64,000 nucleotides of DNA from contig JACPYX010000019.1 in NCBI GenBank assembly GCA_016195815.1, positions 62,001-126,000 on the forward strand. The letters run 5' to 3'. Below are positions 1 through 64,000 of this stretch, in pieces. Origin of the DNA: Chloroflexota bacterium. GTDB taxonomy: Bacteria; Chloroflexota; Anaerolineae; Anaerolineales; Villigracilaceae. Below the pieces are notes generated by a model. It was given only the letters and a program-made list of their open reading frames with translations, ran no database searches and was not told where the DNA came from. How positions within the stretch are numbered: position 1 is the stretch's first letter; each line of letters begins with the position of its first letter. The translations under genes and the position numbers were made by a program.

Positions 1-192
1 GATTTGCGGCAACATGGCGGCCAAAGTCGCGGTGGCGAGAATCGTCGCGGAGCCGGTCTTCAGCGTCAGATACCAGACCAGCGCAAACTGGACCAGTTGA
101 CTGCCAAATAGTGAGAATGCCTGGCCCGTCCAAATGGTGAAGAAGCGGACGGCCCAATGTTCAGGAACGGGTTGCGGAGTTACATTTTCCAT
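1..192 (-). CDS. MFS transporter, N-terminal fragment
   Basis: Sixty-four codons of a minus-strand gene that runs off the left edge. The start ATG is at 192. The protein opens with MENVTPQPVPEHWAVRFF, followed by a hydrophobic helix containing WTGQAFSLFGSQLVQFALVW, the usual first membrane segment of MFS_3-type (macrolide/enterobactin exporter-like) major facilitators. It lies 23 bp downstream of etfA on the same strand, so it may be cotranscribed, although its function need not be related. The substrate cannot be told from the fragment. Confidence 0.7.
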   Translation of the reverse strand, partial: MENVTPQPVPEHWAVRFFTIWTGQAFSLFGSQLVQFALVWYLTLKTGSATILATATLAAMLPQI

Positions 193-215
193 TTTGTCAG
201 CAGGTCTTGAAAGCC

Positions 216-1235
216 TCACGCCTGTTTGCCCAACTTCTTCTTGAACGCCTCTGTTAACGCGGGGACGATTGCAAATAGATCGCCGACCACGCCGTAGCGC
301 GCTTGTTTGAAGATGGGCGCGTCGGCGTCTTTGTTGATGGCGACGACCAGTTTGGCATTTCTCATGCCGACCAGGTGCTGGATCGCGCCGGAGATGCCGC
401 AGGCGATGTAAAGATCGGGCGTAACGACTTTGCCGGTCTGGCCGACCTGATGCGAATATGGAATGTATCCGCCGTCAACGGCCGCGCGCGAAGCGCCGAC
501 CGCGCCGCCCAAAACGGACGCCAGTTCACCGACCAACTTGAAGCCTTGTTGCGCGCGCCAGAGTTCGGCTTGTTTTTCATCGAGACCCGCGGGCGGAGTC
601 AGCGACGGATTATTTGATACGCCGCGTCCGCCGGAGACGATGACGCCCGCGTCGCCCAAATTAACAACGGCCTCGGCCACAGTGTAACCTTCGACCGTCG
701 TCAGCGAATTTATTTTCGTTTCAACTTTCGTCGCGCCGCCGCTTTTCGACGCGTCTTGCGCGGGGCGGGGGAAGGCGCGCGCCCGCAACGTGGCAATGAC
801 AGGTTTGCCGGAGCAAACAGTTTTTTCCAACAGTTTGCCTTCGTAGATCGGGCGTGTTGCAATGAACTTATCGCCTTCGAGCGAAAGCGCGGTCACATCC
901 ACCAGCACGCCGGTGTTCAGATCAATGGCGGTCATCGCGGCGAGTTCACGCGTGCGCGCAGTTGTCGGAAACAGAATCAAATCAGGAGTCCGGGAAGAAG
1001 CGAGCGCGGATAAAGTGGAAGCAAAGGCTTCGGCGCGATAATCCGTCAAAGCGGAATCGTCCGCCAGCAAAACTTCGTCCGCGCCAAATTCAAAGGCGGT
1101 CTTTGTCAGCGCGTCGAGTCCCGAACCGAAGATCACGGCGCTGGCGCTTCCAAAACTTTTCGCAACGCCCAGCGCTTCCCATGAGGCAGGCTGAACCTCG
1201 CCTTTGAAGTGGTCGATGTAAACAAAAGTCTTCAT
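216..1235 (-). CDS. etfA: Electron transfer flavoprotein subunit alpha
   Basis: EtfA, 339 aa, the FAD-carrying subunit of the soluble electron transfer flavoprotein that accepts electrons from acyl-CoA dehydrogenases. The C-terminal FAD domain is intact: SGGRGVSN near residue 200, [20 protein letters not shown] near 247-266, then [17 protein letters not shown] and [11 protein letters not shown], all typical of the family. The N-terminal half is the adenine-nucleotide-hydrolase-like fold. Its ATG overlaps the stop of etfB by four bases (ATGA), so the pair is probably translationally coupled. An acyl-CoA dehydrogenase gene sits just upstream. Length is normal (310-340 aa). Confidence 0.97.
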
Positions 1236-2020
1236 AGAACTTTCTCCGCCAGAATTTTGTCGGCGAGTTTATCAGCGATCTCGGCGGGGCTTTCGCCCGT
1301 GATGATTTCGCAGGTCACGTTGCGGCTGGGCGGCGTGACGAGTTCGAGTCGGCTCGTGATTGGCGCGGGCGCGCTCAGGCCAATGTCGCTCAGCGGCCAA
1401 ACCGGGATGACCGCCTTCGACGCTTTGCGAATTCCCATGAATGACGGATAGCGCGGCTCGCCAATACTTTGGACAACGCTGATGACTGCGGGCAATTTTG
1501 CGCTGACAATTTGCCGGCCTTCTTCGATAACGCGCTCGACTTGGATCCCCTGCGGGGACGATGCGCTTCCATCCGCGACTTTGATCTGGCCGGCCAACCC
1601 GAGCATCGGCCACCCGAGAACGCGCGCCGTTTGCGCGGCGGTGATGCCTGAGCCGTCGTCGAGAGTCTGGCGGCCAAACACAACCATGTCCGCGCCGCCG
1701 ATCTTGTTGATGGCGGCCGCCAGCAGGCGCGCCGCGCCGACGGTGTCGAGCGATGTCAGCGCCGGGTCAGAGACGAGGACGGCATCGTCCGCGCCCATGG
1801 CGAGCGCGTGTTTGAGCGCCTCCTTCGCGGACTCAGGCCCGATGCACAGCGCGGTGACGGTTCCACCGGACGCTTCCTTCTGCTGAAGCGCGCCTTCGAC
1901 CGCGTACTCGTCGAACGGGTTGATGACCAGCGGCGCGTCTCCCCACGATACCTGCCCGTTTTCGGCTTTAACTTTCGCTTCCGAGTCTGGGACTTGTTTG
2001 ATGCAGGCGATGATTTTCAA
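1232..2020 (-). CDS. etfB: Electron transfer flavoprotein subunit beta
   Basis: EtfB, 262 aa, the AMP-binding partner of EtfA. The EtfB signature is present (ADMVVFGRQTLDDGSG, then QTARVLGWP). I chose the TTG at 2020 as start: it follows an AGGAG by 8 bases and gives the usual N-terminus MKIIACIKQVPD with one extra Leu. An in-frame ATG 12 codons upstream (2056) would add residues encoded by a dispersed repeat and is less likely. It is followed directly by etfA with an ATGA overlap. Upstream is an acyl-CoA dehydrogenase gene, the probable electron donor. Confidence 0.95.
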   Translation of the reverse strand: MKIIACIKQVPDSEAKVKAENGQVSWGDAPLVINPFDEYAVEGALQQKEASGGTVTALCIGPESAKEALKHALAMGADDAVLVSDPALTSLDTVGAARLLAAAINKIGGADMVVFGRQTLDDGSGITAAQTARVLGWPMLGLAGQIKVADGSASSPQGIQVERVIEEGRQIVSAKLPAVISVVQSIGEPRYPSFMGIRKASKAVIPVWPLSDIGLSAPAPITSRLELVTPPSRNVTCEIITGESPAEIADKLADKILAEKVL

Positions 2021-2051
2021 TGTGTTTCTCCTGTAGAATTTCTTTTTGAAA

Positions 2052-2107
2052 CGCAAAGACGCGAAGTTTTAAAAATCTTTTCTTTGCGATCTTCGCGTGC
2101 TTTGCGG
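2052..2107. repeat. Palindromic dispersed repeat (CGCAAAGACGCGAAG type)
   Basis: The left arm CGCAAAGACGCGAAG (2052-2066) is nearly the reverse complement of CTTCGCGTGCTTTGCGG (2091-2107), separated by an A/T-rich loop. It fills the gap between the acyl-CoA dehydrogenase stop and etfB. Related CACAAAG/CACGAAG-type sequences occur near 43401, 47104 and 49880, so I read it as one member of an interspersed repeat family. It has no clear U-tract and is not a convincing terminator. Confidence 0.6.
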
Positions 2108-2115
2108 TGAATCAT

Positions 2116-3324
2116 TCATTTTTGCCAGTAGGACTCGTCGTAGGTGGGCAATTCACATCGCAAAGGTTTGTCGCTTCGCTCGCCCAAAGCGTAACCAGCC
2201 TGGATCAGCGTTTGAATTTCGCTGGATCCCTCGTAGATCATCGCGCCTTTGGAATTACGCAGATAACGCTCGACATCATATTCATCAGAATATCCGTACG
2301 CGCCGTGGATTTGGATGGCTTCGTTGGCCGCGCCGAAAGAGGCTTCCGTGGCGAACTTCTTTGAATAGGACGTTTCGCGCGTGCAGCGCTTTCCCAGATT
2401 TTTCAACCAGCCGACTTGATAATAAAGCAGGCGCGCGATTTCGTAATCCTGCGACATCCTGGCGATCTTTTCCTGAATGAGTTGATATTCGGCAATCGGC
2501 TTGCCAAACGTCTGACGAGTCTTGGCGTATTTCACGCTGGCTTCCAGTGAGGCGCGGATAATTCCCGTCGCGCCGGAGGCCACGGTGTAACGTCCGTGGT
2601 CGAAGCCGGACATGGTGATCTTGAATCCTTCGCCCTCTTCGCCGATGCGATTTACCACTGGCACTTTCACATCCTGGAAATTGATCCAGCCTGTTGCGCC
2701 CGCGCGCACGCCGAGCTTGCCGTGCAAGTCGCCGCGCGTCACACCCGGAGAATTCAAGTCAACGATGAAGGTCGAGAGTCCGTCTGAAGGCTTTCGGGTG
2801 GAGGGATTTGTTTTAACGGTGACCATCACCAGGTCCGCTTTGGAGGCGAGAGAGATCCACATCTTTTCGCCGTTGAGGATGTAGAAATCGCCGTCTCGTT
2901 TTGCAGACGTCCGCATCGCGGCCACATCTGACCCCATGCCGGGTTCGGTAAAAGCGCCGCACCCAATCTTTTCGCCTTTTGCCAATGGAATAAGAAATTT
3001 CTGCTTTTGTTCTTCGGTTCCCCATTGAAAAAGATTTATCGAACATAGCCCCGTGTGGACAGACATTGCCACGCGCAGGGACGTGTCCATGGCTTCAAGT
3101 TCCTCGCAGGCCAGGCCGAGCGAGAGATAGTCCATGCCCTGGCCGCCGTAACGGACGGGGAAGCACAGGCCGAGGATGCCGAGTTCGCCCATGCGTTTGA
3201 GCGCAAACGGAATCGGCTCCTGCTTGCGGTCATACTCTTTGATGACGGGGCCAATTTCCTTTTGAGCGAAATCGCGCACCATCTTTTGCGTCATCTGATG
3301 TTCGGGGGAGAGGGAAAAATCCAT
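2116..3324 (-). CDS. Acyl-CoA dehydrogenase
   Basis: FAD-dependent acyl-CoA dehydrogenase, 402 aa. Visible family features are the N-terminal helical domain, the beta-domain stretch FTEPGMGSDVAAMRT, NGEKMWIS, and the C-terminal IHGAYGYSDEYDVERYLR. The IYEGSSEIQ motif places the catalytic base Glu near residue 365. It oxidises an acyl-CoA to the enoyl-CoA and passes electrons to ETF, which fits etfBA immediately downstream. The C-terminus extends past the usual end (LRCELPTYDESYWQK). Chain-length specificity cannot be assigned; a glutaryl- or short-chain-type enzyme is possible. A TetR-type palindrome lies 51-68 bp upstream of the start. Confidence 0.93.
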   Translation of the reverse strand: MDFSLSPEHQMTQKMVRDFAQKEIGPVIKEYDRKQEPIPFALKRMGELGILGLCFPVRYGGQGMDYLSLGLACEELEAMDTSLRVAMSVHTGLCSINLFQWGTEEQKQKFLIPLAKGEKIGCGAFTEPGMGSDVAAMRTSAKRDGDFYILNGEKMWISLASKADLVMVTVKTNPSTRKPSDGLSTFIVDLNSPGVTRGDLHGKLGVRAGATGWINFQDVKVPVVNRIGEEGEGFKITMSGFDHGRYTVASGATGIIRASLEASVKYAKTRQTFGKPIAEYQLIQEKIARMSQDYEIARLLYYQVGWLKNLGKRCTRETSYSKKFATEASFGAANEAIQIHGAYGYSDEYDVERYLRNSKGAMIYEGSSEIQTLIQAGYALGERSDKPLRCELPTYDESYWQK

Positions 3325-3374
3325 GAACCGGCTCCGCGAAAAGATTTTTTGAATTATATCTCAAATTCCCGTTT

Positions 3375-3392
3375 CTACCGACCGTTCGGTAG
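3375..3392. promoter_or_regulatory. TetR-type palindromic operator upstream of acyl-CoA dehydrogenase
   Basis: CTACCGACCGTTCGGTAG is an 18-bp palindrome with 16 of 18 positions symmetric, 51 bp upstream of the acyl-CoA dehydrogenase ATG. The ACCGACCGNTCGGT core is a common operator form for TetR-family repressors, including those that govern acyl-CoA or phenylacetyl-CoA catabolism. No TetR gene is visible in the window, so the regulator would be encoded elsewhere. Confidence 0.6.
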
Positions 3393-3403
3393 GGACGATG
3401 GGC

Positions 3404-3441
3404 AATAAAAACGCCCGACGCGTATTTTCATTGCGCCGGGC
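3404..3441 (-). terminator. Rho-independent terminator after the 40-aa peptide gene
   Basis: On the minus strand GCCCGGCGC (3441-3433) pairs with GCGTCGGGC (3421-3413), allowing one G-U, around an 11-base loop. A TTTTTATT run follows (3411-3404). It lies 22 bp past the stop of the small gene and separates it from the acyl-CoA dehydrogenase operon. Confidence 0.8.
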
Positions 3442-3463
3442 TATGGAAGGTGGGTGTCGTCAA

Positions 3464-3586
3464 TCATGATTTTTTCTCAACACCCATGTTGCTCAATTCG
3501 TCCGGACTGATGTTCGAGACGAACAGGTCTGCGCTGGCTATGGCAAGAACCAGCAACAGGCTGAATGAAACGACGAGTATGAACAT
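3464..3586 (-). CDS. Small single-pass membrane protein (40 aa)
   Basis: A 40-residue ORF starting MFILVVSFSLLLVLAIASAD and ending NMGVEKKS: one hydrophobic segment (about residues 2-18) and a short acidic/basic tail. Support for translation is strong. A consensus AAAGGAG lies 6 bases before the ATG at 3586, and a clean terminator follows the stop, so this looks like an independent monocistronic gene. I do not recognise a family. It could be a membrane-complex accessory peptide or a type I toxin-like peptide; nothing in the context decides. Confidence 0.65.
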   Translation of the reverse strand: MFILVVSFSLLLVLAIASADLFVSNISPDELSNMGVEKKS

Positions 3587-3835
3587 TTGAACTCCTTTCT
3601 CTATGCTAATATAACGATTCTCGATTTGAAAAGATACATCCCCTAACAGTCCTGTTATGAAATTGACATACAGTAATGTCAGGTTTGAAATAGCGACGAC
3701 CGCGGGCGCGTTTTTGCTCCTCCGTATTTCTGACAGCATAGCCGATGATTTCGCGCGGATGAAAACGGCGCGTATAAATCGTGATTCCCCGCTCTGTTGA
3801 CAAAACAATCTTTTCGGATAAAATACTCTCCGCAA

Positions 3836-3919
3836 GCCGGAGTGGCGGAATTGGCAGACGCGCTACGTTCAGGGCGTAGTGGGAGTTCTCCCATGAGGGT
3901 TCAAATCCCTCCTTCGGCA
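3836..3919 (+). tRNA. tRNA-Leu (anticodon CAG)
   Basis: An 84-nt class II tRNA. The acceptor arm GCCGGAG pairs with CUUCGGC (one G-U), with discriminator A. The anticodon stem CUACG/CGUAG encloses loop UUCAGGG, giving anticodon CAG, which reads CUG. A long variable arm (GGGAG..CUCCC) and the T-arm GAGGG-UUCAAAU-CCCUC follow. The 3' CCA is not encoded: the next bases are CAC. Confidence 0.97.
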
Positions 3920-3945
3920 CACCGAAGCGCTGTGTGTTCACAGCC

Positions 3946-3971
3946 AGCCCGCTGAAAAGCGGGCTTTTTTT
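3946..3971 (+). terminator. Terminator of tRNA-Leu
   Basis: AGCCCGC - TGAAAA - GCGGGCT followed by seven T, a textbook intrinsic terminator 26 bp after the tRNA. It ends only 5 bp before the ATG of the next gene, so that gene either depends on readthrough or has a promoter inside the terminator. Confidence 0.9.
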
Positions 3972-3976
3972 ATCAA

Positions 3977-4978
3977 ATGGAAATGACTTCGCAACACTGG
4001 AATCGCCTTTGGAAAATTCTCAAACCCATTCTGGTTGTTGGGCTTCTGATTTCTTTTTTCTATTTCGTTCCCATTCAGGATATTCTGCGTTCACTCCAAT
4101 CGGCTGGCATTGGATTTTTCCTTGTTTCCATTTTTCTTTCCATCCCCGTCTTCTATCTTTCTGCGATAACGCTCTGGATCCTGACGCGCAAACAGCAAAT
4201 ACATTATTCCATTTGGGAACTTATCAAAATGAACCTGGTCATCAGGTTCTATTCGTTCTTTTCCCCGGCCTCTATCGTTGGTAGTGGAATGCGCTGGTAT
4301 CAACTTTCGAAAGGCGGCAAAGCCGCCGGCGCGCTTTCCGCGGTCGCTGTGGACCGCGCGCTGGACATCTTCATCGCCGTCCTGCTTGGATTATTTTGGT
4401 TTTTATCTGGCGTTCAAAAGGATGCTTTCAATCCTTTCGCTTTATTCCTTTTATTTGTGATCCTGGTCGTCGGCTGGTTCGCGCTGACTCATTGGAGTCC
4501 GAATGCCTCGCGATGGCTTGCTCAACAGGCTGAACAAGCGCCTCTTTCCTGGACCCGAAACCTGCTGCAGTTTTCGAGTCGTCTTTTCCAATCTTTGAGC
4601 GTCTACGCTTCGCTCTCCGCCGTCGAATTGACCATCCTGCTCGGCGCAAGCATCCTCTCGGAGTTGATCAATCTGCTGATACAAGTCTTTCTGGCTTTTT
4701 CATTGCATATTCCCATTTCATTTGTTGATCTGGGCTGGATGCGCTCATTGTTCTTTCTCGCATCGCTGGCTCCTTTCACACTCACTGGCGGAATTGGTCT
4801 GCGTGAGGTCACGGTTGTATTGGTGATGTCCGCTTTTGGCATTCCGCCGGAACTGGCCGGCGCATATTCCTTGCTTTCGTATGCCCGCACAGCCACGGTG
4901 AGCTTGATTGGCGGAGCGTTTGAGCTATTTGCGTTTTTGTTTCCAAAGATTAATCGAAACAGAGATCGCATTGTTTGA
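3977..4978 (+). CDS. Lysylphosphatidylglycerol synthase TM / YbhN-like membrane protein
   Basis: A 333-aa polytopic membrane protein with about eight hydrophobic helices. Hallmarks of the LPG_synthase_TM (UPF0104, flippase-like) family are the N-terminal KILKPILVVGLLISFFYF, the mid-protein FFSPASIVGSGMRWYQLSK and the later PFTLTGGIGLREVTVV (GGxGxRE). It lacks the C-terminal synthetase domain of MprF, so it is the stand-alone transmembrane form, presumably a lipid-handling protein. The start is uncertain: a second in-frame ATG is at 3983 and no Shine-Dalgarno is visible. The next gene begins within 8 bp of the stop. Confidence 0.85.
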   Translation: MEMTSQHWNRLWKILKPILVVGLLISFFYFVPIQDILRSLQSAGIGFFLVSIFLSIPVFYLSAITLWILTRKQQIHYSIWELIKMNLVIRFYSFFSPASIVGSGMRWYQLSKGGKAAGALSAVAVDRALDIFIAVLLGLFWFLSGVQKDAFNPFALFLLFVILVVGWFALTHWSPNASRWLAQQAEQAPLSWTRNLLQFSSRLFQSLSVYASLSAVELTILLGASILSELINLLIQVFLAFSLHIPISFVDLGWMRSLFFLASLAPFTLTGGIGLREVTVVLVMSAFGIPPELAGAYSLLSYARTATVSLIGGAFELFAFLFPKINRNRDRIV

Positions 4979-4986
4979 AAAATGAA

Positions 4987-6168
4987 ATGACCATTCTTCT
5001 CATCTCAACAATCCACCGTCACGCACCTCCCGAAGCGTGTTCAGGGTACTTGTACGTAGTCAACTCCGATTCTGATCAGGTACTCCGCCAAATTCCGGGC
5101 ATCGAACCGCCTTTTCGCGAGCAGGATCTAAACCCTCGCGGCGGAATGCGCGGTTTGCGCGGCATCAGCTTATATGGCGGAGAAATAGCCGTTGCGAATT
5201 ATTCTTCGATTGCTTGTTTTGATCGGCAATGGAATTTGACCAGAATCCTCACCAACCCGGTCTGCGCCGGTATCCATGATATTTCCCTGGAAGCAGACGG
5301 CGTTTGGGCGTCATCCAGCGCGAATGATCTTTTGTTGAAGCTGGATTTTCAGGGAAATATTACGGATTATTATTCTTTACGTGGTCAGCGGAAATTGCTC
5401 CGATCTCTGCAAATGGACACAGGTCCATTAAAATCTTCTGCACTGTCAGGCCGGATTGATTTCCGTGATCGTTCCAATTTCAACACCAAAACTTATGATC
5501 ATCTGCATATCAATAGCTTTGCCCAGACTCCAGACGGCGGCCTATTAATTTCTCTTGGCTGGATAGTAAACAGGCGGCTTGGATTCCTTCTGATGCTCAA
5601 GGCATGGCTTATTAGGATCCGTTTGTGGGATCATGTAATTTCCTTCAATCGCAAATTGCGAGTCTTGCTTGGCGTTCAGAAGCAAATGCTGACGGAACTT
5701 ATAGTTCGTCCAGTTCGAGGAAAATCCGCTTTGTTGCATTTTACCCGGCAGGGTAAAGCGGAAATCATGCTTTCTTTCCACGAAGCATTTGTCCCCAGCC
5801 ACTCTGTTTTTATTTTGAAAAACGGAATGGCGATCTACCTCTACACCACTCGAGGCGAGGTAATTCATTTTGATCCTAAAAATGGCAGGGTTCTTTCCAA
5901 GACACATGTCACCGAAGAATTTTTGCGGGGCGTGGCTGAATTGGGTAATGACCTGCTGGTTTTAGGGGCCGGCACAGATTTGCTCTTTTTTAATTTGCTT
6001 GAGCATCGTGTGGTGAAGCAAATTCATCTCTCGGATATGAAACCGGAAGCCATTTTTTCCATACAAACCCTGCCTTCAGACTTTGAACTGCCTCCCATAA
6101 ATCTGGCTGAAAAAGTGGGCAAAATTAGCGGTTATTACGGCAATAAAGTTGTTTTTTCGAGGGATTAA
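4987..6168 (+). CDS. Hypothetical propeller-like protein
   Basis: About 393 aa, no signal peptide, no family I can name with confidence. The sequence is rich in beta-strand-like blocks of propeller style (GLRGISLYGGEIAVANYSSI; GIHDISLEADGVWASSSAND; LLKLDFQGNITDYY), resembling 6-bladed NHL or TIGR03032-like propellers. HLHINSFAQTPDGGLLISLG in the middle is the type of motif seen where such proteins bind a ligand. I took the ATG at 4987, 8 bp past the upstream stop. A TTG at 4975 overlapping that stop (TTGA) is an alternative. It is probably cotranscribed with the flippase-like gene, so a role in envelope glycan or lipid processing is possible but unproven. Confidence 0.7.
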   Translation: MTILLISTIHRHAPPEACSGYLYVVNSDSDQVLRQIPGIEPPFREQDLNPRGGMRGLRGISLYGGEIAVANYSSIACFDRQWNLTRILTNPVCAGIHDISLEADGVWASSSANDLLLKLDFQGNITDYYSLRGQRKLLRSLQMDTGPLKSSALSGRIDFRDRSNFNTKTYDHLHINSFAQTPDGGLLISLGWIVNRRLGFLLMLKAWLIRIRLWDHVISFNRKLRVLLGVQKQMLTELIVRPVRGKSALLHFTRQGKAEIMLSFHEAFVPSHSVFILKNGMAIYLYTTRGEVIHFDPKNGRVLSKTHVTEEFLRGVAELGNDLLVLGAGTDLLFFNLLEHRVVKQIHLSDMKPEAIFSIQTLPSDFELPPINLAEKVGKISGYYGNKVVFSRD

Positions 6169-6180
6169 TTAAGGTATAAT
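6148..6180 (+). promoter_or_regulatory. Putative gyrA promoter
   Basis: A perfect TATAAT at 6175-6180 lies 92 bp upstream of the gyrA ATG, overlapping the end of the previous gene. The -35 region is poor (T-rich, about 6148-6157), so this rests mainly on the -10 box. Transcripts from here would include the terminator-like hairpin at 6214-6251. Confidence 0.4.
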
Positions 6181-6213
6181 CAGCTTACTATAAACAAGTG
6201 CTTCATCTAATGC

Positions 6214-6251
6214 GACACGAAGTCAACAAAACACCGTCTTCGTGTCTTTTT
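6214..6251 (+). terminator. Terminator-like hairpin in the gyrA leader
   Basis: GACACGAAG (6214-6222) and CTTCGTGTC (6238-6246) form a perfect 9-bp stem with a 15-base loop, followed by TTTTT. It sits between the only good -10 box and the gyrA start, 20 bp before the ATG. It can be the terminator of the upstream gene pair, an attenuator in the gyrA leader, or both. Confidence 0.6.
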
Positions 6252-6271
6252 ATGCCTGAATTAGGAAACCT

Positions 6272-8776
6272 ATGGACATTGGTACGGTTGAACAAGTAGA
6301 TATTGACGCCCAGATGCGCACCGCTTTTATAGATTACGCCATGAGCGTGATCGTGGCGCGCGCTCTGCCTGATGCCCGTGACGGTCTCAAGCCGGTCCAT
6401 CGCCGTATTTTATTTGCCATGCACGATATGGGCATCCGCGCCAATTCATCTTATAAAAAATCGGCCCGTATTGTCGGCGAAGTGCTCGGTAAATATCATC
6501 CGCACGGCGACGCGGCGGTTTACGAATCAATGGCGCGCATGGCGCAGGATTTTTCCATGCGTTATTTGCTTGTGGATGGACAAGGCAACTTCGGCTCGGT
6601 GGATGGGGATGCGCCCGCCGCCATGCGTTACACCGAAGCCCGCCTGCACAAAATGGCTGAGGAACTTCTTTCTGATATCGAGAAAGATACAGTTGATTTT
6701 GGCCCGAACTTTGATGATTCGCTGGAAGAGCCGCTTGTGCTTCCTGCGCGCCTGCCAAACCTGCTCCTGAACGGCGCCACAGGCATCGCCGTTGGTATGG
6801 CAACCAACATTCCGCCGCACAACCTGCGTGAACTGGTGGATGCAATCAACTACTTGATCGAAAACTACGAAACGATGGATGATATTCCGGTTGAGGAATT
6901 GATGAAGCGCGTCACCGGCCCGGATTTTCCAACGGGCGGCATCATCGTTGGCCGGGAAGGCATCGAGGCGGCTTACGGCACCGGCCGCGGACGTCTGGTT
7001 GTACGCGGCATGGCGCACATCGAGGAATCGAAGCCCGGACGGCACGAGATCATCATCACCGAAATCCCATATCAGATCAACAAATCCACGCTCATCGAGC
7101 GGATTGCCGAACTGGTGCGCGAAGACAAGATTGACATGATCTCGGACATGCGCGACGAATCTGACCAGCGCGGCATGAGCATTGTGATCGAGTTGAAGCG
7201 CGGCGCGCAGCCCAAAAAAGTATTGAACCAGCTTTATAAATACACTGCTTTGCAATCCACTTTTGCTGTGCAAATGCTGGCATTGGTGGATGGCGAACCG
7301 CGCACATTACCGCTCAAGCGCGCTTTGCAAATATTCATCGAGCATCGCCAGACGGTCATTGTCCGCCGTTCGAATTTCGAACTGGCAAAAGCACGCGCCC
7401 GCCAGCACATCCTCGATGGATATCTGATCGCGCTTTCAAACCTGGATGCAGTGATCAAGACCATCCGCGAGTCGCAGGATTCGGATGAGGCCAAGGCGAA
7501 TTTGATGCAGCGCTTTAAGTTCAGCGACCTGCAGGCGCAAGCTGTGCTCGATATGCAGCTGCGCCGCCTGGCTGCCCTCGAACGCTGGAAGATCGAGGAA
7601 GAACACAAACAAGTAAAAGAGCAGATTGATTATCTCGAAGATTTGCTGGCTCACCCGAAAAAGATTTTGGCGCTGATCCAGTCTGACCTGAAAGAGCTGG
7701 CCGAAAAATACGGCGACGACCGCCGAACGCGCATTGCATCCGACGCCAGTGAAGAATTGACCGAAGCCGATCTTGTTCAGGATGAGGCTGTCTTAATCAG
7801 TCTCACTGAGCGCGGCTATGTCAAACGTGTGGCCGCGTCCGCTTTCCGTTCGCAGAGTCGCGGGGGGCGCGGGGTGATGGGGCACACGACCAAGGAGGAG
7901 GATGAGATTGTTGCGCTCATCCCCGCTCGCAGTCTGGACTCGATGCTGTTCTTTTCCGACCGCGGCAAAGTCTATTCGGAAAAGGTCTACCAAATCCCGG
8001 ACGCTGACCGCGCCGCTAAAGGCATCCCGCTTGTTAATGTATTGTCGCTCGAACCGGATGAGCGTGTGACTGCCGCCATCGCGGTCTCCGACTTTTCCGC
8101 GCATGGATTTTGTATGCTTGCCACGGAGCGCGGCAGGGTCAAGCGCGTGAACATGGAGGAATTCGCGTCGGTTCGCCCCTCGGGTTTGATCGCCATGGCC
8201 CTGGACGACGGTGACCGTTTGGGTTGGGCGCGCCCGACCTCTGGCAAGGATGAAGTGATCTTTGTGACCGAGAAGGGGCAGGCATTGCGCTTCGACGAAA
8301 GCAAAGTCCGCTCGATGGGACGGCAGGCCGCGGGCGTACAGGGAATTCGTCTCAAAGAGGGAGACGCGGTTACCAGCATGGATGTTGTGGATAAAGATGC
8401 GTCGCTTTTGATCGTAACAACCGGCGGCTTTGGCAAACAAACGCCGTTGAAAGAATATGCGCCCAAGGGCCGCGCTACAAGCGGCATCGCTACGATTGAT
8501 CAGAAAGCCATCGGTGAAATTGGCAGGATTGCGGCGGCGCGCGTCGTTCAGAAAGACGATGATCTAACCATCATCACATCGAACGGCGTCACCCTGCGCT
8601 TGAAAGTAAAGGATGTCAAACAATCGGGGCGAGCCACGCGCGGTGTGCACTTGATCAAGCCGCAGGAAGGCGATTATGTGGCATCAGTGGCGCGCATCGC
8701 GGCGGAAGAATTGAAGAGGGCGGGAGCGCAAGTCAATGGGGAAGAAGTGGCGGAAGATCAGCCGAAGTTGATTTAG
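6272..8776 (+). CDS. gyrA: DNA gyrase subunit A
   Basis: GyrA, 834 aa, the DNA breakage-reunion subunit of type IIA topoisomerase. The catalytic tyrosine is Y120 in [11 protein letters not shown]. The quinolone-determining region reads [17 protein letters not shown]: Ala81 stands where E. coli has Ser83, and Glu85 where it has Asp87. The C-terminal propeller starts near residue 510 with a GyrA-box variant QSRGGRG (about 527-533), supporting gyrase over topoisomerase IV ParC. The start follows TAGGAAACCT. gyrB is not in the window. A strong terminator follows directly. Confidence 0.97.
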
Positions 8777-8806
8777 AAAAGAGCGACCCGCCGGGTCGCT
8801 CTTTTC
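8777..8806 (+). terminator. Terminator of gyrA
   Basis: AAAAGAGCGACCC - GCC - GGGTCGCTCTTTT begins at the gyrA stop. The symmetric A and T runs let it work in both directions. The minus-strand pyruvyl transferase gene ends 130 bp further on; that short gap holds nothing else I can recognise. Confidence 0.92.
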
Positions 8807-8935
8807 TAAATTTTTTCTTCGCACTTGAAAAGGTTTTCTGGAAAGGCATTGAAATTCAAAAGCGGGAAATGAGAATAAGCAGAAAGTCTGAGTATTCTTT
8901 CGATATGTATGCCAGCCGAGAGTTTGAAGTATTGC

Positions 8936-10123
8936 TCAAATTGATTTACTTTTTAAAATATTCAATGCCTGACGAACAGGAATCATGCTCTTTTCACTGT
9001 ATTCTTCCAAATTGGTTGCAAGACGCGCATGGGTTTCCTTTTCATTCATCAATAATTTTGACATTATTTCAATCGCCTGGCTTGCGTCGTTTTCCTCGGG
9101 GTAGAAAATGGCGTCTGACAATCCCATTTCCCGCATAATGCCGATATGCTTCAGGTCAAATGCATACATCACTACCGGACAATTGGCCTTGAAAGACATG
9201 ATACTCCCATGGACGCGCGAGACCATGCTGACACGACAATGCCGATAAATGGCGGAGGCGGCACGCGGGTAAATCTCTTCATCAATGAGCAGGGCAAAAT
9301 TACCGTATCGGGCATTTGCCATGATCTTATGGCATGAAATACGGTCATCGTCGGGCGCGACTGTGTTCATCGGGACGAAGATGGGTTGATAGCCGTTTTC
9401 CCAAAGCCAATCCAGGACTGCACTGTAGGCGTCAATCTCTTTTTGAAATTGTTGCGGCGTTTGGGGCGTGTAATGTGTTTCCGCCTCTCCGTCAAAAGGG
9501 CGTAGAGTGCGAGGCGTCAGTGCCGCTAATAGACGATCCCCGGGGCGCCAGCCTGAGCGCTCCAACAAGTTCAGAACCGAGTCGGCGGGATCGGTACGCA
9601 GTAGAATGGCGGAATCGCCGCCAACAGTCATTTTTTCTGCGGATAGACCACAATCTAAAAAGAGTTGACGAGTAAATTCGTCTCTGTAGGTAATTCCGCA
9701 AGCGCCTTTCAACACCCAGCCAAAGATTTTTTTCGTAAACTTTGATTTTACTTGCTGGCTGGAAACCGACCAAAGGAAATATGGGACACGAAAAAGACGA
9801 GCCAAAATAGTCAGGACAAGCATGGCAAGAATCTGCGAAACCTGCTCAAAGAAAGGGACCGCGCCGCCAAAAATGAATAAGTCGCATTCTTTGAAGGCGC
9901 GTACTACGCGTTGAAATTCCTTGCGGGTGTTGATCGCGTGGATATCGAATTTAGAATCCCTCGAAGTATATGAATGCACATGATCTGGATTGGCGGTCAG
10001 GATTGTAAAACGGGCATCGGGATAAGCGGCTCCCAATAAGTCGGTAATCGCCAACAATAACGATTGATCTCCCACATTGTTACTTCCATACCATCCGCCC
10101 CAAAGAATAATTTGTTTTCCCAC
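8936..10123 (-). CDS. Polysaccharide pyruvyl transferase family protein
   Basis: Member of the PF04230 family (CsaB/WcaK-like), about 395 aa. The N-terminus QIILWGGWYGSNNVGDQSLL carries the GxxNxGD nucleotide-handling motif. The C-terminal half has SMVSRVHGSIMSFKANCPVVMYAFDLKH, the R-x-H segment typical of the family. These enzymes transfer a pyruvyl ketal to cell-wall or exopolysaccharide sugars. The start is not firm: I prefer GTG at 10123, which puts the motif near the N-terminus as in homologues, over a TTG at 10189 with no ribosome-binding site. No other polysaccharide gene adjoins it, so the substrate is unknown. Confidence 0.82.
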   Translation of the reverse strand: MGKQIILWGGWYGSNNVGDQSLLLAITDLLGAAYPDARFTILTANPDHVHSYTSRDSKFDIHAINTRKEFQRVVRAFKECDLFIFGGAVPFFEQVSQILAMLVLTILARLFRVPYFLWSVSSQQVKSKFTKKIFGWVLKGACGITYRDEFTRQLFLDCGLSAEKMTVGGDSAILLRTDPADSVLNLLERSGWRPGDRLLAALTPRTLRPFDGEAETHYTPQTPQQFQKEIDAYSAVLDWLWENGYQPIFVPMNTVAPDDDRISCHKIMANARYGNFALLIDEEIYPRAASAIYRHCRVSMVSRVHGSIMSFKANCPVVMYAFDLKHIGIMREMGLSDAIFYPEENDASQAIEIMSKLLMNEKETHARLATNLEEYSEKSMIPVRQALNILKSKSI

Positions 10124-10204
10124 TATTTTAGATACGTCCTTCGTTTGGGCGCATTTTTTGATTCGGTGACAGGATTTGTTGCGCCCCAAAATTCATAACA
10201 GATT

Positions 10205-10432
10205 CTAGATTCCAAATTTTCCCGTCACCAGCAGGAACAATGTGCCAAGGATACAAACTGTAAACATCAGCATTAAAACGATGAAGAATCGCTGGGGGGC
10301 GGTCATGCCGAGGATGCGGCCGCTGGATGAGCGGCGCGGCGCGGCGGCGCTTGTTCCCGCGGCCTCCTGGAATTGAGCTTCGTCTTCGTAAAACGGGCTG
10401 GAGTTGGCTTGTTCACGCAGATTATCAAACAT
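10205..10432 (-). CDS. Small C-tail membrane protein (75 aa)
   Basis: A 75-aa protein with a hydrophilic Ala/Ser-rich N-terminus (residues 1-45) and one C-terminal membrane helix (FFIVLMLMFTVCILGTLFLLV, about 49-69). It is preceded by GAGGTAACT before the ATG at 10432, so translation is credible. It sits just downstream of birA on the same strand. I recognise no family. The topology suggests an N-in, tail-anchored protein. Confidence 0.7.
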   Translation of the reverse strand: MFDNLREQANSSPFYEDEAQFQEAAGTSAAAPRRSSSGRILGMTAPQRFFIVLMLMFTVCILGTLFLLVTGKFGI

Positions 10433-10456
10433 AGTTACCTCTTTGCATTGATTCTA

Positions 10457-11236
10457 TCACACGGCCTGACGGAGGTGAATCTCTCCGAATTGGACTGTCA
10501 CGGGATTGCCATGTTCATCGCGCAAGCGCAGACTTCCATCCGGCTCAAGCCCAAGCAGTGTGCCGATTAATGGCAAATCGTTCCCAGCCCAGGCCTGCAC
10601 CCGTTCGCCGCGAAAAGCAAGCGCGTCTTCCCAGGCCTGCATGAATTCATGTGTGTCGAGGCGGGAGCGCCATCCGATTAGTGACGCGAGAATGTCACGG
10701 AATAATTCGGCGCGATCAACGGAAGCGCCAAATTCGCTTTCGATGCTGGTAGCGGGGAATAAAATTTGATCTGCGGGGGGCACAGACGCGGCTAACGCGT
10801 TGACACCCATGCCCAAAATGGACGCGTCGAGCGTGCCGCCCGTCCAAACCGATTCGACCAAAATACCGGCGGCTTTTTTCCCATTGATCAATACGTCGTT
10901 CGGCCATTTGATCTGCGCGGCGAGTCCGCGCGTTCGCAAAGGGTCAGCCAGGGCAAGCGCTCCCAGGCCTGTGGTTCGCGTTGGATGCGTGCGTTCGGCT
11001 GCAGTGGGGCGCAGGATCAGGCTAAAGGTCAGGGACGCTGCGGGTGGCGTAAACCATTTTCGTCCAGAGCGGCCGCGGCCGGCAGTCTGTTCATCTGCAA
11101 CAACGAGGGAAAGGTCTTTCGCGCCCTCAGCGGCCCAGGCCAATGCTTCATCATTGGTCGAGCCGACGGATGCAAAGTAACGCAGTCCGCCGAGCGGCAG
11201 GGAAGCAAGCGCATCCTGTAATTCGTGTTTGTTCAT
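10457..11236 (-). CDS. birA: Biotin--[acetyl-CoA-carboxylase] ligase
   Basis: Biotin protein ligase, 259 aa. It activates biotin as biotinyl-AMP and transfers it to the carboxyl-carrier lysine. The biotinyl-AMP loop GRGRSGRKW and KWPNDVLINGKKAAGILVE are both intact, followed by a C-terminal SH3-like domain (LRLRDEHGNPVTVQFGEI). The protein begins directly with the catalytic domain (FASVGSTNDEA), so it is a class I enzyme without the DNA-binding repressor domain. It is followed by a 75-aa membrane protein gene. Confidence 0.95.
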   Translation of the reverse strand: MNKHELQDALASLPLGGLRYFASVGSTNDEALAWAAEGAKDLSLVVADEQTAGRGRSGRKWFTPPAASLTFSLILRPTAAERTHPTRTTGLGALALADPLRTRGLAAQIKWPNDVLINGKKAAGILVESVWTGGTLDASILGMGVNALAASVPPADQILFPATSIESEFGASVDRAELFRDILASLIGWRSRLDTHEFMQAWEDALAFRGERVQAWAGNDLPLIGTLLGLEPDGSLRLRDEHGNPVTVQFGEIHLRQAV

Positions 11237-11296
11237 GGAATCAAAAGACCTGGCAGATTTTCCTGCTGTATCTGAAAATGTCAGTCTTATTGATGT

Positions 11297-12367
11297 TTAG
11301 GGAATGACGAAATAGGGGTTGAGGTTTTTGCCGCCTTCGCGCACTTCGAAATGCAAGTGAGCGCCGAAGGAGTTGCCGGTGTTGCCGACCAGTCCGATCA
11401 GTTGTCCGGCATATACCGATTGACACGGGCTGACGTTGATCTGGCTCAAGTGGGCATAGAGCGTGACATAGCCATTGCCGTGATCAATTTGTATCACGTT
11501 GCCATACCCATAATTCCATCCGCCTTGCGCCATGGTGACCACACCGCTGGACGCGGCGGAAATGGGTTCGCCTTCGTAACCGGTCAAGTCAAGCGCCAGG
11601 TGGCCGGCTCCATAGTTGTTGCCGGAGACCACGCGGCTTTGAATGGGCCAGACGAAGCCGGAACCGACCGCTCCGCCGGAGCACGAATTGCCGCCGATCT
11701 CGGAAGTGCCTGTGCCTCCCTGGGGATTACGTGCGATGGTGGGGATGAACTGACTCCAGTCCACCAGTTCGCGCTGGCCGCCCGGGATCATAACCATTGT
11801 GCCGGGCATAATGCGCGGATTGGTCAGGTCAAGGTTGTTGCCGGGAAAACCCAGAATGTCGTCGGGCTTTGCGTCGAACTGGCTGGCTACCGATTCGACG
11901 GTGTCATTTTCCTGCCATTTGTAATACACACCGTCCACCGGCGGAATGGTCAATTCGAGACCGGGTTTGAGATTTTCAGGATTATCCTGTAATACATCTT
12001 TATTGGAATACAGCAGGGATTCAGGCTTGATGTTAAATTTTTTCGCAATCGAAAACAGGGCATCGCCAAGTGAAACACGATAAGCAACCACACTGTAGCG
12101 AGGGCGTTCAGGGATATTGGTCTTCAGTTGCAGGTGACGTTCGATGCTTGTATCTGTCGAAGGATTGCTGGACGCGGGAGGCAGACTCGGCGACTGCGGT
12201 TTCTGATTCGGTTTTGTGGTCGGCAACGGATGCGTGGCGGGTGAGGCCACCACGACCTGAGTCCACCAGAAAGCGGATCCCAGCAACGCGGCCACGATCA
12301 GCGCGGTCACGCCCCAGGCGGTAACATTAAAACGATTGGCTTTCACAAACTCCAGAATTTTGTCCAT
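11297..12367 (-). CDS. LysM-domain M23 family metallopeptidase
   Basis: A 356-aa cell-wall hydrolase. Residues 15-37 form an N-terminal membrane anchor, followed by a Pro/Ser/Thr-rich linker. Two LysM-type repeats follow (about residues 93-140, YRVSLGDALFSIAKKFNIK; and 150-195, QENDTVESVASQF). The C-terminal LytM/M23 domain has GHLALDL near 265 and the zinc-binding HLHFEV near 340. It is expected outside the membrane, acting on peptidoglycan cross-links or as a LytM regulator. It follows rho on the same strand after 42 bp. A second, non-LysM M23 protein is encoded at 23052-24155. Confidence 0.92.
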   Translation of the reverse strand: MDKILEFVKANRFNVTAWGVTALIVAALLGSAFWWTQVVVASPATHPLPTTKPNQKPQSPSLPPASSNPSTDTSIERHLQLKTNIPERPRYSVVAYRVSLGDALFSIAKKFNIKPESLLYSNKDVLQDNPENLKPGLELTIPPVDGVYYKWQENDTVESVASQFDAKPDDILGFPGNNLDLTNPRIMPGTMVMIPGGQRELVDWSQFIPTIARNPQGGTGTSEIGGNSCSGGAVGSGFVWPIQSRVVSGNNYGAGHLALDLTGYEGEPISAASSGVVTMAQGGWNYGYGNVIQIDHGNGYVTLYAHLSQINVSPCQSVYAGQLIGLVGNTGNSFGAHLHFEVREGGKNLNPYFVIP

Positions 12368-12409
12368 TTTTTATCTGCCCGGTATTTGGAAACAACATCT
12401 TCCGATGCT

Positions 12410-13687
12410 TTATGCATCGTCTGTTAATTGCTCCAGAAACATTTGGTTATTCTTGGCGCGGTCGAGACGAGTAATGATGGCCTCGGTCGCGACGGTCTGA
12501 TCCATGCCTGCGCCGCCGGGAGGGGCCGAGACCATTTGGGCATACATCCGGCGCATCAGCCAGACGCGTTGCAGGAGATCAGGCCCAAGTAACAGATCTT
12601 CGCGGCGAGTGGAGGATCGTTCGATGTCCACAGCGGGGAAGATGCGGCGCTCTTGCAGTTTGCGTGAAAGCAACAACTCCATGTTGCCGGTGCCTTTGAA
12701 TTCTTCGTAAACCACATCATCCAAACGCGAGCCGGTGTCTACCAAACAAGTCGCGATAATCGTCAGCGAGCCGCCTTCTTCGATGTTACGCGCCGCACCG
12801 AAGAAACGTTTAGGCGGGTACAGCGCCGAAGGGTCCATGCCGCCCGATAGCGTGCGTCCCGAAGGGTTCACGACCAGATTGTAAGCGCGTGCCAAACGGG
12901 TAATCGAGTCCATTAAGATTACCACATGGCGGCCAATCTCCACCATTCTCTTAGCTCGGTCTAAGGCGATTTCCGCCGTGCGGACGTGGGATGTTACCGG
13001 TTCGTCAAAAGTTGAGGCCACCACTTCGGCGTCCACTGAACGATCCATGTCGGTCACTTCCTCCGGGCGTTCGCCAATCAGCGCGACCATCAAATGCACA
13101 TCGGGGTATTTGGTTGAAATTGAATTGGCAATGTGCTTCAAAATAGTGGTTTTACCTGCTTTAGGCGGCGAGACGATTAACCCGCGTTGTCCGCGTCCGA
13201 TCGGCGCGACAAGGTTGATCAGGCGCGAAGAGAGCGTGTCGTGATCAATTTCAAGGTCGAAGCGGGTTTGGGGAAAGATCGGGGTGAGATTTTCAAAAGC
13301 CGGCCGGCGGCTGGCCTCTTCCGGGTCCATGCCGTTGACCGTTTCCACTTTGAGAAGTCCAAAATGCCTTTCAGATTCACGCGGGGGGCGAACATGTCCA
13401 ATTACCATGTCCCCCGAACGCAGATCATAGCGGCGAAGCTGTGCTTGCGAAACGTATACATCCTGGTCGCTGATGCGGTAGTTGCCTGATCTCAGAAATC
13501 CAATGCCTTCGCTCATGATCTCCAGGATACCGCCGCGCAATTCGATGCCTTCTTTTTGCGCCTCCGCCTGGCGGATTTGAAGAATGAGCGGTTCCTTCTT
13601 TAGGCGGTTGAAATTGGGAACGTTGAAATCTTTAGCGACTTTGCGTAATTTCGACAGCGGTTCATTTTCGAGTTCTAGGATTTTCAT
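12410..13687 (-). CDS. rho: Transcription termination factor Rho
   Basis: Rho hexameric RNA helicase, 425 aa. Domains in order: N-terminal Rho_N helices (about 1-45), cold-shock RNA-binding domain (about 50-130, containing GIGFLRSGNYRISDQDVYVS), and the RecA-like ATPase with Walker A SPPKAGKTT near 180, LIGERPEEVTDM and ILMDSITRLARAYN (Walker B). The GG-SLTIIATCLVDTGSR segment is the Q/R-loop region. Length matches the compact form without a large N-terminal insertion. A leader of about 175 nt separates it from a candidate promoter, which would allow self-regulation, as known for rho in other bacteria. Confidence 0.97.
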   Translation of the reverse strand: MKILELENEPLSKLRKVAKDFNVPNFNRLKKEPLILQIRQAEAQKEGIELRGGILEIMSEGIGFLRSGNYRISDQDVYVSQAQLRRYDLRSGDMVIGHVRPPRESERHFGLLKVETVNGMDPEEASRRPAFENLTPIFPQTRFDLEIDHDTLSSRLINLVAPIGRGQRGLIVSPPKAGKTTILKHIANSISTKYPDVHLMVALIGERPEEVTDMDRSVDAEVVASTFDEPVTSHVRTAEIALDRAKRMVEIGRHVVILMDSITRLARAYNLVVNPSGRTLSGGMDPSALYPPKRFFGAARNIEEGGSLTIIATCLVDTGSRLDDVVYEEFKGTGNMELLLSRKLQERRIFPAVDIERSSTRREDLLLGPDLLQRVWLMRRMYAQMVSAPPGGAGMDQTVATEAIITRLDRAKNNQMFLEQLTDDA

Positions 13688-13869
13688 GCGGGTTCAATGC
13701 CTTTGTGGGATGAAAATATAAGCCAGCGCCCCATGGGTGCGAGCCGAGTTCAGAATGGGTTGTGACGAAGCGGGAAATCTTTCAAGATATTAACACGGGG
13801 GTTGAACAAGCAGGCGCCTTACAGTATGGTTTGATTGTCAAAAAACAAAAATTGGGGGGAAGTGACAAT

Positions 13870-13898
13870 ATTATAGCACGCTCGTTCGAGAGGCGCAA
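13870..13898 (-). promoter_or_regulatory. Candidate rho promoter
   Basis: On the minus strand TTGCGC (13898-13893), a 17-bp spacer and TATAAT (13875-13870). The -10 is perfect and the -35 matches at three positions. It lies between the cydDC stop and rho and predicts a leader of about 175 nt before the rho ATG. I see no strong hairpin with a U-tract in that leader. Confidence 0.5.
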
Positions 13899-13903
13899 GC
13901 GAT

Positions 13904-16900
13904 TTAAGCCATATTCAAGATTCTATTTTGTAGACTCCATAACCGGCGATAAAGATTATTCTGCGCCAGCAAGCCTGCATGCGTACCGCGCTCGACGATT
14001 CGACCGTGATCCATTACAAGTATTTCATTGAAATGTTCCAGGCCAATGAGTCGGTGTGTAATGAGCAGGGTTGTCCTGCCTTGCATTGTCTCAAATAAAG
14101 TGTTTAGCACTTGTTGTTCCGTCAATGGATCGAGATTGGCGGTCGGCTCGTCCAGAATCAGGATCGGGGTGTCCTTCAAGATGGCGCGTGCGATTGCCAA
14201 CCGCTGGCGTTCGCCGCCGCTGAGTCGGACTCCCTGTTCGCCGATGAGAGTATCACAGCCTTTTGGCATGGACGCGACCAGCTCATGGATTTGCGCCTTG
14301 CGCAGCGCTTCTTCGATCTCGGGCCGGCCGGCCGTTGAACGCGCCAATTTCAAATTCTGAAGGATGGATGCGTTAAAGAAATAACTGCTCTGCGAGACCA
14401 CCGCGATCTTTTGACGGACCTGTTCTTGTGTATATTCGTGAAGCGGACGATCGTCCAATTCTATTTCACCCTGCGAGTATTCCCAGAAGCGCAGCAGCAA
14501 GTTAACCAATGTAGATTTGCCCGCGCCGCTTGGTCCGACAATGGCGAGACTTTTGCCAGTTTGAAGATCGAAACTTATATTTTGCAGAGCAAGCACTTGC
14601 TGCGTTGGATATGTGAAAGATAAATTTGTAACTCGTAAATCGTAATTCGTAATCTGCGGCTGATCACCGGTCGCTGGCAGCTGATCGCTGACCGCTGGCC
14701 TCGCGTCCACGATCTCGAACAATCGTTTTGCTGAAGCGCGTGTGCTTTCCCACATCTGCGCGGCGAGCGGCAAAGGTGTGACCGCTTCAAAGGATGCCAG
14801 CGTAATCAGCGACAATGCCCCAAGCATTACGCCTTCGATTTTTCCCGTGCTGACAAGCGGAATGGCGAGGGCCAGTATCGTCCACAAGCCCATATTCGTG
14901 AGCAGGACGGACATGCCGGAGTTGATGCCAGTGACGAGGGCTAATCGTCGTTGCGCCTGGCTCACGGCGAGGCTGAGGTTATCAATGGCGCGTTGGTGGT
15001 CAGCCGCGCGGCCAAAGGCCAGGATGTCTGGCAGACCCTGAATGCCGTCAACGAGGCGGGCGTTGAGTTCTGCGCGGCGCGCGACCAGGTCTGAGCCGGG
15101 GGTGCGGCTGAGGCTTTGGGCGAGCAATGGCAGGAGCAGGCCGAGGCCGAGCATAAAGCCGAAGAGGGCATAGCCGAGTCGGGCGTCGAAAGAAGCGAGA
15201 AAGAATGATGCAAAAAACGCGACGATGATCGCCGTCAATGGTGGAGCGATCACGCGCACGTATAAGTTTTCCAGCATGTTTACGTCGGCAATGACGCGCG
15301 CAAGCAGGTCGCCGGCGCGATATTCCATCAAGCGGGCGGGGGCGAGGGGTTCGAGTCTTTCATAAAACCAAACGCGCAGGCGGGCCAGCAAACGGAAGGT
15401 GACATTGTGCGAGACGAGACGCTCGAGGTAGCGGAAGACAGCGCGGCTGATTCCAAAGAAGCGCACGCCAACGATGGCGACTTCAAGTTCTGCGATGGAG
15501 GGATGAAGCGCGGCCGCCGCGATGAGCCATGAAGAGGTTCCCATGAGCGCGACGTTCGCTCCAACAGTCAGCGCGCCGAGCAGGACGGAAAGGGCGACTT
15601 GATTCCATGAGCCTTCGAGAAATTGCAGCAGACGGAAGACGGTTGGCGGTTGGCGGTTGATGGTTGGCGGTTTCAGGTTGACGGTTGAAAGTTGAGGCGG
15701 TTGAAAGTTGATGGTTGATGGTTGATGGTTCGCGGCAGTTTGCAACCCTGAATTTTCAACTTGCAACTTGCCATGCGCTTTTACCATCTTTGCATAGACT
15801 CGGTCCTGCGCGAGAAGTTCGCTATGCGTTCCGGTTTCAATGATCCGGCCCGAATCCAGCACGATGATTTGATCGGCTTGAAAAACGGTATTGAGACGGT
15901 GCGCGATGGTGATAACCATCCGTCCCTGCATCAGGCGGCGGGCGGAATCTTCGAGCAGGCTTTCTGTCTCCGGGTCGAGGCTGGAGCTGGGTTCGTCGAG
16001 GATGAGCAGCGGCGCGTCTTTCAGGAATGCGCGTGCGATGGCGAGACGCTGTGCTTCGCCTCCCGAAAGCCGTGCGCCGCCTTCGCCGATGACGGCCTCA
16101 TATTTTTCGGGAAGCGATTCGATGTATTCATCAAGATGCGCGGCGCGCGCGGCGGAAGCGATTTCTTCATCCGTTGCAGTTGGTTTGCCGATACGAATAT
16201 TGGCGGCGATCGTATCGTGGAAAAGATGCGGCTTTTGCGGAACCCATGCAATACTGACGGTGGACGGCGGACTGTGGACCGTGGACGTTGAATAGCGGCT
16301 GACGATTTGACCCGATGTGGGTTGAATAAAGCCAAGCAAAAGATTGACCAAAGTGGTTTTGCCTGCGCCTGTTTTGCCAACCAGTGCGATGTGCTGGCCG
16401 CGTTGGATGGTCAGGTTTATATTTTCAAGCGCTGGCATGGTTTGGTTGGGATAAACGAATGAAACGTTTTCAAACGCGACGAATGATATTTTCTCGAAGG
16501 ACCGTTCACTGACCGCCGATGACCGATCACTGACAACCGGCGTATCCAAAATCTCGTAAATCCTTTTTGCGGCCGTTGTGCCTGCTATGCCTGCGTGAAA
16601 GCGCGTGCCGAGCATGCGCAGAGGCAAATAAAATTCGGGTGCAAGGATCAGCAGGAAGAAGGCCTGCTGGAATTCCATTTTAGAATAAAGCAGGCGCAGC
16701 CCTATCTCGACGGCGATGATGGCGGTGCTGAGCGTGGCGAGTAATTCCAGCGCGAGCGCGGAGAGAAATGTAACGCGCAAGACGCCGAGCGTGGCGTCAC
16801 GAAACTGGCCGCTGACGCGGGCGATGTTCTTTGCATGTGATTTGGATTGGCCGAAAAGTTTGAGCGTGGTCAGGCCTTGCAGGCTGTCTAGAAAATGGGC

Positions 16901-17482
16901 AGATAGACGGCTGAGCGTTTCGTATTGTTTTTTGGTAACTGCTTCTGCGCCTTTGCCGATCATGATCATGAAGAACGGGATAAGGGGCGCAGTGACCAGA
17001 AAGATAAAACCCGAAAGAAGGTCGAGTGGAAAGACAAAAAATAAAATGAATATCGGTACAAGCGCGGTGATAACAAGCTGCGGCAGATACTGACTGAAAT
17101 ACGCGTCGAGCGCTTCGATTCCTTCGACTGCGGCCGCGGTTAGCTCGCCGGTGCGTTCGCCGCGGCTGAAGGCGGGGCCGAGCGCGAGGATGTGGGCGAA
17201 GAGGCGGTTGCGTAAATCCGTCTTCACGCGCACGGCCACCGCGTTGGCGCTGACTTCGTTGACCCAGGCCAATATCGCGCGCGCCGCGATCATAACGAGA
17301 ATCAGTTGAAGTCCATACCAGGCTTGCTCAAAAGTATTCGATTGGAGGAAAACTGCATTGACGGTGCTGCTGAGCAGCCAGGCTTGCCAGATGGTCAGGA
17401 GTCCGGCCAGAAGTCCGGTAAGAATCGTTAAAGACAAAGCGAGGCGGGAATCGCGGGCGAGGGTCAAGAGTCTGCGGTGCAT
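13904..17482 (-). CDS. cydDC: Fused thiol reductant ABC exporter CydDC
   Basis: A 1192-aa fusion of two half-transporters that export glutathione/cysteine and are needed for cytochrome bd assembly. The first half (CydD-like) has membrane helices, Walker A VGKTGAGKTT near 370, signature LSGGEAQR and Walker B LLILDEPSSSLD. The second half (CydC-like) has VGPSGAGKST, LSGGERQR and LILDEPTANLD. The two are joined by a low-complexity linker (QPSTINFQPPQLSTVNLKPP-like) encoded by a 7-bp-period repeat. Three further repeat tracts interrupt linkers on either side of the nucleotide-binding domains. It is the last gene of the cydAB locus. CydDC fusions are known elsewhere, for example in actinobacteria. 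Confidence 0.94.
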   Translation of the reverse strand: MHRRLLTLARDSRLALSLTILTGLLAGLLTIWQAWLLSSTVNAVFLQSNTFEQAWYGLQLILVMIAARAILAWVNEVSANAVAVRVKTDLRNRLFAHILALGPAFSRGERTGELTAAAVEGIEALDAYFSQYLPQLVITALVPIFILFFVFPLDLLSGFIFLVTAPLIPFFMIMIGKGAEAVTKKQYETLSRLSAHFLDSLQGLTTLKLFGQSKSHAKNIARVSGQFRDATLGVLRVTFLSALALELLATLSTAIIAVEIGLRLLYSKMEFQQAFFLLILAPEFYLPLRMLGTRFHAGIAGTTAAKRIYEILDTPVVSDRSSAVSERSFEKISFVAFENVSFVYPNQTMPALENINLTIQRGQHIALVGKTGAGKTTLVNLLLGFIQPTSGQIVSRYSTSTVHSPPSTVSIAWVPQKPHLFHDTIAANIRIGKPTATDEEIASAARAAHLDEYIESLPEKYEAVIGEGGARLSGGEAQRLAIARAFLKDAPLLILDEPSSSLDPETESLLEDSARRLMQGRMVITIAHRLNTVFQADQIIVLDSGRIIETGTHSELLAQDRVYAKMVKAHGKLQVENSGLQTAANHQPSTINFQPPQLSTVNLKPPTINRQPPTVFRLLQFLEGSWNQVALSVLLGALTVGANVALMGTSSWLIAAAALHPSIAELEVAIVGVRFFGISRAVFRYLERLVSHNVTFRLLARLRVWFYERLEPLAPARLMEYRAGDLLARVIADVNMLENLYVRVIAPPLTAIIVAFFASFFLASFDARLGYALFGFMLGLGLLLPLLAQSLSRTPGSDLVARRAELNARLVDGIQGLPDILAFGRAADHQRAIDNLSLAVSQAQRRLALVTGINSGMSVLLTNMGLWTILALAIPLVSTGKIEGVMLGALSLITLASFEAVTPLPLAAQMWESTRASAKRLFEIVDARPAVSDQLPATGDQPQITNYDLRVTNLSFTYPTQQVLALQNISFDLQTGKSLAIVGPSGAGKSTLVNLLLRFWEYSQGEIELDDRPLHEYTQEQVRQKIAVVSQSSYFFNASILQNLKLARSTAGRPEIEEALRKAQIHELVASMPKGCDTLIGEQGVRLSGGERQRLAIARAILKDTPILILDEPTANLDPLTEQQVLNTLFETMQGRTTLLITHRLIGLEHFNEILVMDHGRIVERGTHAGLLAQNNLYRRLWSLQNRILNMA
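14629..14703. repeat. Heptamer-period repeat in cydDC (TCGTAAN / TGATCNC units)
   Basis: Two adjoining degenerate 7-bp arrays: TCGTAAA-TCGTAAT-TCGTAAT, then TGATCAC-CGGTCGC-TGGCAGC-TGATCGC-TGACCGC. In the protein this gives ITNYDLRVTN and a VSDQLPATGDQ-type stretch just before the second nucleotide-binding domain. It is outside the conserved transporter core. Confidence 0.7.
15640..15771. repeat. Heptamer-period repeat in the CydD-CydC linker (GGTTGAT units)
   Basis: More than ten degenerate units of GGTTGAT/GGTTGGC/AGTTGAT in register with a 7-bp period, ending with TCAACTT-GCAACTT. It encodes the Asn/Gln/Pro/Ser/Thr-rich linker between the two halves of CydDC. Confidence 0.8.
16258..16293. 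repeat. Heptamer-period repeat in cydDC (GTGGACN units)
   Basis: Units GGTGGAC-GGCGGAC-TGTGGAC-CGTGGAC-GTTGAAT. It encodes a short Ser/Thr/Pro insertion (STSTVHSPPSTV) after the first Walker A region, between conserved segments of the first ATPase domain. Confidence 0.7.
16501..16540. repeat. Heptamer-period repeat in cydDC (TGACCGN units)
   Basis: Units related to TGACCGC-CGATGAC-CGATCAC-TGACAAC. It encodes a VSDRSSAVSERSF-type stretch in the linker between the first membrane domain and its ATPase domain. Confidence 0.65.
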
Positions 17483-17485
17483 AAA

Positions 17486-17570
17486 AAGGTGTCAAGTGCC
17501 AGGTGTCGCGTGTCAGGTTAAAAGGTTGGAAGGTTGAGATGTAACCTGCAACCTTCCAACCTGCGGACTT
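17486..17570. repeat. Heptamer-period repeat and inverted repeat between cydB and cydDC
   Basis: GGTGTCA-AGTGCCA-GGTGTCG-CGTGTCA units are followed by GGTTGGAAGGTTG, which forms an inverted repeat with CAACCTTCCAACC. This fills the whole cydB-cydDC gap, so the intergenic region of the operon consists of repeat sequence. Confidence 0.7.
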
Positions 17571-17575
17571 GGGAT

Positions 17576-18601
17576 TTAGTAAACCAGCGAATCCTTTTTG
17601 GTCGAGATGCGTTTGCGGAACATGTAATACGTCCAGCCCTGATAGGCGAGCACGATCGGCACGAAGATGAGAGCAATGATGGACATGACCGTCAACGTGT
17701 ATTGCGAGGAGGAGGCGTTGTAGATCGTCAAACTCCAATCCGGGTTGAGGCTGGAGATCATCAGGCGCGGGAACATCAGCATAAAGAAAGTGACCTGGGT
17801 CAATACGATATGCAGGCCGGTGGCGACGAAAGCCCAGCCCTCCATCTTGCGATTGATGAAGATGATGGTGAGCAGGAGGACCGCGTAGGATGCAATGGGC
17901 GTGACGCCGGGATTGACGCCAAGTTTTGTGCGGATGTCGGTGTAGAAGTACGTGCCGATCAGAAGTAAAGTGGTGATTACCACTGCGCCAATGTAAAGCC
18001 TTTTGGAGAGGTTGTAAACGCGTTCGCGCAGTTCGCCCTCTAGTTTCAAGGCGAGAAAGTTCGCGCCGTGCAGGAGGAAAACGGCGACGGTGGCGAGGCC
18101 ACCCAACAATCCGTAAGGATTCAACAAAGTGAACAGATTGCCCGTGTACATCATCCTGCCGTCAATCGGAACGCCACGCGCCAGATTGGCGAACGCGGTG
18201 CCGAGCAGAAGCGCGGAGAGGAATGAACCGACTGCGATCATCCAATCGAAGAGACTGCGCCACTTTGGATTTGAATCCTTCGAGCGATATTCGAGGGCGA
18301 TACCGCGTATGATCAGGCCGACCAGCAAAAGGAACAAAGCGAGATAGAAGCCGCTGAACATGGTGGCGTACCATTGCGGGAAGGCCGCGAAGGTCGCGCC
18401 GCCGGCGGTCAACAGCCAGACTTCGTTGCCGTCCCAGGTGGGGCCGATGGCGTTGATGATGGCGCGGCGTTCGCTATCTTTTTTGCCGAGGAAGATCAGC
18501 AACATGCCGACGCCGAAGTCGAAGCCTTCGAGGAAGTAGAAGCCGATCCACAATACGGCAATCAGGATGAACCACAGGGTTTGAAGAAATTCGTAAGACA
18601 T
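17576..18601 (-). CDS. cydB: Cytochrome bd ubiquinol oxidase subunit II
   Basis: CydB, 341 aa, the non-catalytic membrane subunit of the bd-type terminal oxidase. It begins MSYEFLQTLWFILIAVLW and carries FFLEGFDFGVGML and GPTWDGNEVWLL, diagnostic of CydB. About eight to nine membrane helices are visible. The ATG at 18601 is preceded by GAGGAGACAAAT; a further in-frame ATG 16 codons upstream lies inside a dispersed repeat and is unlikely. It follows cydA, separated by a 77-bp interspersed repeat, and precedes cydDC. Confidence 0.96.
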   Translation of the reverse strand: MSYEFLQTLWFILIAVLWIGFYFLEGFDFGVGMLLIFLGKKDSERRAIINAIGPTWDGNEVWLLTAGGATFAAFPQWYATMFSGFYLALFLLLVGLIIRGIALEYRSKDSNPKWRSLFDWMIAVGSFLSALLLGTAFANLARGVPIDGRMMYTGNLFTLLNPYGLLGGLATVAVFLLHGANFLALKLEGELRERVYNLSKRLYIGAVVITTLLLIGTYFYTDIRTKLGVNPGVTPIASYAVLLLTIIFINRKMEGWAFVATGLHIVLTQVTFFMLMFPRLMISSLNPDWSLTIYNASSSQYTLTVMSIIALIFVPIVLAYQGWTYYMFRKRISTKKDSLVY

Positions 18602-18614
18602 ATTTGTCTCCTCT

Positions 18615-18691
18615 GTCATTGCGAATAGTGCTGATGCGCCACGAAGCAATCTCGCGCGATGAAGGGGATTGCTTTGTTCGCTCGCAATGAC
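18615..18691. repeat. Interspersed GTCATTGCGA repeat, copy 1 (between cydA and cydB)
   Basis: The ends GTCATTGCGA and TCGCAATGAC are inverted repeats; inside are CGAAGCAATCTC and GGATTGCTTTG, again inverted. The same arrangement occurs at 31617-31708 and 41511-41595. It nearly fills the cydA-cydB gap. Confidence 0.85.
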
Positions 18692-18700
18692 GTGCTTTAT

Positions 18701-20089
18701 TTAATCCTGCGCCCCAATGAGCACAGATTCAACGTCAACTGATTCGCGCAAGGCCGCATCGGGCCCGGCCAGAGCGTATTTCTTCATCAGATGGAAATCT
18801 GCGGCGGCCAGCGCGCCATAGACGACCGCATAGCCGATCAGCGAGATGAGCAGGTCAACCGTTGTGAGATTGGGCGAAACCGCATCCTGCACTTTGAGAA
18901 GGCCTTGCACGATCCACGGCTGGCGGCCCATTTCGGTCAGAATCCAGCCGCTGGAATTGGCGATGTAAGGCAGAACGATGACCCATGGAACCCATTTCAT
19001 CCATTTGGTTTTGGTGATGTCGCCGCGCAGGGCGAGCAGGAAGAGAGCCGAAAGCAGGATCATCAAAAGACCGGTCAACATCATGAAGCGGAAAGTCCAG
19101 TATGTGACGACCATCAACGGGATATAATCGCCGGGGCCGTATTTCTGTTCGTACTCGGCCTGAATGTCATTCACGCCGCGCACTTCGCAGTTGAAATTAT
19201 TGCAGGCCAGGAAACTGGTGAAGCCGGGCAGGCGCAACGACCAGACTTCTTTTTTGCCGCTCAAATCGCCGATGGTCAAGATCGAAAACGAAGCGGGCTT
19301 TTCGGTTTCCCAAAGCGCTTCGATGGATGCCATCTTCATCGGCTGAGTCTGATAAATGTATTGGCCTTGCGTGTGTCCACCGAGGAAGACCAGCACACTA
19401 GAGACCAGACCGACGATGGCCGCGATCTGGAACGAACGCTTGAACAGGTCGGCGTAGTTGGTTTTGCGCACGAGGTGATAAGCGCTCACGCCCAAAATGA
19501 GGAAGCTGGCTGTGGCAAGTCCGGCAGAAATGGTATGCCAGAAGAAAATCCAGCCTTTGGGATTGGTGATGACCGCGAAGAAGTCTACCATCTGCGCGCG
19601 GCCGGTTACTGCGTTGATAACGTAGCCGACGGGATGTTGCATCCAGCCGTTGGCGAGAAGAATCCAGAGCGCGGAAAGATTCGAGCCAATGGCCACCAGC
19701 CAGATCGAAGCGAGGTGGACTTTTTCAGGCACGCGGCCTTCGCCGAAGATCCAGATTCCGAGGAAAGTAGATTCCATGAAGAAGGCCATTAGGGCTTCGA
19801 TGGCCAGCGGGGCGCCGAAGATGTCGCCTACGAAGCGGGAATACTCCGACCAATTCATGCCAAACTGGAATTCCTGAACGATGCCCGTCACAACGCCGAT
19901 GGCGAAGTTGATCAGGAATAATTTTCCCCAGAACTTCGCCATCTTGCGGAAGGTCTCATCCTTCGTCTGGTAATAACGGGTTTGCATGAATGCGACGAAC
20001 CACCCCAGTCCCAGCGTGAGCGGGACGAACAGAAAGTGGTAGACAGTTGTGAGTCCAAACTGCCATCGCGAAAGAGTGATAGGGTCCAT
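18701..20089 (-). CDS. cydA: Cytochrome bd ubiquinol oxidase subunit I
   Basis: CydA, 462 aa, the haem-bearing subunit that oxidises quinol and reduces oxygen. The ligands are in place: His18 (haem b595 type), Glu98 and Glu106 in IEALMAFFMEST, and the conserved EMGRQPW near 340. The protein is about 60 residues shorter than E. coli CydA, consistent with a short Q-loop. The start ATG follows AAAGGAG by 8 bases. Upstream, cotranscribed, is an Rrf2 regulator. The operon supplies a high-affinity oxidase for microaerobic growth or oxygen defence. Confidence 0.97.
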   Translation of the reverse strand: MDPITLSRWQFGLTTVYHFLFVPLTLGLGWFVAFMQTRYYQTKDETFRKMAKFWGKLFLINFAIGVVTGIVQEFQFGMNWSEYSRFVGDIFGAPLAIEALMAFFMESTFLGIWIFGEGRVPEKVHLASIWLVAIGSNLSALWILLANGWMQHPVGYVINAVTGRAQMVDFFAVITNPKGWIFFWHTISAGLATASFLILGVSAYHLVRKTNYADLFKRSFQIAAIVGLVSSVLVFLGGHTQGQYIYQTQPMKMASIEALWETEKPASFSILTIGDLSGKKEVWSLRLPGFTSFLACNNFNCEVRGVNDIQAEYEQKYGPGDYIPLMVVTYWTFRFMMLTGLLMILLSALFLLALRGDITKTKWMKWVPWVIVLPYIANSSGWILTEMGRQPWIVQGLLKVQDAVSPNLTTVDLLISLIGYAVVYGALAAADFHLMKKYALAGPDAALRESVDVESVLIGAQD

Positions 20090-20113
20090 ACATTCTCCTT
20101 TACAAAATTTTCA

Positions 20114-20138
20114 GTATGTGCGCCCTCCGGGCACATAC
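20114..20138. other. Stem-loop between rrf2 and cydA
   Basis: GTATGTGC (20114-20121) and GCACATAC (20131-20138) form a perfect stem in the 53-bp gap between the Rrf2 gene and cydA. No U-tract follows on the minus strand, so it is more likely an mRNA processing or stabilising hairpin, or an operator, than a terminator. Confidence 0.5.
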
Positions 20139-20142
20139 ATAC

Positions 20143-20592
20143 TCACGAAACAAAACTTGATACCACCATTGGGACGCTGAGCGATTCCTGCGCCAGCGCT
20201 TCAAACGTGATGGAAGCCATTTCGCGCAACATTGCAACTTGAACGCGCCCCCATTTGGGACTGACCGGACAATTGACTCGAAATGGACAATCGTCCTCGC
20301 CTCTGGCTTGCAGACATTGTGAAAGCAGGATGGGTCCCTCAAAAGCCTCGACCACATCTTTGAGCGTGATCCTCGCCGATGGGCGAGACAGCATCAGTCC
20401 GCCCTCGCGGCCTGGAAAAGTATTCAACAGGCCGGTTCTTGCCAGGCGGGCCACGATGCGAGGCATCAACGTCGGCGGAATCAGCATTTCCCTTTGGATT
20501 TCATTGCTGAAAAGCCGCGCTTCATCGCCGCGTTTTGCGAGCGCCAAAATCACACGAACAGCATAATCGGTCTCTCGGTTAATCCTGAGCAT
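20143..20592 (-). CDS. Rrf2 family transcriptional regulator (Fe-S type)
   Basis: A 149-aa Rrf2 regulator with an N-terminal winged helix (INRETDYAVRVILALAKRG; PPTLMPRIVARLARTGLL; GREGGLML wing). Three cysteines, C93, C102 and C108, are spaced as in the Fe-S-binding members IscR, NsrR and RsrR, so it probably senses oxygen, NO or redox state through a cluster. It lies 53 bp upstream of cydA on the same strand and is the likely controller of the bd oxidase operon. An inverted repeat lies directly upstream of its start. Confidence 0.92.
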   Translation of the reverse strand: MLRINRETDYAVRVILALAKRGDEARLFSNEIQREMLIPPTLMPRIVARLARTGLLNTFPGREGGLMLSRPSARITLKDVVEAFEGPILLSQCLQARGEDDCPFRVNCPVSPKWGRVQVAMLREMASITFEALAQESLSVPMVVSSFVS

Positions 20593-20596
20593 TGAT

Positions 20597-20642
20597 AAAC
20601 CTTTACCAAACTGGTCAACGATGACTCCAAATGTAAAGGTTT
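20597..20642. promoter_or_regulatory. Inverted repeat upstream of the Rrf2 gene
   Basis: AAACCTTTAC (20597-20606) and GTAAAGGTTT (20633-20642) are perfect 10-bp arms separated by 26 bp, starting 5 bp upstream of the regulator's ATG. The position suits an autoregulatory operator with two half-sites. It could also form an RNA hairpin. No clear -35/-10 pair stands out. Confidence 0.45.
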
Positions 20643-20718
20643 TTTATTCAATCATAAAGTGCGAAATGTCACAAGGGAGGGATTACAAGTCTCATATTTA
20701 TCTCATCCAGAATAAAAC

Positions 20719-20754
20719 AAAAGGGACGCTTATTGTCGGGTAAGCGTCCCTTTT
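20719..20754 (-). terminator. Bidirectional terminator downstream of the SRPBCC gene
   Basis: AAAAGGGACGCTTA and TAAGCGTCCCTTTT form a perfect 14-bp stem with an 8-base loop. It follows the SRPBCC gene stop by 24 bp on the minus strand. Confidence 0.88.
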
Positions 20755-20777
20755 CCACACATAATTTCGACAAACTG

Positions 20778-21224
20778 TTACTTTTCTGTTTCCAAAACTT
20801 GCTTTAGTTGCGCAACAAGTTCAGCATGAGAAGAACGAGCCTGTTCAAAGGCATAATTGAAAAGCAAATTTGGGGCTTTGAGCGTGATTGTCTCATGTAA
20901 ACGCGAGCCTTTGCCTTCAGCCATGAACGTGCTGTGATTCGTAACGTACGTGCCCGGCGATTGATAGGCCTCGGTCAACATCTCGTTTGCAGTTGCCTTG
21001 AGAACGTCTGCGCGATAAGTGATCTTGAAATGAAAAGGTCCCCATACAAGCTGGTCGGTGATCATGAAGCGGCGCAGGACGCCCGGCGGCGGGGGGATAG
21101 TTTCTTTGACGGCCATGATCAACGGGTGAAAGCGCGGATGGTTGGTGTGCTCGACCAGAAAATCAACGATTTTCTTTGGCTCTGCTTCAATGAAAATTTC
21201 GTGTTCAAAGGTTCCTTGTTTCAT
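20778..21224 (-). CDS. SRPBCC family protein
   Basis: A 148-aa protein of the START/Bet v1-like (polyketide cyclase/dehydrase) fold. It begins GTFEHEIFIEAEPKKIVDFLVEHTNHPRFHP, the standard first strand and helix, and ends with a long C-terminal helix (LLFNYAFEQARSSHAELVAQLKQVLE). Such proteins bind hydrophobic ligands; no catalytic role can be inferred. It appears to be a single-gene unit closed by the terminator downstream. Confidence 0.85.
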   Translation of the reverse strand: MKQGTFEHEIFIEAEPKKIVDFLVEHTNHPRFHPLIMAVKETIPPPPGVLRRFMITDQLVWGPFHFKITYRADVLKATANEMLTEAYQSPGTYVTNHSTFMAEGKGSRLHETITLKAPNLLFNYAFEQARSSHAELVAQLKQVLETEK

Positions 21225-21268
21225 ATGTTTCCCATTTTACTTCTGAACAATTTTTTCACCAAGCTTGG

Positions 21269-21814
21269 TTATGGCGCAACGTTAATTTGAATATAAACCA
21301 CATCGCCGAACGCTTCATTGTTTGGACCGAAGGCCTGCCACGCGCTTCGATAGGTTCCCGCGTCTGAGGGCGCGGTGAAGATGATGCGAAGTGTTGCCTG
21401 GCTTCCGGCCCGTGCGGGATATAAAGCCTGTTCGGTTGATGCGCTCATTGCGTCGCCGGTGATAAGTTTCAAACGATAACGCGCGTCCCAGTTACAGCTT
21501 CCGCTATTGGTAACGAGCCATTGCTTGTCAATTGTTTGACCCGGCGCAACGGCTGTGTCATCAGGAATGGTCAGGTCTTGAATGTAGGTCAGGATGTCGG
21601 TGCAGGGTGGGGTGGGAGTCGGAGGGGTGATTATGGGAATGGAAGTGGGTGAGATGTTGGCGGCTGTCGCGGTAATGACGACGATCTGCGCGGGTTGAGT
21701 GGGCGCGACAAAAATTGTCGGCGTTGATTTCGGGGCGCAGGCGGCTAGTGTTAAAGCAATGGCCGATAAAACGGCGGCCGCTCTAAAGTCTGGAAAGAGG
21801 CGAGTGTTCTTCAT
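21269..21814 (-). CDS. NBR1-Ig-like domain lipoprotein
   Basis: A 181-aa secreted lipoprotein. The signal sequence ends in the lipobox LAAC (Cys about residue 26). A Thr/Pro-rich spacer follows, then one NBR1-like Ig domain (about 75-181) with the typical VAPGQTIDKQWLVTNSGSCNW and GTYRSAWQAFGPN. This surface-exposed adhesion-like module is frequent in Anaerolineae. It follows recA on the same strand but is separated from it by a hairpin, so it is probably transcribed on its own. Confidence 0.88.
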   Translation of the reverse strand: MKNTRLFPDFRAAAVLSAIALTLAACAPKSTPTIFVAPTQPAQIVVITATAANISPTSIPIITPPTPTPPCTDILTYIQDLTIPDDTAVAPGQTIDKQWLVTNSGSCNWDARYRLKLITGDAMSASTEQALYPARAGSQATLRIIFTAPSDAGTYRSAWQAFGPNNEAFGDVVYIQINVAP

Positions 21815-21819
21815 TTCCC

Positions 21820-21858
21820 CAATAATAACGCAGAGGCGACATGTTGTCGCCTCTGCGT
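21820..21858 (-). terminator. Probable recA terminator
   Basis: ACGCAGAGGCGAC (21828-21840) and GTCGCCTCTGCGT (21846-21858) form a perfect 13-bp stem with a 5-base loop, 7 bp after the recA stop. On the minus strand it is followed by TTATTATT, a weak U-tract. Confidence 0.7.
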
Positions 21859-21864
21859 AAAAAT

Positions 21865-22980
21865 TTATTCTTCTGCTGAACCGGTGGGAGTATCATCACC
21901 GCCGTCGCCGCCCATGTCTAGCGGCAGGGCAACTTCACCGCTGAGCGCTTTCTGGCGGATAACGGCGTCGATTTCATTCATCAGCTCAGGATTCTGGCGG
22001 ATGTATTCTTTGGCATTCTCGCGGCCCTGACCGAGACGTGCATCGCCGTAGGAGAAAAATGCGCCGCGTTTTTGAACGATCTCGAATTGCGTGGCGAGAT
22101 CTAGCACATCGCCGGATTTGGAAATGCCCTCGTTGTACATAATGTCGAACTCGCAAGTACGGAAGGGCGGGGCGACTTTGTTTTTGACGACCTTGACGCG
22201 CGTGCGGTTGCCGATGATCTCGGCGCCGACTTTGATGGCCTGAATGCGCCGCACATCGAGACGAACAGATGCATAGAACTTGAGCGCCTGTCCGCCGGTG
22301 GTGGTTTCGGGGTTGCCAAACATAACGCCGATCTTCTGGCGCAGTTGGTTGGTGAATATCACGGTGGTTTTGGTCTGGTTGATCGCGCCGGAAAGTTTGC
22401 GGAGAGCTTGCGACATCAATCTCGCATGGACGCCCATCGTAGGGTCGCCCATGTCGCCTTCAATTTCTGCGCGCGGTACGAGCGCGGCAACCGAGTCGAT
22501 GATCACCACATCCACGCCGCCGGAGCGGACGAGGGTTTCGGTGATCTCAAGTGCTTGTTCGCCGGTGTCGGGTTGTGAGACAAGCAGGTTGTCAATGTCT
22601 ACGCCGCATTTGGCCGCATAGCCGGGATCGAGCGCGTGTTCCATGTCAATAAAAGCGGCAGTGCCGCCGCGCCGTTGAGACTCGGCGACAATGTGCTGAC
22701 AGATGGTGGTTTTACCGGACGACTCGGGCCCATAGATCTCGGTGATGCGTCCGCGCGGCACGCCGCCAACTCCGAGGGCGATATCAAGCGAAAGCGAACC
22801 GGTTGAGATGGAGTCGGTCGTCATCATGCTTTGAGACTCGCCGAGTTTCATAATTGAGCCTTCGCCGTAGCGTTTAAGAATATCGCTGACGGCTTTGTCA
22901 AGCACGGCGCGTTTGGCGCTGTCTACCTGCGGGCCGGAAGCGGTCTCGTCAGCTTTGGAAGTGTTTGATTTACGGGCCAT
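21865..22980 (-). CDS. recA: Recombinase RecA
   Basis: RecA, 371 aa, the strand-exchange ATPase and SOS coprotease. Walker A is [30 protein letters not shown] and the L2 region [22 protein letters not shown] are intact, as is the acidic C-terminal tail ([15 protein letters not shown]). I chose the ATG at 22980, seven bases after GGAG, over an in-frame ATG six codons upstream. No LexA-type box is obvious upstream by eye. The nearest upstream gene on the same strand starts at 24155. Confidence 0.98.
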
Positions 22981-23051
22981 GTCTATTCTCCAATACAAAG
23001 TTTAAAGGTCATGCCGGGGTTTACAAAAGTATAGCACAGATGTTCAGTGCG

Positions 23052-24155
23052 TCAAGGGCTTTTCGTTGGCAGGCCTTCGACTTTTGGTGTGGGCGGCGGG
23101 GCCACGTTGAATCCAAGTGCGCCGCGGAATGTGAAATACGTTACGCGGCCAGGATAAATATACATCCATTCCTGTTGATCTTTGCCCTTGTATTTGAAAC
23201 TGACTTTATACAAACCGGCGGCCAGATCCCCCAGCACCATATTCTCATTATAGACAGGATCGCTATTCACCGGTCCCGGCCCATATGTTCTCACCATACG
23301 CGTCTGGTTCGTGGATACATTTGTAATGTAAATTTCCAATGACTGAAGAGTTTGATCGTTGGTATCGGCCACGCGCGCCGCCAATACTCCCCAGCCTTCG
23401 GGTGGCGCGATCCAAAGCTCGGGATTATACGTATTCCAGAAAGAATTTGTTGGAAAGCGGACCTCAAAATTCAAATGCGGGCCGGTGGAATTTCCGGTCG
23501 AGCCGACCAGCCCAATTACATCGCCCGTTTGAACGCGCTGACCAACGATAGCGATAATTTTGCTCAAGTGAGAATAGGTCGTATACAGTTGCTGGCCTTT
23601 GTAACCAAAATCCATGCGAATCGCAACGGACATGCCGTATTCGTCGCTTCGATCCCCTGGCGCTCCTCGGAATAGTCCCCAGTCGGCCCAAACGACTGTG
23701 CCAGGGCCGGCGGCGAGGGCCGGCGTTCCCAGCGGCGCATCTATATCAATGCCCACATGGGTCACGTTCGCGAAAAAGACTCCGCCATAACGGTAATCTG
23801 CCAGCGGCCAGTTGACTTGATTGGCGGCGATCGGGCGCGTGAAATAGAAATGATCGTACGGCGCGATGGCCCACGGAACCGGATACAACGGCGGACGCCA
23901 CCCCGAGACGGGCGCCGCGCCCGGCGTTGGCAAATCGAAGCGGAATGGTTCCAGTGTGGGTGTTGCCGCTTCATCCGCGTACCCGGAAACGGCTTCCGTT
24001 AAACCAGCCATAACCGGTGTTGGGCTTGCGTTGCCGGACACACTGCATCCGCTCAGGAGGATGGAAATGATAACAATTAGAGTAAGTGATTGCCTGCTCT
24101 TCGAGTAAGATGCCGGGGAAGAAAGCCCCATGCAATAAAATAACGATTTGTTCAT
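23052..24155 (-). CDS. M23 family metallopeptidase lipoprotein
   Basis: A 367-aa LytM/M23 protein. The N-terminal hydrophobic segment ends in LLSGC (lipobox, Cys about residue 37). The catalytic-like domain has VTHVGIDIDAPLGTPALAAGPG (about 130-150) and HLNFEVRFP (about 220), matching the zinc-site positions of M23 peptidases. After it comes a 120-residue C-terminal domain of unknown type. The ATG overlaps the stop of the upstream propeller lipoprotein gene by four bases, so the two are coupled. It probably trims peptidoglycan or acts as a non-enzymatic LytM factor outside the membrane. Confidence 0.88.
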   Translation of the reverse strand: MNKSLFYCMGLSSPASYSKSRQSLTLIVIISILLSGCSVSGNASPTPVMAGLTEAVSGYADEAATPTLEPFRFDLPTPGAAPVSGWRPPLYPVPWAIAPYDHFYFTRPIAANQVNWPLADYRYGGVFFANVTHVGIDIDAPLGTPALAAGPGTVVWADWGLFRGAPGDRSDEYGMSVAIRMDFGYKGQQLYTTYSHLSKIIAIVGQRVQTGDVIGLVGSTGNSTGPHLNFEVRFPTNSFWNTYNPELWIAPPEGWGVLAARVADTNDQTLQSLEIYITNVSTNQTRMVRTYGPGPVNSDPVYNENMVLGDLAAGLYKVSFKYKGKDQQEWMYIYPGRVTYFTFRGALGFNVAPPPTPKVEGLPTKSP

Positions 24156-26026
24156 GGCTTAAAGGTCGGAATAATTGTGGGCGGCGTAGGTGTGGATGGA
24201 GGCACAGGGCTTGGGGTTGGTGTGCTGCTTGGAAACGGAGTCAAGCTTGGCGTCAGTGTTCCGCGTGGCGTCCGTGTGGGCGCGGGCGTGGATGAAGGAA
24301 TCGGGGTGCGAGTCGGTGTGAGGGTCGGCGGCAGGAGCGGGGTCGGAGTGAGAAGCGCTTCGGCGGGATACAATTGAAGCATGGCCGAATACCAGTCGAG
24401 ACCGCCGGTCATCGCGAATTCAGTCAAGCGCGCGCCTGTGTAATAGCTGCGCCAGTTTTGCAGGGCAGGCAGACGTTCCCAGCCATATGCCGCGGCCAGG
24501 GAAGTAAAGTCAATCCAATAGCCGGGCGGAACAGGCGCATATTTGCCGCCGGTTTCATATGTTTTGGGATTCAGTTCATAGCGCGCGTTCAAGTCCCAGG
24601 GCGCGGTATGGATCGGCTCGCCCTGCGAACCGTCTTGATTTTGCGCGCGCAAATAGAGCCGCCAATAAGTTTGTGAACCAATGTCTTCGCGGGCAACCGC
24701 CATCCAGCCCGCGTTGATCATCAGCGAGTTGATGGCGAAAGCGCGGCCCGTGTAAAGCCAATCGTCGCCGAGGCCGGGGTCGAGAGCAGTTGTCAGAGGC
24801 ACATAAGCATTTTCAAGACCCGCCAGCACGTCCCAGCCGGCTTCTTTGATGACGCGCTGGCGAAGCGCGTTGAATGACTCGTCCACGAGATCATGTAATT
24901 CTGGATAAGGAGCCTGGACGTTATTTAGCGGGACAACATACCAGCGTTTCGATGGAATATCTGCGATGGGCGTGACGATGGGAGTCCATAATGATTCGGG
25001 AGTTTGCGCGGCGGATTGTTGATAGGCTTGCGGAAGCGGATCGGGAAGGGAAATGTTCGGCCAAAGCAAGCCGCGCAGATATCCGGGCAGAGGCGTGGGT
25101 AAAAGCACTGGCTGGCCTTGAAGAGTATAGGCCGTCAGCAGTTGTTGGTTCGGCGCGTTGACCGCCGCGACGATTTTGTCGCCACTCGTGTTCCAGGCAG
25201 GCCAGTCGCCGTTGCCGACCCAGGACGCGGCGCGCTCGGGGTTCGACGCATCCCAGATATATATGCCGCTGCGGCCTATGTTTTGTGAGGATGACGACCA
25301 AGCCAATCGGCTTCCGTCTGTGTTCCAGGCTGGATGGTCCTCGGCGGCCTGCGGTGAGTTGCTCAAATTGGCGAAACGATTATCGGTTTTATTCAAGTCT
25401 GCCAGCCAGATATCTGCATCGCCGCCGCGATCCGATACGAAAGCGATCTGGCGTCCATTCGGCGACCAGGCTGGGGAATAATCCGCCGCGTTGCTGCTGG
25501 TCAGGTTGATCGGTTTTTGCTGCGGGTTGGCGAGCGATTGAATGACGATCTCGAGATTGCCGTTTTGATATGAGTCGTATGCGAGCCAGGCCAGGTCGGG
25601 CGACCAGGTTGGAGAAGAATCGTACTCGGGCGTGTTCGTCATTTGCACGATCTCTCCGCTGGGCAGATCGAGAGTGTAGATATCCCAGAATCCATTCCGG
25701 TTGGACGCAAATGCGATATGTTTTCCATCCGGACTCATGGATGGTGCAATATCGCTCCAATTCCCGGACGTGAGGCGGGTGAGGCCCAATTTAGCGGGCG
25801 CGTACGCAAATAGATGAGCAAAGCCATTCTCCTCGATTGACAGGATCGTCACATCGGCTTGCTGCGACAGCGGGAGCGGCGCGGCTTGCGGCGTTTGTGT
25901 CTCGGTCACGCTGGAAGGCGTGGATGTTTCAACTGTTTTTTGCGCGCAACCAAGCAGGATGGACGCGGTGATCAGAATCGTGAGCGACAATTGCAATGCC
26001 GCGCGAGAACGGGAAGTGTGAGACAT
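24152..26026 (-). CDS. TolB-like WD40/PD40 propeller lipoprotein
   Basis: About 624 aa. The signal ends in ILLGC (lipobox). Residues 80-330 hold PD40/TolB-like propeller repeats (SPDGKHIAFASNRNGFWDIY; SPDLAWLAYDSY; SPNGRQIAFVSDRGGDADIW; NTDGSRLAWSS). The middle domain (about 340-560) is unrecognised but contains GWERLPALQNWRSYYTGARL. The C-terminal 60 residues are a Thr/Pro/Ser-rich tail (TPTRTPIPSSTPAP type) that probably spans or decorates the envelope. I chose the ATG at 26026, one base after the upstream stop, over a TTG at 26044. It is the middle gene of a coupled set ending with the M23 lipoprotein. Confidence 0.87.
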   Translation of the reverse strand: MSHTSRSRAALQLSLTILITASILLGCAQKTVETSTPSSVTETQTPQAAPLPLSQQADVTILSIEENGFAHLFAYAPAKLGLTRLTSGNWSDIAPSMSPDGKHIAFASNRNGFWDIYTLDLPSGEIVQMTNTPEYDSSPTWSPDLAWLAYDSYQNGNLEIVIQSLANPQQKPINLTSSNAADYSPAWSPNGRQIAFVSDRGGDADIWLADLNKTDNRFANLSNSPQAAEDHPAWNTDGSRLAWSSSSQNIGRSGIYIWDASNPERAASWVGNGDWPAWNTSGDKIVAAVNAPNQQLLTAYTLQGQPVLLPTPLPGYLRGLLWPNISLPDPLPQAYQQSAAQTPESLWTPIVTPIADIPSKRWYVVPLNNVQAPYPELHDLVDESFNALRQRVIKEAGWDVLAGLENAYVPLTTALDPGLGDDWLYTGRAFAINSLMINAGWMAVAREDIGSQTYWRLYLRAQNQDGSQGEPIHTAPWDLNARYELNPKTYETGGKYAPVPPGYWIDFTSLAAAYGWERLPALQNWRSYYTGARLTEFAMTGGLDWYSAMLQLYPAEALLTPTPLLPPTLTPTRTPIPSSTPAPTRTPRGTLTPSLTPFPSSTPTPSPVPPSTPTPPTIIPTFKP

Positions 26027-26027
26027 G

Positions 26028-26375
26028 TCAGTTTGCGGGGGCAAGATCGAATATGTGCGTGACTGGCTCGGCCTGCGAGCCGTCTGGATAAAATAATTTT
26101 GCCTCGAGTTTGAACGGGCTGTTGGTTGCCCCGCGCAGGTGCATGGTGAATTCCAATTTCCAGCTCATCGGCTCGACGATGCTGGCTGTCGCCACTTCGT
26201 TGTCTTTTGCATCTGTCAATATGATTTCGATGTGAGGGCGCATTTGGAACGGCGTCATCTCGATATTCACATGCACGCGCTCGTTATCGGGATAAGGCTC
26301 GGCGGTCAGAGAGATGATGTGCGTCTCTGCGGGCGTCATGCGTTGCAGGTTGTCTTCGGGGAAGAAAAAGTCCAT
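26028..26375 (-). CDS. Hypothetical protein (115 aa)
   Basis: A cytoplasmic-looking 115-aa protein beginning MDFFFPEDNLQRM, with alternating beta-strand character (RVHVNIEMTPFQMRPHIEIILTDA; SWKLEFTMHLRG; PFKLEAKLFYPDG), probably an immunoglobulin-like or C2-like sandwich. I recognise no family. There is no Shine-Dalgarno; a TATAAT ends 7 bp before the ATG at 26375, suggesting a leaderless transcript. It starts the run of genes leading into the propeller lipoprotein. Confidence 0.7.
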   Translation of the reverse strand: MDFFFPEDNLQRMTPAETHIISLTAEPYPDNERVHVNIEMTPFQMRPHIEIILTDAKDNEVATASIVEPMSWKLEFTMHLRGATNSPFKLEAKLFYPDGSQAEPVTHIFDLAPAN

Positions 26376-26382
26376 GGGCGTA

Positions 26383-26388
26383 ATTATA
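26383..26388 (-). promoter_or_regulatory. -10 box for leaderless transcription of the 115-aa gene
   Basis: TATAAT on the minus strand ends 7 bp before the ATG at 26375, with no ribosome-binding site between. Transcription would start at or next to the A of the start codon. Confidence 0.55.
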
Positions 26389-26480
26389 ACCATTTCCCAT
26401 TTCCAGATTGAGTTTGCAAGTTGGATGCAATGCAGATGTTATTTGGAGGAATGTTATACTTTACAACCTCGGAGGAAATC

Positions 26481-27575
26481 ATGGCGAATTCGCTTTCCTA
26501 TAACAACAAGTTGACTAGTCGAGAAAATGAAGCGCTCGATCTATTGATTAATGGAAAGTCAAATAAGCAAATTGCCTTGGAGATGGGCATAAGTGAAAAG
26601 ACTGCGGAGAAACATATTGCAAGTATCTACCGCAAGATCAATGCTTGCAACCGCGCAGAAGCCATTCGATGGGGCCTGGAACAAAAAAATAGTGGCAGGG
26701 ATTTTCCCCATGAGGATAGTAGTGACTTTCCCCATAGCACTGTGTATAGAAGATTGCTAAGATCCCGGCAGGAAAGGAGAATACTAATGAGGAAATTAAA
26801 TTTACTCGTTTCAATAACTGCCGGAATCCTGTTGGGAATAATTGCCATAGGAATGGGGATTCCACGCATTCTCATGGAGACCCAGTCAGTAAGAGCATCA
26901 AGCAAAATAGATGATATTCTCACATTGGTTCTGAATAGCCACACCAAGTGGGATACTGCCAAAGGGGAGGCAGAAATCACTTGGTATGACCCAAATGGAG
27001 GAGAAAAGACCCAAACTTACGTCAATCAGTTTGTGATATACCAACCTCTCTCGGCTTACATAGATGGTTACAACAAGAATGAGCCTGGCTTCAATGATCA
27101 AGAATTATGGATCAGTGATGGAATGAAAATATACGATTTAAATAAGCAGAGTAAAACATATACTGAAGGCAGTTTGCCGAAATTTGCTAACGATTTGTCG
27201 GTGATGCCTCGAAATCTCTCTGAAGTCAAAACAGACACCGTCTATGATCATCCATTTTCATTACTAATTCCTGCTCCTATAAAAGAGTATATCTATCCTG
27301 AATGGTTTGCGCAGGGTAATCCAACTTCGGCATACACATTGGTAGGAGAGGATAATCTCTTGGGAAGAAGCACTTGGGTTGTTAGCCTGAAATACGCAAC
27401 TGGTCAAGCTACTGCGTGGATTGATCAATCAATAGGAATGATTTTGAAATACAGTCGGGAAGAAAATGGCAGAAAAATCGTTGAAGTGAACATCACTTCA
27501 ATAGAAGTAAATATGCCAATTGACAGTAGCATATTCAGTGTTCCCGCAGATTATCGTCCGAATGGACAACCCTAG
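26481..27575 (+). CDS. Membrane-tethered LuxR-type regulator with extracytoplasmic LolA/RseB-like domain
   Basis: A 364-aa protein of unusual architecture. Residues 10-75 are a GerE/LuxR helix-turn-helix (KLTSRENEALDLLINGKSNKQIALEMGI, SEKTAEKHIASIYRKI). A basic linker and a single membrane helix (about 106-126, LNLLVSITAGILLGIIAIGMG) follow. The remaining 230 residues resemble the LolA/RseB-type lipid-binding fold (AEITWYDPNGG; LWISDGMKIYDLNKQSKTY; ATAWIDQSIGMILKYS). There is no receiver domain, so it reads as a one-component transmembrane sensor. GGAGGAAATC precedes the ATG. It heads a three-gene AT-rich cluster. Confidence 0.82.
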   Translation: MANSLSYNNKLTSRENEALDLLINGKSNKQIALEMGISEKTAEKHIASIYRKINACNRAEAIRWGLEQKNSGRDFPHEDSSDFPHSTVYRRLLRSRQERRILMRKLNLLVSITAGILLGIIAIGMGIPRILMETQSVRASSKIDDILTLVLNSHTKWDTAKGEAEITWYDPNGGEKTQTYVNQFVIYQPLSAYIDGYNKNEPGFNDQELWISDGMKIYDLNKQSKTYTEGSLPKFANDLSVMPRNLSEVKTDTVYDHPFSLLIPAPIKEYIYPEWFAQGNPTSAYTLVGEDNLLGRSTWVVSLKYATGQATAWIDQSIGMILKYSREENGRKIVEVNITSIEVNMPIDSSIFSVPADYRPNGQP

Positions 27576-27602
27576 GGCTGATACCGGCAAGGAGGAAAGA
27601 AC

Positions 27603-28133
27603 ATGAACAGCACACATCGAATAGTGGTTTTGTTTGAAAGAGTGATAGCCTCTCTCATACTCGCGAGTGCAATTGCTATAATGACGACTTTGATTGCGCG
27701 CGCTGGCGGCCCTTATTACATCAGCGAAAACCCTCTCACCTATTTGTCTGGCTCAGGGACACCTATATCGCAACCTACTTCCTCATGCTATGGCGGTGCC
27801 TGTAAATATATGTATCAGGATACAGTCAATCCTGCTGCGTGGCGTTGGGCATACACTAGGGCCAATATTTATAATTGGTACGTATATAAACCCTATACTG
27901 GCCAAGCTGCTGCAAGATATTGGTGGCTTACATATGGACAAGGCGCGCAAGATAGTTGGTTTGTGACTGTGGATCAATCCACTAATCAAGGGACATGGGC
28001 TTATCTCGGCTATTCTGACTATCTGCCGAATAGCTATGGTGAGCTTCGCCTAGGTAATCAATGTGTCCAATATTATTGGTGCGGAGGACTGAGAGTTTAT
28101 TGGGATGATATGAAATATACTACCAGCCCGTAA
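27603..28133 (+). CDS. Secreted Tyr/Trp-rich hypothetical protein
   Basis: A 176-aa protein with a signal peptide (VIASLILASAIAIMTTLIARA, cleavage near residue 34). The mature part is rich in Tyr and Trp (WWLTYGQGAQDSWFV; YYWCGGLRVYWDD) with four Cys that could form disulfides. I do not recognise a family. An ideal AAGGAGGAAAGAAC lies before the ATG, 27 bp after the LuxR-type gene, so the two are probably cotranscribed. The secreted partner may be a target or a signal of that sensor. Confidence 0.75.
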   Translation: MNSTHRIVVLFERVIASLILASAIAIMTTLIARAGGPYYISENPLTYLSGSGTPISQPTSSCYGGACKYMYQDTVNPAAWRWAYTRANIYNWYVYKPYTGQAAARYWWLTYGQGAQDSWFVTVDQSTNQGTWAYLGYSDYLPNSYGELRLGNQCVQYYWCGGLRVYWDDMKYTTSP

Positions 28134-28153
28134 GTTGGCTTATGAAAATGACG

Positions 28154-28190
28154 CACTATCTCCCTGCCAACTAGAGAGATAGTGTGTTAC
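28154..28190 (+). terminator. Weak terminator after the secreted protein gene
   Basis: CACTATCTC (28154-28162) and GAGATAGTG (28176-28184) form a 9-bp stem, followed by TGTTACTTTAA, a poor U-tract. It may only partly separate the downstream lipoprotein gene. Confidence 0.5.
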
Positions 28191-28213
28191 TTTAATGAGA
28201 GAGCACTTGACAA

Positions 28214-29236
28214 ATGAAAAATTGTATTCTTTTGACGTTGATGTTTTTGTTGATTTCTTGTGCGCCGGCACCGAAAGCACCTACTATGGCTATTGCTCAA
28301 ACTTTAGATGTAAACTCTGCTACTAAACAAAATACTTCTCCAACAAATAATATCTCAGCTAATGCAAATCTTGAAATGATTGGCAGAGTATTAGTTTATA
28401 CATCCAATTCTGTCTATATCGCAAATTCGGATGGCAGCACCCCTGTTTTAATTCACGCTGTTGAATCTCCCTTAACCATGTTGTCTTTATCGCCAGATGG
28501 GACAAAATTTGCATATTTTCAAGGCAACTATGTATATATTCAGGATGTTAAAACAAGGAATATCAAGCCATTAAACCAAAAAATAATTGGCAGCATTGGC
28601 GGAGAGTTGAGATGGTCACATGATGGGACGAAAATCGTTTTATCGTGCTCTACAGTTGATGAGCCCGCCAGTTCTGGTTCGATTTGTTTGATTGATGTCA
28701 ATAGTGGACAAATTGAAATTTTGATTCGTGAGAAGGATTTGATGTCTGCGCGCTCTCCTTACACCACTTATTTTATTGAATTGGAAGACTGGAGCAGGGA
28801 TGACTCTAAGATCATTTTTACATACTTTTCCCCTTCAGAGAAAGGGCAAAAACAAGATTTCGAGATTTACATCTATGACATGCCTTCAAAGACAATCCGA
28901 AAGATTTTAGATAGCAAAAAGCAAGATGTGATTACACAAATCGGAAGTGTGGCCATATCGCCTGATAATAAAACTCTGTTGCTAAGCGGGAATGACACAG
29001 ATTCCTCGTTTCAGTTATTCCAGATAGATTTGGGAGTTAACATTCTAAGCCAATTAACAAGATCTGTAATTTACTCGTTTAGCAACCCTGTTTGGGGAAG
29101 TAATAGTTCATATTTTTACGCATATGTAAAGCAAAACACACCTTCTCCTAAAGGAGGAGCAGCCATCCTTGATATGACCGGCAATATTGTATCGTTTTTA
29201 AACATAAAAGGCGCTGTTGTTGAATGGATAAAGTAG
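28214..29236 (+). CDS. PD40 (TolB-like) propeller lipoprotein
   Basis: A 340-aa lipoprotein. The signal MKNCILLTLMFLLISC ends in the lipobox. The mature protein has TolB-like propeller repeats (LSPDGTKFAYFQGNYVYIQD; WSHDGTKIVLSCSTVDE; SRDDSKIIFTYFSP; ISPDNKTLLLSGND). Compared with the propeller protein at 24152-26026 it lacks the Thr/Pro tail and is encoded by clearly AT-richer sequence. It is the last gene of the LuxR-led cluster and ends near a strong terminator. Confidence 0.85.
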   Translation: MKNCILLTLMFLLISCAPAPKAPTMAIAQTLDVNSATKQNTSPTNNISANANLEMIGRVLVYTSNSVYIANSDGSTPVLIHAVESPLTMLSLSPDGTKFAYFQGNYVYIQDVKTRNIKPLNQKIIGSIGGELRWSHDGTKIVLSCSTVDEPASSGSICLIDVNSGQIEILIREKDLMSARSPYTTYFIELEDWSRDDSKIIFTYFSPSEKGQKQDFEIYIYDMPSKTIRKILDSKKQDVITQIGSVAISPDNKTLLLSGNDTDSSFQLFQIDLGVNILSQLTRSVIYSFSNPVWGSNSSYFYAYVKQNTPSPKGGAAILDMTGNIVSFLNIKGAVVEWIK

Positions 29237-29313
29237 GCTCCCACCATAGCCTTTTAGAAAAGCTACTAGCTAACCATAGTGAGAATAAGGTGCGTCTTCT
29301 AATTTTTATAACC

Positions 29314-29346
29314 AACGACCTCCGAGTCAAACTCGGAGGTCGTTTT
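29314..29346. terminator. Bidirectional terminator between the lipoprotein gene and serC
   Basis: AACGACCTCCGAG - TCAAA - CTCGGAGGTCGTT, a perfect 13-bp stem followed by TT on the plus strand; T-rich sequence also follows on the minus strand. It serves the converging lipoprotein (+) and serC (-) genes. The bases just after it (CTTTGTGTACTTCGTGTTAAA) belong to the dispersed CACAAAG/CACGAAG repeat family. Confidence 0.88.
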
Positions 29347-29378
29347 CGTAGACCTTTGTGTACTTCGTGTTAAATCTT

Positions 29379-30467
29379 TTATCCGTTCTTCTTCTGAAAT
29401 TCCTTCATAAAATTAACCAGCGCCTGCGCGCCGTCAACCGTCATGGCGTTGTAGAGCGAAGCGCGCATCCCGCCGACCGAGCGATGACCTTTGAGTCCAA
29501 TTAAGTCGTTCTTCTTGGCTTCCTTCGTGAAGGTCTCTTCGAGTTCTTCCGAAGGCAGGCGGAATGGAATGTTCATGCGCGAGCGCGCCTCGGGCTTGGC
29601 GTGGCCGCGATAGAAGCCGCCGCTTTCGTCAATGGCTTTATAGACCAGGTCCGCTTTGGCGCGGTTGGTTTTTTCAATGGCAGTCAGTCCGCCTTGTTTC
29701 TTGGCCCACTGGAAAACCAAACCAACAATGTAAATGGCAAAGCATGGAGGCGTGTTGTGCAGTGATCCGCTCTCGGCCATGATCTTGTAATCGAGCATCA
29801 CTGGCAGGTTGGCCGGAGTCCGAGCGATCATATCGTCGCGCGCAATGACAATGGTCACGCCGGAAGGCCCGGCATTCTTCTGCGCTCCACCATAGATCAA
29901 CGCATATTTGGAAACGTCAATCGGGTGGCTGATGAAATCTGACGAAGCATCACATACCAGTGGAACGCCTGCGGGCGGAGTCGGCTCGCTGAAATATTCC
30001 ACGCCATGAATCGTTTCGTTAGATGTGAAATGCAAATACGCGGCCTTGGGATCAAGGTCAAGTTTTTCGGGAAAGCCTTTGAAGCCTTCGGATTCGGTGC
30101 TGGCGGCGATGCGCGTCGCGCCGAGTTTCTGCGCCTCCTTGACGGCGGTTTTGCTCCACGTGCCGGTCACGATGTAATCGGCGGAGCCGCTCGCGCGCAG
30201 GTTCATGGGGATCATGGCAAATTGCAAGTGCGCGCCGCCCTGCAGGAACATCACTTTATAATTGGCGGGAATGCCGAGCAGTTCGCGCAGGTCTGCTTCG
30301 GCGGTTTGGATCACGCCCTCGAACTCTTTCGAGCGGTGGCTGATTTCCATCACCGACATGCCCGTGCCTTTGAAGTCGAGCATCTCGGCCTGAGCTTGCT
30401 GCAAAACTTCCAGCGGCAAAATGGCCGGGCCGGGGTTGAAATTGAAGACGCGCTTGGTGTCAGACAT
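29379..30467 (-). CDS. serC: Phosphoserine aminotransferase
   Basis: SerC, 362 aa, a PLP enzyme that converts 3-phosphohydroxypyruvate and glutamate to phosphoserine. It begins VFNFNPGPAILPLEVLQQAQ; the PLP lysine lies in YGGAQKNAGPSG; HNTPPCFAIY and GLKGHRSVGGMRASLYNAM are typical. It is transcribed divergently from serA with both promoters in a 235-bp gap, so the two pathway genes can be coregulated. Confidence 0.97.
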   Translation of the reverse strand: MSDTKRVFNFNPGPAILPLEVLQQAQAEMLDFKGTGMSVMEISHRSKEFEGVIQTAEADLRELLGIPANYKVMFLQGGAHLQFAMIPMNLRASGSADYIVTGTWSKTAVKEAQKLGATRIAASTESEGFKGFPEKLDLDPKAAYLHFTSNETIHGVEYFSEPTPPAGVPLVCDASSDFISHPIDVSKYALIYGGAQKNAGPSGVTIVIARDDMIARTPANLPVMLDYKIMAESGSLHNTPPCFAIYIVGLVFQWAKKQGGLTAIEKTNRAKADLVYKAIDESGGFYRGHAKPEARSRMNIPFRLPSEELEETFTKEAKKNDLIGLKGHRSVGGMRASLYNAMTVDGAQALVNFMKEFQKKNG

Positions 30468-30523
30468 GAGCTACTCCTGTTTCAAATTTTTGAAAGCGCA
30501 AAATGCGCAATGTTTTTCATCTC

Positions 30524-30553
30524 ATTATATCTGGTTGTCAGACAAATTCACAA
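30524..30553 (-). promoter_or_regulatory. serC promoter
   Basis: On the minus strand TTGTGA (30553-30548), an 18-bp spacer and TATAAT (30529-30524), 57 bp upstream of the serC ATG. Confidence 0.6.
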
Positions 30554-30588
30554 GAACAATAAGCACGTTTTTAGCCTGATTCTTGTCG

Positions 30589-30617
30589 TTGACAAGCGGT
30601 TTTTTGGTTGTTAGAAT
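30589..30617 (+). promoter_or_regulatory. serA promoter
   Basis: TTGACA (30589-30594), a 17-bp spacer and TAGAAT (30612-30617), an almost perfect sigma-70-type promoter and the best in the window, 85 bp upstream of the serA ATG. It lies back to back with the serC promoter. Confidence 0.85.
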
Positions 30618-30702
30618 GCGCTCGTGAACTCACCGACTTTCGACAGGGATTCAGCCGCGCGGCGGTTGGTTCCCTGTTATTAATTTCAAGAGGAGACTCA
30701 AA

Positions 30703-31608
30703 ATGAAAGTTCTGATCTGCGACAAAACCGAAAAGGAATTCATCGAACAAATGCGCGCGGCTGGGTTGACCGTGGATGTGCGCGACGACATCATAGCGGA
30801 GGAACTGTCGACGGTGCTTCCCGCGTATGATGGCATGGTCGTTCGTTCGCGGACCAAGGTGCGGCAGCCGTTAATTGACGTTTGTCCCAGCCTGAAAGTG
30901 ATCGTGCGCGGCGGCGTTGGCCTCGACACCATTGATGCAGACTATGCCAAATCAAAAGGCATCACCGTGATGAACACGCCGCTCGCCAGTTCCGCGTCTG
31001 TGGCGGAGTTGACCATTGGCTATATGTTCATGTTGGCGCGTTCCATCTACAAAGCGACCGCCTCCATGAAAGCCGAAAAATGGGACAAGAAGGCCTTCGA
31101 GGGCGATGAGATCGGCGGCAAGACGCTCGGCCTGATCGGCGTGGGCAACATCGGCAGGGAAGTTGCGAAGCGCGCCTCCGCGCTCGGCATGATTGTTTTG
31201 GCTTACGATCCATACGTCAAGGAAATTGCCGGCATCAAATTGATTGGGTTGGACGAATTGCTTGCACAAGCTGATTACATCAGCCTGCACCTGCCGAAGA
31301 CAAAAGAGTCTGCGAACATGATTGGCGCGGCGCAATTTGCCAGGATGAAGAACGGTGTACGCATCATCAACTGCGCGCGCGGCGGCATCATTGACGAGTC
31401 CGCGCTGTACGACGCGCTGACCAGCGGCAAGGCCGCTGGCGCGGCATTGGATGTCTTCGCCGAGGAGCCGCCCGCCGACTGGAAATTACTCAAGCTGGAT
31501 AACGTCATCGGCTCGCCGCACATCGGCGCGGCTACGAAAGAAGCGCAAGCGCGCGTCGGCGCGGAAGTGGCCGAGAAGTTGATCGCGTTCGCCAAGAACG
31601 GGAAATAG
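30703..31608 (+). CDS. serA: D-3-phosphoglycerate dehydrogenase
   Basis: A 301-aa NAD-dependent 2-hydroxyacid dehydrogenase. The Rossmann motif GVGNIGREVAKRASALG is near 147; the catalytic Arg is in NCARGGIIDE (about 225-234) and the His in SPHIGAAT (about 270). It lacks the C-terminal ACT/ASB regulatory domains of long SerA, so it is the short form, probably not subject to serine feedback through ACT. Pairing with divergent serC supports the serine pathway assignment over a generic hydroxyacid dehydrogenase. An AGGAGACTC precedes the ATG. Confidence 0.92.
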   Translation: MKVLICDKTEKEFIEQMRAAGLTVDVRDDIIAEELSTVLPAYDGMVVRSRTKVRQPLIDVCPSLKVIVRGGVGLDTIDADYAKSKGITVMNTPLASSASVAELTIGYMFMLARSIYKATASMKAEKWDKKAFEGDEIGGKTLGLIGVGNIGREVAKRASALGMIVLAYDPYVKEIAGIKLIGLDELLAQADYISLHLPKTKESANMIGAAQFARMKNGVRIINCARGGIIDESALYDALTSGKAAGAALDVFAEEPPADWKLLKLDNVIGSPHIGAATKEAQARVGAEVAEKLIAFAKNGK

Positions 31609-31616
31609 CAACAATA

Positions 31617-31708
31617 TGTCATTGCGAGCGCTCGTAGAGCGCGCGGCAATCTCAACTTACCACTAAACAGGAGATTGCCACGGTGGTTTGCGCCGCCTCG
31701 CAATGACA
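31617..31708. repeat. Interspersed TGTCATTGCGAG repeat, copy 2
   Basis: The ends TGTCATTGCGAG and CTCGCAATGACA are inverted; the internal GGCAATCTC and GAGATTGCC are also inverted. It lies between serA and the DUF1015 gene and matches the copies at 18615 and 41511 in layout. Confidence 0.85.
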
Positions 31709-31727
31709 TGATATTACTGGAGACTCA

Positions 31728-33044
31728 ATGAAAATTATCAAAGACATCGGCATTCAAATCCCGCAAGTCTATCTGCCCAAGCCCGGCACGGACTTGAAGA
31801 AATGGGCGGTCATCGCCTGCGACCAATTCACGTCCGAACCGGAGTATTGGCGCGATGTGGAGAAAATCGTTGGCGATGCCCCCTCCACGCTGAATTTGAC
31901 TTTCCCAGAAGCGCATCTCGAAAAACCGGGCGAAGCCGAACGCATTCAAAGCATCCAGGCTGCGATGCGGAAATATCTGGATGCAGGCATCCTTCAACCG
32001 CGCGAAGGTTTGGTTTATGTCGAACGAACCGTTGTTGGCAGGACGCGCAAAGGCATCATCCTCGCCCTCGATTTGGAACGCTACGATTACACCAAAGGCT
32101 CGACCAGTTTGATTCGCGCCACCGAAGGAACCATTGTCGAACGCCTGCCTCCGCGCATGAAGATCCGTGAAGGCGCGGCGCTGGAATTGCCGCATATTCT
32201 TGTATTGATTGACGACCCGAATCATACGGTCATCGAGCCATTGAGCGCGGCCAAATCCAAACTCGAAAAATTATATGACTTCGATTTGATGCTGGATAGC
32301 GGCCATCTCGCGGGCTACGCAGTCAGTGAGGACCATGAAAATAAAATCGTCGCGGCTCTGCGCGATTTAGCCAGGCCCGAGACCTTCGCCGCAAAATATG
32401 GCATTGGAAAAGATCACCCCGTGCTTCTTTTTGCGATGGGCGATGGCAACCATTCGCTGGCAACCGCCAAAGCCATCTGGGAAAAAATGAAGCCGCAGGT
32501 CGGCATGGATCATCCCGCGCGCTACGCACTGGTTGAAATCGAAAATGTCCACGATGACGGATTGGAATTTGAACCGATCCATCGCGTGCTTTTCGGTTTG
32601 AAGAAGGATTTGTTCGCCGCGCTTGAGAAAACATTCGGCGCGAATCTTTCATTCAAACCTGTGGCGAGCGTGCAGGAAATGGTCAGGGCGGTGGATGAGG
32701 CGGATGGTCAGAAGCAGGTTATCGGTCTGGTGGGAGGCGGGAAGAAATTTGGCCTGATCGAGATCGCACACACATCATCGAATCTTCCCGTCGGCACGAT
32801 TCAATCCTTCCTTGATCCGTTTATGAAAGATGGCGGCGCGGAAAAAATTGATTATGTGCACGGCGGAGATGTGGTCGCGCGGCTTGGCTTGCAGGCAGGC
32901 AATGCCGGCTTGTATTTGCCGGGCATGCGCAAGTCCGATTTGTTCAAGACGGTAATTCTGGATGGTGCTCTGCCGCGCAAAACTTTTTCGATGGGCGAGG
33001 CGCGCGAGAAAAGATTCTACATGGAAGCCAGAAAAATTTCGTAA
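31728..33044 (+). CDS. DUF1015 family protein
   Basis: A 438-aa member of the uncharacterised DUF1015 family. Recognisable segments are WAVIACDQFTSEPEYW near the N-terminus, SLIRATEGTIVERLPPR near 125, and the conserved FAMGDGNHSLATAKAIWE near 235. The function is unknown; members are often encoded beside serA and serC, as here (119 bp after serA), which suggests a serine-metabolism role but does not prove one. The gene is preceded by GGAGACTCA and by an interspersed repeat that could separate it from serA transcriptionally. Confidence 0.9.
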   Translation: MKIIKDIGIQIPQVYLPKPGTDLKKWAVIACDQFTSEPEYWRDVEKIVGDAPSTLNLTFPEAHLEKPGEAERIQSIQAAMRKYLDAGILQPREGLVYVERTVVGRTRKGIILALDLERYDYTKGSTSLIRATEGTIVERLPPRMKIREGAALELPHILVLIDDPNHTVIEPLSAAKSKLEKLYDFDLMLDSGHLAGYAVSEDHENKIVAALRDLARPETFAAKYGIGKDHPVLLFAMGDGNHSLATAKAIWEKMKPQVGMDHPARYALVEIENVHDDGLEFEPIHRVLFGLKKDLFAALEKTFGANLSFKPVASVQEMVRAVDEADGQKQVIGLVGGGKKFGLIEIAHTSSNLPVGTIQSFLDPFMKDGGAEKIDYVHGGDVVARLGLQAGNAGLYLPGMRKSDLFKTVILDGALPRKTFSMGEAREKRFYMEARKIS

Positions 33045-33049
33045 TCGGT

Positions 33050-33697
33050 TCAAACGTTTAAACGTTCCAACGCTTTTGAAAAATCTTCGGGATATGGCGC
33101 GGTGAAAGAAACTCTTTCGTTCGCGGCCGGGTGCGTGAACGCCAATGAGTACGCGTGCAATGCCGGACGCGAAATCAAATTTGTTTTTGGTGCGCTATAA
33201 AGCGCATCGCCCAGCAGCGGATGTCCCAACGCGTACGCGTGGACTCTGACCTGGTGCGTTCGCCCGGTCATCGGCGATGCTTCAAGCAGGACATGGTCCG
33301 CATACCGTTTAAGGACTTTGAAGCTCGTCTCCGAGCGGACTCCGTTTTTATCGTCCACCATCGTGCGATGCTTGTGCCCGACATTGACTCGCAGCGGATG
33401 TTTGGCGATCTTCTCGTCCCATTTTGGATTGCCCTGCACAATGGCGTGATAAATTTTCTGTGCTTCATGTTTCTCGAATTGAATATTGAGTAAACGATGC
33501 GCTTCGGCGGTTCGCGCAAAAACCATCACGCCGCTGGTAACTTTGTCGAGACGATGGACAATGAAAATTTTCCCGAACTGCTCTTCGATCATTTTGACAA
33601 GATAAGGCGCGTCCTTTTCCCAGCCGTCGGGCAGGACGGGAAGCCCGGCGGGTTTGTCGAGAACGATAATGGCTTCATCTTGATGCAGAATATTCAT
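33050..33697 (-). CDS. RluA family pseudouridine synthase
   Basis: A 215-aa pseudouridine synthase. The catalytic Asp is in IVHRLDKVTSGVMVFAR (HRLD, about residue 51); MTGRTHQVRVHAYALGHPLLGD is the second family signature. There is no S4 domain, so it is a short RluA/TruC-type enzyme; its RNA target (23S rRNA or tRNA) is not predictable from sequence. It is divergent from the DUF5946 gene. TATAAT ends 6 bp before its ATG with no ribosome-binding site. Confidence 0.93.
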   Translation of the reverse strand: MNILHQDEAIIVLDKPAGLPVLPDGWEKDAPYLVKMIEEQFGKIFIVHRLDKVTSGVMVFARTAEAHRLLNIQFEKHEAQKIYHAIVQGNPKWDEKIAKHPLRVNVGHKHRTMVDDKNGVRSETSFKVLKRYADHVLLEASPMTGRTHQVRVHAYALGHPLLGDALYSAPKTNLISRPALHAYSLAFTHPAANERVSFTAPYPEDFSKALERLNV

Positions 33698-33703
33698 AAT
33701 CAG

Positions 33704-33709
33704 ATTATA
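33704..33709 (-). promoter_or_regulatory. -10 box for leaderless transcription of the pseudouridine synthase gene
   Basis: TATAAT on the minus strand, six bases (CTGATT) before the ATG at 33697. Confidence 0.55.
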
Positions 33710-33735
33710 ACCTTCGCAAGGTTGGGGTTCCGGTT

Positions 33736-33741
33736 TATGAT
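33736..33741 (+). promoter_or_regulatory. -10 box for leaderless transcription of the DUF5946 gene
   Basis: TATGAT, eight bases before the ATG at 33750, with no Shine-Dalgarno. The two divergent -10 boxes lie 26 bp apart. Confidence 0.45.
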
Positions 33742-33749
33742 TCTGAGCA

Positions 33750-34244
33750 ATGAACGCAAATCTGATTCCCTGCTTTAGTTGTGGCGCGCTCGTCCCGGAT
33801 ATGGAAGGGCCGACACATAGATATATGCTTTCGTCCGCTGGTTGTTGGGCGGTGTATGGAACGTTGTTGGCGCGCGATTATGGCGAGTATGGCTATCCGG
33901 CTGTGCATCGTTTATCTGTGGATGCATACGCGGTGCAACATCCCGGCCAGCCAATGAAACAAGCCATCCAATCAGTCGCGGTGCATTTGATCGGATTGTA
34001 TTATTCCCTCGAGCGCGGACTTCCGTCAGCGCAAGTGACGAAGGCCATCGGGCGCGCGGCGCAGTTCAGCGATGGCCTGGTCTGGCTCGATCCGCCTGCT
34101 TCGATGGGAAAGATCACGGTCGTTGAGGCGGCCAACGCGGATGGACTCGAAGCCTATCAACGCGTGGCAAAAGAGTGGGCGCAATCCGCGTGGGAAGCGT
34201 GGTCAGCGCATCACGATCAGATTCGGAAGTGGGCGGCATTGTAA
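33750..34244 (+). CDS. DUF5946 family protein
   Basis: A 164-aa protein that matches the DUF5946 pattern: CFSCGALVPDMEGPTHRYM near the N-terminus followed by AGCWAVYG. Cys8, Cys11, His23 and Cys32 could bind zinc. The central VHRLSVDAYAVQHPGQP is another family block. The function is unknown. There is no ribosome-binding site and the start appears leaderless. Confidence 0.8.
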   Translation: MNANLIPCFSCGALVPDMEGPTHRYMLSSAGCWAVYGTLLARDYGEYGYPAVHRLSVDAYAVQHPGQPMKQAIQSVAVHLIGLYYSLERGLPSAQVTKAIGRAAQFSDGLVWLDPPASMGKITVVEAANADGLEAYQRVAKEWAQSAWEAWSAHHDQIRKWAAL

Positions 34245-34280
34245 TTTATTGTAGGGGCGATGTAATGTCGCCCCTAATTT

Positions 34281-35897
34281 TTATTTTTTGGAAACCTTGC
34301 TCATTGCATATTCAGCCAGCGCGGTGATCGTCAGCGATGGATTGACTCCCGGATTGGCAGGCATGATCGAACCGTCAATGATGTACAGGCCAGGATAATG
34401 ATGTACTTCAAAATTTTCGTTCACCACGCCCTCGGCGGAATCTTTTCCAATCGGCGCGCCGCCTAAAATGTGCGCGGTGGTTGGCAGGCCCAATAAATTT
34501 TCGCCGAGCGAACCCAAAGCAATTCCGTTCGTGCGCTTCGCAAATTCGCGCGTCAATTCGTGCGAGCCTTTGACCTGCGCGTGGATTTCGTAACCGGGTT
34601 CTTTGTCCGCCACCATGCCGCGCCGGAGGAGCGTAAAGAAACTGCGGCCAATGCGGAAGCGCATACGATTATCGGCGTGTTGCATCACCAGTAAAATCGT
34701 CACGTTGTGCGCCCAGCCCGGCAAGATCAACGCCTTCAAAAAATCAATCGGGTGAGTCAACGCCCATCCAAAAAACCGCAGCAGACGCATCGGCGCGCTC
34801 ACGTCCGTGTCAATCAGCGGCGCGGCCAGAAAACGCATCAGCGATGAACCATCGGGATAGCGCACCGGTTCCACGCGCGTGATCTCATCGTGATTGTAGA
34901 TCGAAGAAATTGAAACGCCCTGCGAATAATTAATGTCCGATTTTCTGGAGACCGATCCGAGCAACGCTTCGGAATTTGTCCGCACCATGTCGCCGAGCCG
35001 CGGCGAAAGATTCGGCAGGGACTTTTTGACATCGCGCAGATTCAATAGCAGCTTGAGCGTACCCATCACGCCCGCAGACAGGATCACGCGTCTGGCCTGA
35101 ACCCGTTGCGGGTTCCGATTAAGAAGCGACGTTGAACGCTGGTAGCTAATTTCGTATCCCTCCCTCACCCCAACCCCTCTCCCATCGGGAGAGGGACTCA
35201 GGGTGAGGGGTTTGATATCAGTTACTTCCGCTTCCGAAATAATTTTTGCTCCGTTCTTTTCTGCAAAATACAAATAATTTTTGGGCAATGTGTTCTTGGC
35301 GTTGTATCTGCATCCGACCATGCACGCGCCGCAATGACGGCATCCCGCGCGCGCCGGGCCTTTGCCGCTGAAATATGGATCAGCGACGGTCACGCCTTCT
35401 TCGCCGAAATACGCGCCGACTTCTGTTGCGCGGAACGTGTGACCCATGCCGCGTTCATCGGCAAATTGTTTGAGTAGATGATCGGCCTTCCATAATTTGG
35501 GATTGCGCGCCGCGCCGAGCATTTTTTTGGCGGCGTCATAATACGGCTGTAAAACTTTTCCCCATGCCGCGTTTTGATTCCAGGCGGGCGTGGCAAACGT
35601 TTCATCGGTGGGAACTTCAAGCACGTTGGCATAACCAAGGCTTCCGCCGCCGACACCCGCGCCGTGCAAGACCATCGCGCCTTTGAGAATGCTGATCTGT
35701 AAAATGCCGTGCGCGCGGATGGCGGGAAGCCAGAGATATTTCCAGTATTGCCAGTTGGTCTTTGCGAAATCTTTGTCATCGTAGCGTTTGCCTTTTTCAA
35801 GCACGAGGACGGAATAGCCTTTTTCCGTCAGCCGCATGGCGGAGACGCTCCCCCCGAAGCCGGAACCGATAATGACGTAGTCGTAGACTTGATTCAT
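34281..35897 (-). CDS. GMC-family FAD-dependent oxidoreductase (cholesterol oxidase-like)
   Basis: A 538-aa oxidoreductase. The FAD Rossmann motif is YVIIGSGFGGSVSAMRL at the N-terminus. A cysteine cluster CRHCGACMVGCRYNAKNTL near 190 is typical of bacterial cholesterol-oxidase-like GMC proteins. The C-terminal HILGGAPIGKDSAEGVV and NPGVNPSLTITALAE are the substrate/FAD-domain signatures. The substrate is probably a sterol-, alcohol- or hopanoid-type molecule but is unknown. Residues about 230-246 (LTLSPSPDGRGVGVREG) are encoded by a palindromic dispersed repeat inserted in frame. The start follows GGAGGGCGCAGAA. Confidence 0.88.
   Translation of the reverse strand: MNQVYDYVIIGSGFGGSVSAMRLTEKGYSVLVLEKGKRYDDKDFAKTNWQYWKYLWLPAIRAHGILQISILKGAMVLHGAGVGGGSLGYANVLEVPTDETFATPAWNQNAAWGKVLQPYYDAAKKMLGAARNPKLWKADHLLKQFADERGMGHTFRATEVGAYFGEEGVTVADPYFSGKGPARAGCRHCGACMVGCRYNAKNTLPKNYLYFAEKNGAKIISEAEVTDIKPLTLSPSPDGRGVGVREGYEISYQRSTSLLNRNPQRVQARRVILSAGVMGTLKLLLNLRDVKKSLPNLSPRLGDMVRTNSEALLGSVSRKSDINYSQGVSISSIYNHDEITRVEPVRYPDGSSLMRFLAAPLIDTDVSAPMRLLRFFGWALTHPIDFLKALILPGWAHNVTILLVMQHADNRMRFRIGRSFFTLLRRGMVADKEPGYEIHAQVKGSHELTREFAKRTNGIALGSLGENLLGLPTTAHILGGAPIGKDSAEGVVNENFEVHHYPGLYIIDGSIMPANPGVNPSLTITALAEYAMSKVSKK
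35162..35210. repeat. Palindromic dispersed repeat inside the GMC oxidoreductase gene
   Basis: CCCTCACCC..CCCCTCTCCC - ATC - GGGAGAGGG..GGGTGAGGGG: a long near-palindrome of a type commonly interspersed between genes. Here it is in frame and adds about 17 Gly/Pro/Ser/Arg residues without a stop. Confidence 0.85.
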
Positions 35898-35975
35898 TTC
35901 TGCGCCCTCCGCAGCGAATTAACATGATTATAACAACAGCCGCCAGTCAACACTGGCGGCTGTCGGTTAGTCCGT

Positions 35976-38972
35976 TTAATATTCCCCCACAAACCGTTCG
36001 TGCACCCACAGGAATTCCTGGCGTTTGTTCATCACGCGGACGAGACCCCCGAAGCCGGGGTCTTTAGCTTTGAGCAGGGCGTGGAGCTCGCGCAGGGTGG
36101 TACCGTCAGAGCGGATGGCGACGCCGTGTTCGAGATCGGTTGAATCAGCCGCGCCCATGAATTCGCCGAGTTTGGTCGCTTCGCCGAGGGTCGCGTCAAT
36201 GATGGATTTGCCGAAGTTGAGTTGTTCTTCGATGGCTTCGTAGGCGGGTTTGTCGAGGGCGAGTTTGACGGCGGAGGAGGCGACAGGCAGAACCATGCTC
36301 AACGTGCCTGACAGGAATTTGAGATAAGGGCTGGCTTTCTTGAACCATTCGCGGTCAAGGTCGAGGTCGTAGACGCCTTTCTTCATGTCGCCGTTGTTGA
36401 GGACGGGGAGCGGAAGGCGGGAATGTTCGCACCACAGCACGAGGCGGAATTTTTCTCGAATCCATTCTTTGGGGTTGAATTTGCTTCGATCCAACGGGAA
36501 GAGACTGAAGAGGCGCGGTCCTTCTTTGGCTTCGTCAATGAGAAGATGAATGAGGTCATCAAAGTTTTTGTCGGCCTGACTGCGAAGACGGCGTACGTTG
36601 ACGTCAACGGTGTCCAATTTGTTTTCGATGGAGGAAAGTTGTCTTTCAAGGAATTCAATCGCAATTGGCTTGGAAGCGGCGGGGGCGTTGTGGAGGAGTC
36701 GTTCAATGGATTGCCACTCGTTGCAGACGGGGCACGGTTGTTCGGGACGAGCGCGTTTGAGATTTTCCATCAACTTGCTGACTTCAAACAAACCGATGCA
36801 TGGAACTGGATTCAAGCACGGCACAGTGACTTCACATCGCAAGCCTTCCCAGAAACTCTCGACCAAATATCTGACTTCTTCGGTGAGCATGGCGAGGAAG
36901 CGTTCGGGGTATGGCGCGCGGACGGTGATGTGGACGTCGTTGCCCTTGTGTTCGAGCAAGGCGCGACCGTTGTAGTCGTCGTCCAGCACGAGACCGCGCT
37001 GCCAGTGAACACTATCGGCGTAGTGTGCGCGTCCGAGCGAATATTTGTGCAGGCGGACGATGAGTTGGTAGAACAAGCCTTCGGCTGTGGCGGTGTTGCC
37101 TTTGTCGTCCACGATGCGGCAGATTTGGGTTTGTTGGAAGTCGCCTGCGGAGGGAGAGTCAAGCCATGAGGTGACAAAATTCTCGGGGCGGTTATCGGGG
37201 ACGAGTTGGGCGATGAGGGATTGGGGGTCGGAATCGGCGCGGGGCGAGGAGTCCGCTACACGGTAGGAAAGATCGAAGCGTTCCATCAGGCGGAGAAAGA
37301 TCGGGTGGAGAGTCCGCGCGTAACGGGAATCCGCCTCACGAGTCGGGTCATCCCATAAATGATTGAGACGCGAGAACTTCACCAAGCCATGTGCCTTGCG
37401 AGTCTCTTCGTCATCCAGCACGTAACTCATGGCGGTGGCGAGCCAGTCGGGGCGGAGGATGACGATGTCGCGCAGGGCGGGGTCATGCTGGTAATGCGTG
37501 AGATGACCGAGGCGGTGCGAAATGGTGAGGAAGAGGCGGGCGATCTCATCGTCCATGTTGTGGGCGCGGCAGATGGCGAGGACTTCGTCGAGCGGCAAAT
37601 AGGGGACGCTGCGGGCTTGCAGGGCGGCGCGGACATCGGCAAAACTTTTCGGCACGGAGCGACCGACTTCGGGCAGGTCGGCGGCGACGCGGGCGATGGC
37701 GTGTTTGAGTTCTTCGATGCCTTTGCGCTGACCGTGCGCGTCGGGCTTGCTGTCTACAAAGAAGAAGTCCACGACGGTTTCTTTGCCGAAGAGATCCCAC
37801 AGTTCCTGGCGGTCAATATCGGGCTGGCGCTGTTGAGGTCCGCCGTGCGTGGCGACGACGAGGATCTTGGCGCTCGGCTCGCGATGCTTGACCAGTTTGA
37901 TCCATTCCTTGACTTGCCCTGCTTGTGAACCTTCGCGCGGTTTCCAGACCACGAGATAGACGGCGGGTGCGCTGAAGAACAACTGGTGCGTGGGACGGTA
38001 GACGCGCTGTCCGCCGAAGTCCCAGCCGTTGAGGGTGATGGAGGTTTGGGGGTCAGTGTCAGTGACTTTGAAGGATTTGATTTCGATACCATGTGTAGAG
38101 GGATGTTCCTGCCATTCGTTGTTAAGCAGAGCGTCCATGAGGCAGGTTTTGCCTGAGCCACCTTCACCAACAAGAACGAGTTTGGCTTCGTTGAGAATTA
38201 ATTGTGCTGCTGCTTTGGCACGCAGATAGGCTTTGACACTTTCAATACCCTGTTTGTAGGCTTCGGCGAGTTCGGGGTTGAGGGGGTTATTGTCAAGGTC
38301 AAGTGGAAACAAGCTCTCGATTTGGGCGAGGGAAGGTGGTAAATCAGTTAATTGGTTGTCAGTAAGATATAGTGCTCGCAATTGTGCGAGTTTGCCAAGA
38401 GACTCGGGGAGTTTGGTTAGTCGGTTACCCCGTAGGCTAAGTGTCTCCAATTGAGTGAAATCTCCTAACCACTCGGGTGCTTCCTTCATTCGTGTGAAGG
38501 AGATGTCCAATACCTTTAACTGCCTGAGTTGCCTTATTAATTCAGGCAATGAGGTTAGTTGGTTGTGACGGATATGTAGCAACTGCAACCGTTTGAGTTG
38601 TCCCAGCGACTCAGGCAAAGACGTTAATTTGTTTTCTACAAGATATAGCGACTGCAATTGAGTGAGTTGTCCAATTTCAGCAGGCAGAGTAGCAAGTTGA
38701 TTGTTGGAAAGATCTAGCGATGTTAAGTTTGTGAGCCGCCCAATCTCTGAAGACACTTTTTTTAGTTTCACATTACTTAGCTTGAGTGTTCTCAAGCTTT
38801 TTATTCTCACCAATTCATCAATGAGCAAATCAAGTGGAAATGCCTCACCACGAAATGCGCCGCCATACTCTATTGTGGTGATTTCTAAGCCACTTAAATC
38901 CAATTTGTCACTACTGTCACGAGCAGCATTATCAATAATCGAAAGTATTTGTTTCCAAGATTTTCTGTTCAT
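35976..38972 (-). CDS. Roco protein (LRR - Roc GTPase - COR)
   Basis: A 998-aa Roco-family GTPase. Residues 20-235 hold about nine leucine-rich repeats (LTSLDLSNNQLATLPAEIGQL type). The Roc domain follows with P-loop LVGEGGSGKT near 274 and switch II WDFGGQRVYRPTHQLFF. The usual NKxD specificity motif is replaced by ATHGG. The COR domain (about 440-720) is followed by a CPVCNEW pair of Cys (possible zinc knuckle), a coiled segment, and a C-terminal domain with hydrophobic stretches (YLKFLSGTLSMVLPVASSAVKLAL). The LRR part looks AT-richer than the rest, hinting at a mosaic origin. Bacterial Roco function is little known. Confidence 0.9.
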   Translation of the reverse strand: MNRKSWKQILSIIDNAARDSSDKLDLSGLEITTIEYGGAFRGEAFPLDLLIDELVRIKSLRTLKLSNVKLKKVSSEIGRLTNLTSLDLSNNQLATLPAEIGQLTQLQSLYLVENKLTSLPESLGQLKRLQLLHIRHNQLTSLPELIRQLRQLKVLDISFTRMKEAPEWLGDFTQLETLSLRGNRLTKLPESLGKLAQLRALYLTDNQLTDLPPSLAQIESLFPLDLDNNPLNPELAEAYKQGIESVKAYLRAKAAAQLILNEAKLVLVGEGGSGKTCLMDALLNNEWQEHPSTHGIEIKSFKVTDTDPQTSITLNGWDFGGQRVYRPTHQLFFSAPAVYLVVWKPREGSQAGQVKEWIKLVKHREPSAKILVVATHGGPQQRQPDIDRQELWDLFGKETVVDFFFVDSKPDAHGQRKGIEELKHAIARVAADLPEVGRSVPKSFADVRAALQARSVPYLPLDEVLAICRAHNMDDEIARLFLTISHRLGHLTHYQHDPALRDIVILRPDWLATAMSYVLDDEETRKAHGLVKFSRLNHLWDDPTREADSRYARTLHPIFLRLMERFDLSYRVADSSPRADSDPQSLIAQLVPDNRPENFVTSWLDSPSAGDFQQTQICRIVDDKGNTATAEGLFYQLIVRLHKYSLGRAHYADSVHWQRGLVLDDDYNGRALLEHKGNDVHITVRAPYPERFLAMLTEEVRYLVESFWEGLRCEVTVPCLNPVPCIGLFEVSKLMENLKRARPEQPCPVCNEWQSIERLLHNAPAASKPIAIEFLERQLSSIENKLDTVDVNVRRLRSQADKNFDDLIHLLIDEAKEGPRLFSLFPLDRSKFNPKEWIREKFRLVLWCEHSRLPLPVLNNGDMKKGVYDLDLDREWFKKASPYLKFLSGTLSMVLPVASSAVKLALDKPAYEAIEEQLNFGKSIIDATLGEATKLGEFMGAADSTDLEHGVAIRSDGTTLRELHALLKAKDPGFGGLVRVMNKRQEFLWVHERFVGEY

Positions 38973-38978
38973 TGGCTT

Positions 38979-38984
38979 AGTCTA
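38979..38984 (-). promoter_or_regulatory. -10 box for leaderless transcription of the Roco gene
   Basis: TAGACT on the minus strand, six bases (AAGCCA) before the ATG at 38972; no Shine-Dalgarno. Confidence 0.4.
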
Positions 38985-39043
38985 TCTTCACGTTATGAGA
39001 GGTTATTTCCAAGATATTCTATCAAGTGCGAGAACGCTTACAA

Positions 39044-39097
39044 CTACACTTGTTCGATTTTCTCTTCTGCGAGGAGGTAGGCTTGGTCATGGGGCAT
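39044..39097 (-). pseudogene. Relic leader ORF, copy 1 (MPHDQAYLLAEEKIEQV)
   Basis: A 17-codon ORF ending in TAG. Its peptide resembles the first residues of many LRR-Roc proteins (AYxxAExKIxxA). It is 71 bp upstream of the Roco ATG on the same strand. Copies 2 and 3 lie at 39664-39708 and 40382-40465. I read it as a decayed duplicate of a Roco gene start; it could instead be a conserved upstream ORF. Confidence 0.55.
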
Positions 39098-39107
39098 GGT
39101 CTTAACC

Positions 39108-39202
39108 TTGATTTTCTTGATTTACCTGATTGCCATGATTGACTGGATTGCCTCGATTTTCAAAATCAAGGTAATCCTGTAATCCTTCTAATCATGGTTA
39201 AG
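39108..39202. repeat. 9-bp-period repeat plus 41-bp direct repeat, left flank of the GxxExxY gene
   Basis: From 39108 the sequence runs in degenerate 9-mers (CCTTGATTT TCTTGATTT ACCTGATTG CCATGATTG ...). It merges into a 41-bp unit (39162-39202) that recurs at 39638-39678 with 39 of 41 bases identical. The unit supplies the last codons (LNHD) and stop of the GxxExxY gene. Confidence 0.8.
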
Positions 39203-39571
39203 GATTTTGTTATTGTGGACGCGTTTGAATTGAAGGCTCTTCGCGCCGAATTTGATCAGCAGGCCGATTTCCATATTATACGCTTCAAGGTAATTCATGG
39301 CCTGGGCGAGGTGGACATCTTCCAGTTGAATGACGGCTTTGAGTTCGACCATGATCAGTTTTTCAAGGAAGAAATCCACGCGGCGGGTGCCGATCTCGAT
39401 TCCGCGGTAGAAGATGGACATTTCCTTTTCGCGTTCAAAGGCAAGGTTGTGATAGGGAAATTCGATTTCCAGTGCGCGCTGGTAGATGACTTCCTGAAAG
39501 CCGTTGCCAAGCGTGGAGTGGACTTTCATGGCGGCGGCGATAATGCGGCGGGTCAGGTCTTCGTGTTTCAT
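39188..39571 (-). CDS. GxxExxY protein (PD-(D/E)XK nuclease-like)
   Basis: A 127-aa member of the GxxExxY family (PDDEXK_3). The name-giving motif is GNGFQEVIYQ. The nuclease-like core reads RRVDFFLEKLIMVELKAV, i.e. D followed by E-x-K, consistent with a PD-(D/E)XK fold. The biological role of the family is not established. The gene is bracketed by 41-bp direct repeats and 9-bp-period repeats and lies within an accessory island, which suggests it is, or was, mobile as a cassette. Confidence 0.88.
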   Translation of the reverse strand: MKHEDLTRRIIAAAMKVHSTLGNGFQEVIYQRALEIEFPYHNLAFEREKEMSIFYRGIEIGTRRVDFFLEKLIMVELKAVIQLEDVHLAQAMNYLEAYNMEIGLLIKFGAKSLQFKRVHNNKILNHD

Positions 39572-39637
39572 ACCTTGATTTCCTTGATTATCATGATTCT
39601 GATCTTGATTGAGACAATTACTTGATAACCTTGATAA

Positions 39638-39678
39638 AAAATCATGGTAATCCCGTAATCCTTCTAATCATGGTTAAG
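39638..39678. repeat. 41-bp direct repeat, right flank of the GxxExxY gene
   Basis: Matches 39162-39202 at 39 of 41 positions (AAAATCANGGTAATCC start, CTAATCATGGTTAAG end). Between it and the GxxExxY start (39572-39637) are further TTGATT-type units. Confidence 0.85.
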
Positions 39679-39708
39679 ACGTGTGAGATAGGGTTGGTCA
39701 TGAGGCAT
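39664..39708 (-). pseudogene. Relic leader ORF, copy 2 (MPHDQPYL...)
   Basis: A 14-codon ORF ending in TAG. It begins with the same MPHDQ-YL as copies 1 and 3, but the similarity stops where the 41-bp direct repeat begins (LNHD then comes from that repeat). It is upstream of the GxxExxY gene on the same strand. This looks like a Roco leader cut by the repeat cassette. Confidence 0.5.
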
Positions 39709-39825
39709 GGGGAAAACCTGAAGGATGAAGGCTTGCATTGAGCGAAGTCGAAATGATGAAGTTTGCTCTTGAAAAAGAAATCGCCCCAGACGGTTGGTCG
39801 CAGGGCGATAGATTATGTCACTTGA

Positions 39826-40086
39826 TTACTTAAGCGGTTCGATGCGATGCAAGGGCTTGTTCTGCGCCGCGAGTTCCCAGAGTTCATGAAGTTCATCCTG
39901 ATGCAATGACGCCCATTCGACAACCATCCCAAGAACGCGTGGTGGCAAGTCTCCTGCGATGATGACGTTTGACCTAATGTTTACTTGCGCTTTGTATTCT
40001 CCATATTCGGCATGAAAATGCGGCGGGACGTGATCACCAAAGAACATCTTGATGCTGATCCCGAAGAAGCGGCTGATTTCAGGCAT
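39826..40086 (-). CDS. DUF4160 domain-containing protein
   Basis: An 86-aa DUF4160 protein with the signature ISIKMFFGDHVPPHFHAEYGEYKAQVNI and the later WASLHQDELHELWELA. It overlaps the stop of the upstream DUF2442 gene by 8 bp, so the two are translated together. This pair is recurrent in bacteria and has the size and layout of a toxin-antitoxin module, though no activity is established here. Confidence 0.9.
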   Translation of the reverse strand: MPEISRFFGISIKMFFGDHVPPHFHAEYGEYKAQVNIRSNVIIAGDLPPRVLGMVVEWASLHQDELHELWELAAQNKPLHRIEPLK

Positions 40087-40372
40087 GAGAAATTTCTTGA
40101 AGTTTTGGCAAAACGTCTTCAGGTTGCTTGCCTGTCAGTTTCAGGTAAATTCCCAACCCGTCCATATCCACATCTTCATTCCAAACCAGTTCGCCGCTTG
40201 AACCAGTGGTTACTTTCTCAAACTGGCTGTAATCATTCCACAGCGCGAACACCCCCTTGCCCGCAAATTCGGACAGGTCAACTTTGCCTTCCACGCCGTC
40301 TGAGAATTTGACGTGCAAGCAGAAATCTTTTAGGGGTTTGACTTCCTTCAGAATAGGTATGTTTTCTTCCAT
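40079..40372 (-). CDS. DUF2442 domain-containing protein
   Basis: A 97-aa DUF2442 protein. Recognisable parts are LHVKFSDGVEGKVDLSEFAG and ELVWNEDVDMDGLGIYLK. It is coupled to DUF4160 immediately downstream. There is no Shine-Dalgarno; TAGAAT ends 6 bp before the ATG at 40372, implying leaderless translation. That -10 box overlaps the stop codon of relic leader ORF copy 3. Confidence 0.9.
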   Translation of the reverse strand: MEENIPILKEVKPLKDFCLHVKFSDGVEGKVDLSEFAGKGVFALWNDYSQFEKVTTGSSGELVWNEDVDMDGLGIYLKLTGKQPEDVLPKLQEISHA

Positions 40373-40378
40373 GCTTTG

Positions 40379-40384
40379 ATTCTA
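40379..40384 (-). promoter_or_regulatory. -10 box for leaderless transcription of the DUF2442-DUF4160 pair
   Basis: TAGAAT on the minus strand, six bases (CAAAGC) before the ATG at 40372. Confidence 0.5.
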
Positions 40385-40465
40385 CCACTTGTTCAGGCGG
40401 CTTTTCGAGTGTCGCGCCGGTTCGATTTTGTTTTCTGCTTCGAGATAGGCCTGGTCATGGGGCAT
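40382..40465 (-). pseudogene. Relic leader ORF, copy 3 (MPHDQAYLEAENKIE...)
   Basis: A 27-codon ORF, the longest copy. After MPHDQAYLEAENKIEPAR it continues HSKSRLNKW and stops, resembling the AExKIxxAR-S-xxLxLS run that leads into the first leucine-rich repeat of Roco proteins. It is upstream of the DUF2442 gene. Conserved nucleotide blocks (GGTCATGGGGCATGG on the plus strand) are shared with copy 1. Confidence 0.55.
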
Positions 40466-40484
40466 GGGAAGAACCCACTTCCAA

Positions 40485-40583
40485 CTTCCCCCTAAAGGGG
40501 GAAGGGCTGATGCTTTCAAGGAATGCGGCTTGATTTTGATACAACATGATTCCGTTTTTTTAAATTCTCCCTTTTAGGGAGAA
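40485..40583. repeat. Two short palindromic repeats in the gap before the hydroxybutyryl-CoA dehydrogenase gene
   Basis: CTTCCCCC-TAAA-GGGGGAAG (40485-40504) and TTCTCCCT-TTT-AGGGAGAA (40565-40583). Both are perfect hairpins of a dispersed-repeat type. The rest of the 279-bp gap (40373-40651) holds only relic leader copy 3. Confidence 0.65.
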
Positions 40584-40651
40584 GCCCCGAAGGAGCAGAG
40601 GTGTTTATTCGTTCAGTCTATTTTACTCTCGCAAATGCTAATCGCTGACTA

Positions 40652-41497
40652 CTAATATCTATAAAACCCTCTCCCGCTTTTCCTTCCCAAATATCCTGCG
40701 TCCACCATCTTCCTCAGCAGGGGAGCGGGACGATACTTATCTTCGCCCAAGTCCCTCTGCAGAACTTCCATCACGAAAAGGACAACATCCAATCCAATTA
40801 AATCCGCCAATGTGAGCGGACCCATCGGGTGGTTCATGCCGAGTTTCATCACCTGGTCAATCGCCTCGGGCGTGCCGACATTTTCTGACAGCGCGAAAAT
40901 CGCTTCGTTGATCATCGGACATAAGATGCGGTTCGAGATAAAGCCGGGTGAGTCGTTGGCTTCGACCGGTTCCTTGCCCATCGTCCTGCAAATGTCCGAG
41001 ACGGTTTTGGTGGTCTCGTCAGAAGTGCCCAGCCCGCGAATGACCTCAACCAGTTTCATCAACGGCACGGGATTCATGAAGTGCATCCCGATGACTTTGT
41101 CGGGCCGTTTCGTCGAAGCGGCAATCTTGGTAATTGAAATCGAAGATGTGTTGCTGGCGAGAATCACTCCCTCACGCGCCGCGGCACCCATGTCTTTGAA
41201 TATCTTGAATTTCAGTTCGGGGTTTTCGGTGGCGGCTTCAATCAGGAGATCGGCATCTTTGGCGGTATCGAGATTACTGACGTACTTGATTCCGTCCGCC
41301 GCCGATTTTTGCTCTTTGGTCAGAGTCGCTTTCTCGAGCAGTTTGGCGGTGGACTTGTCAATCGCCGCTTTGGCTTTTTCGAGCGCGGCCGGCTGAACGT
41401 CCATGCAGGAGACGGTGTATCCACTTGTCGCGGCAACTTGCGCGATGCCGTTGCCCATCGTCCCTGCGCCGATGACGAAAATGTTTTTAATAGTCAT
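40652..41497 (-). CDS. 3-hydroxybutyryl-CoA dehydrogenase
   Basis: A 281-aa member of the 3-hydroxyacyl-CoA dehydrogenase family. The N-terminal NAD motif is [17 protein letters not shown]; the catalytic His is in [18 protein letters not shown] (about 138). The C-terminal domain [16 protein letters not shown] and SGRGFYRY end are typical of stand-alone short-chain enzymes (Hbd/PaaH). It acts on 3-hydroxybutyryl-CoA or related acyl-CoA, complementing the acyl-CoA dehydrogenase and ETF genes elsewhere in the window. GAGGAGATATT precedes the ATG. Confidence 0.95.
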
Positions 41498-41510
41498 AAT
41501 ATCTCCTCAT

Positions 41511-41595
41511 GTCGTTGCGAGGGCGAAACCCAAAGCAATCTCCTTGTTCATGATCTGAATCTTTGGGAGATTGCTTCTCGAAGACTCGCAATGAC
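41511..41595. repeat. Interspersed GTCGTTGCGA repeat, copy 3
   Basis: The ends GTCGTTGCGA and TCGCAATGAC, with internal AAGCAATCTCC and GGAGATTGCTT, match copies 1 and 2. It fills the gap between the DinB and hydroxybutyryl-CoA dehydrogenase genes. Confidence 0.85.
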
Positions 41596-41598
41596 ATT

Positions 41599-42087
41599 TT
41601 ATTTTTTATTTTCTTTCCAAAGCTTCACGTTGTTCTTGATCTGCTCGATATGTCCGGGAATGTGCTTCGAGTAAATGCTGATCCATTTCTCGAAAGTATA
41701 CGGCTCATTCATTTCGGGGTGGACAATCGAATGCGTGAACACTTCGTCGGGCTGTCGCTTGAGCAATTCGTAAGTTGACTTTCTGGCGAGCCGCAAAATC
41801 TCCAGCGCGTCCTCGAGGCTTTGCTCGTGATAATTCAATTGGATTGCCCATTGATCCTGGTCGTAGCCCATCAATGTGCCGCCCGGCTCGACGATTAATT
41901 TGCGGGCGCGTAACGCCGAGTTGGATTCGGAATCTGCCAGATGAATGATGATCTCGTGGACGCTCCACTCCTTCGGCTCCGGTTTGAACTTCATCGCTTC
42001 CTGCGGGACTTGGGCCAGCGCGGCTTTCAACAGGTCGAATCCGCGCCCGTACAACTCGATCTTTTCATTGCGTTCTTTAATATCCAT
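41599..42087 (-). CDS. DinB family protein
   Basis: A 162-aa four-helix DinB-like protein. Two of the expected metal-ligand histidines are visible: His in WSVHEIIIHLADSE and in YSKHIPGHIEQI. Such proteins are metal-dependent and some act as thiol transferases; the substrate here is unknown. I chose the ATG at 42087 because GAGGAGTTAAAA precedes it; an in-frame ATG at 42111 is less likely. It is divergent from the FemAB gene. Confidence 0.85.
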   Translation of the reverse strand: MDIKERNEKIELYGRGFDLLKAALAQVPQEAMKFKPEPKEWSVHEIIIHLADSESNSALRARKLIVEPGGTLMGYDQDQWAIQLNYHEQSLEDALEILRLARKSTYELLKRQPDEVFTHSIVHPEMNEPYTFEKWISIYSKHIPGHIEQIKNNVKLWKENKK

Positions 42088-42228
42088 TTTTAACTCCTCG
42101 CCTGTTTGCAATCGGCCTTGTGTTTGTGGGGAATAACGATTACGCGTGTCGTAATTCGATTATACATCAACCTGATTCTTGACCTTCCTCTTCCCGCCGC
42201 GCCTGCCAGCGTTTATACTCACGCCGAT

Positions 42229-43380
42229 ATGTCATCTAATTGGAATCAACTTATTGCGTCCCTGCCTAACCCGCATTTCCTGCAAACGCAGGAGTGGGGG
42301 CTGGTCAAGGCTAAATATGGCTGGAAGCCAATCTATCTTGTATGGGATGGCGAAGGAAAGATGAAAGTGGAAAGAGACAATTTTTCTTCTTTCAGCTCTC
42401 CTGTTCAAGCCGCCTGTCTTGTTTTAAAGCGCACTGTCACCAGCCGCGGATTTGCGGCGCGGCTGTGCATTTTATATTCACCCAAAGGCCCGTTGATGGA
42501 TTGGACGAATGAATCGCTCCGTAAGCGCGTGCTGGACGATTTGCAATCCTTCGCGAAAAAACAGGGCGCGATCTTCTTGAAGCTTGACCCGGATGTCGCG
42601 CTGGGAACGGGAGTCCCTGCCAGCAAAGATGCGCGCCAGGATAACGGCGGGCAGGTTGTGATGTCTGATTTGATGCGGCGCGGCTGGAAGTTTTCGCCGG
42701 ATCAAATCCAATTCAAGAATACAGTCTTGATTGATTTGTCTGCATCCGAAGAAGAAATGCTGGCGCGCATGAAACCGAAGACGCGTTACAACGTCCGCCT
42801 GGCGGAAAAGAAGGGAGTTGCCATTCGAGTTGGCGCGCAGGCCGATCTGCCGATGCTTTACAGAATGTACGCCGAGACTTCGGTGCGCGACGGCTTCGTG
42901 ATCCGCGCTGAAGGCTACTATCAAACTGTCTGGCAAACTTTCATGCAACCTTCAACTTTAGACCTTCAACCGAAAGCCGAACCGATTATTGCCGAAGTGA
43001 ATGGCGAAGCAGTCGCCGCGCTTTTCGTTTTCTATTTCGCGGGACGCGCGTATTATGTTTATGGAATGTCGCGCGATTCTCATCGCGAGAAGATGCCGAC
43101 CTATCTTTTGCAATGGGAAGCCATGCAGCGCGCCAAATCACGCGGTTGTTTGGTTTACGATCTGTGGGGCGCGCCGGATGAGTTCGACGAAAGCGATTCG
43201 ATGTGGGGCGTGTATCGCTTCAAGGAAGGACTCGGCGGGCGCGTCGTTCGCACGCTCGGCGCGTGGGATTATGCCCCGAACAAGTTTTGGTACAAGATGT
43301 ATTCGGAAATTATTCCCCGCATATTGGATGTGATGAGATCGCGTGGAAAAGCGCAGACTCGTCAAAATCTCGGAGCTTGA
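42229..43380 (+). CDS. FemAB-like aminoacyltransferase (peptidoglycan bridge)
   Basis: About 383 aa, FemABX/GNAT-fold family. It begins MSSNWNQLIASLPNPHFLQTQEWGLVKAKYGW, the standard opening of lipid II-linked aminoacyl ligases. It carries KPKTRYNVRLAEKKGV and ends VYRFKEGLGGRVVRTLGAWDYAPNKFWYKMY, both conserved. The role is probably addition of an amino acid to the peptidoglycan stem or bridge, using aminoacyl-tRNA in the cytoplasm. I chose the ATG at 42229; a longer frame from 42106 adds an unrelated N-terminus. TATACT ends 9 bp before this ATG, with no Shine-Dalgarno. Residues about 240-248 derive from a heptamer repeat. Confidence 0.88.
   Translation: MSSNWNQLIASLPNPHFLQTQEWGLVKAKYGWKPIYLVWDGEGKMKVERDNFSSFSSPVQAACLVLKRTVTSRGFAARLCILYSPKGPLMDWTNESLRKRVLDDLQSFAKKQGAIFLKLDPDVALGTGVPASKDARQDNGGQVVMSDLMRRGWKFSPDQIQFKNTVLIDLSASEEEMLARMKPKTRYNVRLAEKKGVAIRVGAQADLPMLYRMYAETSVRDGFVIRAEGYYQTVWQTFMQPSTLDLQPKAEPIIAEVNGEAVAALFVFYFAGRAYYVYGMSRDSHREKMPTYLLQWEAMQRAKSRGCLVYDLWGAPDEFDESDSMWGVYRFKEGLGGRVVRTLGAWDYAPNKFWYKMYSEIIPRILDVMRSRGKAQTRQNLGA
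42945..42971. repeat. Short heptamer-period repeat in the FemAB gene
   Basis: CAACCTT-CAACTTT-AGACCTT-CAACC in a 7-bp register, encoding QPSTLDLQP between conserved blocks of the protein. Confidence 0.55.
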
Positions 43381-43400
43381 AAAGGACGCGGAAAGATTTT

Positions 43401-43490
43401 TTAAACACAAAGGACACGAAGGCGATGAAGAAAAGGCGCATGAGGTCAAAAATAAAAATCCCTTGTTCCCCTTCGTGTTTCGTTTTTTCT
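43401..43490. repeat. Dispersed AACACAAAGGACACGAAGG repeat
   Basis: AACACAAAGGACACGAAGG on the left and CCTTCGTGTTTCG on the right form an inverted pair in the gap between the FemAB and desulfhydrase genes. It belongs to the same family as the sequences at 2052 and 47104. Confidence 0.65.
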
Positions 43491-43534
43491 CGGCGTTTTT
43501 CGCGCTCGTCCGCGTCACAAAAAGGAATTAAGAT

Positions 43535-44518
43535 ATGAATCCCATCCCTCGCCTCCATTTTGCCCACCTTCCAACACCAATTGAAGAACTGCCGCGCCTT
43601 TCTGCGGCTTTAGGCGGACCCCGTTTACTGGTCAAGCGCGACGACCAGACGGGACTCGCCTTCGGCGGCAACAAGACTCGCAAGCTGGAATTTCTCGTTG
43701 CCGAAGCGCGCGAACAGGGCGCGGACATGCTGATCAGCGCGGGCGCGCTCCAGTCGAATCATTGCCGTCAGACTGCGGCCGCGGCGGCCAAGTTTGGATT
43801 CAAATGTATTCTGGTGCTGACTGGCCAGGCTCCCGAACAGGCCTCCGCCAATTTTCTGCTGGACGGATTGTTCGGCGCGCAAATCGTCATGGTAGCAGAC
43901 CGCGCCGACCGTGACCGCGTGTTGAAAGAGACGTTTGATAAAGCAGTTGCCGATGGTGACAGACCTTATCTCGTCCCTTACGGCGGTTCGAGCCCGACCG
44001 GCGCGTTGGGATATGCGTTTGCGATGGAAGAATTCATGAAACAGAATATCCATGCAGATTGGATGGTGTTCGGCACATCCTCCGGCGGCACACATGCGGG
44101 ACTGGTGCTGGGCCAGCGTGTGTTTGACTTCAAAGGCAAGGTGCTGGGAATCAGCATTGACGAATCCGAAGATTGGCTGAAAGAGCATGTTTCCAAATTG
44201 GCGTCAGACGCCAGCGAAAAGTTGGGGAAGCGGATTGGGTTCACTCAGGCTGAGGTGTTGGCAAACGCCGATTACTGCCGCGCCGGTTACGGGGTCCTGA
44301 CCGAGGCGGAGCGCGAAGCCGTCCGCTTGTTTGCGAAATACGAAGGCCTGTTGTTGGATCCGGTTTATACGGGCCGCGCCGCGGCGGGTTTGATTGACTT
44401 GGTCCGCAGGGGATTTTTCAAAAAAGACGAGACGATTCTTTTCTGGCACACGGGCGGACAGCCCGCGCTGTTTGCAGATAAATATTCAAATGACATCGCG
44501 GGCCAGGCGAAGCAATAA
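43535..44518 (+). CDS. D-cysteine desulfhydrase / ACC deaminase family PLP enzyme
   Basis: A 327-aa fold-type II PLP enzyme. The PLP lysine is in FGGNKTRKLEFL (Lys about 49). SAGALQSNHCRQTAAAAAKFG and PYGGSSPTGALGY bind the cofactor phosphate and substrate carboxylate; the C-terminal ILFWHTGGQPALFA is conserved. Members include D-cysteine desulfhydrase (to pyruvate, H2S and ammonia) and ACC deaminase; sequence alone leans to the desulfhydrase group. AAGGAATTAAG precedes the ATG. Confidence 0.9.
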   Translation: MNPIPRLHFAHLPTPIEELPRLSAALGGPRLLVKRDDQTGLAFGGNKTRKLEFLVAEAREQGADMLISAGALQSNHCRQTAAAAAKFGFKCILVLTGQAPEQASANFLLDGLFGAQIVMVADRADRDRVLKETFDKAVADGDRPYLVPYGGSSPTGALGYAFAMEEFMKQNIHADWMVFGTSSGGTHAGLVLGQRVFDFKGKVLGISIDESEDWLKEHVSKLASDASEKLGKRIGFTQAEVLANADYCRAGYGVLTEAEREAVRLFAKYEGLLLDPVYTGRAAAGLIDLVRRGFFKKDETILFWHTGGQPALFADKYSNDIAGQAKQ

Positions 44519-44520
44519 CA

Positions 44521-45315
44521 TTACTGTTCAAGACATGTGCGCGTCAGCGATTGGCCTGCGCCCGCGTCGCAGCCCGTTGCGTTGATCTGGTCGCGCAGGA
44601 CATCGTCGTAGAGTTGGGAGAGAGTTACGCATTGAACTCCCCGGCTGTTGAGAAAGGGAATCGCCTGGGATGTGGTCGTCATATCCTGGCTGTCGGGTTG
44701 TTCGCGCGTATGAAATTGAACGATGTCGCCATTTTGATATTTGCGAATGGCATTCATCACGAAAGCCGCCGGGCCGCCGCCGCCGATGGAGAACAAAGTG
44801 GGAATCAAGCCGCGCTGGCCGGACATATACATAAATGGATTGCTGATAATGTCGTACGGTGGGCGCGCAAAATGGACGGTTGGTTGTTCGCCAAGCACTT
44901 GGGCCAGCGCATCCAGCCATTTGTCGTAATCGTCCACAACCTGTTGGGGTTTGTAAACCGCAAGATTATCGTGATAGTACGAGTGATATCCGAATTCATG
45001 CCCCTTGCCATAGAATCGCTTCCAGATGCCCGGGTCTTTTGCCTCGACCGTTGCAAGCGCATTCCCAACCGGAAATAAAGTAATACGCGCTTCGGGATTC
45101 TGATCGAGAATATTCTCCAGCATGTGTAGGCGCGTGACCAGCTGGATGTCATCGTAGGTCAAGGCGATACGCGGATAACGCCTGCTTCCATGATAGAAGA
45201 TGGGAGTCGGGGGAGTATCGGCTTGCGATAAATCCACGCGCCCAAGCGCTGTTGCCAGTAAAGCGATACCGCCCAGTTTTAGAAAATCGCGTCGGGAGAG
45301 CGGGGAAGCGGGCAT
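44521..45315 (-). CDS. Polysaccharide deacetylase-like protein with Tat signal
   Basis: About 264 aa. The N-terminus SRRDFLKLGGIALLATALG is a twin-arginine signal, so a folded protein is exported. The NodB-like domain shows IALTYDD (motif 1), HEFGYHSYYHD (H-x-x-x-H, motif 2) and ARPPYD (motif 3), supporting metal-dependent deacetylation of a cell-wall or capsule glycan. I chose the ATG at 45315, 7 bp past the upstream stop. A 79-bp longer frame would overlap that gene. It converges with the desulfhydrase gene; the two stops are 2 bp apart. Confidence 0.87.
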   Translation of the reverse strand: MPASPLSRRDFLKLGGIALLATALGRVDLSQADTPPTPIFYHGSRRYPRIALTYDDIQLVTRLHMLENILDQNPEARITLFPVGNALATVEAKDPGIWKRFYGKGHEFGYHSYYHDNLAVYKPQQVVDDYDKWLDALAQVLGEQPTVHFARPPYDIISNPFMYMSGQRGLIPTLFSIGGGGPAAFVMNAIRKYQNGDIVQFHTREQPDSQDMTTTSQAIPFLNSRGVQCVTLSQLYDDVLRDQINATGCDAGAGQSLTRTCLEQ

Positions 45316-45322
45316 GGACAGG

Positions 45323-45574
45323 TCATTCCTTTTTCGAAAGCCATTTGTTGCCCAGGGCAAACAGCCCGATGCCGATCCAGGCCGCGTTCAACACCAGTGA
45401 TGGATAAGCGCGCAGATAAAGCGTGTTCAACACCAGCAGGATGCCGGCAAGGATATTCGTGCCTTGATATAAAGCCGAATCGCCCTCCACTTTTTTGGCA
45501 GAGACCAGCGCGTACGCCGCCAAAAACAAGATGGCTCCCAGCCATCCGAGCATGTCAAAAATAATTGAACTCAT
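45323..45574 (-). CDS. Small membrane protein, CBU_0592-like
   Basis: An 83-aa protein with three predicted membrane helices (IIFDMLGWLGAILFLAAYALVS; TNILAGILLVLNTLY; AAWIGIGLFALGNKW). The GWLGAILFLAAYALVS opening and the layout match the small CBU_0592 family of unknown function. It lies 7 bp upstream of the deacetylase gene and is probably cotranscribed with it. Confidence 0.75.
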   Translation of the reverse strand: MSSIIFDMLGWLGAILFLAAYALVSAKKVEGDSALYQGTNILAGILLVLNTLYLRAYPSLVLNAAWIGIGLFALGNKWLSKKE

Positions 45575-45584
45575 TTTTTCTCTC

Positions 45585-46403
45585 TCATAAGATTTTTACG
45601 TTCATACCGATTTCAAGCCGTCCCTCGTTGAGCGGAATCGCGTTCTGCCCAAACATGACGCCCTTGGCCTGTTTCCGATATGCAGCGAGGGTTTTCAAAG
45701 GCTCTTTACTTTTTTCAAGAGTCTCTTTGTCTATCGTCGTGACCACACAGCGCGCGCACGGTTTGACGATGGCCAGTTCCACATCGCCGATGCGGATGCG
45801 TTTCCATTGATCTTCATCGAAAGGCTCACAACCTTTCACGACTACGTTCGGACGAAAACGATTCATTGGGATTTGCGTCTCGAGCCGCGAGTTCAGGTCG
45901 GCCAGCGATTCTTCCGAGGCGAGCAGGATCGGATAACCATCGGCGAATCCGGTCTGGTCGTTATCGGTCACTGCATATACCGCGCTGACCTTACGCTGGA
46001 AGCCGTCCGCGATATGTACCAAACGCGCGGACGCTCCCAGCCAGTCCGAGAACCAGCTTGCAACAGCCTTGCCCTGATCAATTGCCTGTACGTCTCTGCT
46101 TTTCCAAATCTCAACCGGAATTGCCTGTCCGGTTTTCGCGATGGCAATGCTGAGCGTGTCCATCGCGGGCGCGGAAAGCATCAACTTGTCATCCTCAAGT
46201 GTGGGCGTCACCAATGCCAGTTTTGGAAATTCGCGCTGGGTCAAAAATTTTCCGCCGGGCGTTACCACCATCATGCGCCGGTCATGTTCCAGGCCCATGC
46301 GTTCGACGCGCGCCGTGTCCACGCTGAATCCGCGGCAGGCTTTGATGGGGTAGTAGACGAGCGAAGAGAGCGTTGTGCTGTGTTTATCAGAGCGCTGAAT
46401 CAT
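45585..46403 (-). CDS. MOSC domain-containing protein (mARC-like)
   Basis: A 272-aa molybdenum-cofactor sulfurase C-terminal (MOSC) protein. The N-terminal beta-barrel (LVYYPIKACRGFSVDTARVERMGLEHDRRMMVV) is followed by the MOSC domain with NRFRPNVVVKG and VKPCARCVVTTID, where the Cys of PCARC corresponds to the molybdenum-binding cysteine of mARC/YcbX. It probably reduces N-hydroxylated compounds with Moco. I chose the ATG at 46403 (a GTG lies two codons upstream). TAGAAT ends 7 bp before it and no Shine-Dalgarno is present. Confidence 0.9.
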   Translation of the reverse strand: MIQRSDKHSTTLSSLVYYPIKACRGFSVDTARVERMGLEHDRRMMVVTPGGKFLTQREFPKLALVTPTLEDDKLMLSAPAMDTLSIAIAKTGQAIPVEIWKSRDVQAIDQGKAVASWFSDWLGASARLVHIADGFQRKVSAVYAVTDNDQTGFADGYPILLASEESLADLNSRLETQIPMNRFRPNVVVKGCEPFDEDQWKRIRIGDVELAIVKPCARCVVTTIDKETLEKSKEPLKTLAAYRKQAKGVMFGQNAIPLNEGRLEIGMNVKIL

Positions 46404-46410
46404 GGACACA

Positions 46411-46416
46411 ATTCTA
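46411..46416 (-). promoter_or_regulatory. -10 box for leaderless transcription of the MOSC gene
   Basis: TAGAAT on the minus strand, seven bases (TGTGTCC) before the ATG at 46403. Confidence 0.5.
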
Positions 46417-46439
46417 CCGCATAGATTCCCATGGCCTTT

Positions 46440-48497
46440 TCAACTTAATTTTATTCTCACATCCACTGCCACCGCGCCTTTTTTCAAAGCGCGCACGGGA
46501 TTGATTTCGATCTCCCGGATTTCCTGATGGTCAAAAGCCAAGCGCGAAAGTTTTATCAGGATGTCTTGCACTGCGGACTTATCCGCCGCAGGGATATTTC
46601 TGAACCCTTCGAGCTTTTTCCCCGCCCAGGTCTTTCGCATCATTTCCTGCGCCTCGAGCGGACTCAACGGCCCGAGGGCAAAAGCCACGTCCTTGAGTCC
46701 CTCCGCTTCGACTCCGCCCGAACCGAACATGACCAGCGGCCCAAAGGTTGGATCGCGCACCACGCCCACGATGACTTCCTGTCCGCTTTCGATTTGACGT
46801 TGAATGTGAACACCTTCGATCTTTGCATTCGGCCTGGCAGACTTTGCGCGTTCAATCAAGAGCGCATAGCCATTGCGGGCTTCTTGTTCTGAATTGATAT
46901 TTAATAACACACCGCCGATATCAGACTTGTGCAAAATATCCGGCGAAGCGATTTTCATCACGACCGGAAAGCCAAGTTCGGTTGCAATCGTCGCGGTTTC
47001 GGTTTCGCCGCGTGCAAGTTTTATTGGCGCGGTTGGGATTCCATACGCGGCCATCAGTTCATCGGGTGTTGAGTTCACCATAAAGTCTCGAAGGCGTGAA
47101 GTATTAAAATCTTCGCGGCTTTGTGTCTTCGTGGTTAAATATTCTGCACGTTTAGATAAAATGCCCAACGCAGACGCGGCGCGTTCAGGAAATGTATAAG
47201 TTGCCACTCTCGCAAGATTGAATCGTTCAAATGCAGTTGCGGTTAATTCTGATCCAAGCAATGCAACCACAACGGGCTTGTCTGATGATTGAATAATTGG
47301 AATGATTGCATCTGCAACCGACTCGGTCGCGAACATCGGCGGGGGAGGCAGGATGACCATGACCGAATCAACTTGCGAATCATCCAGCAATAGCTTCAAG
47401 CAATCGGCGTAATTCTGCGGCGAAGCGGAGGCCAGCATGTCAACCGGGTTGTGAATCCCGGCCGCGGGGGGCAGGGCCGCGGCTAAAGTTTTTTCGGCGG
47501 CGTCAGATAATTTGGCAAGCCGCAAGCCATTGACTTCCAGCGCGTCGGCGGCGATGACGCCGGGGCCGCCGGCATTGGTCAGCACGGCGACATTTCGTCC
47601 GCGCGGCAATGGGCAAACTTCCAGCGCACGCGCCCAGTCGAACATTTGCTCGGCGGAATCGGCGCGAAAGATTCCGGCTTTGGCGAAGGCCGCGTCGAAG
47701 GCGGTGTCAGAGGCGGCCAGGGCCCCCGTATGCGAGGCGGCCGCTTTTTGTCCGGATGCGAAGCGCCCAACTTTGAGCGCGATGACCGGCTTGCGCCGAG
47801 TCGCTTCGCGGGCCGCGTCCACAAAGCGCGAGCCATTCGCAACGCCTTCCATATACAGCACAATGACGCGCGTATGCTCGTCGGCCGCCACCATCGGAAG
47901 AATGTCGGTTTCGTTGACGTCGGCCTGATTGCCGAGGCTGACGATTTGCGAAAAACCGAAACCCTGGCGGCGCGACCAATCAATGATGGCCGCGCAGAAC
48001 GCGCCCGAATGAGAAACGAAAGCGATGCCGCCTTTTGCTGGCATGGGCGGCTGTAAAAAAGTTGTGTCGAGCGGAAGATGCGTGTCAATCGTGCCGATGC
48101 AGTTTGGCCCAAGCAGGCGAATTTGATTGGCCTGCGCGACTTCGAGACATTTCTTTTCGAGCGCCGCGCCTTCGGGACCCGCTTCGCGGAACCCGGCTGA
48201 GACCATGATGGCCGCGTGGATGCCGCGCCTGGCGCACGATTGGATCGCGTCGGCCATGGCTGTAGATGGAACGACAAGCACCGCCAGATCAACCGGGTCG
48301 GGAACCTGGGCGAGATCGGTGTAGAGCGCGCGCCCAAACAGTTCGCCGCTCTTCTGGCTGACGAAGTGGATCGCGCCTTGATATTTGCCTGCAATCAGGT
48401 TGCGCGCCACGCCATAGCCGAGTTTTTCCGGTGAGGTGGATGCGCCGACGACAACGACGCCGCGAGGAGAGAAGAAGGGGAGCAGGGAGGAGTCCAT
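46440..48497 (-). CDS. Acyl-CoA synthetase (NDP-forming) / acetate-CoA ligase
   Basis: A 685-aa single-chain ADP-forming acyl-CoA synthetase. Domains in order: CoA-binding Rossmann (GVVVVGASTSPEKLGYGVARNL), succinyl-CoA-ligase-like domain with VSHSGAF and AASHTGALA (the phospho-His loop), a linker, and ATP-grasp (about 465-685, VVMKIASPDILHKSDIGGV). It converts acyl-CoA + ADP + Pi to acid + CoA + ATP, or the reverse, and in fermenters yields ATP from acetyl-CoA. The linker stretch YLTTKTQSREDF is encoded by a dispersed repeat (47104-47142), so a mobile-type repeat has entered the frame. Confidence 0.93.
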   Translation of the reverse strand: MDSSLLPFFSPRGVVVVGASTSPEKLGYGVARNLIAGKYQGAIHFVSQKSGELFGRALYTDLAQVPDPVDLAVLVVPSTAMADAIQSCARRGIHAAIMVSAGFREAGPEGAALEKKCLEVAQANQIRLLGPNCIGTIDTHLPLDTTFLQPPMPAKGGIAFVSHSGAFCAAIIDWSRRQGFGFSQIVSLGNQADVNETDILPMVAADEHTRVIVLYMEGVANGSRFVDAAREATRRKPVIALKVGRFASGQKAAASHTGALAASDTAFDAAFAKAGIFRADSAEQMFDWARALEVCPLPRGRNVAVLTNAGGPGVIAADALEVNGLRLAKLSDAAEKTLAAALPPAAGIHNPVDMLASASPQNYADCLKLLLDDSQVDSVMVILPPPPMFATESVADAIIPIIQSSDKPVVVALLGSELTATAFERFNLARVATYTFPERAASALGILSKRAEYLTTKTQSREDFNTSRLRDFMVNSTPDELMAAYGIPTAPIKLARGETETATIATELGFPVVMKIASPDILHKSDIGGVLLNINSEQEARNGYALLIERAKSARPNAKIEGVHIQRQIESGQEVIVGVVRDPTFGPLVMFGSGGVEAEGLKDVAFALGPLSPLEAQEMMRKTWAGKKLEGFRNIPAADKSAVQDILIKLSRLAFDHQEIREIEINPVRALKKGAVAVDVRIKLS
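47104..47142. repeat. Dispersed CACGAAGACACAAAG repeat inside the acyl-CoA synthetase gene
   Basis: On the minus strand TTAACCACGAAGACACAAAG-CCGCGAAGATTTTAA. The same motif family occurs between genes at 2052, 29347, 43401 and 49880. It lies between the succinyl-CoA-ligase-like and ATP-grasp domains. Confidence 0.7.
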
Positions 48498-48533
48498 GAT
48501 GGAATTTAACCACAGATAAAAGCCATTGCAAGT

Positions 48534-49046
48534 TTACCATTTGTCCCAATGCGTCACTTCATCCAGCCTTCTTCGTCCGCCTTTCTTCGGCGGCGCGGAC
48601 AGTTTCTCCTCGTTCAACGGATATCCAAACGACAGCGCGATTCGCAAGTGCCATTCGGGCGGAAAATCTAAAATTTGCCGCGCCCGCTCAAAGTCATAGA
48701 TCGAAGCGGGGCACGAGCCGACGCCCAATTCCCACGCCGCGAGCTGCATGAAGGCCGCGGCCTGGCCCGCGTCGAACATCGTCTGGAATTTTTCTGTCGG
48801 GCTGGGAGTCAGGATCGCAACGGCCAGCGCCGCGCCTGCCAGGTGCCCGGCCCATTGTCCGCACTCGGATAAAGCCTTGAGAATCTTCCTGTCTTGTATC
48901 GCGATGAATTGCCGCGCCTGTTCGTTCTTCGACGATTGCGATCTTCGCCCCGCGTTGAGAATCGCGGTTGCGATTTCATCTGGCAAAGGCTTATCCTGGA
49001 ATTTTCGTACTGCGCGCTTCGTACGAATTGCATCTGATACGTTCAT
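48534..49046 (-). CDS. Nitroreductase family protein
   Basis: A 170-aa FMN-dependent nitroreductase-type protein. It begins VSDAIRTKRAVRKFQDKPLPDEIATAIL; the Arg/Ser contacts for FMN (RRSQSSKNEQARQFI) and the second block AAAFMQLAAWELGVGSCPASIYD are present. It is a short form, presumably homodimeric. The substrate is unknown. AGGTAAGAG precedes the ATG. It is followed by the acyl-CoA synthetase gene on the same strand. Confidence 0.9.
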   Translation of the reverse strand: MNVSDAIRTKRAVRKFQDKPLPDEIATAILNAGRRSQSSKNEQARQFIAIQDRKILKALSECGQWAGHLAGAALAVAILTPSPTEKFQTMFDAGQAAAFMQLAAWELGVGSCPASIYDFERARQILDFPPEWHLRIALSFGYPLNEEKLSAPPKKGGRRRLDEVTHWDKW

Positions 49047-49064
49047 CTCTTACCTGTTTCATTT

Positions 49065-49817
49065 CTATGCGCTGTGTGATTTGCTCGAAGCATCATCTTC
49101 GGGTTTGTAATCAAGTTCAGCTTCGGCATTTGAGATGTCCCAGAAACGTTTTCTGTTTTTCGAGACGCCGTAGTAGATCCCGAACTTGACATCAGCCAGC
49201 AGGCTTTTCCTGACCAATTGGATAAGGTCCCTGTGACTCAGCCATGTGCTTTCATAACGGGCGTCTGTGCGCGGATCGTCATCTTTTAACACCGAGCCGA
49301 TCCGCAGGCAGATTGATTCCAGCGCATGTAACTCATAATACATTCTGGCAATTGCTTCTCCGGCCGCTTTGCTGACGCCATAGAAACTATCGGGCCGGAT
49401 GGGCATTTCGGTCGTGATGCGCGCCGGGTTTGGCTGGGTATGCAAGCTGGGAGGAAATCCTTCGCAGGCCCCGCTCGTGTGGTTCGAGCTGGCGAACACA
49501 ATTCGTTTAACACCGCGTGTCTGTGCCGCCTCATAGATATTTTTTGTCCCGCCAATGTTGTTTTTGAAGACAGATTCCCAATCCGCATTCACGCGCGGAT
49601 CGCCTGCCAGGTGAACGATGTAGGTCAAGTTGGGGACGCGGTCGAAAGCCGCCTCGACCTGTTCCTGGTCCGAGATATCGGCCTTGAAAATATTTTTTAC
49701 AGGTTCCCGCGCCGATATATCAAGGCCGTAAAGTTCGAAGGAGTCGGCCAGGTTGTTCCAAAGAATCCCGCCGATCAGGCCGTTGCAGCCGGTGATCAAT
49801 AATCTGGGCGATATCAT
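49065..49817 (-). CDS. NAD-dependent epimerase/dehydratase (uronate dehydrogenase-like)
   Basis: A 250-aa short-chain extended-type protein. The Rossmann motif is LLITGCNGLIGGIL; the catalytic pair is YGVSK (Tyr and Lys); a Ser lies in FASSNHTSG. The overall size and the pattern SSNHTSGACEG and ICLRIGSVLKDDDPR are close to uronate dehydrogenases, but a sugar epimerase cannot be excluded. The C-terminus is about 15-20 residues shorter than many relatives. It lies upstream of the nitroreductase gene after an 18-bp gap. Confidence 0.85.
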   Translation of the reverse strand: MISPRLLITGCNGLIGGILWNNLADSFELYGLDISAREPVKNIFKADISDQEQVEAAFDRVPNLTYIVHLAGDPRVNADWESVFKNNIGGTKNIYEAAQTRGVKRIVFASSNHTSGACEGFPPSLHTQPNPARITTEMPIRPDSFYGVSKAAGEAIARMYYELHALESICLRIGSVLKDDDPRTDARYESTWLSHRDLIQLVRKSLLADVKFGIYYGVSKNRKRFWDISNAEAELDYKPEDDASSKSHSA

Positions 49818-49882
49818 TATGAACCATTCTCTTTCGTTTTATCAAAGCGCGGAAAAAAGAAAGCTTATATTCTGTGCGGGCT

Positions 49883-49912
49883 TTGCGGTTAATTCTTTTG
49901 TCCGAGTATAAT
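49883..49912 (+). promoter_or_regulatory. Promoter for the 144-aa membrane protein gene, leaderless
   Basis: TTGCGG (49883-49888), an 18-bp spacer and TATAAT (49907-49912), which ends 7 bp before the ATG at 49920. Confidence 0.6.
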
Positions 49913-49919
49913 TCATTCG

Positions 49920-50354
49920 ATGACTCACGCGCCTTCTCCTCGACAATATATTTCCTCCTCACTCATCCTCATATTCATCGGCTGGGGCGGCCTCGCGTTT
50001 TTGTTCTTCGTTTTGGATATGCCGCCGTTCGTTTGGGCGCGCTGGGGCTTCTTCGTGTTGTGGTTTATGGCGCTTACCGGCACGGCGCTTCCAATCTCAT
50101 ACTTCCTCAACCTGCGCTTCCATTCCGACCCGCCCGCTGAATCGAATGCCATTGTGCGGCAGGCCATGTGGTTTGGTGTCTACGGCGTAACGCTTGCATG
50201 GTTACAGCTTGGCCGCCTCGTCACGCTCTGGGTTTGGATGGGACTCGGCGCCGGCTTGATCGCCATCGAGTATCTTATTCGCCTGCGCGAACGCGCCCGC
50301 TGGCATCCGCCTGTCATTCACGATGAACAATCTTCAGACTCTTCCCTCGATTGA
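49920..50354 (+). CDS. Hypothetical four-helix membrane protein
   Basis: A 144-aa protein with four predicted helices (SLILIFIGWGGLAFLFFV; WGFFVLWFMALTGTALPISYF; MWFGVYGVTLAWLQLGRLV; GLGAGLIAIEYLIRL) and a hydrophilic C-terminus. I do not recognise a family. It heads the selA-M24 peptidase run and overlaps the selA start by 32 bp in another frame. A good promoter gives a leaderless mRNA. Confidence 0.75.
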   Translation: MTHAPSPRQYISSSLILIFIGWGGLAFLFFVLDMPPFVWARWGFFVLWFMALTGTALPISYFLNLRFHSDPPAESNAIVRQAMWFGVYGVTLAWLQLGRLVTLWVWMGLGAGLIAIEYLIRLRERARWHPPVIHDEQSSDSSLD

Positions 50355-51708
50355 GCAACTCATGCAGACTGTGCGCGCCGCGCGCCTGATCTCGGCGTAT
50401 GGCCGTCTGCTGACTTTGGACGCGCTCCGTTCAACGCTGGATGAAGCCCGCGCCCGCCTCAAAGCAGACCCTCAAGCGGCCGCGCCCGAAAATGAATTTA
50501 TCTTGTCTGAATCCGAATCCCATCTTGCCGCGTGGACACAGCCGACTCTTCAACCGGTCATCAATGCCACGGGAGTCATCCTGCACACCAACCTCGGACG
50601 CGCGCCATTATCGAAAGCGACAATCGCGGCCATGTCCGAAGCCGCGCAGAATTATTCCAACCTTGAATTTGATTTGGAAACAGGCAAGCGCGGCTCGCGC
50701 TTGATCCATGCCGAAGATATTCTAAAAAAACTGCTGGGCGTTGCGGCGGCGGTTGTCGTCAATAACAATGCTTCCGCCGTTTTGCTGGTTCTCTCCGCTC
50801 TTGCATCGAAGAAGCGCGTCGTCATTGCGCGTTCGCAACTGATCGAGATCGGCGGCGGATTCCGCGTCCCCGATGTGATGAAGCAATCCGGCGCAAAACT
50901 GGTTGAAGTGGGCACAACCAATAAAGTGCGGCTCTCTGATTATAAAGATGAACTGGCGGACGCGGCGCTGGTCATGCACGCGCATCGCTCCAACTTCAAG
51001 ATGATCGGCTTCACCGAAGAGCCGGAACTGATAAAAATCGTTGACGTGGCCCACAAAGCGGGCGTGATTGTGGTTGATGACCTCGGCTCTGGCGCATTGC
51101 TCGACACGGCCAAATATGGCCTGGTCCATGAACCGACTGTACAGGAATCCCTCGCGGCTGGAGTTGACGTTATCTGTTTTTCCGGTGATAAATTGCTTGG
51201 CGGCCCGCAGGCGGGCATCATCGTCGGCAAGGCAGAGTTGATCGCCAAGATCAAAAAGCATCCGCTGGCGCGCGCTGTGCGAGCAGATAAAACTTGTTTG
51301 GCTGGAATCACGGCCACGCTTTTGCATTATCTCAAAGACGAAGCCGAGCGCGAAATCCCGATCTGGAAAATGATCTCGGCGCCGCTTGCCGAGGTCAAAG
51401 CCCGGGCGGAGAAATGGGCGCGTGAATTGGAAGCCGGTTCCGTGCCTGCACTGAGCCGTGTCGAAGTGTCCGCGAATGAAGCCACCGTCGGCGGCGGAAG
51501 CCTGCCCGGCGAATCATTTCCATCTTATGTTTTGTCATTAAGCGTGAAGAGTCCGGATAAATTCTTGAGGAGATTGCGCCAACAAAATCCGCCCGTCATT
51601 GCCCGAACCGGGAATGATAAAATCCTGTTCGACCCGCGCACTGTTTTTCTGGAGCAAGACCAATTACTACTCTCTGCTCTCCACTCTCTATTATCGGAGT
51701 TGAAATGA
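50323..51708 (+). CDS. selA: L-seryl-tRNA(Sec) selenium transferase
   Basis: SelA, 461 aa, a PLP enzyme that converts Ser-tRNA(Sec) to Sec-tRNA(Sec) with selenophosphate. Motifs: VINATGVILHTNLGRAPLS, NNNASAVLLVLSAL, GGGFRVPDVMKQSGAKLVEV, and the PLP lysine in CFSGDKLLGGPQAG. The N-terminal helical domain (LPSIEQLMQ) is present. Neither selB, selD nor tRNA-Sec lies in the window. The start overlaps the upstream gene, and the stop overlaps the M24 gene (ATGA). The last residues (LLLSALHSLLSEL) come from a heptamer-like repeat. Confidence 0.95.
   Translation: MNNLQTLPSIEQLMQTVRAARLISAYGRLLTLDALRSTLDEARARLKADPQAAAPENEFILSESESHLAAWTQPTLQPVINATGVILHTNLGRAPLSKATIAAMSEAAQNYSNLEFDLETGKRGSRLIHAEDILKKLLGVAAAVVVNNNASAVLLVLSALASKKRVVIARSQLIEIGGGFRVPDVMKQSGAKLVEVGTTNKVRLSDYKDELADAALVMHAHRSNFKMIGFTEEPELIKIVDVAHKAGVIVVDDLGSGALLDTAKYGLVHEPTVQESLAAGVDVICFSGDKLLGGPQAGIIVGKAELIAKIKKHPLARAVRADKTCLAGITATLLHYLKDEAEREIPIWKMISAPLAEVKARAEKWARELEAGSVPALSRVEVSANEATVGGGSLPGESFPSYVLSLSVKSPDKFLRRLRQQNPPVIARTGNDKILFDPRTVFLEQDQLLLSALHSLLSELK
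51668..51695. repeat. Heptamer-period repeat at the 3' end of selA
   Basis: TACTCTC-TGCTCTC-CACTCTC-TATTATC in a 7-bp register, encoding the C-terminal Leu/Ser-rich residues of SelA. Confidence 0.55.
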
Positions 51709-52925
51709 AATCAGATCTCGACGCCCTCATGCAATCTAAAAAACTGGATGCGATTGTGGTGCTCGGCAACGCCGAACACAACCCGCCCATGTATTACTTC
51801 ACCGGCGGCGGACACGTCAGCAACGCGGCTCTGTTCAAGAAACCCGGACAGGAAGCGGTCCTTTATTGCAACGCCATGGAGCGCGCCGAAGCCGCCAGGA
51901 GCGGGCTGAAAGTGATTCCACTGCGAACCGGCGCGGTGGATGTGTTGGTGAAAACGCCGAAGGATATTTTCATCGGGCAGGGCATCACATCGGGCCGCGT
52001 CGGTTTGTATGGCACGCTGGATGTCGGCGATCTGGTTGCGATGACCGGCGCGATCCGAAGCGCTTTGCCGGAGATCGAACTGGTCGGCGAACCAAAGGAA
52101 GATTCGATCTTCCTGCGTGCCATGGAAACAAAAGACAAAGCCGAAGTGGAACGCATCCGCAAGATGGGCAAAACTACGACCGAAGTCGTCGGTATGGTCG
52201 CGAAATATCTGATGAATTGCGAAGTGCGTGACGATGAAGTCTTGCTGAAAGAGAATGGCGCGCCGCTCACGATTGCAGATGTCAAAAGCAAAATCTCTTT
52301 ATGGCTGGCCGAGCGCGGCGCGGCGGATGTGGAAGGTTGCATCTTCGCCATTGGCAAGGACGCGGGTGTTCCGCATTCGGTTGGCACGCCGGAGGATTTG
52401 ATGCGCCTCGGTCAAACCATCGTCTTCGATATTTTCCCCGCCGAAGCGGGCGGCGGATATTTCTACGATTTCACACGCACGTGGAGCCTCGGCTATGCTA
52501 CGCCCGAAGCGCAGAAACTTTACAACGAAGTTCAGGATGTTTATAACAAAGTCGTTGATAACCTGGATTTGAATGTAGGCTTCAAGGAATATCAAAAACT
52601 GGTCTGCGATGAGTTCCACAAAAACGGACACAAGACTCCCATGCACACCGAGGGCGTGTTGGAGAACGGTTACGTCCATTCGCTCGGTCACGGCCTCGGC
52701 CTAAACGTCCACGAGCGGCCATGGAGTCGTCACAATGTCGCGGATGATAATATTTTGCGGCCCGGTGTGGTCATCACCATTGAGCCGGGATTGTATTATC
52801 CCGAAAAAGGCATGGGCGCGCGCATCGAAGATTCATATTATGTCCGCACGGATGGCAAGATGGAATTGCTGGCGGAATATCCGTATGATTTTGTCCTGCC
52901 GATGAAGAAGTGGAAAAAGAAGTAA
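51705..52925 (+). CDS. M24 family metallopeptidase (Xaa-Pro peptidase-like)
   Basis: A 406-aa pita-bread metalloenzyme of the M24B group. After an N-terminal creatinase-like domain (1-140), the dinuclear metal ligands are visible: Asp in VFDIFPAE and in FYDFTRTW, His in HSLGHGLGLNVHE, Glu in ITIEPGLYY and in GARIEDSYYV. It probably cleaves Xaa-Pro dipeptides or N-terminal Xaa-Pro bonds. Its start overlaps the selA stop by four bases, so it is translationally coupled. Confidence 0.92.
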   Translation: MKSDLDALMQSKKLDAIVVLGNAEHNPPMYYFTGGGHVSNAALFKKPGQEAVLYCNAMERAEAARSGLKVIPLRTGAVDVLVKTPKDIFIGQGITSGRVGLYGTLDVGDLVAMTGAIRSALPEIELVGEPKEDSIFLRAMETKDKAEVERIRKMGKTTTEVVGMVAKYLMNCEVRDDEVLLKENGAPLTIADVKSKISLWLAERGAADVEGCIFAIGKDAGVPHSVGTPEDLMRLGQTIVFDIFPAEAGGGYFYDFTRTWSLGYATPEAQKLYNEVQDVYNKVVDNLDLNVGFKEYQKLVCDEFHKNGHKTPMHTEGVLENGYVHSLGHGLGLNVHERPWSRHNVADDNILRPGVVITIEPGLYYPEKGMGARIEDSYYVRTDGKMELLAEYPYDFVLPMKKWKKK

Positions 52926-52965
52926 CCCGCTTCTTTCCCCGACTTTTCAGCGGCTTCCGTTTCAA

Positions 52966-53772
52966 ATGATTCATCTCAAATCCCTCAGCGTTCGCGAATT
53001 CAACGAGCGGGATGCCGCTGCCTTTCCATTTTATTTGGATGTGGTCAAGTCTCTGCGCGAGATCGAATTCTCCTCGCCGGTGACTTTCTTCGTCGGCGAA
53101 AACGGATCCGGCAAATCCACGCTCATGGAAACATTGGCCTGCGCTGTCAACTCGGTCACGGTCGGAAGCGAAAGCGTCAAGACAGATAAAACCCTGGCGG
53201 CGGTCAGAAAACTTTCAATGTATTTTCGCTTGTCATGGCAAAAGCGCACGCATAAAGGCTTCTTTCTGCGGGCCGAAGATTTTTTCGGTTATGCCAAAAA
53301 GATGCGGCAGACTCAGGAAGAACTTCAACAGGAATTGGATAATGTCGAAAGTGAATATCAAGGCCGCTCTAAATTAGCCGCCGACCTGGCGCGTATGCCT
53401 TATGCAAATGAACTCGGCGCGATCCAGCGCCGCTACGGCGATGGGCTTGACACCCACTCGCATGGCGAAAGTTTTATGGCCTTGTTCCAAACGCGTTTCG
53501 TGCCGAATGGTTTATACCTGCTCGACGAACCCGAAGCCGCTTTGTCTCCGACCCGCCAGTTGACTTTCATCGCGGCGCTAAAACAAATGGTGGAACAGAA
53601 TTCGCAATTCATCATTGCCACGCACTCGCCGATCATTCTGGCTTTTCCTGAAGCAACCATTTTGAGTTTTGACGGCGGCAAGATCCGCGCAGTAAAATAT
53701 GAACAGCTTGAACACGTCAACCTGACCAGGGATTTCCTGGCATCACCTGATTCCTTCCTTCGGCATTTATAA
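52966..53772 (+). CDS. AAA family ATPase (ABC-type, COG3910-like)
   Basis: A 268-aa ABC-class soluble ATPase. Walker A is VGENGSGKSTLME near 42-50; the signature is HSHGESFMALF; Walker B is LYLLDEPEAALSP; the H-loop is IIATHSP. There is no membrane domain. A short coiled region (MRQTQEELQQELDNVESEY) interrupts the domain. Such stand-alone ATPases are common and may serve DNA repair or defence; no partner gene (for example a nuclease) adjoins it here, so the role is open. Confidence 0.9.
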   Translation: MIHLKSLSVREFNERDAAAFPFYLDVVKSLREIEFSSPVTFFVGENGSGKSTLMETLACAVNSVTVGSESVKTDKTLAAVRKLSMYFRLSWQKRTHKGFFLRAEDFFGYAKKMRQTQEELQQELDNVESEYQGRSKLAADLARMPYANELGAIQRRYGDGLDTHSHGESFMALFQTRFVPNGLYLLDEPEAALSPTRQLTFIAALKQMVEQNSQFIIATHSPIILAFPEATILSFDGGKIRAVKYEQLEHVNLTRDFLASPDSFLRHL

Positions 53773-53785
53773 CTGGTAATAGACC

Positions 53786-56674
53786 ATGTATCTCTTCTCT
53801 GAATTTCAAGTTTTTCCTTTTTTTATTTTGATGGTCCTCTGGGCGGTTGGGGGCTGGTTGATCTCCGCCCGCTTATTCGACCTGAAACCGGTCGAGCGCC
53901 ACCTGGTTGGATTCAGTCTCGGCCTGATTCTGAGCAACTGGCTGTCCAATCTTTTGACGCGCATCCTGCCAATGCCCTTTGCTTTCTGGGCTTCCGCCTT
54001 GATTGTCCTTGGGGGAGGCATCCTGCTCGCCTGGCCCATGCGAAAAGATCTGCGCTTAATGCTGTCCTTTAGTTGGGGTCAATGGCTGGCTTTTGCTCTT
54101 CTGGCTTTTTTCTTTACCCTCATCAATCGCGGCCTTGCGATGCTCGATGATTATGCACATTTACCGCTCGTATCCATTATGGGAGCGGGTAATATTCCGC
54201 CTCAATTTCCGTTGGATCGGAATATCAACTTTGGCTATCATTACTTCCTGCTTCTGTTGGGCGCACAATATATGCGGGTGGCAGGTGCCGCACCCTGGGT
54301 CGCGCTGGATTTGGCGCGCGGCCTGACGATGACTCTGTTTTTTCTGCTGGCGGGCTTATTGGCCTACTGGATCACTGACCAGCCTATGGCGCAAGTGTGG
54401 GGAACTTTTTTTGCAGCATTGGCTGGCGGTTCTCGCTGGCTTCTATTGCTCTTGCCGCCGTCTATTGTGAGCGCTATCTCAGCCAGCCTGCATTTATTGG
54501 GCTCGACCGGGCAAAACGGCGCCACTCTCGCAAGCTTGATTAATGGTCCGTGGCTCATTGACGGATCGGGCCCGGTTCCATTCCCCTTTGCCTTTGTCAG
54601 CGGAATCAATAATCCGAGCAACATGGCGCTTTCTGGGACTGGGTTATTCCCGTTTCTTATCGTCGTGACGCTGGTCTTAACTGCGCCGCGCATCCGGCAT
54701 CGCCTGGCCTGGCTCATCATTAGTATTCTATTGGCTGCCTTGCCGCTTGCCAACGAAGTCGTTTTTGGCATGTTGGGTTTTGGGCTGGGGCTTGCCATCC
54801 TCTTTTGGTCAATACGAAACCGGTCGCTTCGCTTTCCGCCATCGTTGAGAAACTGGATTTTGGTTTTCGTCGTGAGTGGATTCGTCGCCGCTTTTCAAGG
54901 CGGGATGTTGACCGAAATCGCTCGAGGCTTGCTCTTCAAAAATCCGGCAGCCCAGTCTTCCTATTACGATGTGGGCTTTCGTTTGGTCTGGCCGCCGACG
55001 ATTGTTTCGGCTCATTTGGGAAGCCTTTCCTTGATCCAGCCTCTTCAGCTTTTGATGGCCCTGTTGGAAATTGGCCCGGTCTTTCTGGTCTTTCCGCTTC
55101 TTCTTGTTAGAGGCTGGAAACAGCTATCAGGCGAAAATTGGCTTGAAGCAGGCGTGTTGTTTTCCGGCCTCGTCAGTTTTGCCGCGTTCTTTATTGAGTA
55201 CTCTGGTACGGGCGGTGTGCGAGAGACCGTCCGGTTGTCCGGGTATTTCCTGATGCCGGCAACGATCTACGCCGTACCATTGGTATGGCTATATATTCAG
55301 AAAAAGCGCCAGGCATTCCATATCCTTGCACTTACAGGCGCACTGATAACCGTTTTGAGCGGCATAGTGCTGTTGTCTGTTCAGCTCTATGCAATGTCCA
55401 AACCGGTCGTGTCGTATTACATGAATGATCTGGACGCAAAGGCATACCAGAAATACTGGAATCGCCTTCCTTCAAACGCAATGGTATTCGATCCCGATTC
55501 GGGACGCGCTGTGACCATCTTCGGGCGTTACACCAATACCAGCGACTCATGGTATAGCGACAAACCGGAATATACGGCGCTGGTGCAAGCGCCCGATCCG
55601 TATGCTGTTCGCGCCGCGGGATATGATTATATGTACTACAATTATTTTTACTGGCTGGCGAATAAAAAATTCCTCGCCATCGAAACCTCCTGCGATGAGA
55701 CCGCCTGCGCGATTCTCGAAAACGGACGCGCCTTACTCGGCTCTACGGTCGCCTCGCAAATGGATATTCACGCGCGCTACGGCGGTGTCTTTCCTGAAGT
55801 CGCTTCGCGCCAGCATGTGCTTTCGATCATCCCGGTGGTTGAAGAGACGCTTTCAAAGGCGCACCTCACATTGAATGATATTGATGCCATCGCGGTGACG
55901 CGCGGCCCGGGACTGGCCGGTTCGCTTGTCGTCGGAATGAATGCCGCAAAAGGCCTGGCCCTCGGCACGGGACTTCCGCTCATTGGTGTCAATCATCTTG
56001 AAGGACATCTTTATTCTGCATGGGTTCACATCGCAGGTGAGTCTATTCCCGAAGAGCCGCAGTTTCCATTGATGGCCTTGCTCGTTTCCGGCGGACACAG
56101 CGAACTTAACCTGATGACCGATCATTTGACATATAAACGCCTCGGCTCCACACTGGACGACGCGGCGGGTGAGGCCTTCGACAAAGTCGCGCGTCTGCTG
56201 GGACTCCCGTACCCGGGCGGCCCGTCCGTTCAGCGTGCCGCGGAAGACGGCGACCCGATGCGTTTCAACTTTCCGCGCGCCTGGCTCGAAGGAACGTGGA
56301 ACTTTTCATTTAGCGGAATCAAAACCGCCGTCCTGCGCGAGTCGAAGGAGTATCAAACTAAAGGACGGTCAATGCCGGTGCCTGATCTGGCCGCGTCATT
56401 CCAGGCCGCGGTCGTGGATGTTTTATTCAACAAGACCATGCGCGCCGCACGCGAATTTGGCGCGAAAGAAATCATTGTGGCTGGCGGCGTTTCGGCCAAC
56501 CGCGTTTTGCGCCAGACTTTTCAGAATCAAAAGGAATTCAAAGTCCATATTCCCCCGCTATGGCTTTGTACCGACAACGCCGCCATGATTGGCGCGGCAG
56601 GTTATTATCGCCTTGCGTTGGGCCACACATCTCAGTTGGATATGGATGTTCAGCCAACCTGGCCGCTTTCATAA
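53786..56674 (+). CDS. tsaD: Membrane protein - TsaD fusion (tRNA t6A transferase subunit)
   Basis: A 962-aa frame joining two unrelated parts. Residues 1-540 hold about 12-13 membrane helices of a GT-C-like polytopic protein and 540-625 a soluble tail (YAVRAAGYDYMYYNYFYW). Residues 629-962 are a complete TsaD: FLAIETSCDETACAIL, SRQHVLSIIP, HLEGHLYSAW (metal His pair) and TDNAAMIGAAG. TsaD acts with TsaB/TsaE in the cytoplasm to make t6A37 on ANN-reading tRNAs. The junction has no stop and no usual start codon for TsaD. The ATG at 55631 (residue 616) is the closest in-frame internal start, without a good ribosome-binding site. tsaC is nearby. Confidence 0.85.
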   Translation: MYLFSEFQVFPFFILMVLWAVGGWLISARLFDLKPVERHLVGFSLGLILSNWLSNLLTRILPMPFAFWASALIVLGGGILLAWPMRKDLRLMLSFSWGQWLAFALLAFFFTLINRGLAMLDDYAHLPLVSIMGAGNIPPQFPLDRNINFGYHYFLLLLGAQYMRVAGAAPWVALDLARGLTMTLFFLLAGLLAYWITDQPMAQVWGTFFAALAGGSRWLLLLLPPSIVSAISASLHLLGSTGQNGATLASLINGPWLIDGSGPVPFPFAFVSGINNPSNMALSGTGLFPFLIVVTLVLTAPRIRHRLAWLIISILLAALPLANEVVFGMLGFGLGLAILFWSIRNRSLRFPPSLRNWILVFVVSGFVAAFQGGMLTEIARGLLFKNPAAQSSYYDVGFRLVWPPTIVSAHLGSLSLIQPLQLLMALLEIGPVFLVFPLLLVRGWKQLSGENWLEAGVLFSGLVSFAAFFIEYSGTGGVRETVRLSGYFLMPATIYAVPLVWLYIQKKRQAFHILALTGALITVLSGIVLLSVQLYAMSKPVVSYYMNDLDAKAYQKYWNRLPSNAMVFDPDSGRAVTIFGRYTNTSDSWYSDKPEYTALVQAPDPYAVRAAGYDYMYYNYFYWLANKKFLAIETSCDETACAILENGRALLGSTVASQMDIHARYGGVFPEVASRQHVLSIIPVVEETLSKAHLTLNDIDAIAVTRGPGLAGSLVVGMNAAKGLALGTGLPLIGVNHLEGHLYSAWVHIAGESIPEEPQFPLMALLVSGGHSELNLMTDHLTYKRLGSTLDDAAGEAFDKVARLLGLPYPGGPSVQRAAEDGDPMRFNFPRAWLEGTWNFSFSGIKTAVLRESKEYQTKGRSMPVPDLAASFQAAVVDVLFNKTMRAAREFGAKEIIVAGGVSANRVLRQTFQNQKEFKVHIPPLWLCTDNAAMIGAAGYYRLALGHTSQLDMDVQPTWPLS

Positions 56675-56709
56675 CTGCTCGGATTGAGGCTTAGCCCCAA
56701 TCCGAGCAG
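56675..56709. other. Strong stem-loop after the tsaD stop
   Basis: CTGCTCGGATTG (56675-56686) and CAATCCGAGCAG (56698-56709) are a perfect 12-bp stem whose loop closes further with GGC/GCC. It starts right after the tsaD stop, but no U-tract follows on the plus strand, so it is a 3'-end hairpin or Rho-type end rather than a classic terminator. Confidence 0.6.
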
Positions 56710-56713
56710 TGTT

Positions 56714-56776
56714 AAAAAAACCAAACCGCGTTTTGGGTCGGCCCTGACCCTTGCGCGGTTTGTTGAGGAGAATGCA
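56714..56776 (-). ncRNA. Candidate small RNA 1 (anti-Shine-Dalgarno motif plus terminator)
   Basis: Minus-strand unit of about 63 nt. It starts about 7 nt after TATAAT (56788-56783). The 5' part carries GCATTCTCCTC, with CTCCTC at 56770-56765 complementary to a GAGGAG ribosome-binding site. It ends in a two-tier hairpin: outer CAAACCGCG/CGCGGTTTG, inner GGGTC/GACCC, then GG and seven T. It lies between tsaD and tsaC with no ORF of note. A related unit follows at 56874-56930. No Rfam family is recognised by eye. Confidence 0.6.
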
Positions 56777-56782
56777 CTTTTT

Positions 56783-56824
56783 ATTATATCCCTTGACCTG
56801 AATACAGCCTGAATAAGGATTAAG
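56783..56824 (-). promoter_or_regulatory. Promoter block of candidate small RNA 1
   Basis: A 42-bp block from CTTAA to TATAAT, alignable without gaps to 56937-56978. Shared positions include CTTAA, TTCAG(G/C)CTG centred in the -35 zone and G(G/C)ATATAAT. CAGSCTG is palindromic and could be an operator. Confidence 0.5.
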
Positions 56825-56873
56825 AATTATATGAGAGGTTTTTGCTCGAAAGAGTTGAGCGGGTCTTGTTATT

Positions 56874-56930
56874 AAACGAAAACCGCCTCAGGATTTGCCC
56901 CTTCCTGCGCGGCTTTCAGAGGAGAATGCA
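56874..56930 (-). ncRNA. Candidate small RNA 2 (paralogue of unit 1)
   Basis: Second minus-strand unit. TATAAT at 56942-56937; GCATTCTCCTC again, with CTCCTC at 56924-56919. The distance from the -10 box to this motif is 13 bases in both units. The hairpin GCCGC-GCAGGA / UCCUGA-GGCGGU then TTTTCGTTT is present but with different loop and stem sequence from unit 1. Stem divergence with a kept 5' seed is what paired regulatory RNAs show. Confidence 0.55.
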
Positions 56931-56936
56931 TTTGTA

Positions 56937-56978
56937 ATTATATGCAGGTATTTAAAAGCAGGCTGAAATGCGCTTAAG
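56937..56978 (-). promoter_or_regulatory. Promoter block of candidate small RNA 2
   Basis: CTTAAG..TTTCAGCCTG..GCATATAAT on the minus strand, the same 42-bp layout as unit 1. It overlaps the last bases of tsaC (stop TAA at 56976-56974). Confidence 0.5.
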
Positions 56979-57588
56979 CGGCGGCTAAGAGTTGTTCCAA
57001 TGAAATTGGCCCTGCACGCAAAACAATGGGCTGCCTGCCTGTGCAATCTGCCAGTGTGGATGGAATTCCGCCGGGAGCGCGGCCTCCATCAATGATTAGC
57101 GCGATACGCCCGCCGAGCTGTGCCTGGACTTCGTCTGCTGTGGCTGGACTGGGTCGGCCTGAGATGTTGGCGGATGTAACTGCCATCGGTCCGGCGGCTT
57201 GCAGTAAAGCGCGCGCAACAGGATGATCGGGTACGCGCACGCCGACGGTGTCGGTGGCAGAAACGGTTTCGGGGAGAGTTGGTAGTTTGGGGACGATCAG
57301 AGTCAAAGGTCCCGGCCAGAAGCGGGCGGCTAATCGCCGCGCCATGTCTGGAACGTTCGAGGCGATTTTGTCGAGGCCGCGCGCATCGCCGATTAGAATC
57401 GGAATTGCTTTTTCTATCGGGCGATCCTTTGCGGTATAAATTGATTCGACAGCTTTGCCATCGAAGGCAAGCGCGCCGAGGCCGTACACTGTGTCGGTCG
57501 GAAATGCCACCAGACCGCCGGCGCTCAATATTTCAAGTGCAAGTTGAATGGCGTTTTGTGATTTGGCAGAAATGACTTGTGTCTTCAT
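56974..57588 (-). CDS. tsaC: L-threonylcarbamoyladenylate synthase
   Basis: TsaC/YrdC/Sua5-type, 204 aa. It makes threonylcarbamoyl-AMP from Thr, bicarbonate and ATP for t6A synthesis with TsaD. Conserved blocks: GGLVAFPTDTVYGLGALA, KDRPIEKAIPILIGD, FWPGPLTLIVPK, VGVRVPDHPVARALLQAAGPMAVTSANISG. It lacks the extra Sua5 C-terminal domain. I chose the ATG at 57588, which overlaps the prmC stop (ATGA); a longer frame extends into prmC and is not supported. Confidence 0.95.
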   Translation of the reverse strand: MKTQVISAKSQNAIQLALEILSAGGLVAFPTDTVYGLGALAFDGKAVESIYTAKDRPIEKAIPILIGDARGLDKIASNVPDMARRLAARFWPGPLTLIVPKLPTLPETVSATDTVGVRVPDHPVARALLQAAGPMAVTSANISGRPSPATADEVQAQLGGRIALIIDGGRAPGGIPSTLADCTGRQPIVLRAGPISLEQLLAAA

Positions 57589-58427
57589 TCCGACGATAAT
57601 TGAATTTCCAATAAACGATCTCGCCCGGTCAAGTCTTGATGCAAGCGAATCTCGGCCCGGCTGAATGTGTCGTATGCCAGCGAGAGCGCAGATGCGCCAA
57701 GCGAGGCTTCGATCTCGAGCAACATGCGTCCGCCGGGCGCGAGCCAATCGGGTGCGAGTTTGAATAATATTCGGAAGGGATCGAGTCCGTCTGCGCCGCC
57801 GTCCAGGGCGAGGGTCGGTTCGCGGCCATAGATTGGAAGACTGTGTAATTTCCCGGTGGGGATGTAGGGCAGATTGGCGCAGATGAGATCGAGATGTTTC
57901 TCGATGTGAACGGGCAGGATGTCGCATTCGACAAAATCTATTTTATGCGCGGCCTGATATTTCAGCGCGTTGCGGCGCGCGACTTCCAAAGCAGCGCGTG
58001 AAAGATCGGTAGCGAGGATGCGCGCATCGGGGATATGGACGGCGATGGAAACCGCAATGCAGCCGGATCCGGTGCCGATATCGGCGATGGTGCGGCGTTC
58101 GGGTGAGGCCTGCAACCACACAATGGCTTTTTCCACCAGCAGTTCAGTTTCGGGGCGCGGAATCAGAACATCGGGCGTGACGATAAGATCGAGATCGAAG
58201 AAACCCCAATGGCCGAGGATGTAGGGGAGTGCAATCCCGGCTTCGAGACGCGCGACGGCTGTTTCAACGGCGGCCAGTTGATGGTCGGTCAGAGGCGTTT
58301 CGGGGTGGGCGAGGATCCATGTGCGCGGCTTGTCCAGAATGTGCGCGAGCAGGACTTGCGCGTCCAGTTGAGGCCAGTCGCTTTTGATGCGCGGGAGGAT
58401 CGCTTCAAGAAGATCGGCAACATTCAT
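57585..58427 (-). CDS. prmC: Peptide chain release factor N5-glutamine methyltransferase
   Basis: PrmC/HemK, 280 aa, which methylates the Gln of the GGQ motif of release factors using SAM. Motif I is IADIGTGSGCIAVSIA; the substrate Gln-binding motif reads ANLPYIP, a variant of the usual NPPY; the preceding RPETELLVE is typical. I chose the ATG at 58427 over a TTG two codons upstream. Its target gene prfA lies directly upstream across a terminator, and tsaC is coupled downstream. Confidence 0.95.
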   Translation of the reverse strand: MNVADLLEAILPRIKSDWPQLDAQVLLAHILDKPRTWILAHPETPLTDHQLAAVETAVARLEAGIALPYILGHWGFFDLDLIVTPDVLIPRPETELLVEKAIVWLQASPERRTIADIGTGSGCIAVSIAVHIPDARILATDLSRAALEVARRNALKYQAAHKIDFVECDILPVHIEKHLDLICANLPYIPTGKLHSLPIYGREPTLALDGGADGLDPFRILFKLAPDWLAPGGRMLLEIEASLGASALSLAYDTFSRAEIRLHQDLTGRDRLLEIQLSSE

Positions 58428-58459
58428 GGTCAACGATTTGCTTTATCGTTTTAGCGAAT

Positions 58460-58498
58460 AAAAAAACGTAAAACGCAACGGCAGTTACATTTTACGTT
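58460..58498 (-). terminator. Terminator between prfA and prmC
   Basis: On the minus strand AACGTAAAA..TAAC - TGCC - GTTGCGTTTTACGTT followed by TTTTT. The stem has a small bulge. It lies 25 bp after the prfA stop, so prmC-tsaC may have their own promoter or depend on readthrough. Confidence 0.75.
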
Positions 58499-58523
58499 GG
58501 CTTCATTTTGTTTTTTGAACAGA

Positions 58524-59603
58524 TCATTCATCGTCATCATCCGCGCCAGTCGCGGCCAGGCGGTCGGCCTCATCGCGCGTGGAAAGTTCTTCGATGAACT
58601 GGTCAATCGCACCGTCCATCACGGCGGGCAGGTTGTAATTTGAAACGCCGATGCGATGATCGGTGACGCGGTTTTGCGGATAATTGTATGTGCGAATCTT
58701 TTCAGAGCGCTCGCCGCTTCCAACCTGTGAGCGGCGGTCTGCTTCGAGTTCGGCGCGGCGTTTCTGTTCTTCGATTTCGTACAGGCGGGCGCGCAGGATG
58801 CTCAGGGCGCGTAATTTGTTTTGCAACTGCGAGCGTTCGTCCTGGCAGGTGACGATCATGCCGGTGGGTTTGTGATAGATGCGCACGGCGGTGGAGTTCT
58901 TCTGCACGTTCTGTCCGCCCGCGCCAGACGAACGATAGACTTCAATCTCGATATCAGAGTCCGGGATGTCAACTTCCACGTCATCCACTTCGGCCAGCAC
59001 GACCACGGTGGCAGTGGATGTATGGATGCGTCCCTGCGCTTCGGTGGCTGGCACGCGCTGCACGCGGTGCACGCCCGATTCGTATTTCAACTTTGAGTAT
59101 GCGCCTTTGCCTTTAAGCTCGAAGATAATTTCCTTATATCCGCCGATGCCGATGGCGTTCTCTGAAAGGATTTCCGATTTCCAGCGTTTTTCCTCGGCGT
59201 AACGCGAGTACATGCGGAACAGGTCGGCGGCAAACAACGCGGCCTCATCACCGCCGGTTCCGGCCCGGACTTCAACGATAACATTTTTGTCATCGCGCGG
59301 GTCTTTTGGAACCAGCAAAGCCTTGATCTCTTTTTCAAGGACTTCGATCTTTGGAGTCAAATCCGCGATCTCGGCCTCGGCCATTGACTTTAATTCCGCC
59401 TCATTCTCGACTTCGAGAATGGCCCTGGCTTCCTCCAGGCTTTTCATAGCCTGACGGTATTCGCGCGCCTTGACGACGATCGGTTCCAGGTCCACGCGCT
59501 CTTTGTTGATTTCTGCCGCGCGTTGATAGTCCGAACCGACCTCGAGAAATTCGTTTCCAAGTTGTTTGTAGCGTTGTTCAATTCCCTGCAATTTATCGAG
59601 CAT
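58524..59603 (-). CDS. prfA: Peptide chain release factor 1
   Basis: RF1, 359 aa, which releases peptides at UAA and UAG. The codon-recognition tripeptide is PAT in VQRVPATEAQGRIHTS; the catalytic GGQ is in SSGAGGQNVQKNST. The N-terminal coiled domain and C-terminal basic tail (ERSEKIRTYNYPQNRVTDHR) are complete. An AGGATTTTT precedes the ATG. It is next to prmC, whose product modifies the GGQ Gln. Confidence 0.97.
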   Translation of the reverse strand: MLDKLQGIEQRYKQLGNEFLEVGSDYQRAAEINKERVDLEPIVVKAREYRQAMKSLEEARAILEVENEAELKSMAEAEIADLTPKIEVLEKEIKALLVPKDPRDDKNVIVEVRAGTGGDEAALFAADLFRMYSRYAEEKRWKSEILSENAIGIGGYKEIIFELKGKGAYSKLKYESGVHRVQRVPATEAQGRIHTSTATVVVLAEVDDVEVDIPDSDIEIEVYRSSGAGGQNVQKNSTAVRIYHKPTGMIVTCQDERSQLQNKLRALSILRARLYEIEEQKRRAELEADRRSQVGSGERSEKIRTYNYPQNRVTDHRIGVSNYNLPAVMDGAIDQFIEELSTRDEADRLAATGADDDDE

Positions 59604-59616
59604 AAAAATCCTGTTT

Positions 59617-59674
59617 CCGCGAATGCACGCTAATTTTCGCTAAAATTTTCGCGCAAATTCGCGAAGATTAGCGG
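59617..59674. repeat. Dispersed repeat upstream of prfA
   Basis: CCGCGAATGCACGCTAATTTTCGC on the left and GCGAAGATTAGCGG on the right are partly inverted, with TTCGCGCAAATTCGCG between. It occupies the gap between prfA and the DUF190 gene. Confidence 0.6.
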
Positions 59675-59709
59675 ATTATTTTTGAGCGGCGAAATTATAC
59701 CAGAGCGAT

Positions 59710-60063
59710 TTAATTCTTCACTTCTCCGCCGCGATACACGCGTACCCGAACTTTTTCTGTAGTGGCCAGCATTCCGCGTTTGATTCTGCCTTCTGCGAAG
59801 GATAGAAAATCTTCTATCTTTTCCTGGCTATCCACGATCTCGATCACAATCGGCAGGTCTTCCGAGAGACGTTCGATCTTAAAAGTGTGGATGACCCTCG
59901 AGTGCGCGCCGAAGCCCATCATCCCGCGCAGAACCGTTGCGCCAGCCAGGCCGCGCGACTTGGCTTGATTTACCAGCCACTCATACAGCGGACGTCCATC
60001 CATCTTGTCGCTTTCGCCGATGAAAATTCTCAGCAGATAGGCTTCTTCAGGAATGGTGGTCAT
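59710..60063 (-). CDS. DUF190 domain-containing protein
   Basis: A 117-aa PII-like-fold protein of the DUF190 family. It begins EAYLLRIFIGESDKMDGRPLYEWLVNQAKSRGLAGATVLRG, diagnostic of the family, and ends with KVRVYR. DUF190 genes commonly adjoin crcB, as here (1-bp gap), so a regulatory or accessory role in fluoride export is inferred; the biochemical function is not established. Confidence 0.93.
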   Translation of the reverse strand: MTTIPEEAYLLRIFIGESDKMDGRPLYEWLVNQAKSRGLAGATVLRGMMGFGAHSRVIHTFKIERLSEDLPIVIEIVDSQEKIEDFLSFAEGRIKRGMLATTEKVRVRVYRGGEVKN

Positions 60064-60064
60064 G

Positions 60065-60448
60065 TCATCTCCAGATCCAGTACGAGACGGAACGTCCCAG
60101 CCAAACTGCGCCCAGCCCCAAAATAATATGTGCGCTCACATTCAAGACGGCGGGTAAATTTTCGCCTTCGCGCAAAAAGTTCATCGTCTCGTTGCTAAAC
60201 GTGGAAAACGTGGTGAAGCCTCCGAGCACTCCAATGAAAACCAGCGCACGCGTCTCAGCAGTAAACACGCCGCGTGAGTCAGCCAGTTGCGAAAGAAACC
60301 CAATCATCAGGCTGCCCGTCAGGTTGACAGCCAGCGTGCCAAACGGAAAGACCGCGCTTTGAGTCCATTGCTGGGCGAGACCACTGAACCAGTAACGCAG
60401 AATCGAGCCGACGAACCCGCCGGCCCCAACCAGGAACATTTTTCCCAT
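60065..60448 (-). CDS. crcB: Fluoride exporter CrcB/Fluc
   Basis: CrcB, 127 aa, a dual-topology dimeric fluoride channel with four helices. The GGFTTFSTFSNE motif near 80 contains the phenylalanine-box/threonine residues; GGFVGSILRYW near the N-terminus and NLTGSLMIGF are typical. No crcB (fluoride) riboswitch consensus is visible upstream; the gene instead follows a 39-aa membrane peptide gene in an operon from uvrC. Confidence 0.95.
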   Translation of the reverse strand: MGKMFLVGAGGFVGSILRYWFSGLAQQWTQSAVFPFGTLAVNLTGSLMIGFLSQLADSRGVFTAETRALVFIGVLGGFTTFSTFSNETMNFLREGENLPAVLNVSAHIILGLGAVWLGRSVSYWIWR

Positions 60449-60454
60449 CTTATG

Positions 60455-60574
60455 TTATTTTGTGAAGAGAGTCAGGATCACGGAAAGCACGATGATGAGC
60501 GAGAGCACCGCCATGATAATTTGGTTCGTGCCTGGCCCGTTCGGTTTCTTGTTTTGCGTCTTGCCTTTTGCCAT
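60455..60574 (-). CDS. Small single-pass membrane protein (39 aa)
   Basis: A 39-aa ORF, MAKGKTQNKKPNGPGTNQII followed by a membrane helix (MAVLSLIIVLSVILTLF). The basic N-terminus suggests N-in orientation. It starts directly at the response regulator stop (TAAATG) and ends 6 bp before crcB, so it is packed inside the operon, which supports its being real. The family is unknown. A weak AAAGG lies about 10 bases upstream of the ATG. Confidence 0.6.
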   Translation of the reverse strand: MAKGKTQNKKPNGPGTNQIIMAVLSLIIVLSVILTLFTK

Positions 60575-60961
60575 TTATAGTTTACCTTTCTGATGTTTTT
60601 CGAAGGCCGTATTCAAGACCTTCTCTAATTCTTCGATCGTCACCGGTTTCGAGACGTAGCCATCCGCGCCCAATTCCAGGGCTTTATCAACGGTCACGTC
60701 CGCCGCTTCGGTCGAGAGCATGACGACCGGCAGGTTATTCCACTTGATCTGGCGCCGCAAATACTCGAGCAAATCCAGCCCGCTCACTTCCGGCATGTTG
60801 ATATCCAGGATGATCAAATCTGGTCGCTGGCCCGAAAGCAGGGCTTGTGCGGCCAGGCGCGCGCTTAGAAACCCAGTCACTTCGCAATGCAGCAGTTTCA
60901 GCATCAGCCGCACCGCGCCCGTCATTTCTTCATCGTCGTCCACGATCCAGATATGTTTCAT
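60575..60961 (-). CDS. Single-domain response regulator
   Basis: A 128-aa CheY-like receiver without an output domain. The acidic pocket is VDDDEEM; the phospho-acceptor Asp is in LIILDINMPEVSG (about 56); the switch Thr/Ser is in VMLSTEAA and the Lys in VSKPVTIEELE (about 107). No histidine kinase gene is visible in the window. It overlaps the uvrC stop by four bases (ATGA), so it is coupled to uvrC. Confidence 0.93.
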   Translation of the reverse strand: MKHIWIVDDDEEMTGAVRLMLKLLHCEVTGFLSARLAAQALLSGQRPDLIILDINMPEVSGLDLLEYLRRQIKWNNLPVVMLSTEAADVTVDKALELGADGYVSKPVTIEELEKVLNTAFEKHQKGKL

Positions 60962-62832
60962 TCCAGGTGGGCCTTGATGCTTTCCGCCGCCGACTTCGTC
61001 ACGCCTTGCACGGCGGCCAACTCTTCAATGGTTGCGTCTCTAATCTTATCCACAGAACCGAAATGTTTCAAGAGGGCTTTGCGGCGCGTCGGGCCGATGC
61101 CGGGAACAGAATCCAACTGTGAAGCCAGTCCCAGCTTCGAGCGTTTCCTGCGATGCGCGGTGATGCCGTAACGATGCGCCTCATCCCGGATTCTCTGCAC
61201 CAGATATAACCCTTGCGAATGGCGCGGCAGCATCAGCGACTCAGATTTATTCGGGAAGAAAATTTCCTCCTGTTGTTTTGCGAGGCCAATCACGGGCACT
61301 TTGCCGAACAGCCCGGCCTTCTCAAGGACGCCGACCGCGCGCCCCAACTGGCCCTTGCCGCCGTCAATGATGATCAGGTCGGGCAGGAGAGAAAACGACG
61401 CGTCCGGCTTGGACCCGGGAGCGGATCCCGTTTCCTGAGCGGATTGCCATCTGCGAAAGCGCCGCGTCAACATCTCTTCCATCGAAGCGAAATCGTCCGG
61501 CGCGCCGACCACGCTCTCGATGTTGAATTTGCGATAGAGATTCTTGCTTGGCACGCCCTGCGTAAAGACCACCATACTGCCGATAATGGCGGTGCCTTGA
61601 AGGTTGGAAATATCATAACATTCGATGCGGTTCGGCGGCGCGGGCAATTCCAGCGCGGACTGTAATTCGGCCAGCGCCTGTTCCTGCTTGTGCGAATCCG
61701 CCTGCCATTGCGCGCGCAATGCAGACAAAGTTTCGGTGGCGTTCTCGGCGGCCATTTGAACCAACTCGTGCGGCTGGCCTTCCTTGGGAACAAAGAATTC
61801 CACTTTCTCGCCGCCGCGTTTGGATCTCAGCCACTGGCCGATGATCTTCGCTTCTTCGATTTCCATTTCCTGCGGCAACATCACTTGTTGTGGAATGGTC
61901 GCGGCTTCGGTGTAGAACTGCTTGACAAACTGGCTCATCACTTCCTCGTCCGCGGAATCTTCCGTGCCTTCGAGAATGAAATATTCGCGGCCAATTAATT
62001 TTCCGCCACGGATGAAGAATATTTGCACGCAGGCTTCGCCGTCCGAGCGCGCCATCGCCAGCACGTCTGAATCTTTGTAGTCGGTGGCAAAGATAATTTT
62101 CTGCCGCTCGATGATGGACTGGATCGCTTTGAGCTGGTCGCGCAGTGCCGCGGCTTTTTCGAAGCGCATTTCTTCGGATGCTTTTTCCATCTCGGTTTGC
62201 AAACGCGTGATGATGTCTTCGCTGTGCCCGCTGAGAAAAGCCATCAGGTCGGAGATCATTTGGCGGTACGAGGCCTGGGTCGCCGCGCCGATACAGGGAG
62301 CGGTACACAGCTTGATGTCGTAGTAGAGACACGCCCGCTTATCCTGGCCGGTGATGTTGCGGTCACAGGTCAAGTATGGAAAAATCCGGCGCAGTACATC
62401 CAGCGTTTGATAAACGGCCCAGGCGGAAGTGTACGGCCCGAAATAACGCGAGCCGTCTTCGGCCATTTGTCGTGTGACAGTCACTTTGGGAAACGCTTCA
62501 TTCCAATGGACTTTGATGTAGGGATAGCGTTTGTCGTCCTTGAGACGGATGTTGTATTTTGGGCGATGCTTCTTGATCAGATTCATCTCGAGGATCAGCG
62601 CCTCAAGTTCCGACCCGACTACGATCCATTCAATGTTAGAGATCTCGCGCACGAGGCGGCGCGTCTTGGCGTCCTGGCTGGCATCCGCGTGGAAATATGA
62701 CCGCACGCGATTCTTCAGGCTGACGGCTTTGCCAACATAAACAATATCGCCAACCGCGTTGCGATAAATATAACAGCCCGGTTTGGCGGGCAATGTGGCG
62801 AGAATACTCTTGATGTTTTCCGCGATTTCCAT
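60958..62832 (-). CDS. uvrC: Excinuclease ABC subunit C
   Basis: UvrC, 624 aa, the dual-incision nuclease of nucleotide excision repair. Domains: GIY-YIG (about 10-95, PGCYIYRNAVGDIVYVGKA), Cys-rich region (QDKRACLYYDIKLCTAPCIG), UVR motif (about 200-235), RNase H-like 5' nuclease (IECYDISNLQGTAIIGSMVVF; DLIIIDGGKGQL) and C-terminal helix-hairpin-helix pair (LDSVPGIGPTRRKALLKHFGS). I chose the ATG at 62832, which gives the expected start; an upstream in-frame ATG at 62943 adds 37 unrelated residues. TAAAAT ends 7 bp before this ATG. Confidence 0.97.
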   Translation of the reverse strand: MEIAENIKSILATLPAKPGCYIYRNAVGDIVYVGKAVSLKNRVRSYFHADASQDAKTRRLVREISNIEWIVVGSELEALILEMNLIKKHRPKYNIRLKDDKRYPYIKVHWNEAFPKVTVTRQMAEDGSRYFGPYTSAWAVYQTLDVLRRIFPYLTCDRNITGQDKRACLYYDIKLCTAPCIGAATQASYRQMISDLMAFLSGHSEDIITRLQTEMEKASEEMRFEKAAALRDQLKAIQSIIERQKIIFATDYKDSDVLAMARSDGEACVQIFFIRGGKLIGREYFILEGTEDSADEEVMSQFVKQFYTEAATIPQQVMLPQEMEIEEAKIIGQWLRSKRGGEKVEFFVPKEGQPHELVQMAAENATETLSALRAQWQADSHKQEQALAELQSALELPAPPNRIECYDISNLQGTAIIGSMVVFTQGVPSKNLYRKFNIESVVGAPDDFASMEEMLTRRFRRWQSAQETGSAPGSKPDASFSLLPDLIIIDGGKGQLGRAVGVLEKAGLFGKVPVIGLAKQQEEIFFPNKSESLMLPRHSQGLYLVQRIRDEAHRYGITAHRRKRSKLGLASQLDSVPGIGPTRRKALLKHFGSVDKIRDATIEELAAVQGVTKSAAESIKAHLE

Positions 62833-62839
62833 TCCGGCA

Positions 62840-62845
62840 ATTTTA
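62840..62845 (-). promoter_or_regulatory. -10 box for leaderless transcription of uvrC
   Basis: TAAAAT on the minus strand, seven bases (TGCCGGA) before the uvrC ATG at 62832. GGA within the spacer could also act as a poor ribosome-binding site. Confidence 0.45.
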
Positions 62846-62881
62846 CCCGCGTCTGCACTGGCGGCTAGGTGTTTTGGACTA

Positions 62882-62910
62882 TTGATGTCAAATAATCGGT
62901 ATGCTATAAC
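62882..62910 (+). promoter_or_regulatory. Promoter of the Yip1-like gene
   Basis: TTGATG (62882-62887), a 17-bp spacer and TATAAC (62905-62910), followed by AGGAGG before the ATG at 62935. Unlike the leaderless genes nearby, this one has a conventional leader. Confidence 0.7.
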
Positions 62911-62934
62911 TAGGCCATCAATCAGGAGGCTCTT

Positions 62935-63657
62935 ATGAATCAAATGTCGGAAACACCCATGGCTCTTGCAAGTCCCAAATCGTTTTTTCAGGTTTGGGTG
63001 GATGCTTTGACCAAACCCAGCGAGTTTACTTTTTCTGCCATCGCGAATTCGCCAAGTGCAAAAGCATCCACAGCATATCTATGGATTTTTATAGGTTATT
63101 TGACCCAGTTTTTTTTCTCGTTCCTCGTACAAGGCTTTGCCCTCCGCCGTATGATGGAGTCATACGGCGGAGGCGGACGATTCGCCGGCGGGTTTGGCGG
63201 CGGATTGCTTCTCGCGATCTTTGGCGCGCCGATAATTGCCGTGATTGGCACGTTGTTCTTTGCCATCGGCACGGCAATCGTTCAGTGGATTGCGAAGATG
63301 TTCGGCGGCAAAGGCAGCAACGGGCAATTGGCTTATGCACTGGCGGCCATCCTGACACCGTTCTCGATTATTACAGGTTTATTGAGTCTGTTGTCTGCCA
63401 TTCCGTTGGTTGGGTTTTGTTTCAGTGTAATCCTCGCCATTGCCGGCCTTTACATCCTTGTGCTTCAGATTATGGCCGTCAAAGGTGTGAACCAGTTCGG
63501 TTGGGGCGCGGCGATTGGTTCGCTGTTCATCCCGGGGCTGGTAATCGGTTTCTTAATCGCCTGCGCGGTGATCGCAGGTTTAGCGGTACTTGGGCCGGTC
63601 ATTCGAGATTCGCTCCAGCAAATTCAGCAAGGATTGGGAACTACTCCCGGTTATTAA
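62935..63657 (+). CDS. Yip1-domain membrane protein
   Basis: A 240-aa protein with about five membrane helices and a cytoplasmic N-terminus (SPKSFFQVWVDALTKPSEFTFSAI), the usual opening of bacterial Yip1-family proteins. Gly-rich loops (GGGGRFAGGFGGGLL) precede the second helix; the end is short and polar. The function in bacteria is unknown. AGGAGGCTCTT precedes the ATG and a strong terminator follows. Confidence 0.85.
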   Translation: MNQMSETPMALASPKSFFQVWVDALTKPSEFTFSAIANSPSAKASTAYLWIFIGYLTQFFFSFLVQGFALRRMMESYGGGGRFAGGFGGGLLLAIFGAPIIAVIGTLFFAIGTAIVQWIAKMFGGKGSNGQLAYALAAILTPFSIITGLLSLLSAIPLVGFCFSVILAIAGLYILVLQIMAVKGVNQFGWGAAIGSLFIPGLVIGFLIACAVIAGLAVLGPVIRDSLQQIQQGLGTTPGY

Positions 63658-63676
63658 ATTGAACGAAATCAAAATA

Positions 63677-63706
63677 AAAACCTCCCGCAAGACGCGGGAG
63701 GTTTTT
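63677..63706 (+). terminator. Terminator of the Yip1-like gene
   Basis: AAAACCTCCCGC - AAGAC - GCGGGAGGTTTT(T), a perfect 12-bp stem with a T run, 20 bp past the stop. Confidence 0.92.
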
Positions 63707-63709
63707 GCT

Positions 63710-63715
63710 TATAAT
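63710..63715 (+). promoter_or_regulatory. -10 box for leaderless transcription of the cinA-type gene
   Basis: TATAAT, seven bases (GTTGTAC) before the ATG at 63723, starting only 4 bp after the preceding terminator. There is no room for a normal leader. Confidence 0.6.
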
Positions 63716-63722
63716 GTTGTAC

Positions 63723-64000
63723 ATGACAAAACTGGAAAACATAATCGGCGACCTGTTGCGCGCCCGTGGCTGGACCCTGGCGACGGCTGAATCCTGCACG
63801 GGCGGCTTGATCGCCAGCCGCATCACGGATGTGGCTGGATCGTCTGAATATTTTTTGGGTGGCGTGACGGCTTACGCGTACGAAGCCAAAGTCGCCTTAC
63901 TTGGAGTTTCATGGGATACGCTGAAGACATACGGCGCAGTCTCGCATGAAACGGTGCTCGAGATGGCGCGGGGCGCGCGCAAGATACTGAGCGCGGACGT
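63723..64000 (+). CDS. CinA-type nicotinamide-nucleotide amidase, N-terminal fragment
   Basis: The first 92 codons of a CinA C-terminal-domain protein, cut by the right edge. [44 protein letters not shown] is diagnostic of the amidase that deamidates NMN (PncC). It begins directly with the amidase domain, so it is the stand-alone PncC-like form without the N-terminal MoaB-like COG1058 domain. Confidence 0.93.

Follow-up and report, generated by a model that had tools for sequence, protein, structure and literature searches.

The window, a stretch of 64,000 nucleotides, contains a 300 bp gap between tsaD and tsaC that holds two similar units, both on the minus strand and placed one after the other (Table 1). 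The convergent neighbor, tsaD, is part of a longer frame (53786-56674, plus strand; 962 aa) in which a 628-aa membrane-type stretch with no Pfam match is fused to TsaD; this frame has no ATG near the beginning of the TsaD homology, and its part upstream of TsaD was found in only one of 52 loci (L070, 33% identity). Directly after tsaD and before unit 2 lies a hairpin of 17 bp; it is probably the terminator of tsaD and falls outside the RNA family described here.

Read on the minus strand, each unit consists of a block of direct repeats, a TATAAT −10 box, a seed and a hairpin, so the strand, the element order and the common plan proposed in the initial annotation of this DNA all hold. The equal distance it gave between seed and −10 box was also found by measurement: counted from the first T of TATAAT (at 56942 in unit 1 and 56788 in unit 2, minus strand), GCATTCTCCTC starts after 13 bases in both units. 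The predicted folds leave the 5' end free and form a single hairpin (−21.1 kcal/mol, z −1.97 in unit 1; −23.8 kcal/mol, z −3.45 in unit 2). A T-run had been ascribed to both units along with the hairpin, but only the U-tract of unit 2 is good; that of unit 1 is poor (TTTTCGTTTAA). Scored with a covariance model built from 18 units that included these two, the RNAs gave E values of 1.1e-10 (unit 1; 7.6e-10 genome-wide) and 4e-16 (unit 2; 2.8e-15 genome-wide).

Table 1. Features of the tsaD–tsaC gap, its flanking genes and the candidate target in the window. Position 55670 is the assumed beginning of the TsaD homology, not a start codon.
Feature	Position	Strand	Basis
cydA, cytochrome bd oxidase subunit I	18701..20089	-	Pfam Cyt_bd_oxida_I, E 2.2e-167
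Candidate target site, cydA start (AGGAGAATGTATG)	20087..20099	-	Duplex energy, pattern
tsaD	55670..56674	+	Convergent neighbor; part of longer frame; Pfam TsaD, E 8.9e-94
17-bp hairpin between unit 2 and tsaD	56670..56715	.	Fold −31.5 kcal/mol, z −9.4
Small RNA, unit 2 (~63 nt)	56715..56777	-	5' GUGCAUUCUCCUC seed, hairpin loop AGGGCC, U-tract; cmsearch, fold
Seed, unit 2: GCATTCTCCTC	56765..56775	-	Minus-strand reading, alignment
−10 box TATAAT, unit 2	56783..56788	-	Minus-strand reading, alignment, pattern search
Operator, unit 2	56796..56838	-	Four direct repeats spaced 11 bp; alignment, column counts, pattern search
Small RNA, unit 1 (~60 nt)	56872..56931	-	5' AUGCAUUCUCCUC seed, hairpin, weak U-tract; cmsearch, fold
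Seed, unit 1: GCATTCTCCTC	56919..56929	-	Minus-strand reading, alignment
−10 box TATAAT, unit 1	56937..56942	-	Minus-strand reading, alignment, pattern search
Operator, unit 1	56950..56992	-	Four T-x-A/TCA direct repeats, 11-bp period; alignment, column counts, pattern match with 0 mismatches
tsaC	56974..57588	-	Same-strand neighbor upstream of units; Pfam Sua5_yciO_yrdC, E 1.7e-57

A DNA search with the gap returned matches in all five other genomes of the same genus and in 14 of 41 genomes overall, our own included. From the 18 aligned units a covariance model restricted to the RNA was then built. The initial annotation had proposed a search of this kind and had staked its reading on the seed-to-−10 spacing and the hairpins being conserved in relatives; both are kept, and the model found the RNA in 100 of the 120 Villigracilaceae genomes searched (some of which are incomplete) and in 24 of the 26 genera of the family (best E 3.8e-16). 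The 20 family genomes with no match include some that are nearly complete. Two matches less than 350 bp apart on one strand, as in the window, occur in 12 of the 100 genomes. One or two copies are usual; four genomes (G087, G108, G092 and G045) have three to six, mostly on separate contigs. In 396 genomes sampled across the class, where 13 candidates were scored per genome and diverged copies outside the family may therefore escape, the model matched 22 genomes, 19 of them in the family, and missed two family genomes (G012 and G102) that had been weakly matched in the family search. The three matches outside the family are weak (E 7.9e-4 to 8.4e-3) and all lack AUUCUCC, the core of the seed; one of the three (L058) has only the hairpin, and the other two, both in one genus, have a CU-rich stretch resembling an anti-Shine-Dalgarno sequence ahead of theirs (see below). 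An extension of the RNA beyond the family was therefore rejected.

Genomic context was examined with an exact-pattern scan of a sequence collection (TATAAT, CATTCTCC and AAACC), for which about 13 chance matches would roughly be expected. The scan returned 70 stretches, 52 of which had the full anatomy and were kept (labeled Anaerolineales, Anaerolineae, Anaerolinea, Anaerolineaceae, Villigracilaceae, Chloroflexi or Chloroflexota); the 18 dropped before counting were 17 from other phyla and one from Chloroflexota (L095) that has neither the repeats nor the hairpin. Among the 53 units in these 52 stretches, 33 have both tsaC and tsaD within 1.5 kb, nine only tsaD, six only tsaC and five neither, and wherever a gene was found tsaD lies on the strand opposite to the unit and tsaC on the same strand. 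Given a position between convergent genes and the good terminator of unit 2, the hairpins might serve only to end tsaC and shield tsaD, with the −10 and seed match a coincidence or a relic. We regard this as very improbable, since the promoter repeats, the −10 box, the seed and their spacing are conserved, tsaD already has a separate hairpin, and five units have neither gene within 1.5 kb (four of these sit less than 1.5 kb from a stretch end, and only L118 lies farther than that from both ends).

The 42-bp upstream block that had been reported as alignable between the two units is indeed conserved, but it has further content that had escaped notice: direct repeats, four in number, that recur every 11 bp. 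When 55 units are aligned on TATAAT, positions T-46, A-44, T-35, A-33, T-24, C-23, A-22, T-13 and A-11 are invariant, and these nine positions make up four half-sites spaced 11 bp apart in 55 of 55 units, a count that holds after L095 is dropped. All nine lie outside the search pattern, the elements of which (TATAAT, CATTCTCC and AAACC) had been demanded of 53 of the 55 units. A consensus scan of positions 56600-57100 found no sigma-70 −35/−10 pair; the four repeats occupy the place of the −35. Searching six genomes with the operator pattern and allowing at most three mismatches gave nine sites, every one of them at an RNA gene (in six of six genomes), and the reversed pattern gave no matches in the same genomes. 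Activation by OmpR/PhoB-family regulators involves direct repeats at 11 bp, the last of which ends some 10 bp ahead of the −10 box, and the four-repeat layout thus has the architecture of a putative OmpR/PhoB-type activator site.

The layout also resembles that of phoU-region promoters, and we considered whether the operator might be a PHO box of the phosphate regulon. phoU was found in all 16 genomes searched, and the regions around it were scanned in 12. With the operator matrix these regions score at most about 1, the best at 0.7, compared to 20-54 for the RNA operators; the idea was therefore rejected, and the regulator of the RNA is probably not PhoB itself. Eight of the 12 phoU regions (L150-L153, L155, L157, L158 and L161) contain TTAACC-type repeats about every 11 bp before genes near phoU, as judged by eye among the listed matches and with phoU the sole gene identified there; these repeats are possibly the PHO box of the family.

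The RNA itself is conserved in structure and in its 5' end. In an alignment of 62 units, 92.0% of cells of a 13-pair structure can pair, and 10 of the 13 pairs change on both sides. None of 500 shuffles was as good; cells in which both sides changed in a compensatory manner number 113, compared to 38.5 in shuffles, and control structures slid by one to three columns pair at 25-57% and contain 15-30 compensatory cells. The seed ATTCTCC (AUUCUCC in the RNA) is invariant in all 62 units, of which 52 came from the pattern demanding CATTCTCC, two are the units of the window and eight are second copies that only the RNA model picked up; AUUCUCC is kept in all eight of these second copies, for which it was not part of the search pattern. 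Four of these second copies match the operator in register at all nine positions, two match at all nine but carry an extra base ahead of a GATAAT box, and the remaining two are diverged, with at most six of the nine. An open frame can be read in unit 2, and a very small protein might be encoded there, its translation starting from UUG at the seed; this is scarcely credible, because the stem undergoes compensatory changes and the model matches, 57-70 nt long, do not differ in steps of three.

Together, the conserved spacing and the hairpin covariation give good support at the sequence level to the proposal of two small RNAs in tandem whose seed is anti-Shine-Dalgarno. The same holds for the RNA family, the structure and the dedicated promoter, and the family, with a promoter, a 5' seed, one hairpin and a U-tract, appears distinct from those in Rfam: Rfam 15 at gathering scores has a tRNA as its sole match in the whole window and none at the units, and permissive matches at the locus are at chance level (best E 0.12). 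By sequence, the units have the traits general to small RNAs that pair with ribosome-binding sites, namely an intergenic position with a promoter and a rho-independent terminator of their own, and a conserved, predicted unpaired seed complementary to the start regions of several mRNAs. The first of these traits is qualified in unit 1, where the operator overlaps the 3' end of tsaC (which ends at 56974) and the U-tract is weak.

A further element is GGGC in the region of the apical loop, present in 51 of the 62 units on a stem that covaries (alignment A5), which suggests a second functional element. Some regulatory RNAs, such as 6S and CsrB, bind and titrate proteins, and the kept loop could mean that the present RNA is real and regulated and has a protein partner, with the GGGC loop and the 5' tail titrating an RNA-binding protein. 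The strictest conservation, however, falls on the single-stranded 5' seed, which is complementary to a Shine-Dalgarno sequence plus spacer, and complementary start sites are more common in carrier genomes as a group (see below), and we consider a protein partner of this kind quite unlikely.

If the RNA instead pairs with mRNAs, its partner should be the complement of the seed, GGAGAAU(G), which corresponds to the Shine-Dalgarno core and the first bases of the spacer. The conserved part of the seed is (C)AUUCUCC, and the terminal CUC varies among genera. The seed had been described as anti-Shine-Dalgarno and complementary to GAGGAG; the former stands, but the kept part of the seed is read against GGAGAAU(G) and not GAGGAG, so the predicted targets are defined by the Shine-Dalgarno sequence plus the spacer. 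GAGGAG-N{3,10}-ATG occurs at six places in the window, and of the examples that had been given (before cydB, hbd and dinB) we recovered GAGGAG at 18613, before the gene that follows cydA and is presumably cydB.

In the genome to which the window belongs, GGAGAATGN{0,10}ATG occurs 27 times and the reversed pattern four times. Because Shine-Dalgarno motifs are enriched in any case, we used as a fairer control the share of AGGAGAATG starts (AGGAGAATGN{1,5}ATG) among AGGAGWWWK starts. This share is 261/1456 (17.9%) in 13 carrier genomes, compared to 56/512 (10.9%) in ten genomes of the order in which no copy was found (Fisher p 1.6e-4; for five of the ten, G032, G035, G037, G038 and G039, absence of the RNA is known from the DNA search only) and 29/301 (9.6%) in three genomes of the family in which no copy was found. 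For carriers against both groups p is 1.4e-6, and 0.002 by genome (Mann-Whitney); individual shares range from 10.9 to 26.0% in carriers and from 0 to 18.2% in genomes without a copy. The window's own genome has no excess (10/92, or 10.9%, equal to non-carriers), and neither does G015. The base that follows GGAGAATG (C 48, A 41, T 28 and G 2 among 119) does not, by eye, track the variable 5' neighbor of the seed (G/A), and covariation between the seed flank and its partner was rejected. One site in a genome with no copy found (L410 in G037) precedes a protein that resembles, by eye, those at two carrier sites (L295 and L328). These counts give the predicted targets of the RNA statistical but modest support, which does not extend to the counts of its own genome.

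To characterize the proteins behind the candidate sites, we used those of the 261 carrier places that were fetched, which was most of them in seven genomes (G000, G002, G003, G019, G021, G056 and G060) and only the few loci that the search returned in six others (G005, G007, G010, G011, G015 and G018). Dropping frames shorter than 60 aa and repeats left 119 carrier proteins. For the control places in genomes of the order, 40 of 56 were fetched, of which 30 gave frames of at least 60 aa. Membrane-type segments were called with a Kyte-Doolittle window, and a background of 167 other AGGAG-start frames was drawn from the window and 40 stretches, each of 20 kb and placed at round coordinates, in four carriers (864 kb); an earlier spacer 4-mer background (718 kb) and an earlier membrane control (62/283), both from the tsaC/tsaD and phoU loci, were replaced as biased. 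Membrane or exported proteins account for 74 of the 119 carrier-site proteins, compared to 52/167 of the background (p 3e-7) and 10/30 of the proteins that follow this site in genomes where no copy was found (p 0.007), and N-terminal segments are present in 67/119 and 6/30, respectively (p 4e-4). When homologues are collapsed, the excess shrinks to 43/81 vs 46/152 (p 0.001), and the comparison with genomes without a copy gives p 0.015 for N-terminal segments and p 0.087 for any segment. Enrichment of lipoproteins was rejected, as lipobox counts are level with the background (14/119 vs 17/167; 8/81 vs 14/152 when collapsed). Both the site counts and the membrane bias of the predicted targets are therefore statistically associated with the presence of the RNA. 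Families that recur behind the sites are Band_7 (L184), YtxH, exported and lipoprotein-like proteins, and cydA.

Within the window, the predicted duplex with the cydA start (12 pairs, −17.6 kcal/mol) is the best among 55 putative genes (median −11.1 kcal/mol, runner-up −15.9 kcal/mol), and the same site is present in G002. On these predicted energies cydA is a better candidate in the cyd operon than the gene after it, presumably cydB, where the initial annotation had looked. Two further genes with the site encode a 4Fe-4S protein (L174) and an exported CxxCH-motif protein (L242). Since AATG is a favored spacer even in genomes without a known copy (10.9%) and the RNA's own genome has no excess of sites, a real and regulated small RNA might act on just one or a few mRNAs, such as cydA and other respiratory ones, while the wider GGAGAATG excess reflects a spacer habit of the family. 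The bias toward membrane proteins, however, appears in carriers and not in the examined genomes without a copy, and among the places fetched no gene family has the site in more than four genomes; we consider so narrow a set of targets unlikely.

We favor, with moderate confidence, a model in which the units encode a response-regulator-driven small RNA that pairs with start sites and lowers the translation of envelope and respiratory proteins. Each unit would be a free-standing gene for a trans-acting RNA of roughly 60 nt. A putative response regulator of the OmpR/PhoB family would bind the four half-sites, spaced 11 bp apart in place of a −35 element, and turn on transcription of an RNA whose 5' (U)GCAUUCUCC seed is unpaired and whose covarying hairpin also serves as terminator. 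The seed would pair with GGAGAAUG, that is, the Shine-Dalgarno sequence and the next bases before the start codon, and keep ribosomes off a set of mRNAs that leans toward proteins of the membrane or for export, cydA and other respiratory ones among them. Because of this leaning, the likely role would be to cut the synthesis of envelope proteins under a stress sensed by the cognate kinase. From the sequence features we infer transcription and target pairing as well as the class of the regulator, the direction of regulation and the signal. A bolder version, which we offer tentatively and think possible but doubtful, is that a single two-component system has this RNA as its dedicated output and through it restrains exported and membrane proteins generally throughout the family, that up to dozens of mRNAs per genome have evolved the GGAGAAUG start site to join the regulon, and that the RNA constitutes an RNA-based envelope stress response that arose independently of the enterobacterial sigma-E RNAs and the streptococcal csRNAs.

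Enterobacterial small RNAs of the MicA/RybB type are short, have a 5'-terminal seed, depend on sigma-E and Hfq, and repress several mRNAs for envelope proteins at or near the ribosome-binding site. The promoter of the present RNA differs, as it looks dependent on a response regulator (putative). Closer parallels come from the csRNAs of the streptococcal CiaRH regulon, which the cited passages describe as small, intergenic RNAs with several similar copies per genome (PMC3091779, PMC8186281). A response regulator controls their promoters by way of hexamers (TTTAAG-N5-TTTAAG) that recur every 11 bp upstream of the −10 box, and an unpaired stretch is complementary to the Shine-Dalgarno sequence and the start codon, with a CAU anti-AUG in 53 of 61 (PMC3091779). 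On these descriptions, csRNAs and the present RNA have in common 11-bp repeats before the −10 box, an unpaired anti-Shine-Dalgarno stretch and multiple copies. We compared them by features, and by sequence homology through Rfam only. The CiaR repeat ten bases from the −10 box is absent here: the period is shared, but there are four repeats instead of two, they end 8-9 bases instead of 10 from the −10 box, and their consensus is about TCTCAT, TTTAAG, TTCAGG and TTAAAC instead of NTTAAG-N5-TTTAAG. The complementary region, which in the csRNAs lies between two hairpins, here occupies the 5' end and is followed by one hairpin, and the phylum is another. Identity with the csRNAs was rejected on both features, as these are defined in the cited passages.

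Yfr1 of cyanobacteria, an RNA of 54-69 nt, has an ultraconserved unpaired element that contains CUCCUC (PMC2190773). The two RNAs are alike in size and in the presence of an element resembling an anti-Shine-Dalgarno sequence (PMC2190773), but in Yfr1, as described there, the undecanucleotide ACUCCUCACAC lies between two stem-loops, whereas here the core is AUUCUCC, located at the 5' end and followed by one stem-loop. As the undecanucleotide and its placement were not found here, and given the chance-level Rfam scores at the locus noted above, identity with Yfr1 was rejected. With these two csRNA features and the defining element of Yfr1 lacking, we conclude that the present RNA is a separate family, neither csRNA nor Yfr1, that is predicted to work like them. 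Among the matches listed in the open-licence literature there was no small regulatory RNA for Anaerolineae or other Chloroflexota. If the proposed model is correct, a small RNA is defined for Anaerolineales, its seed can be tested and its regulon is predicted, the operator should lead to the regulator, and one more lineage is added to those in which a signaling system feeds RNAs that pair with start sites. In another family, two loci of one genus (L056 in G363 and L057 in G235) share a CU-rich stretch with CCTCCTCCTC directly before a terminator-like hairpin; this stretch, which resembles an anti-Shine-Dalgarno sequence, possibly belongs to a different small RNA of this type.
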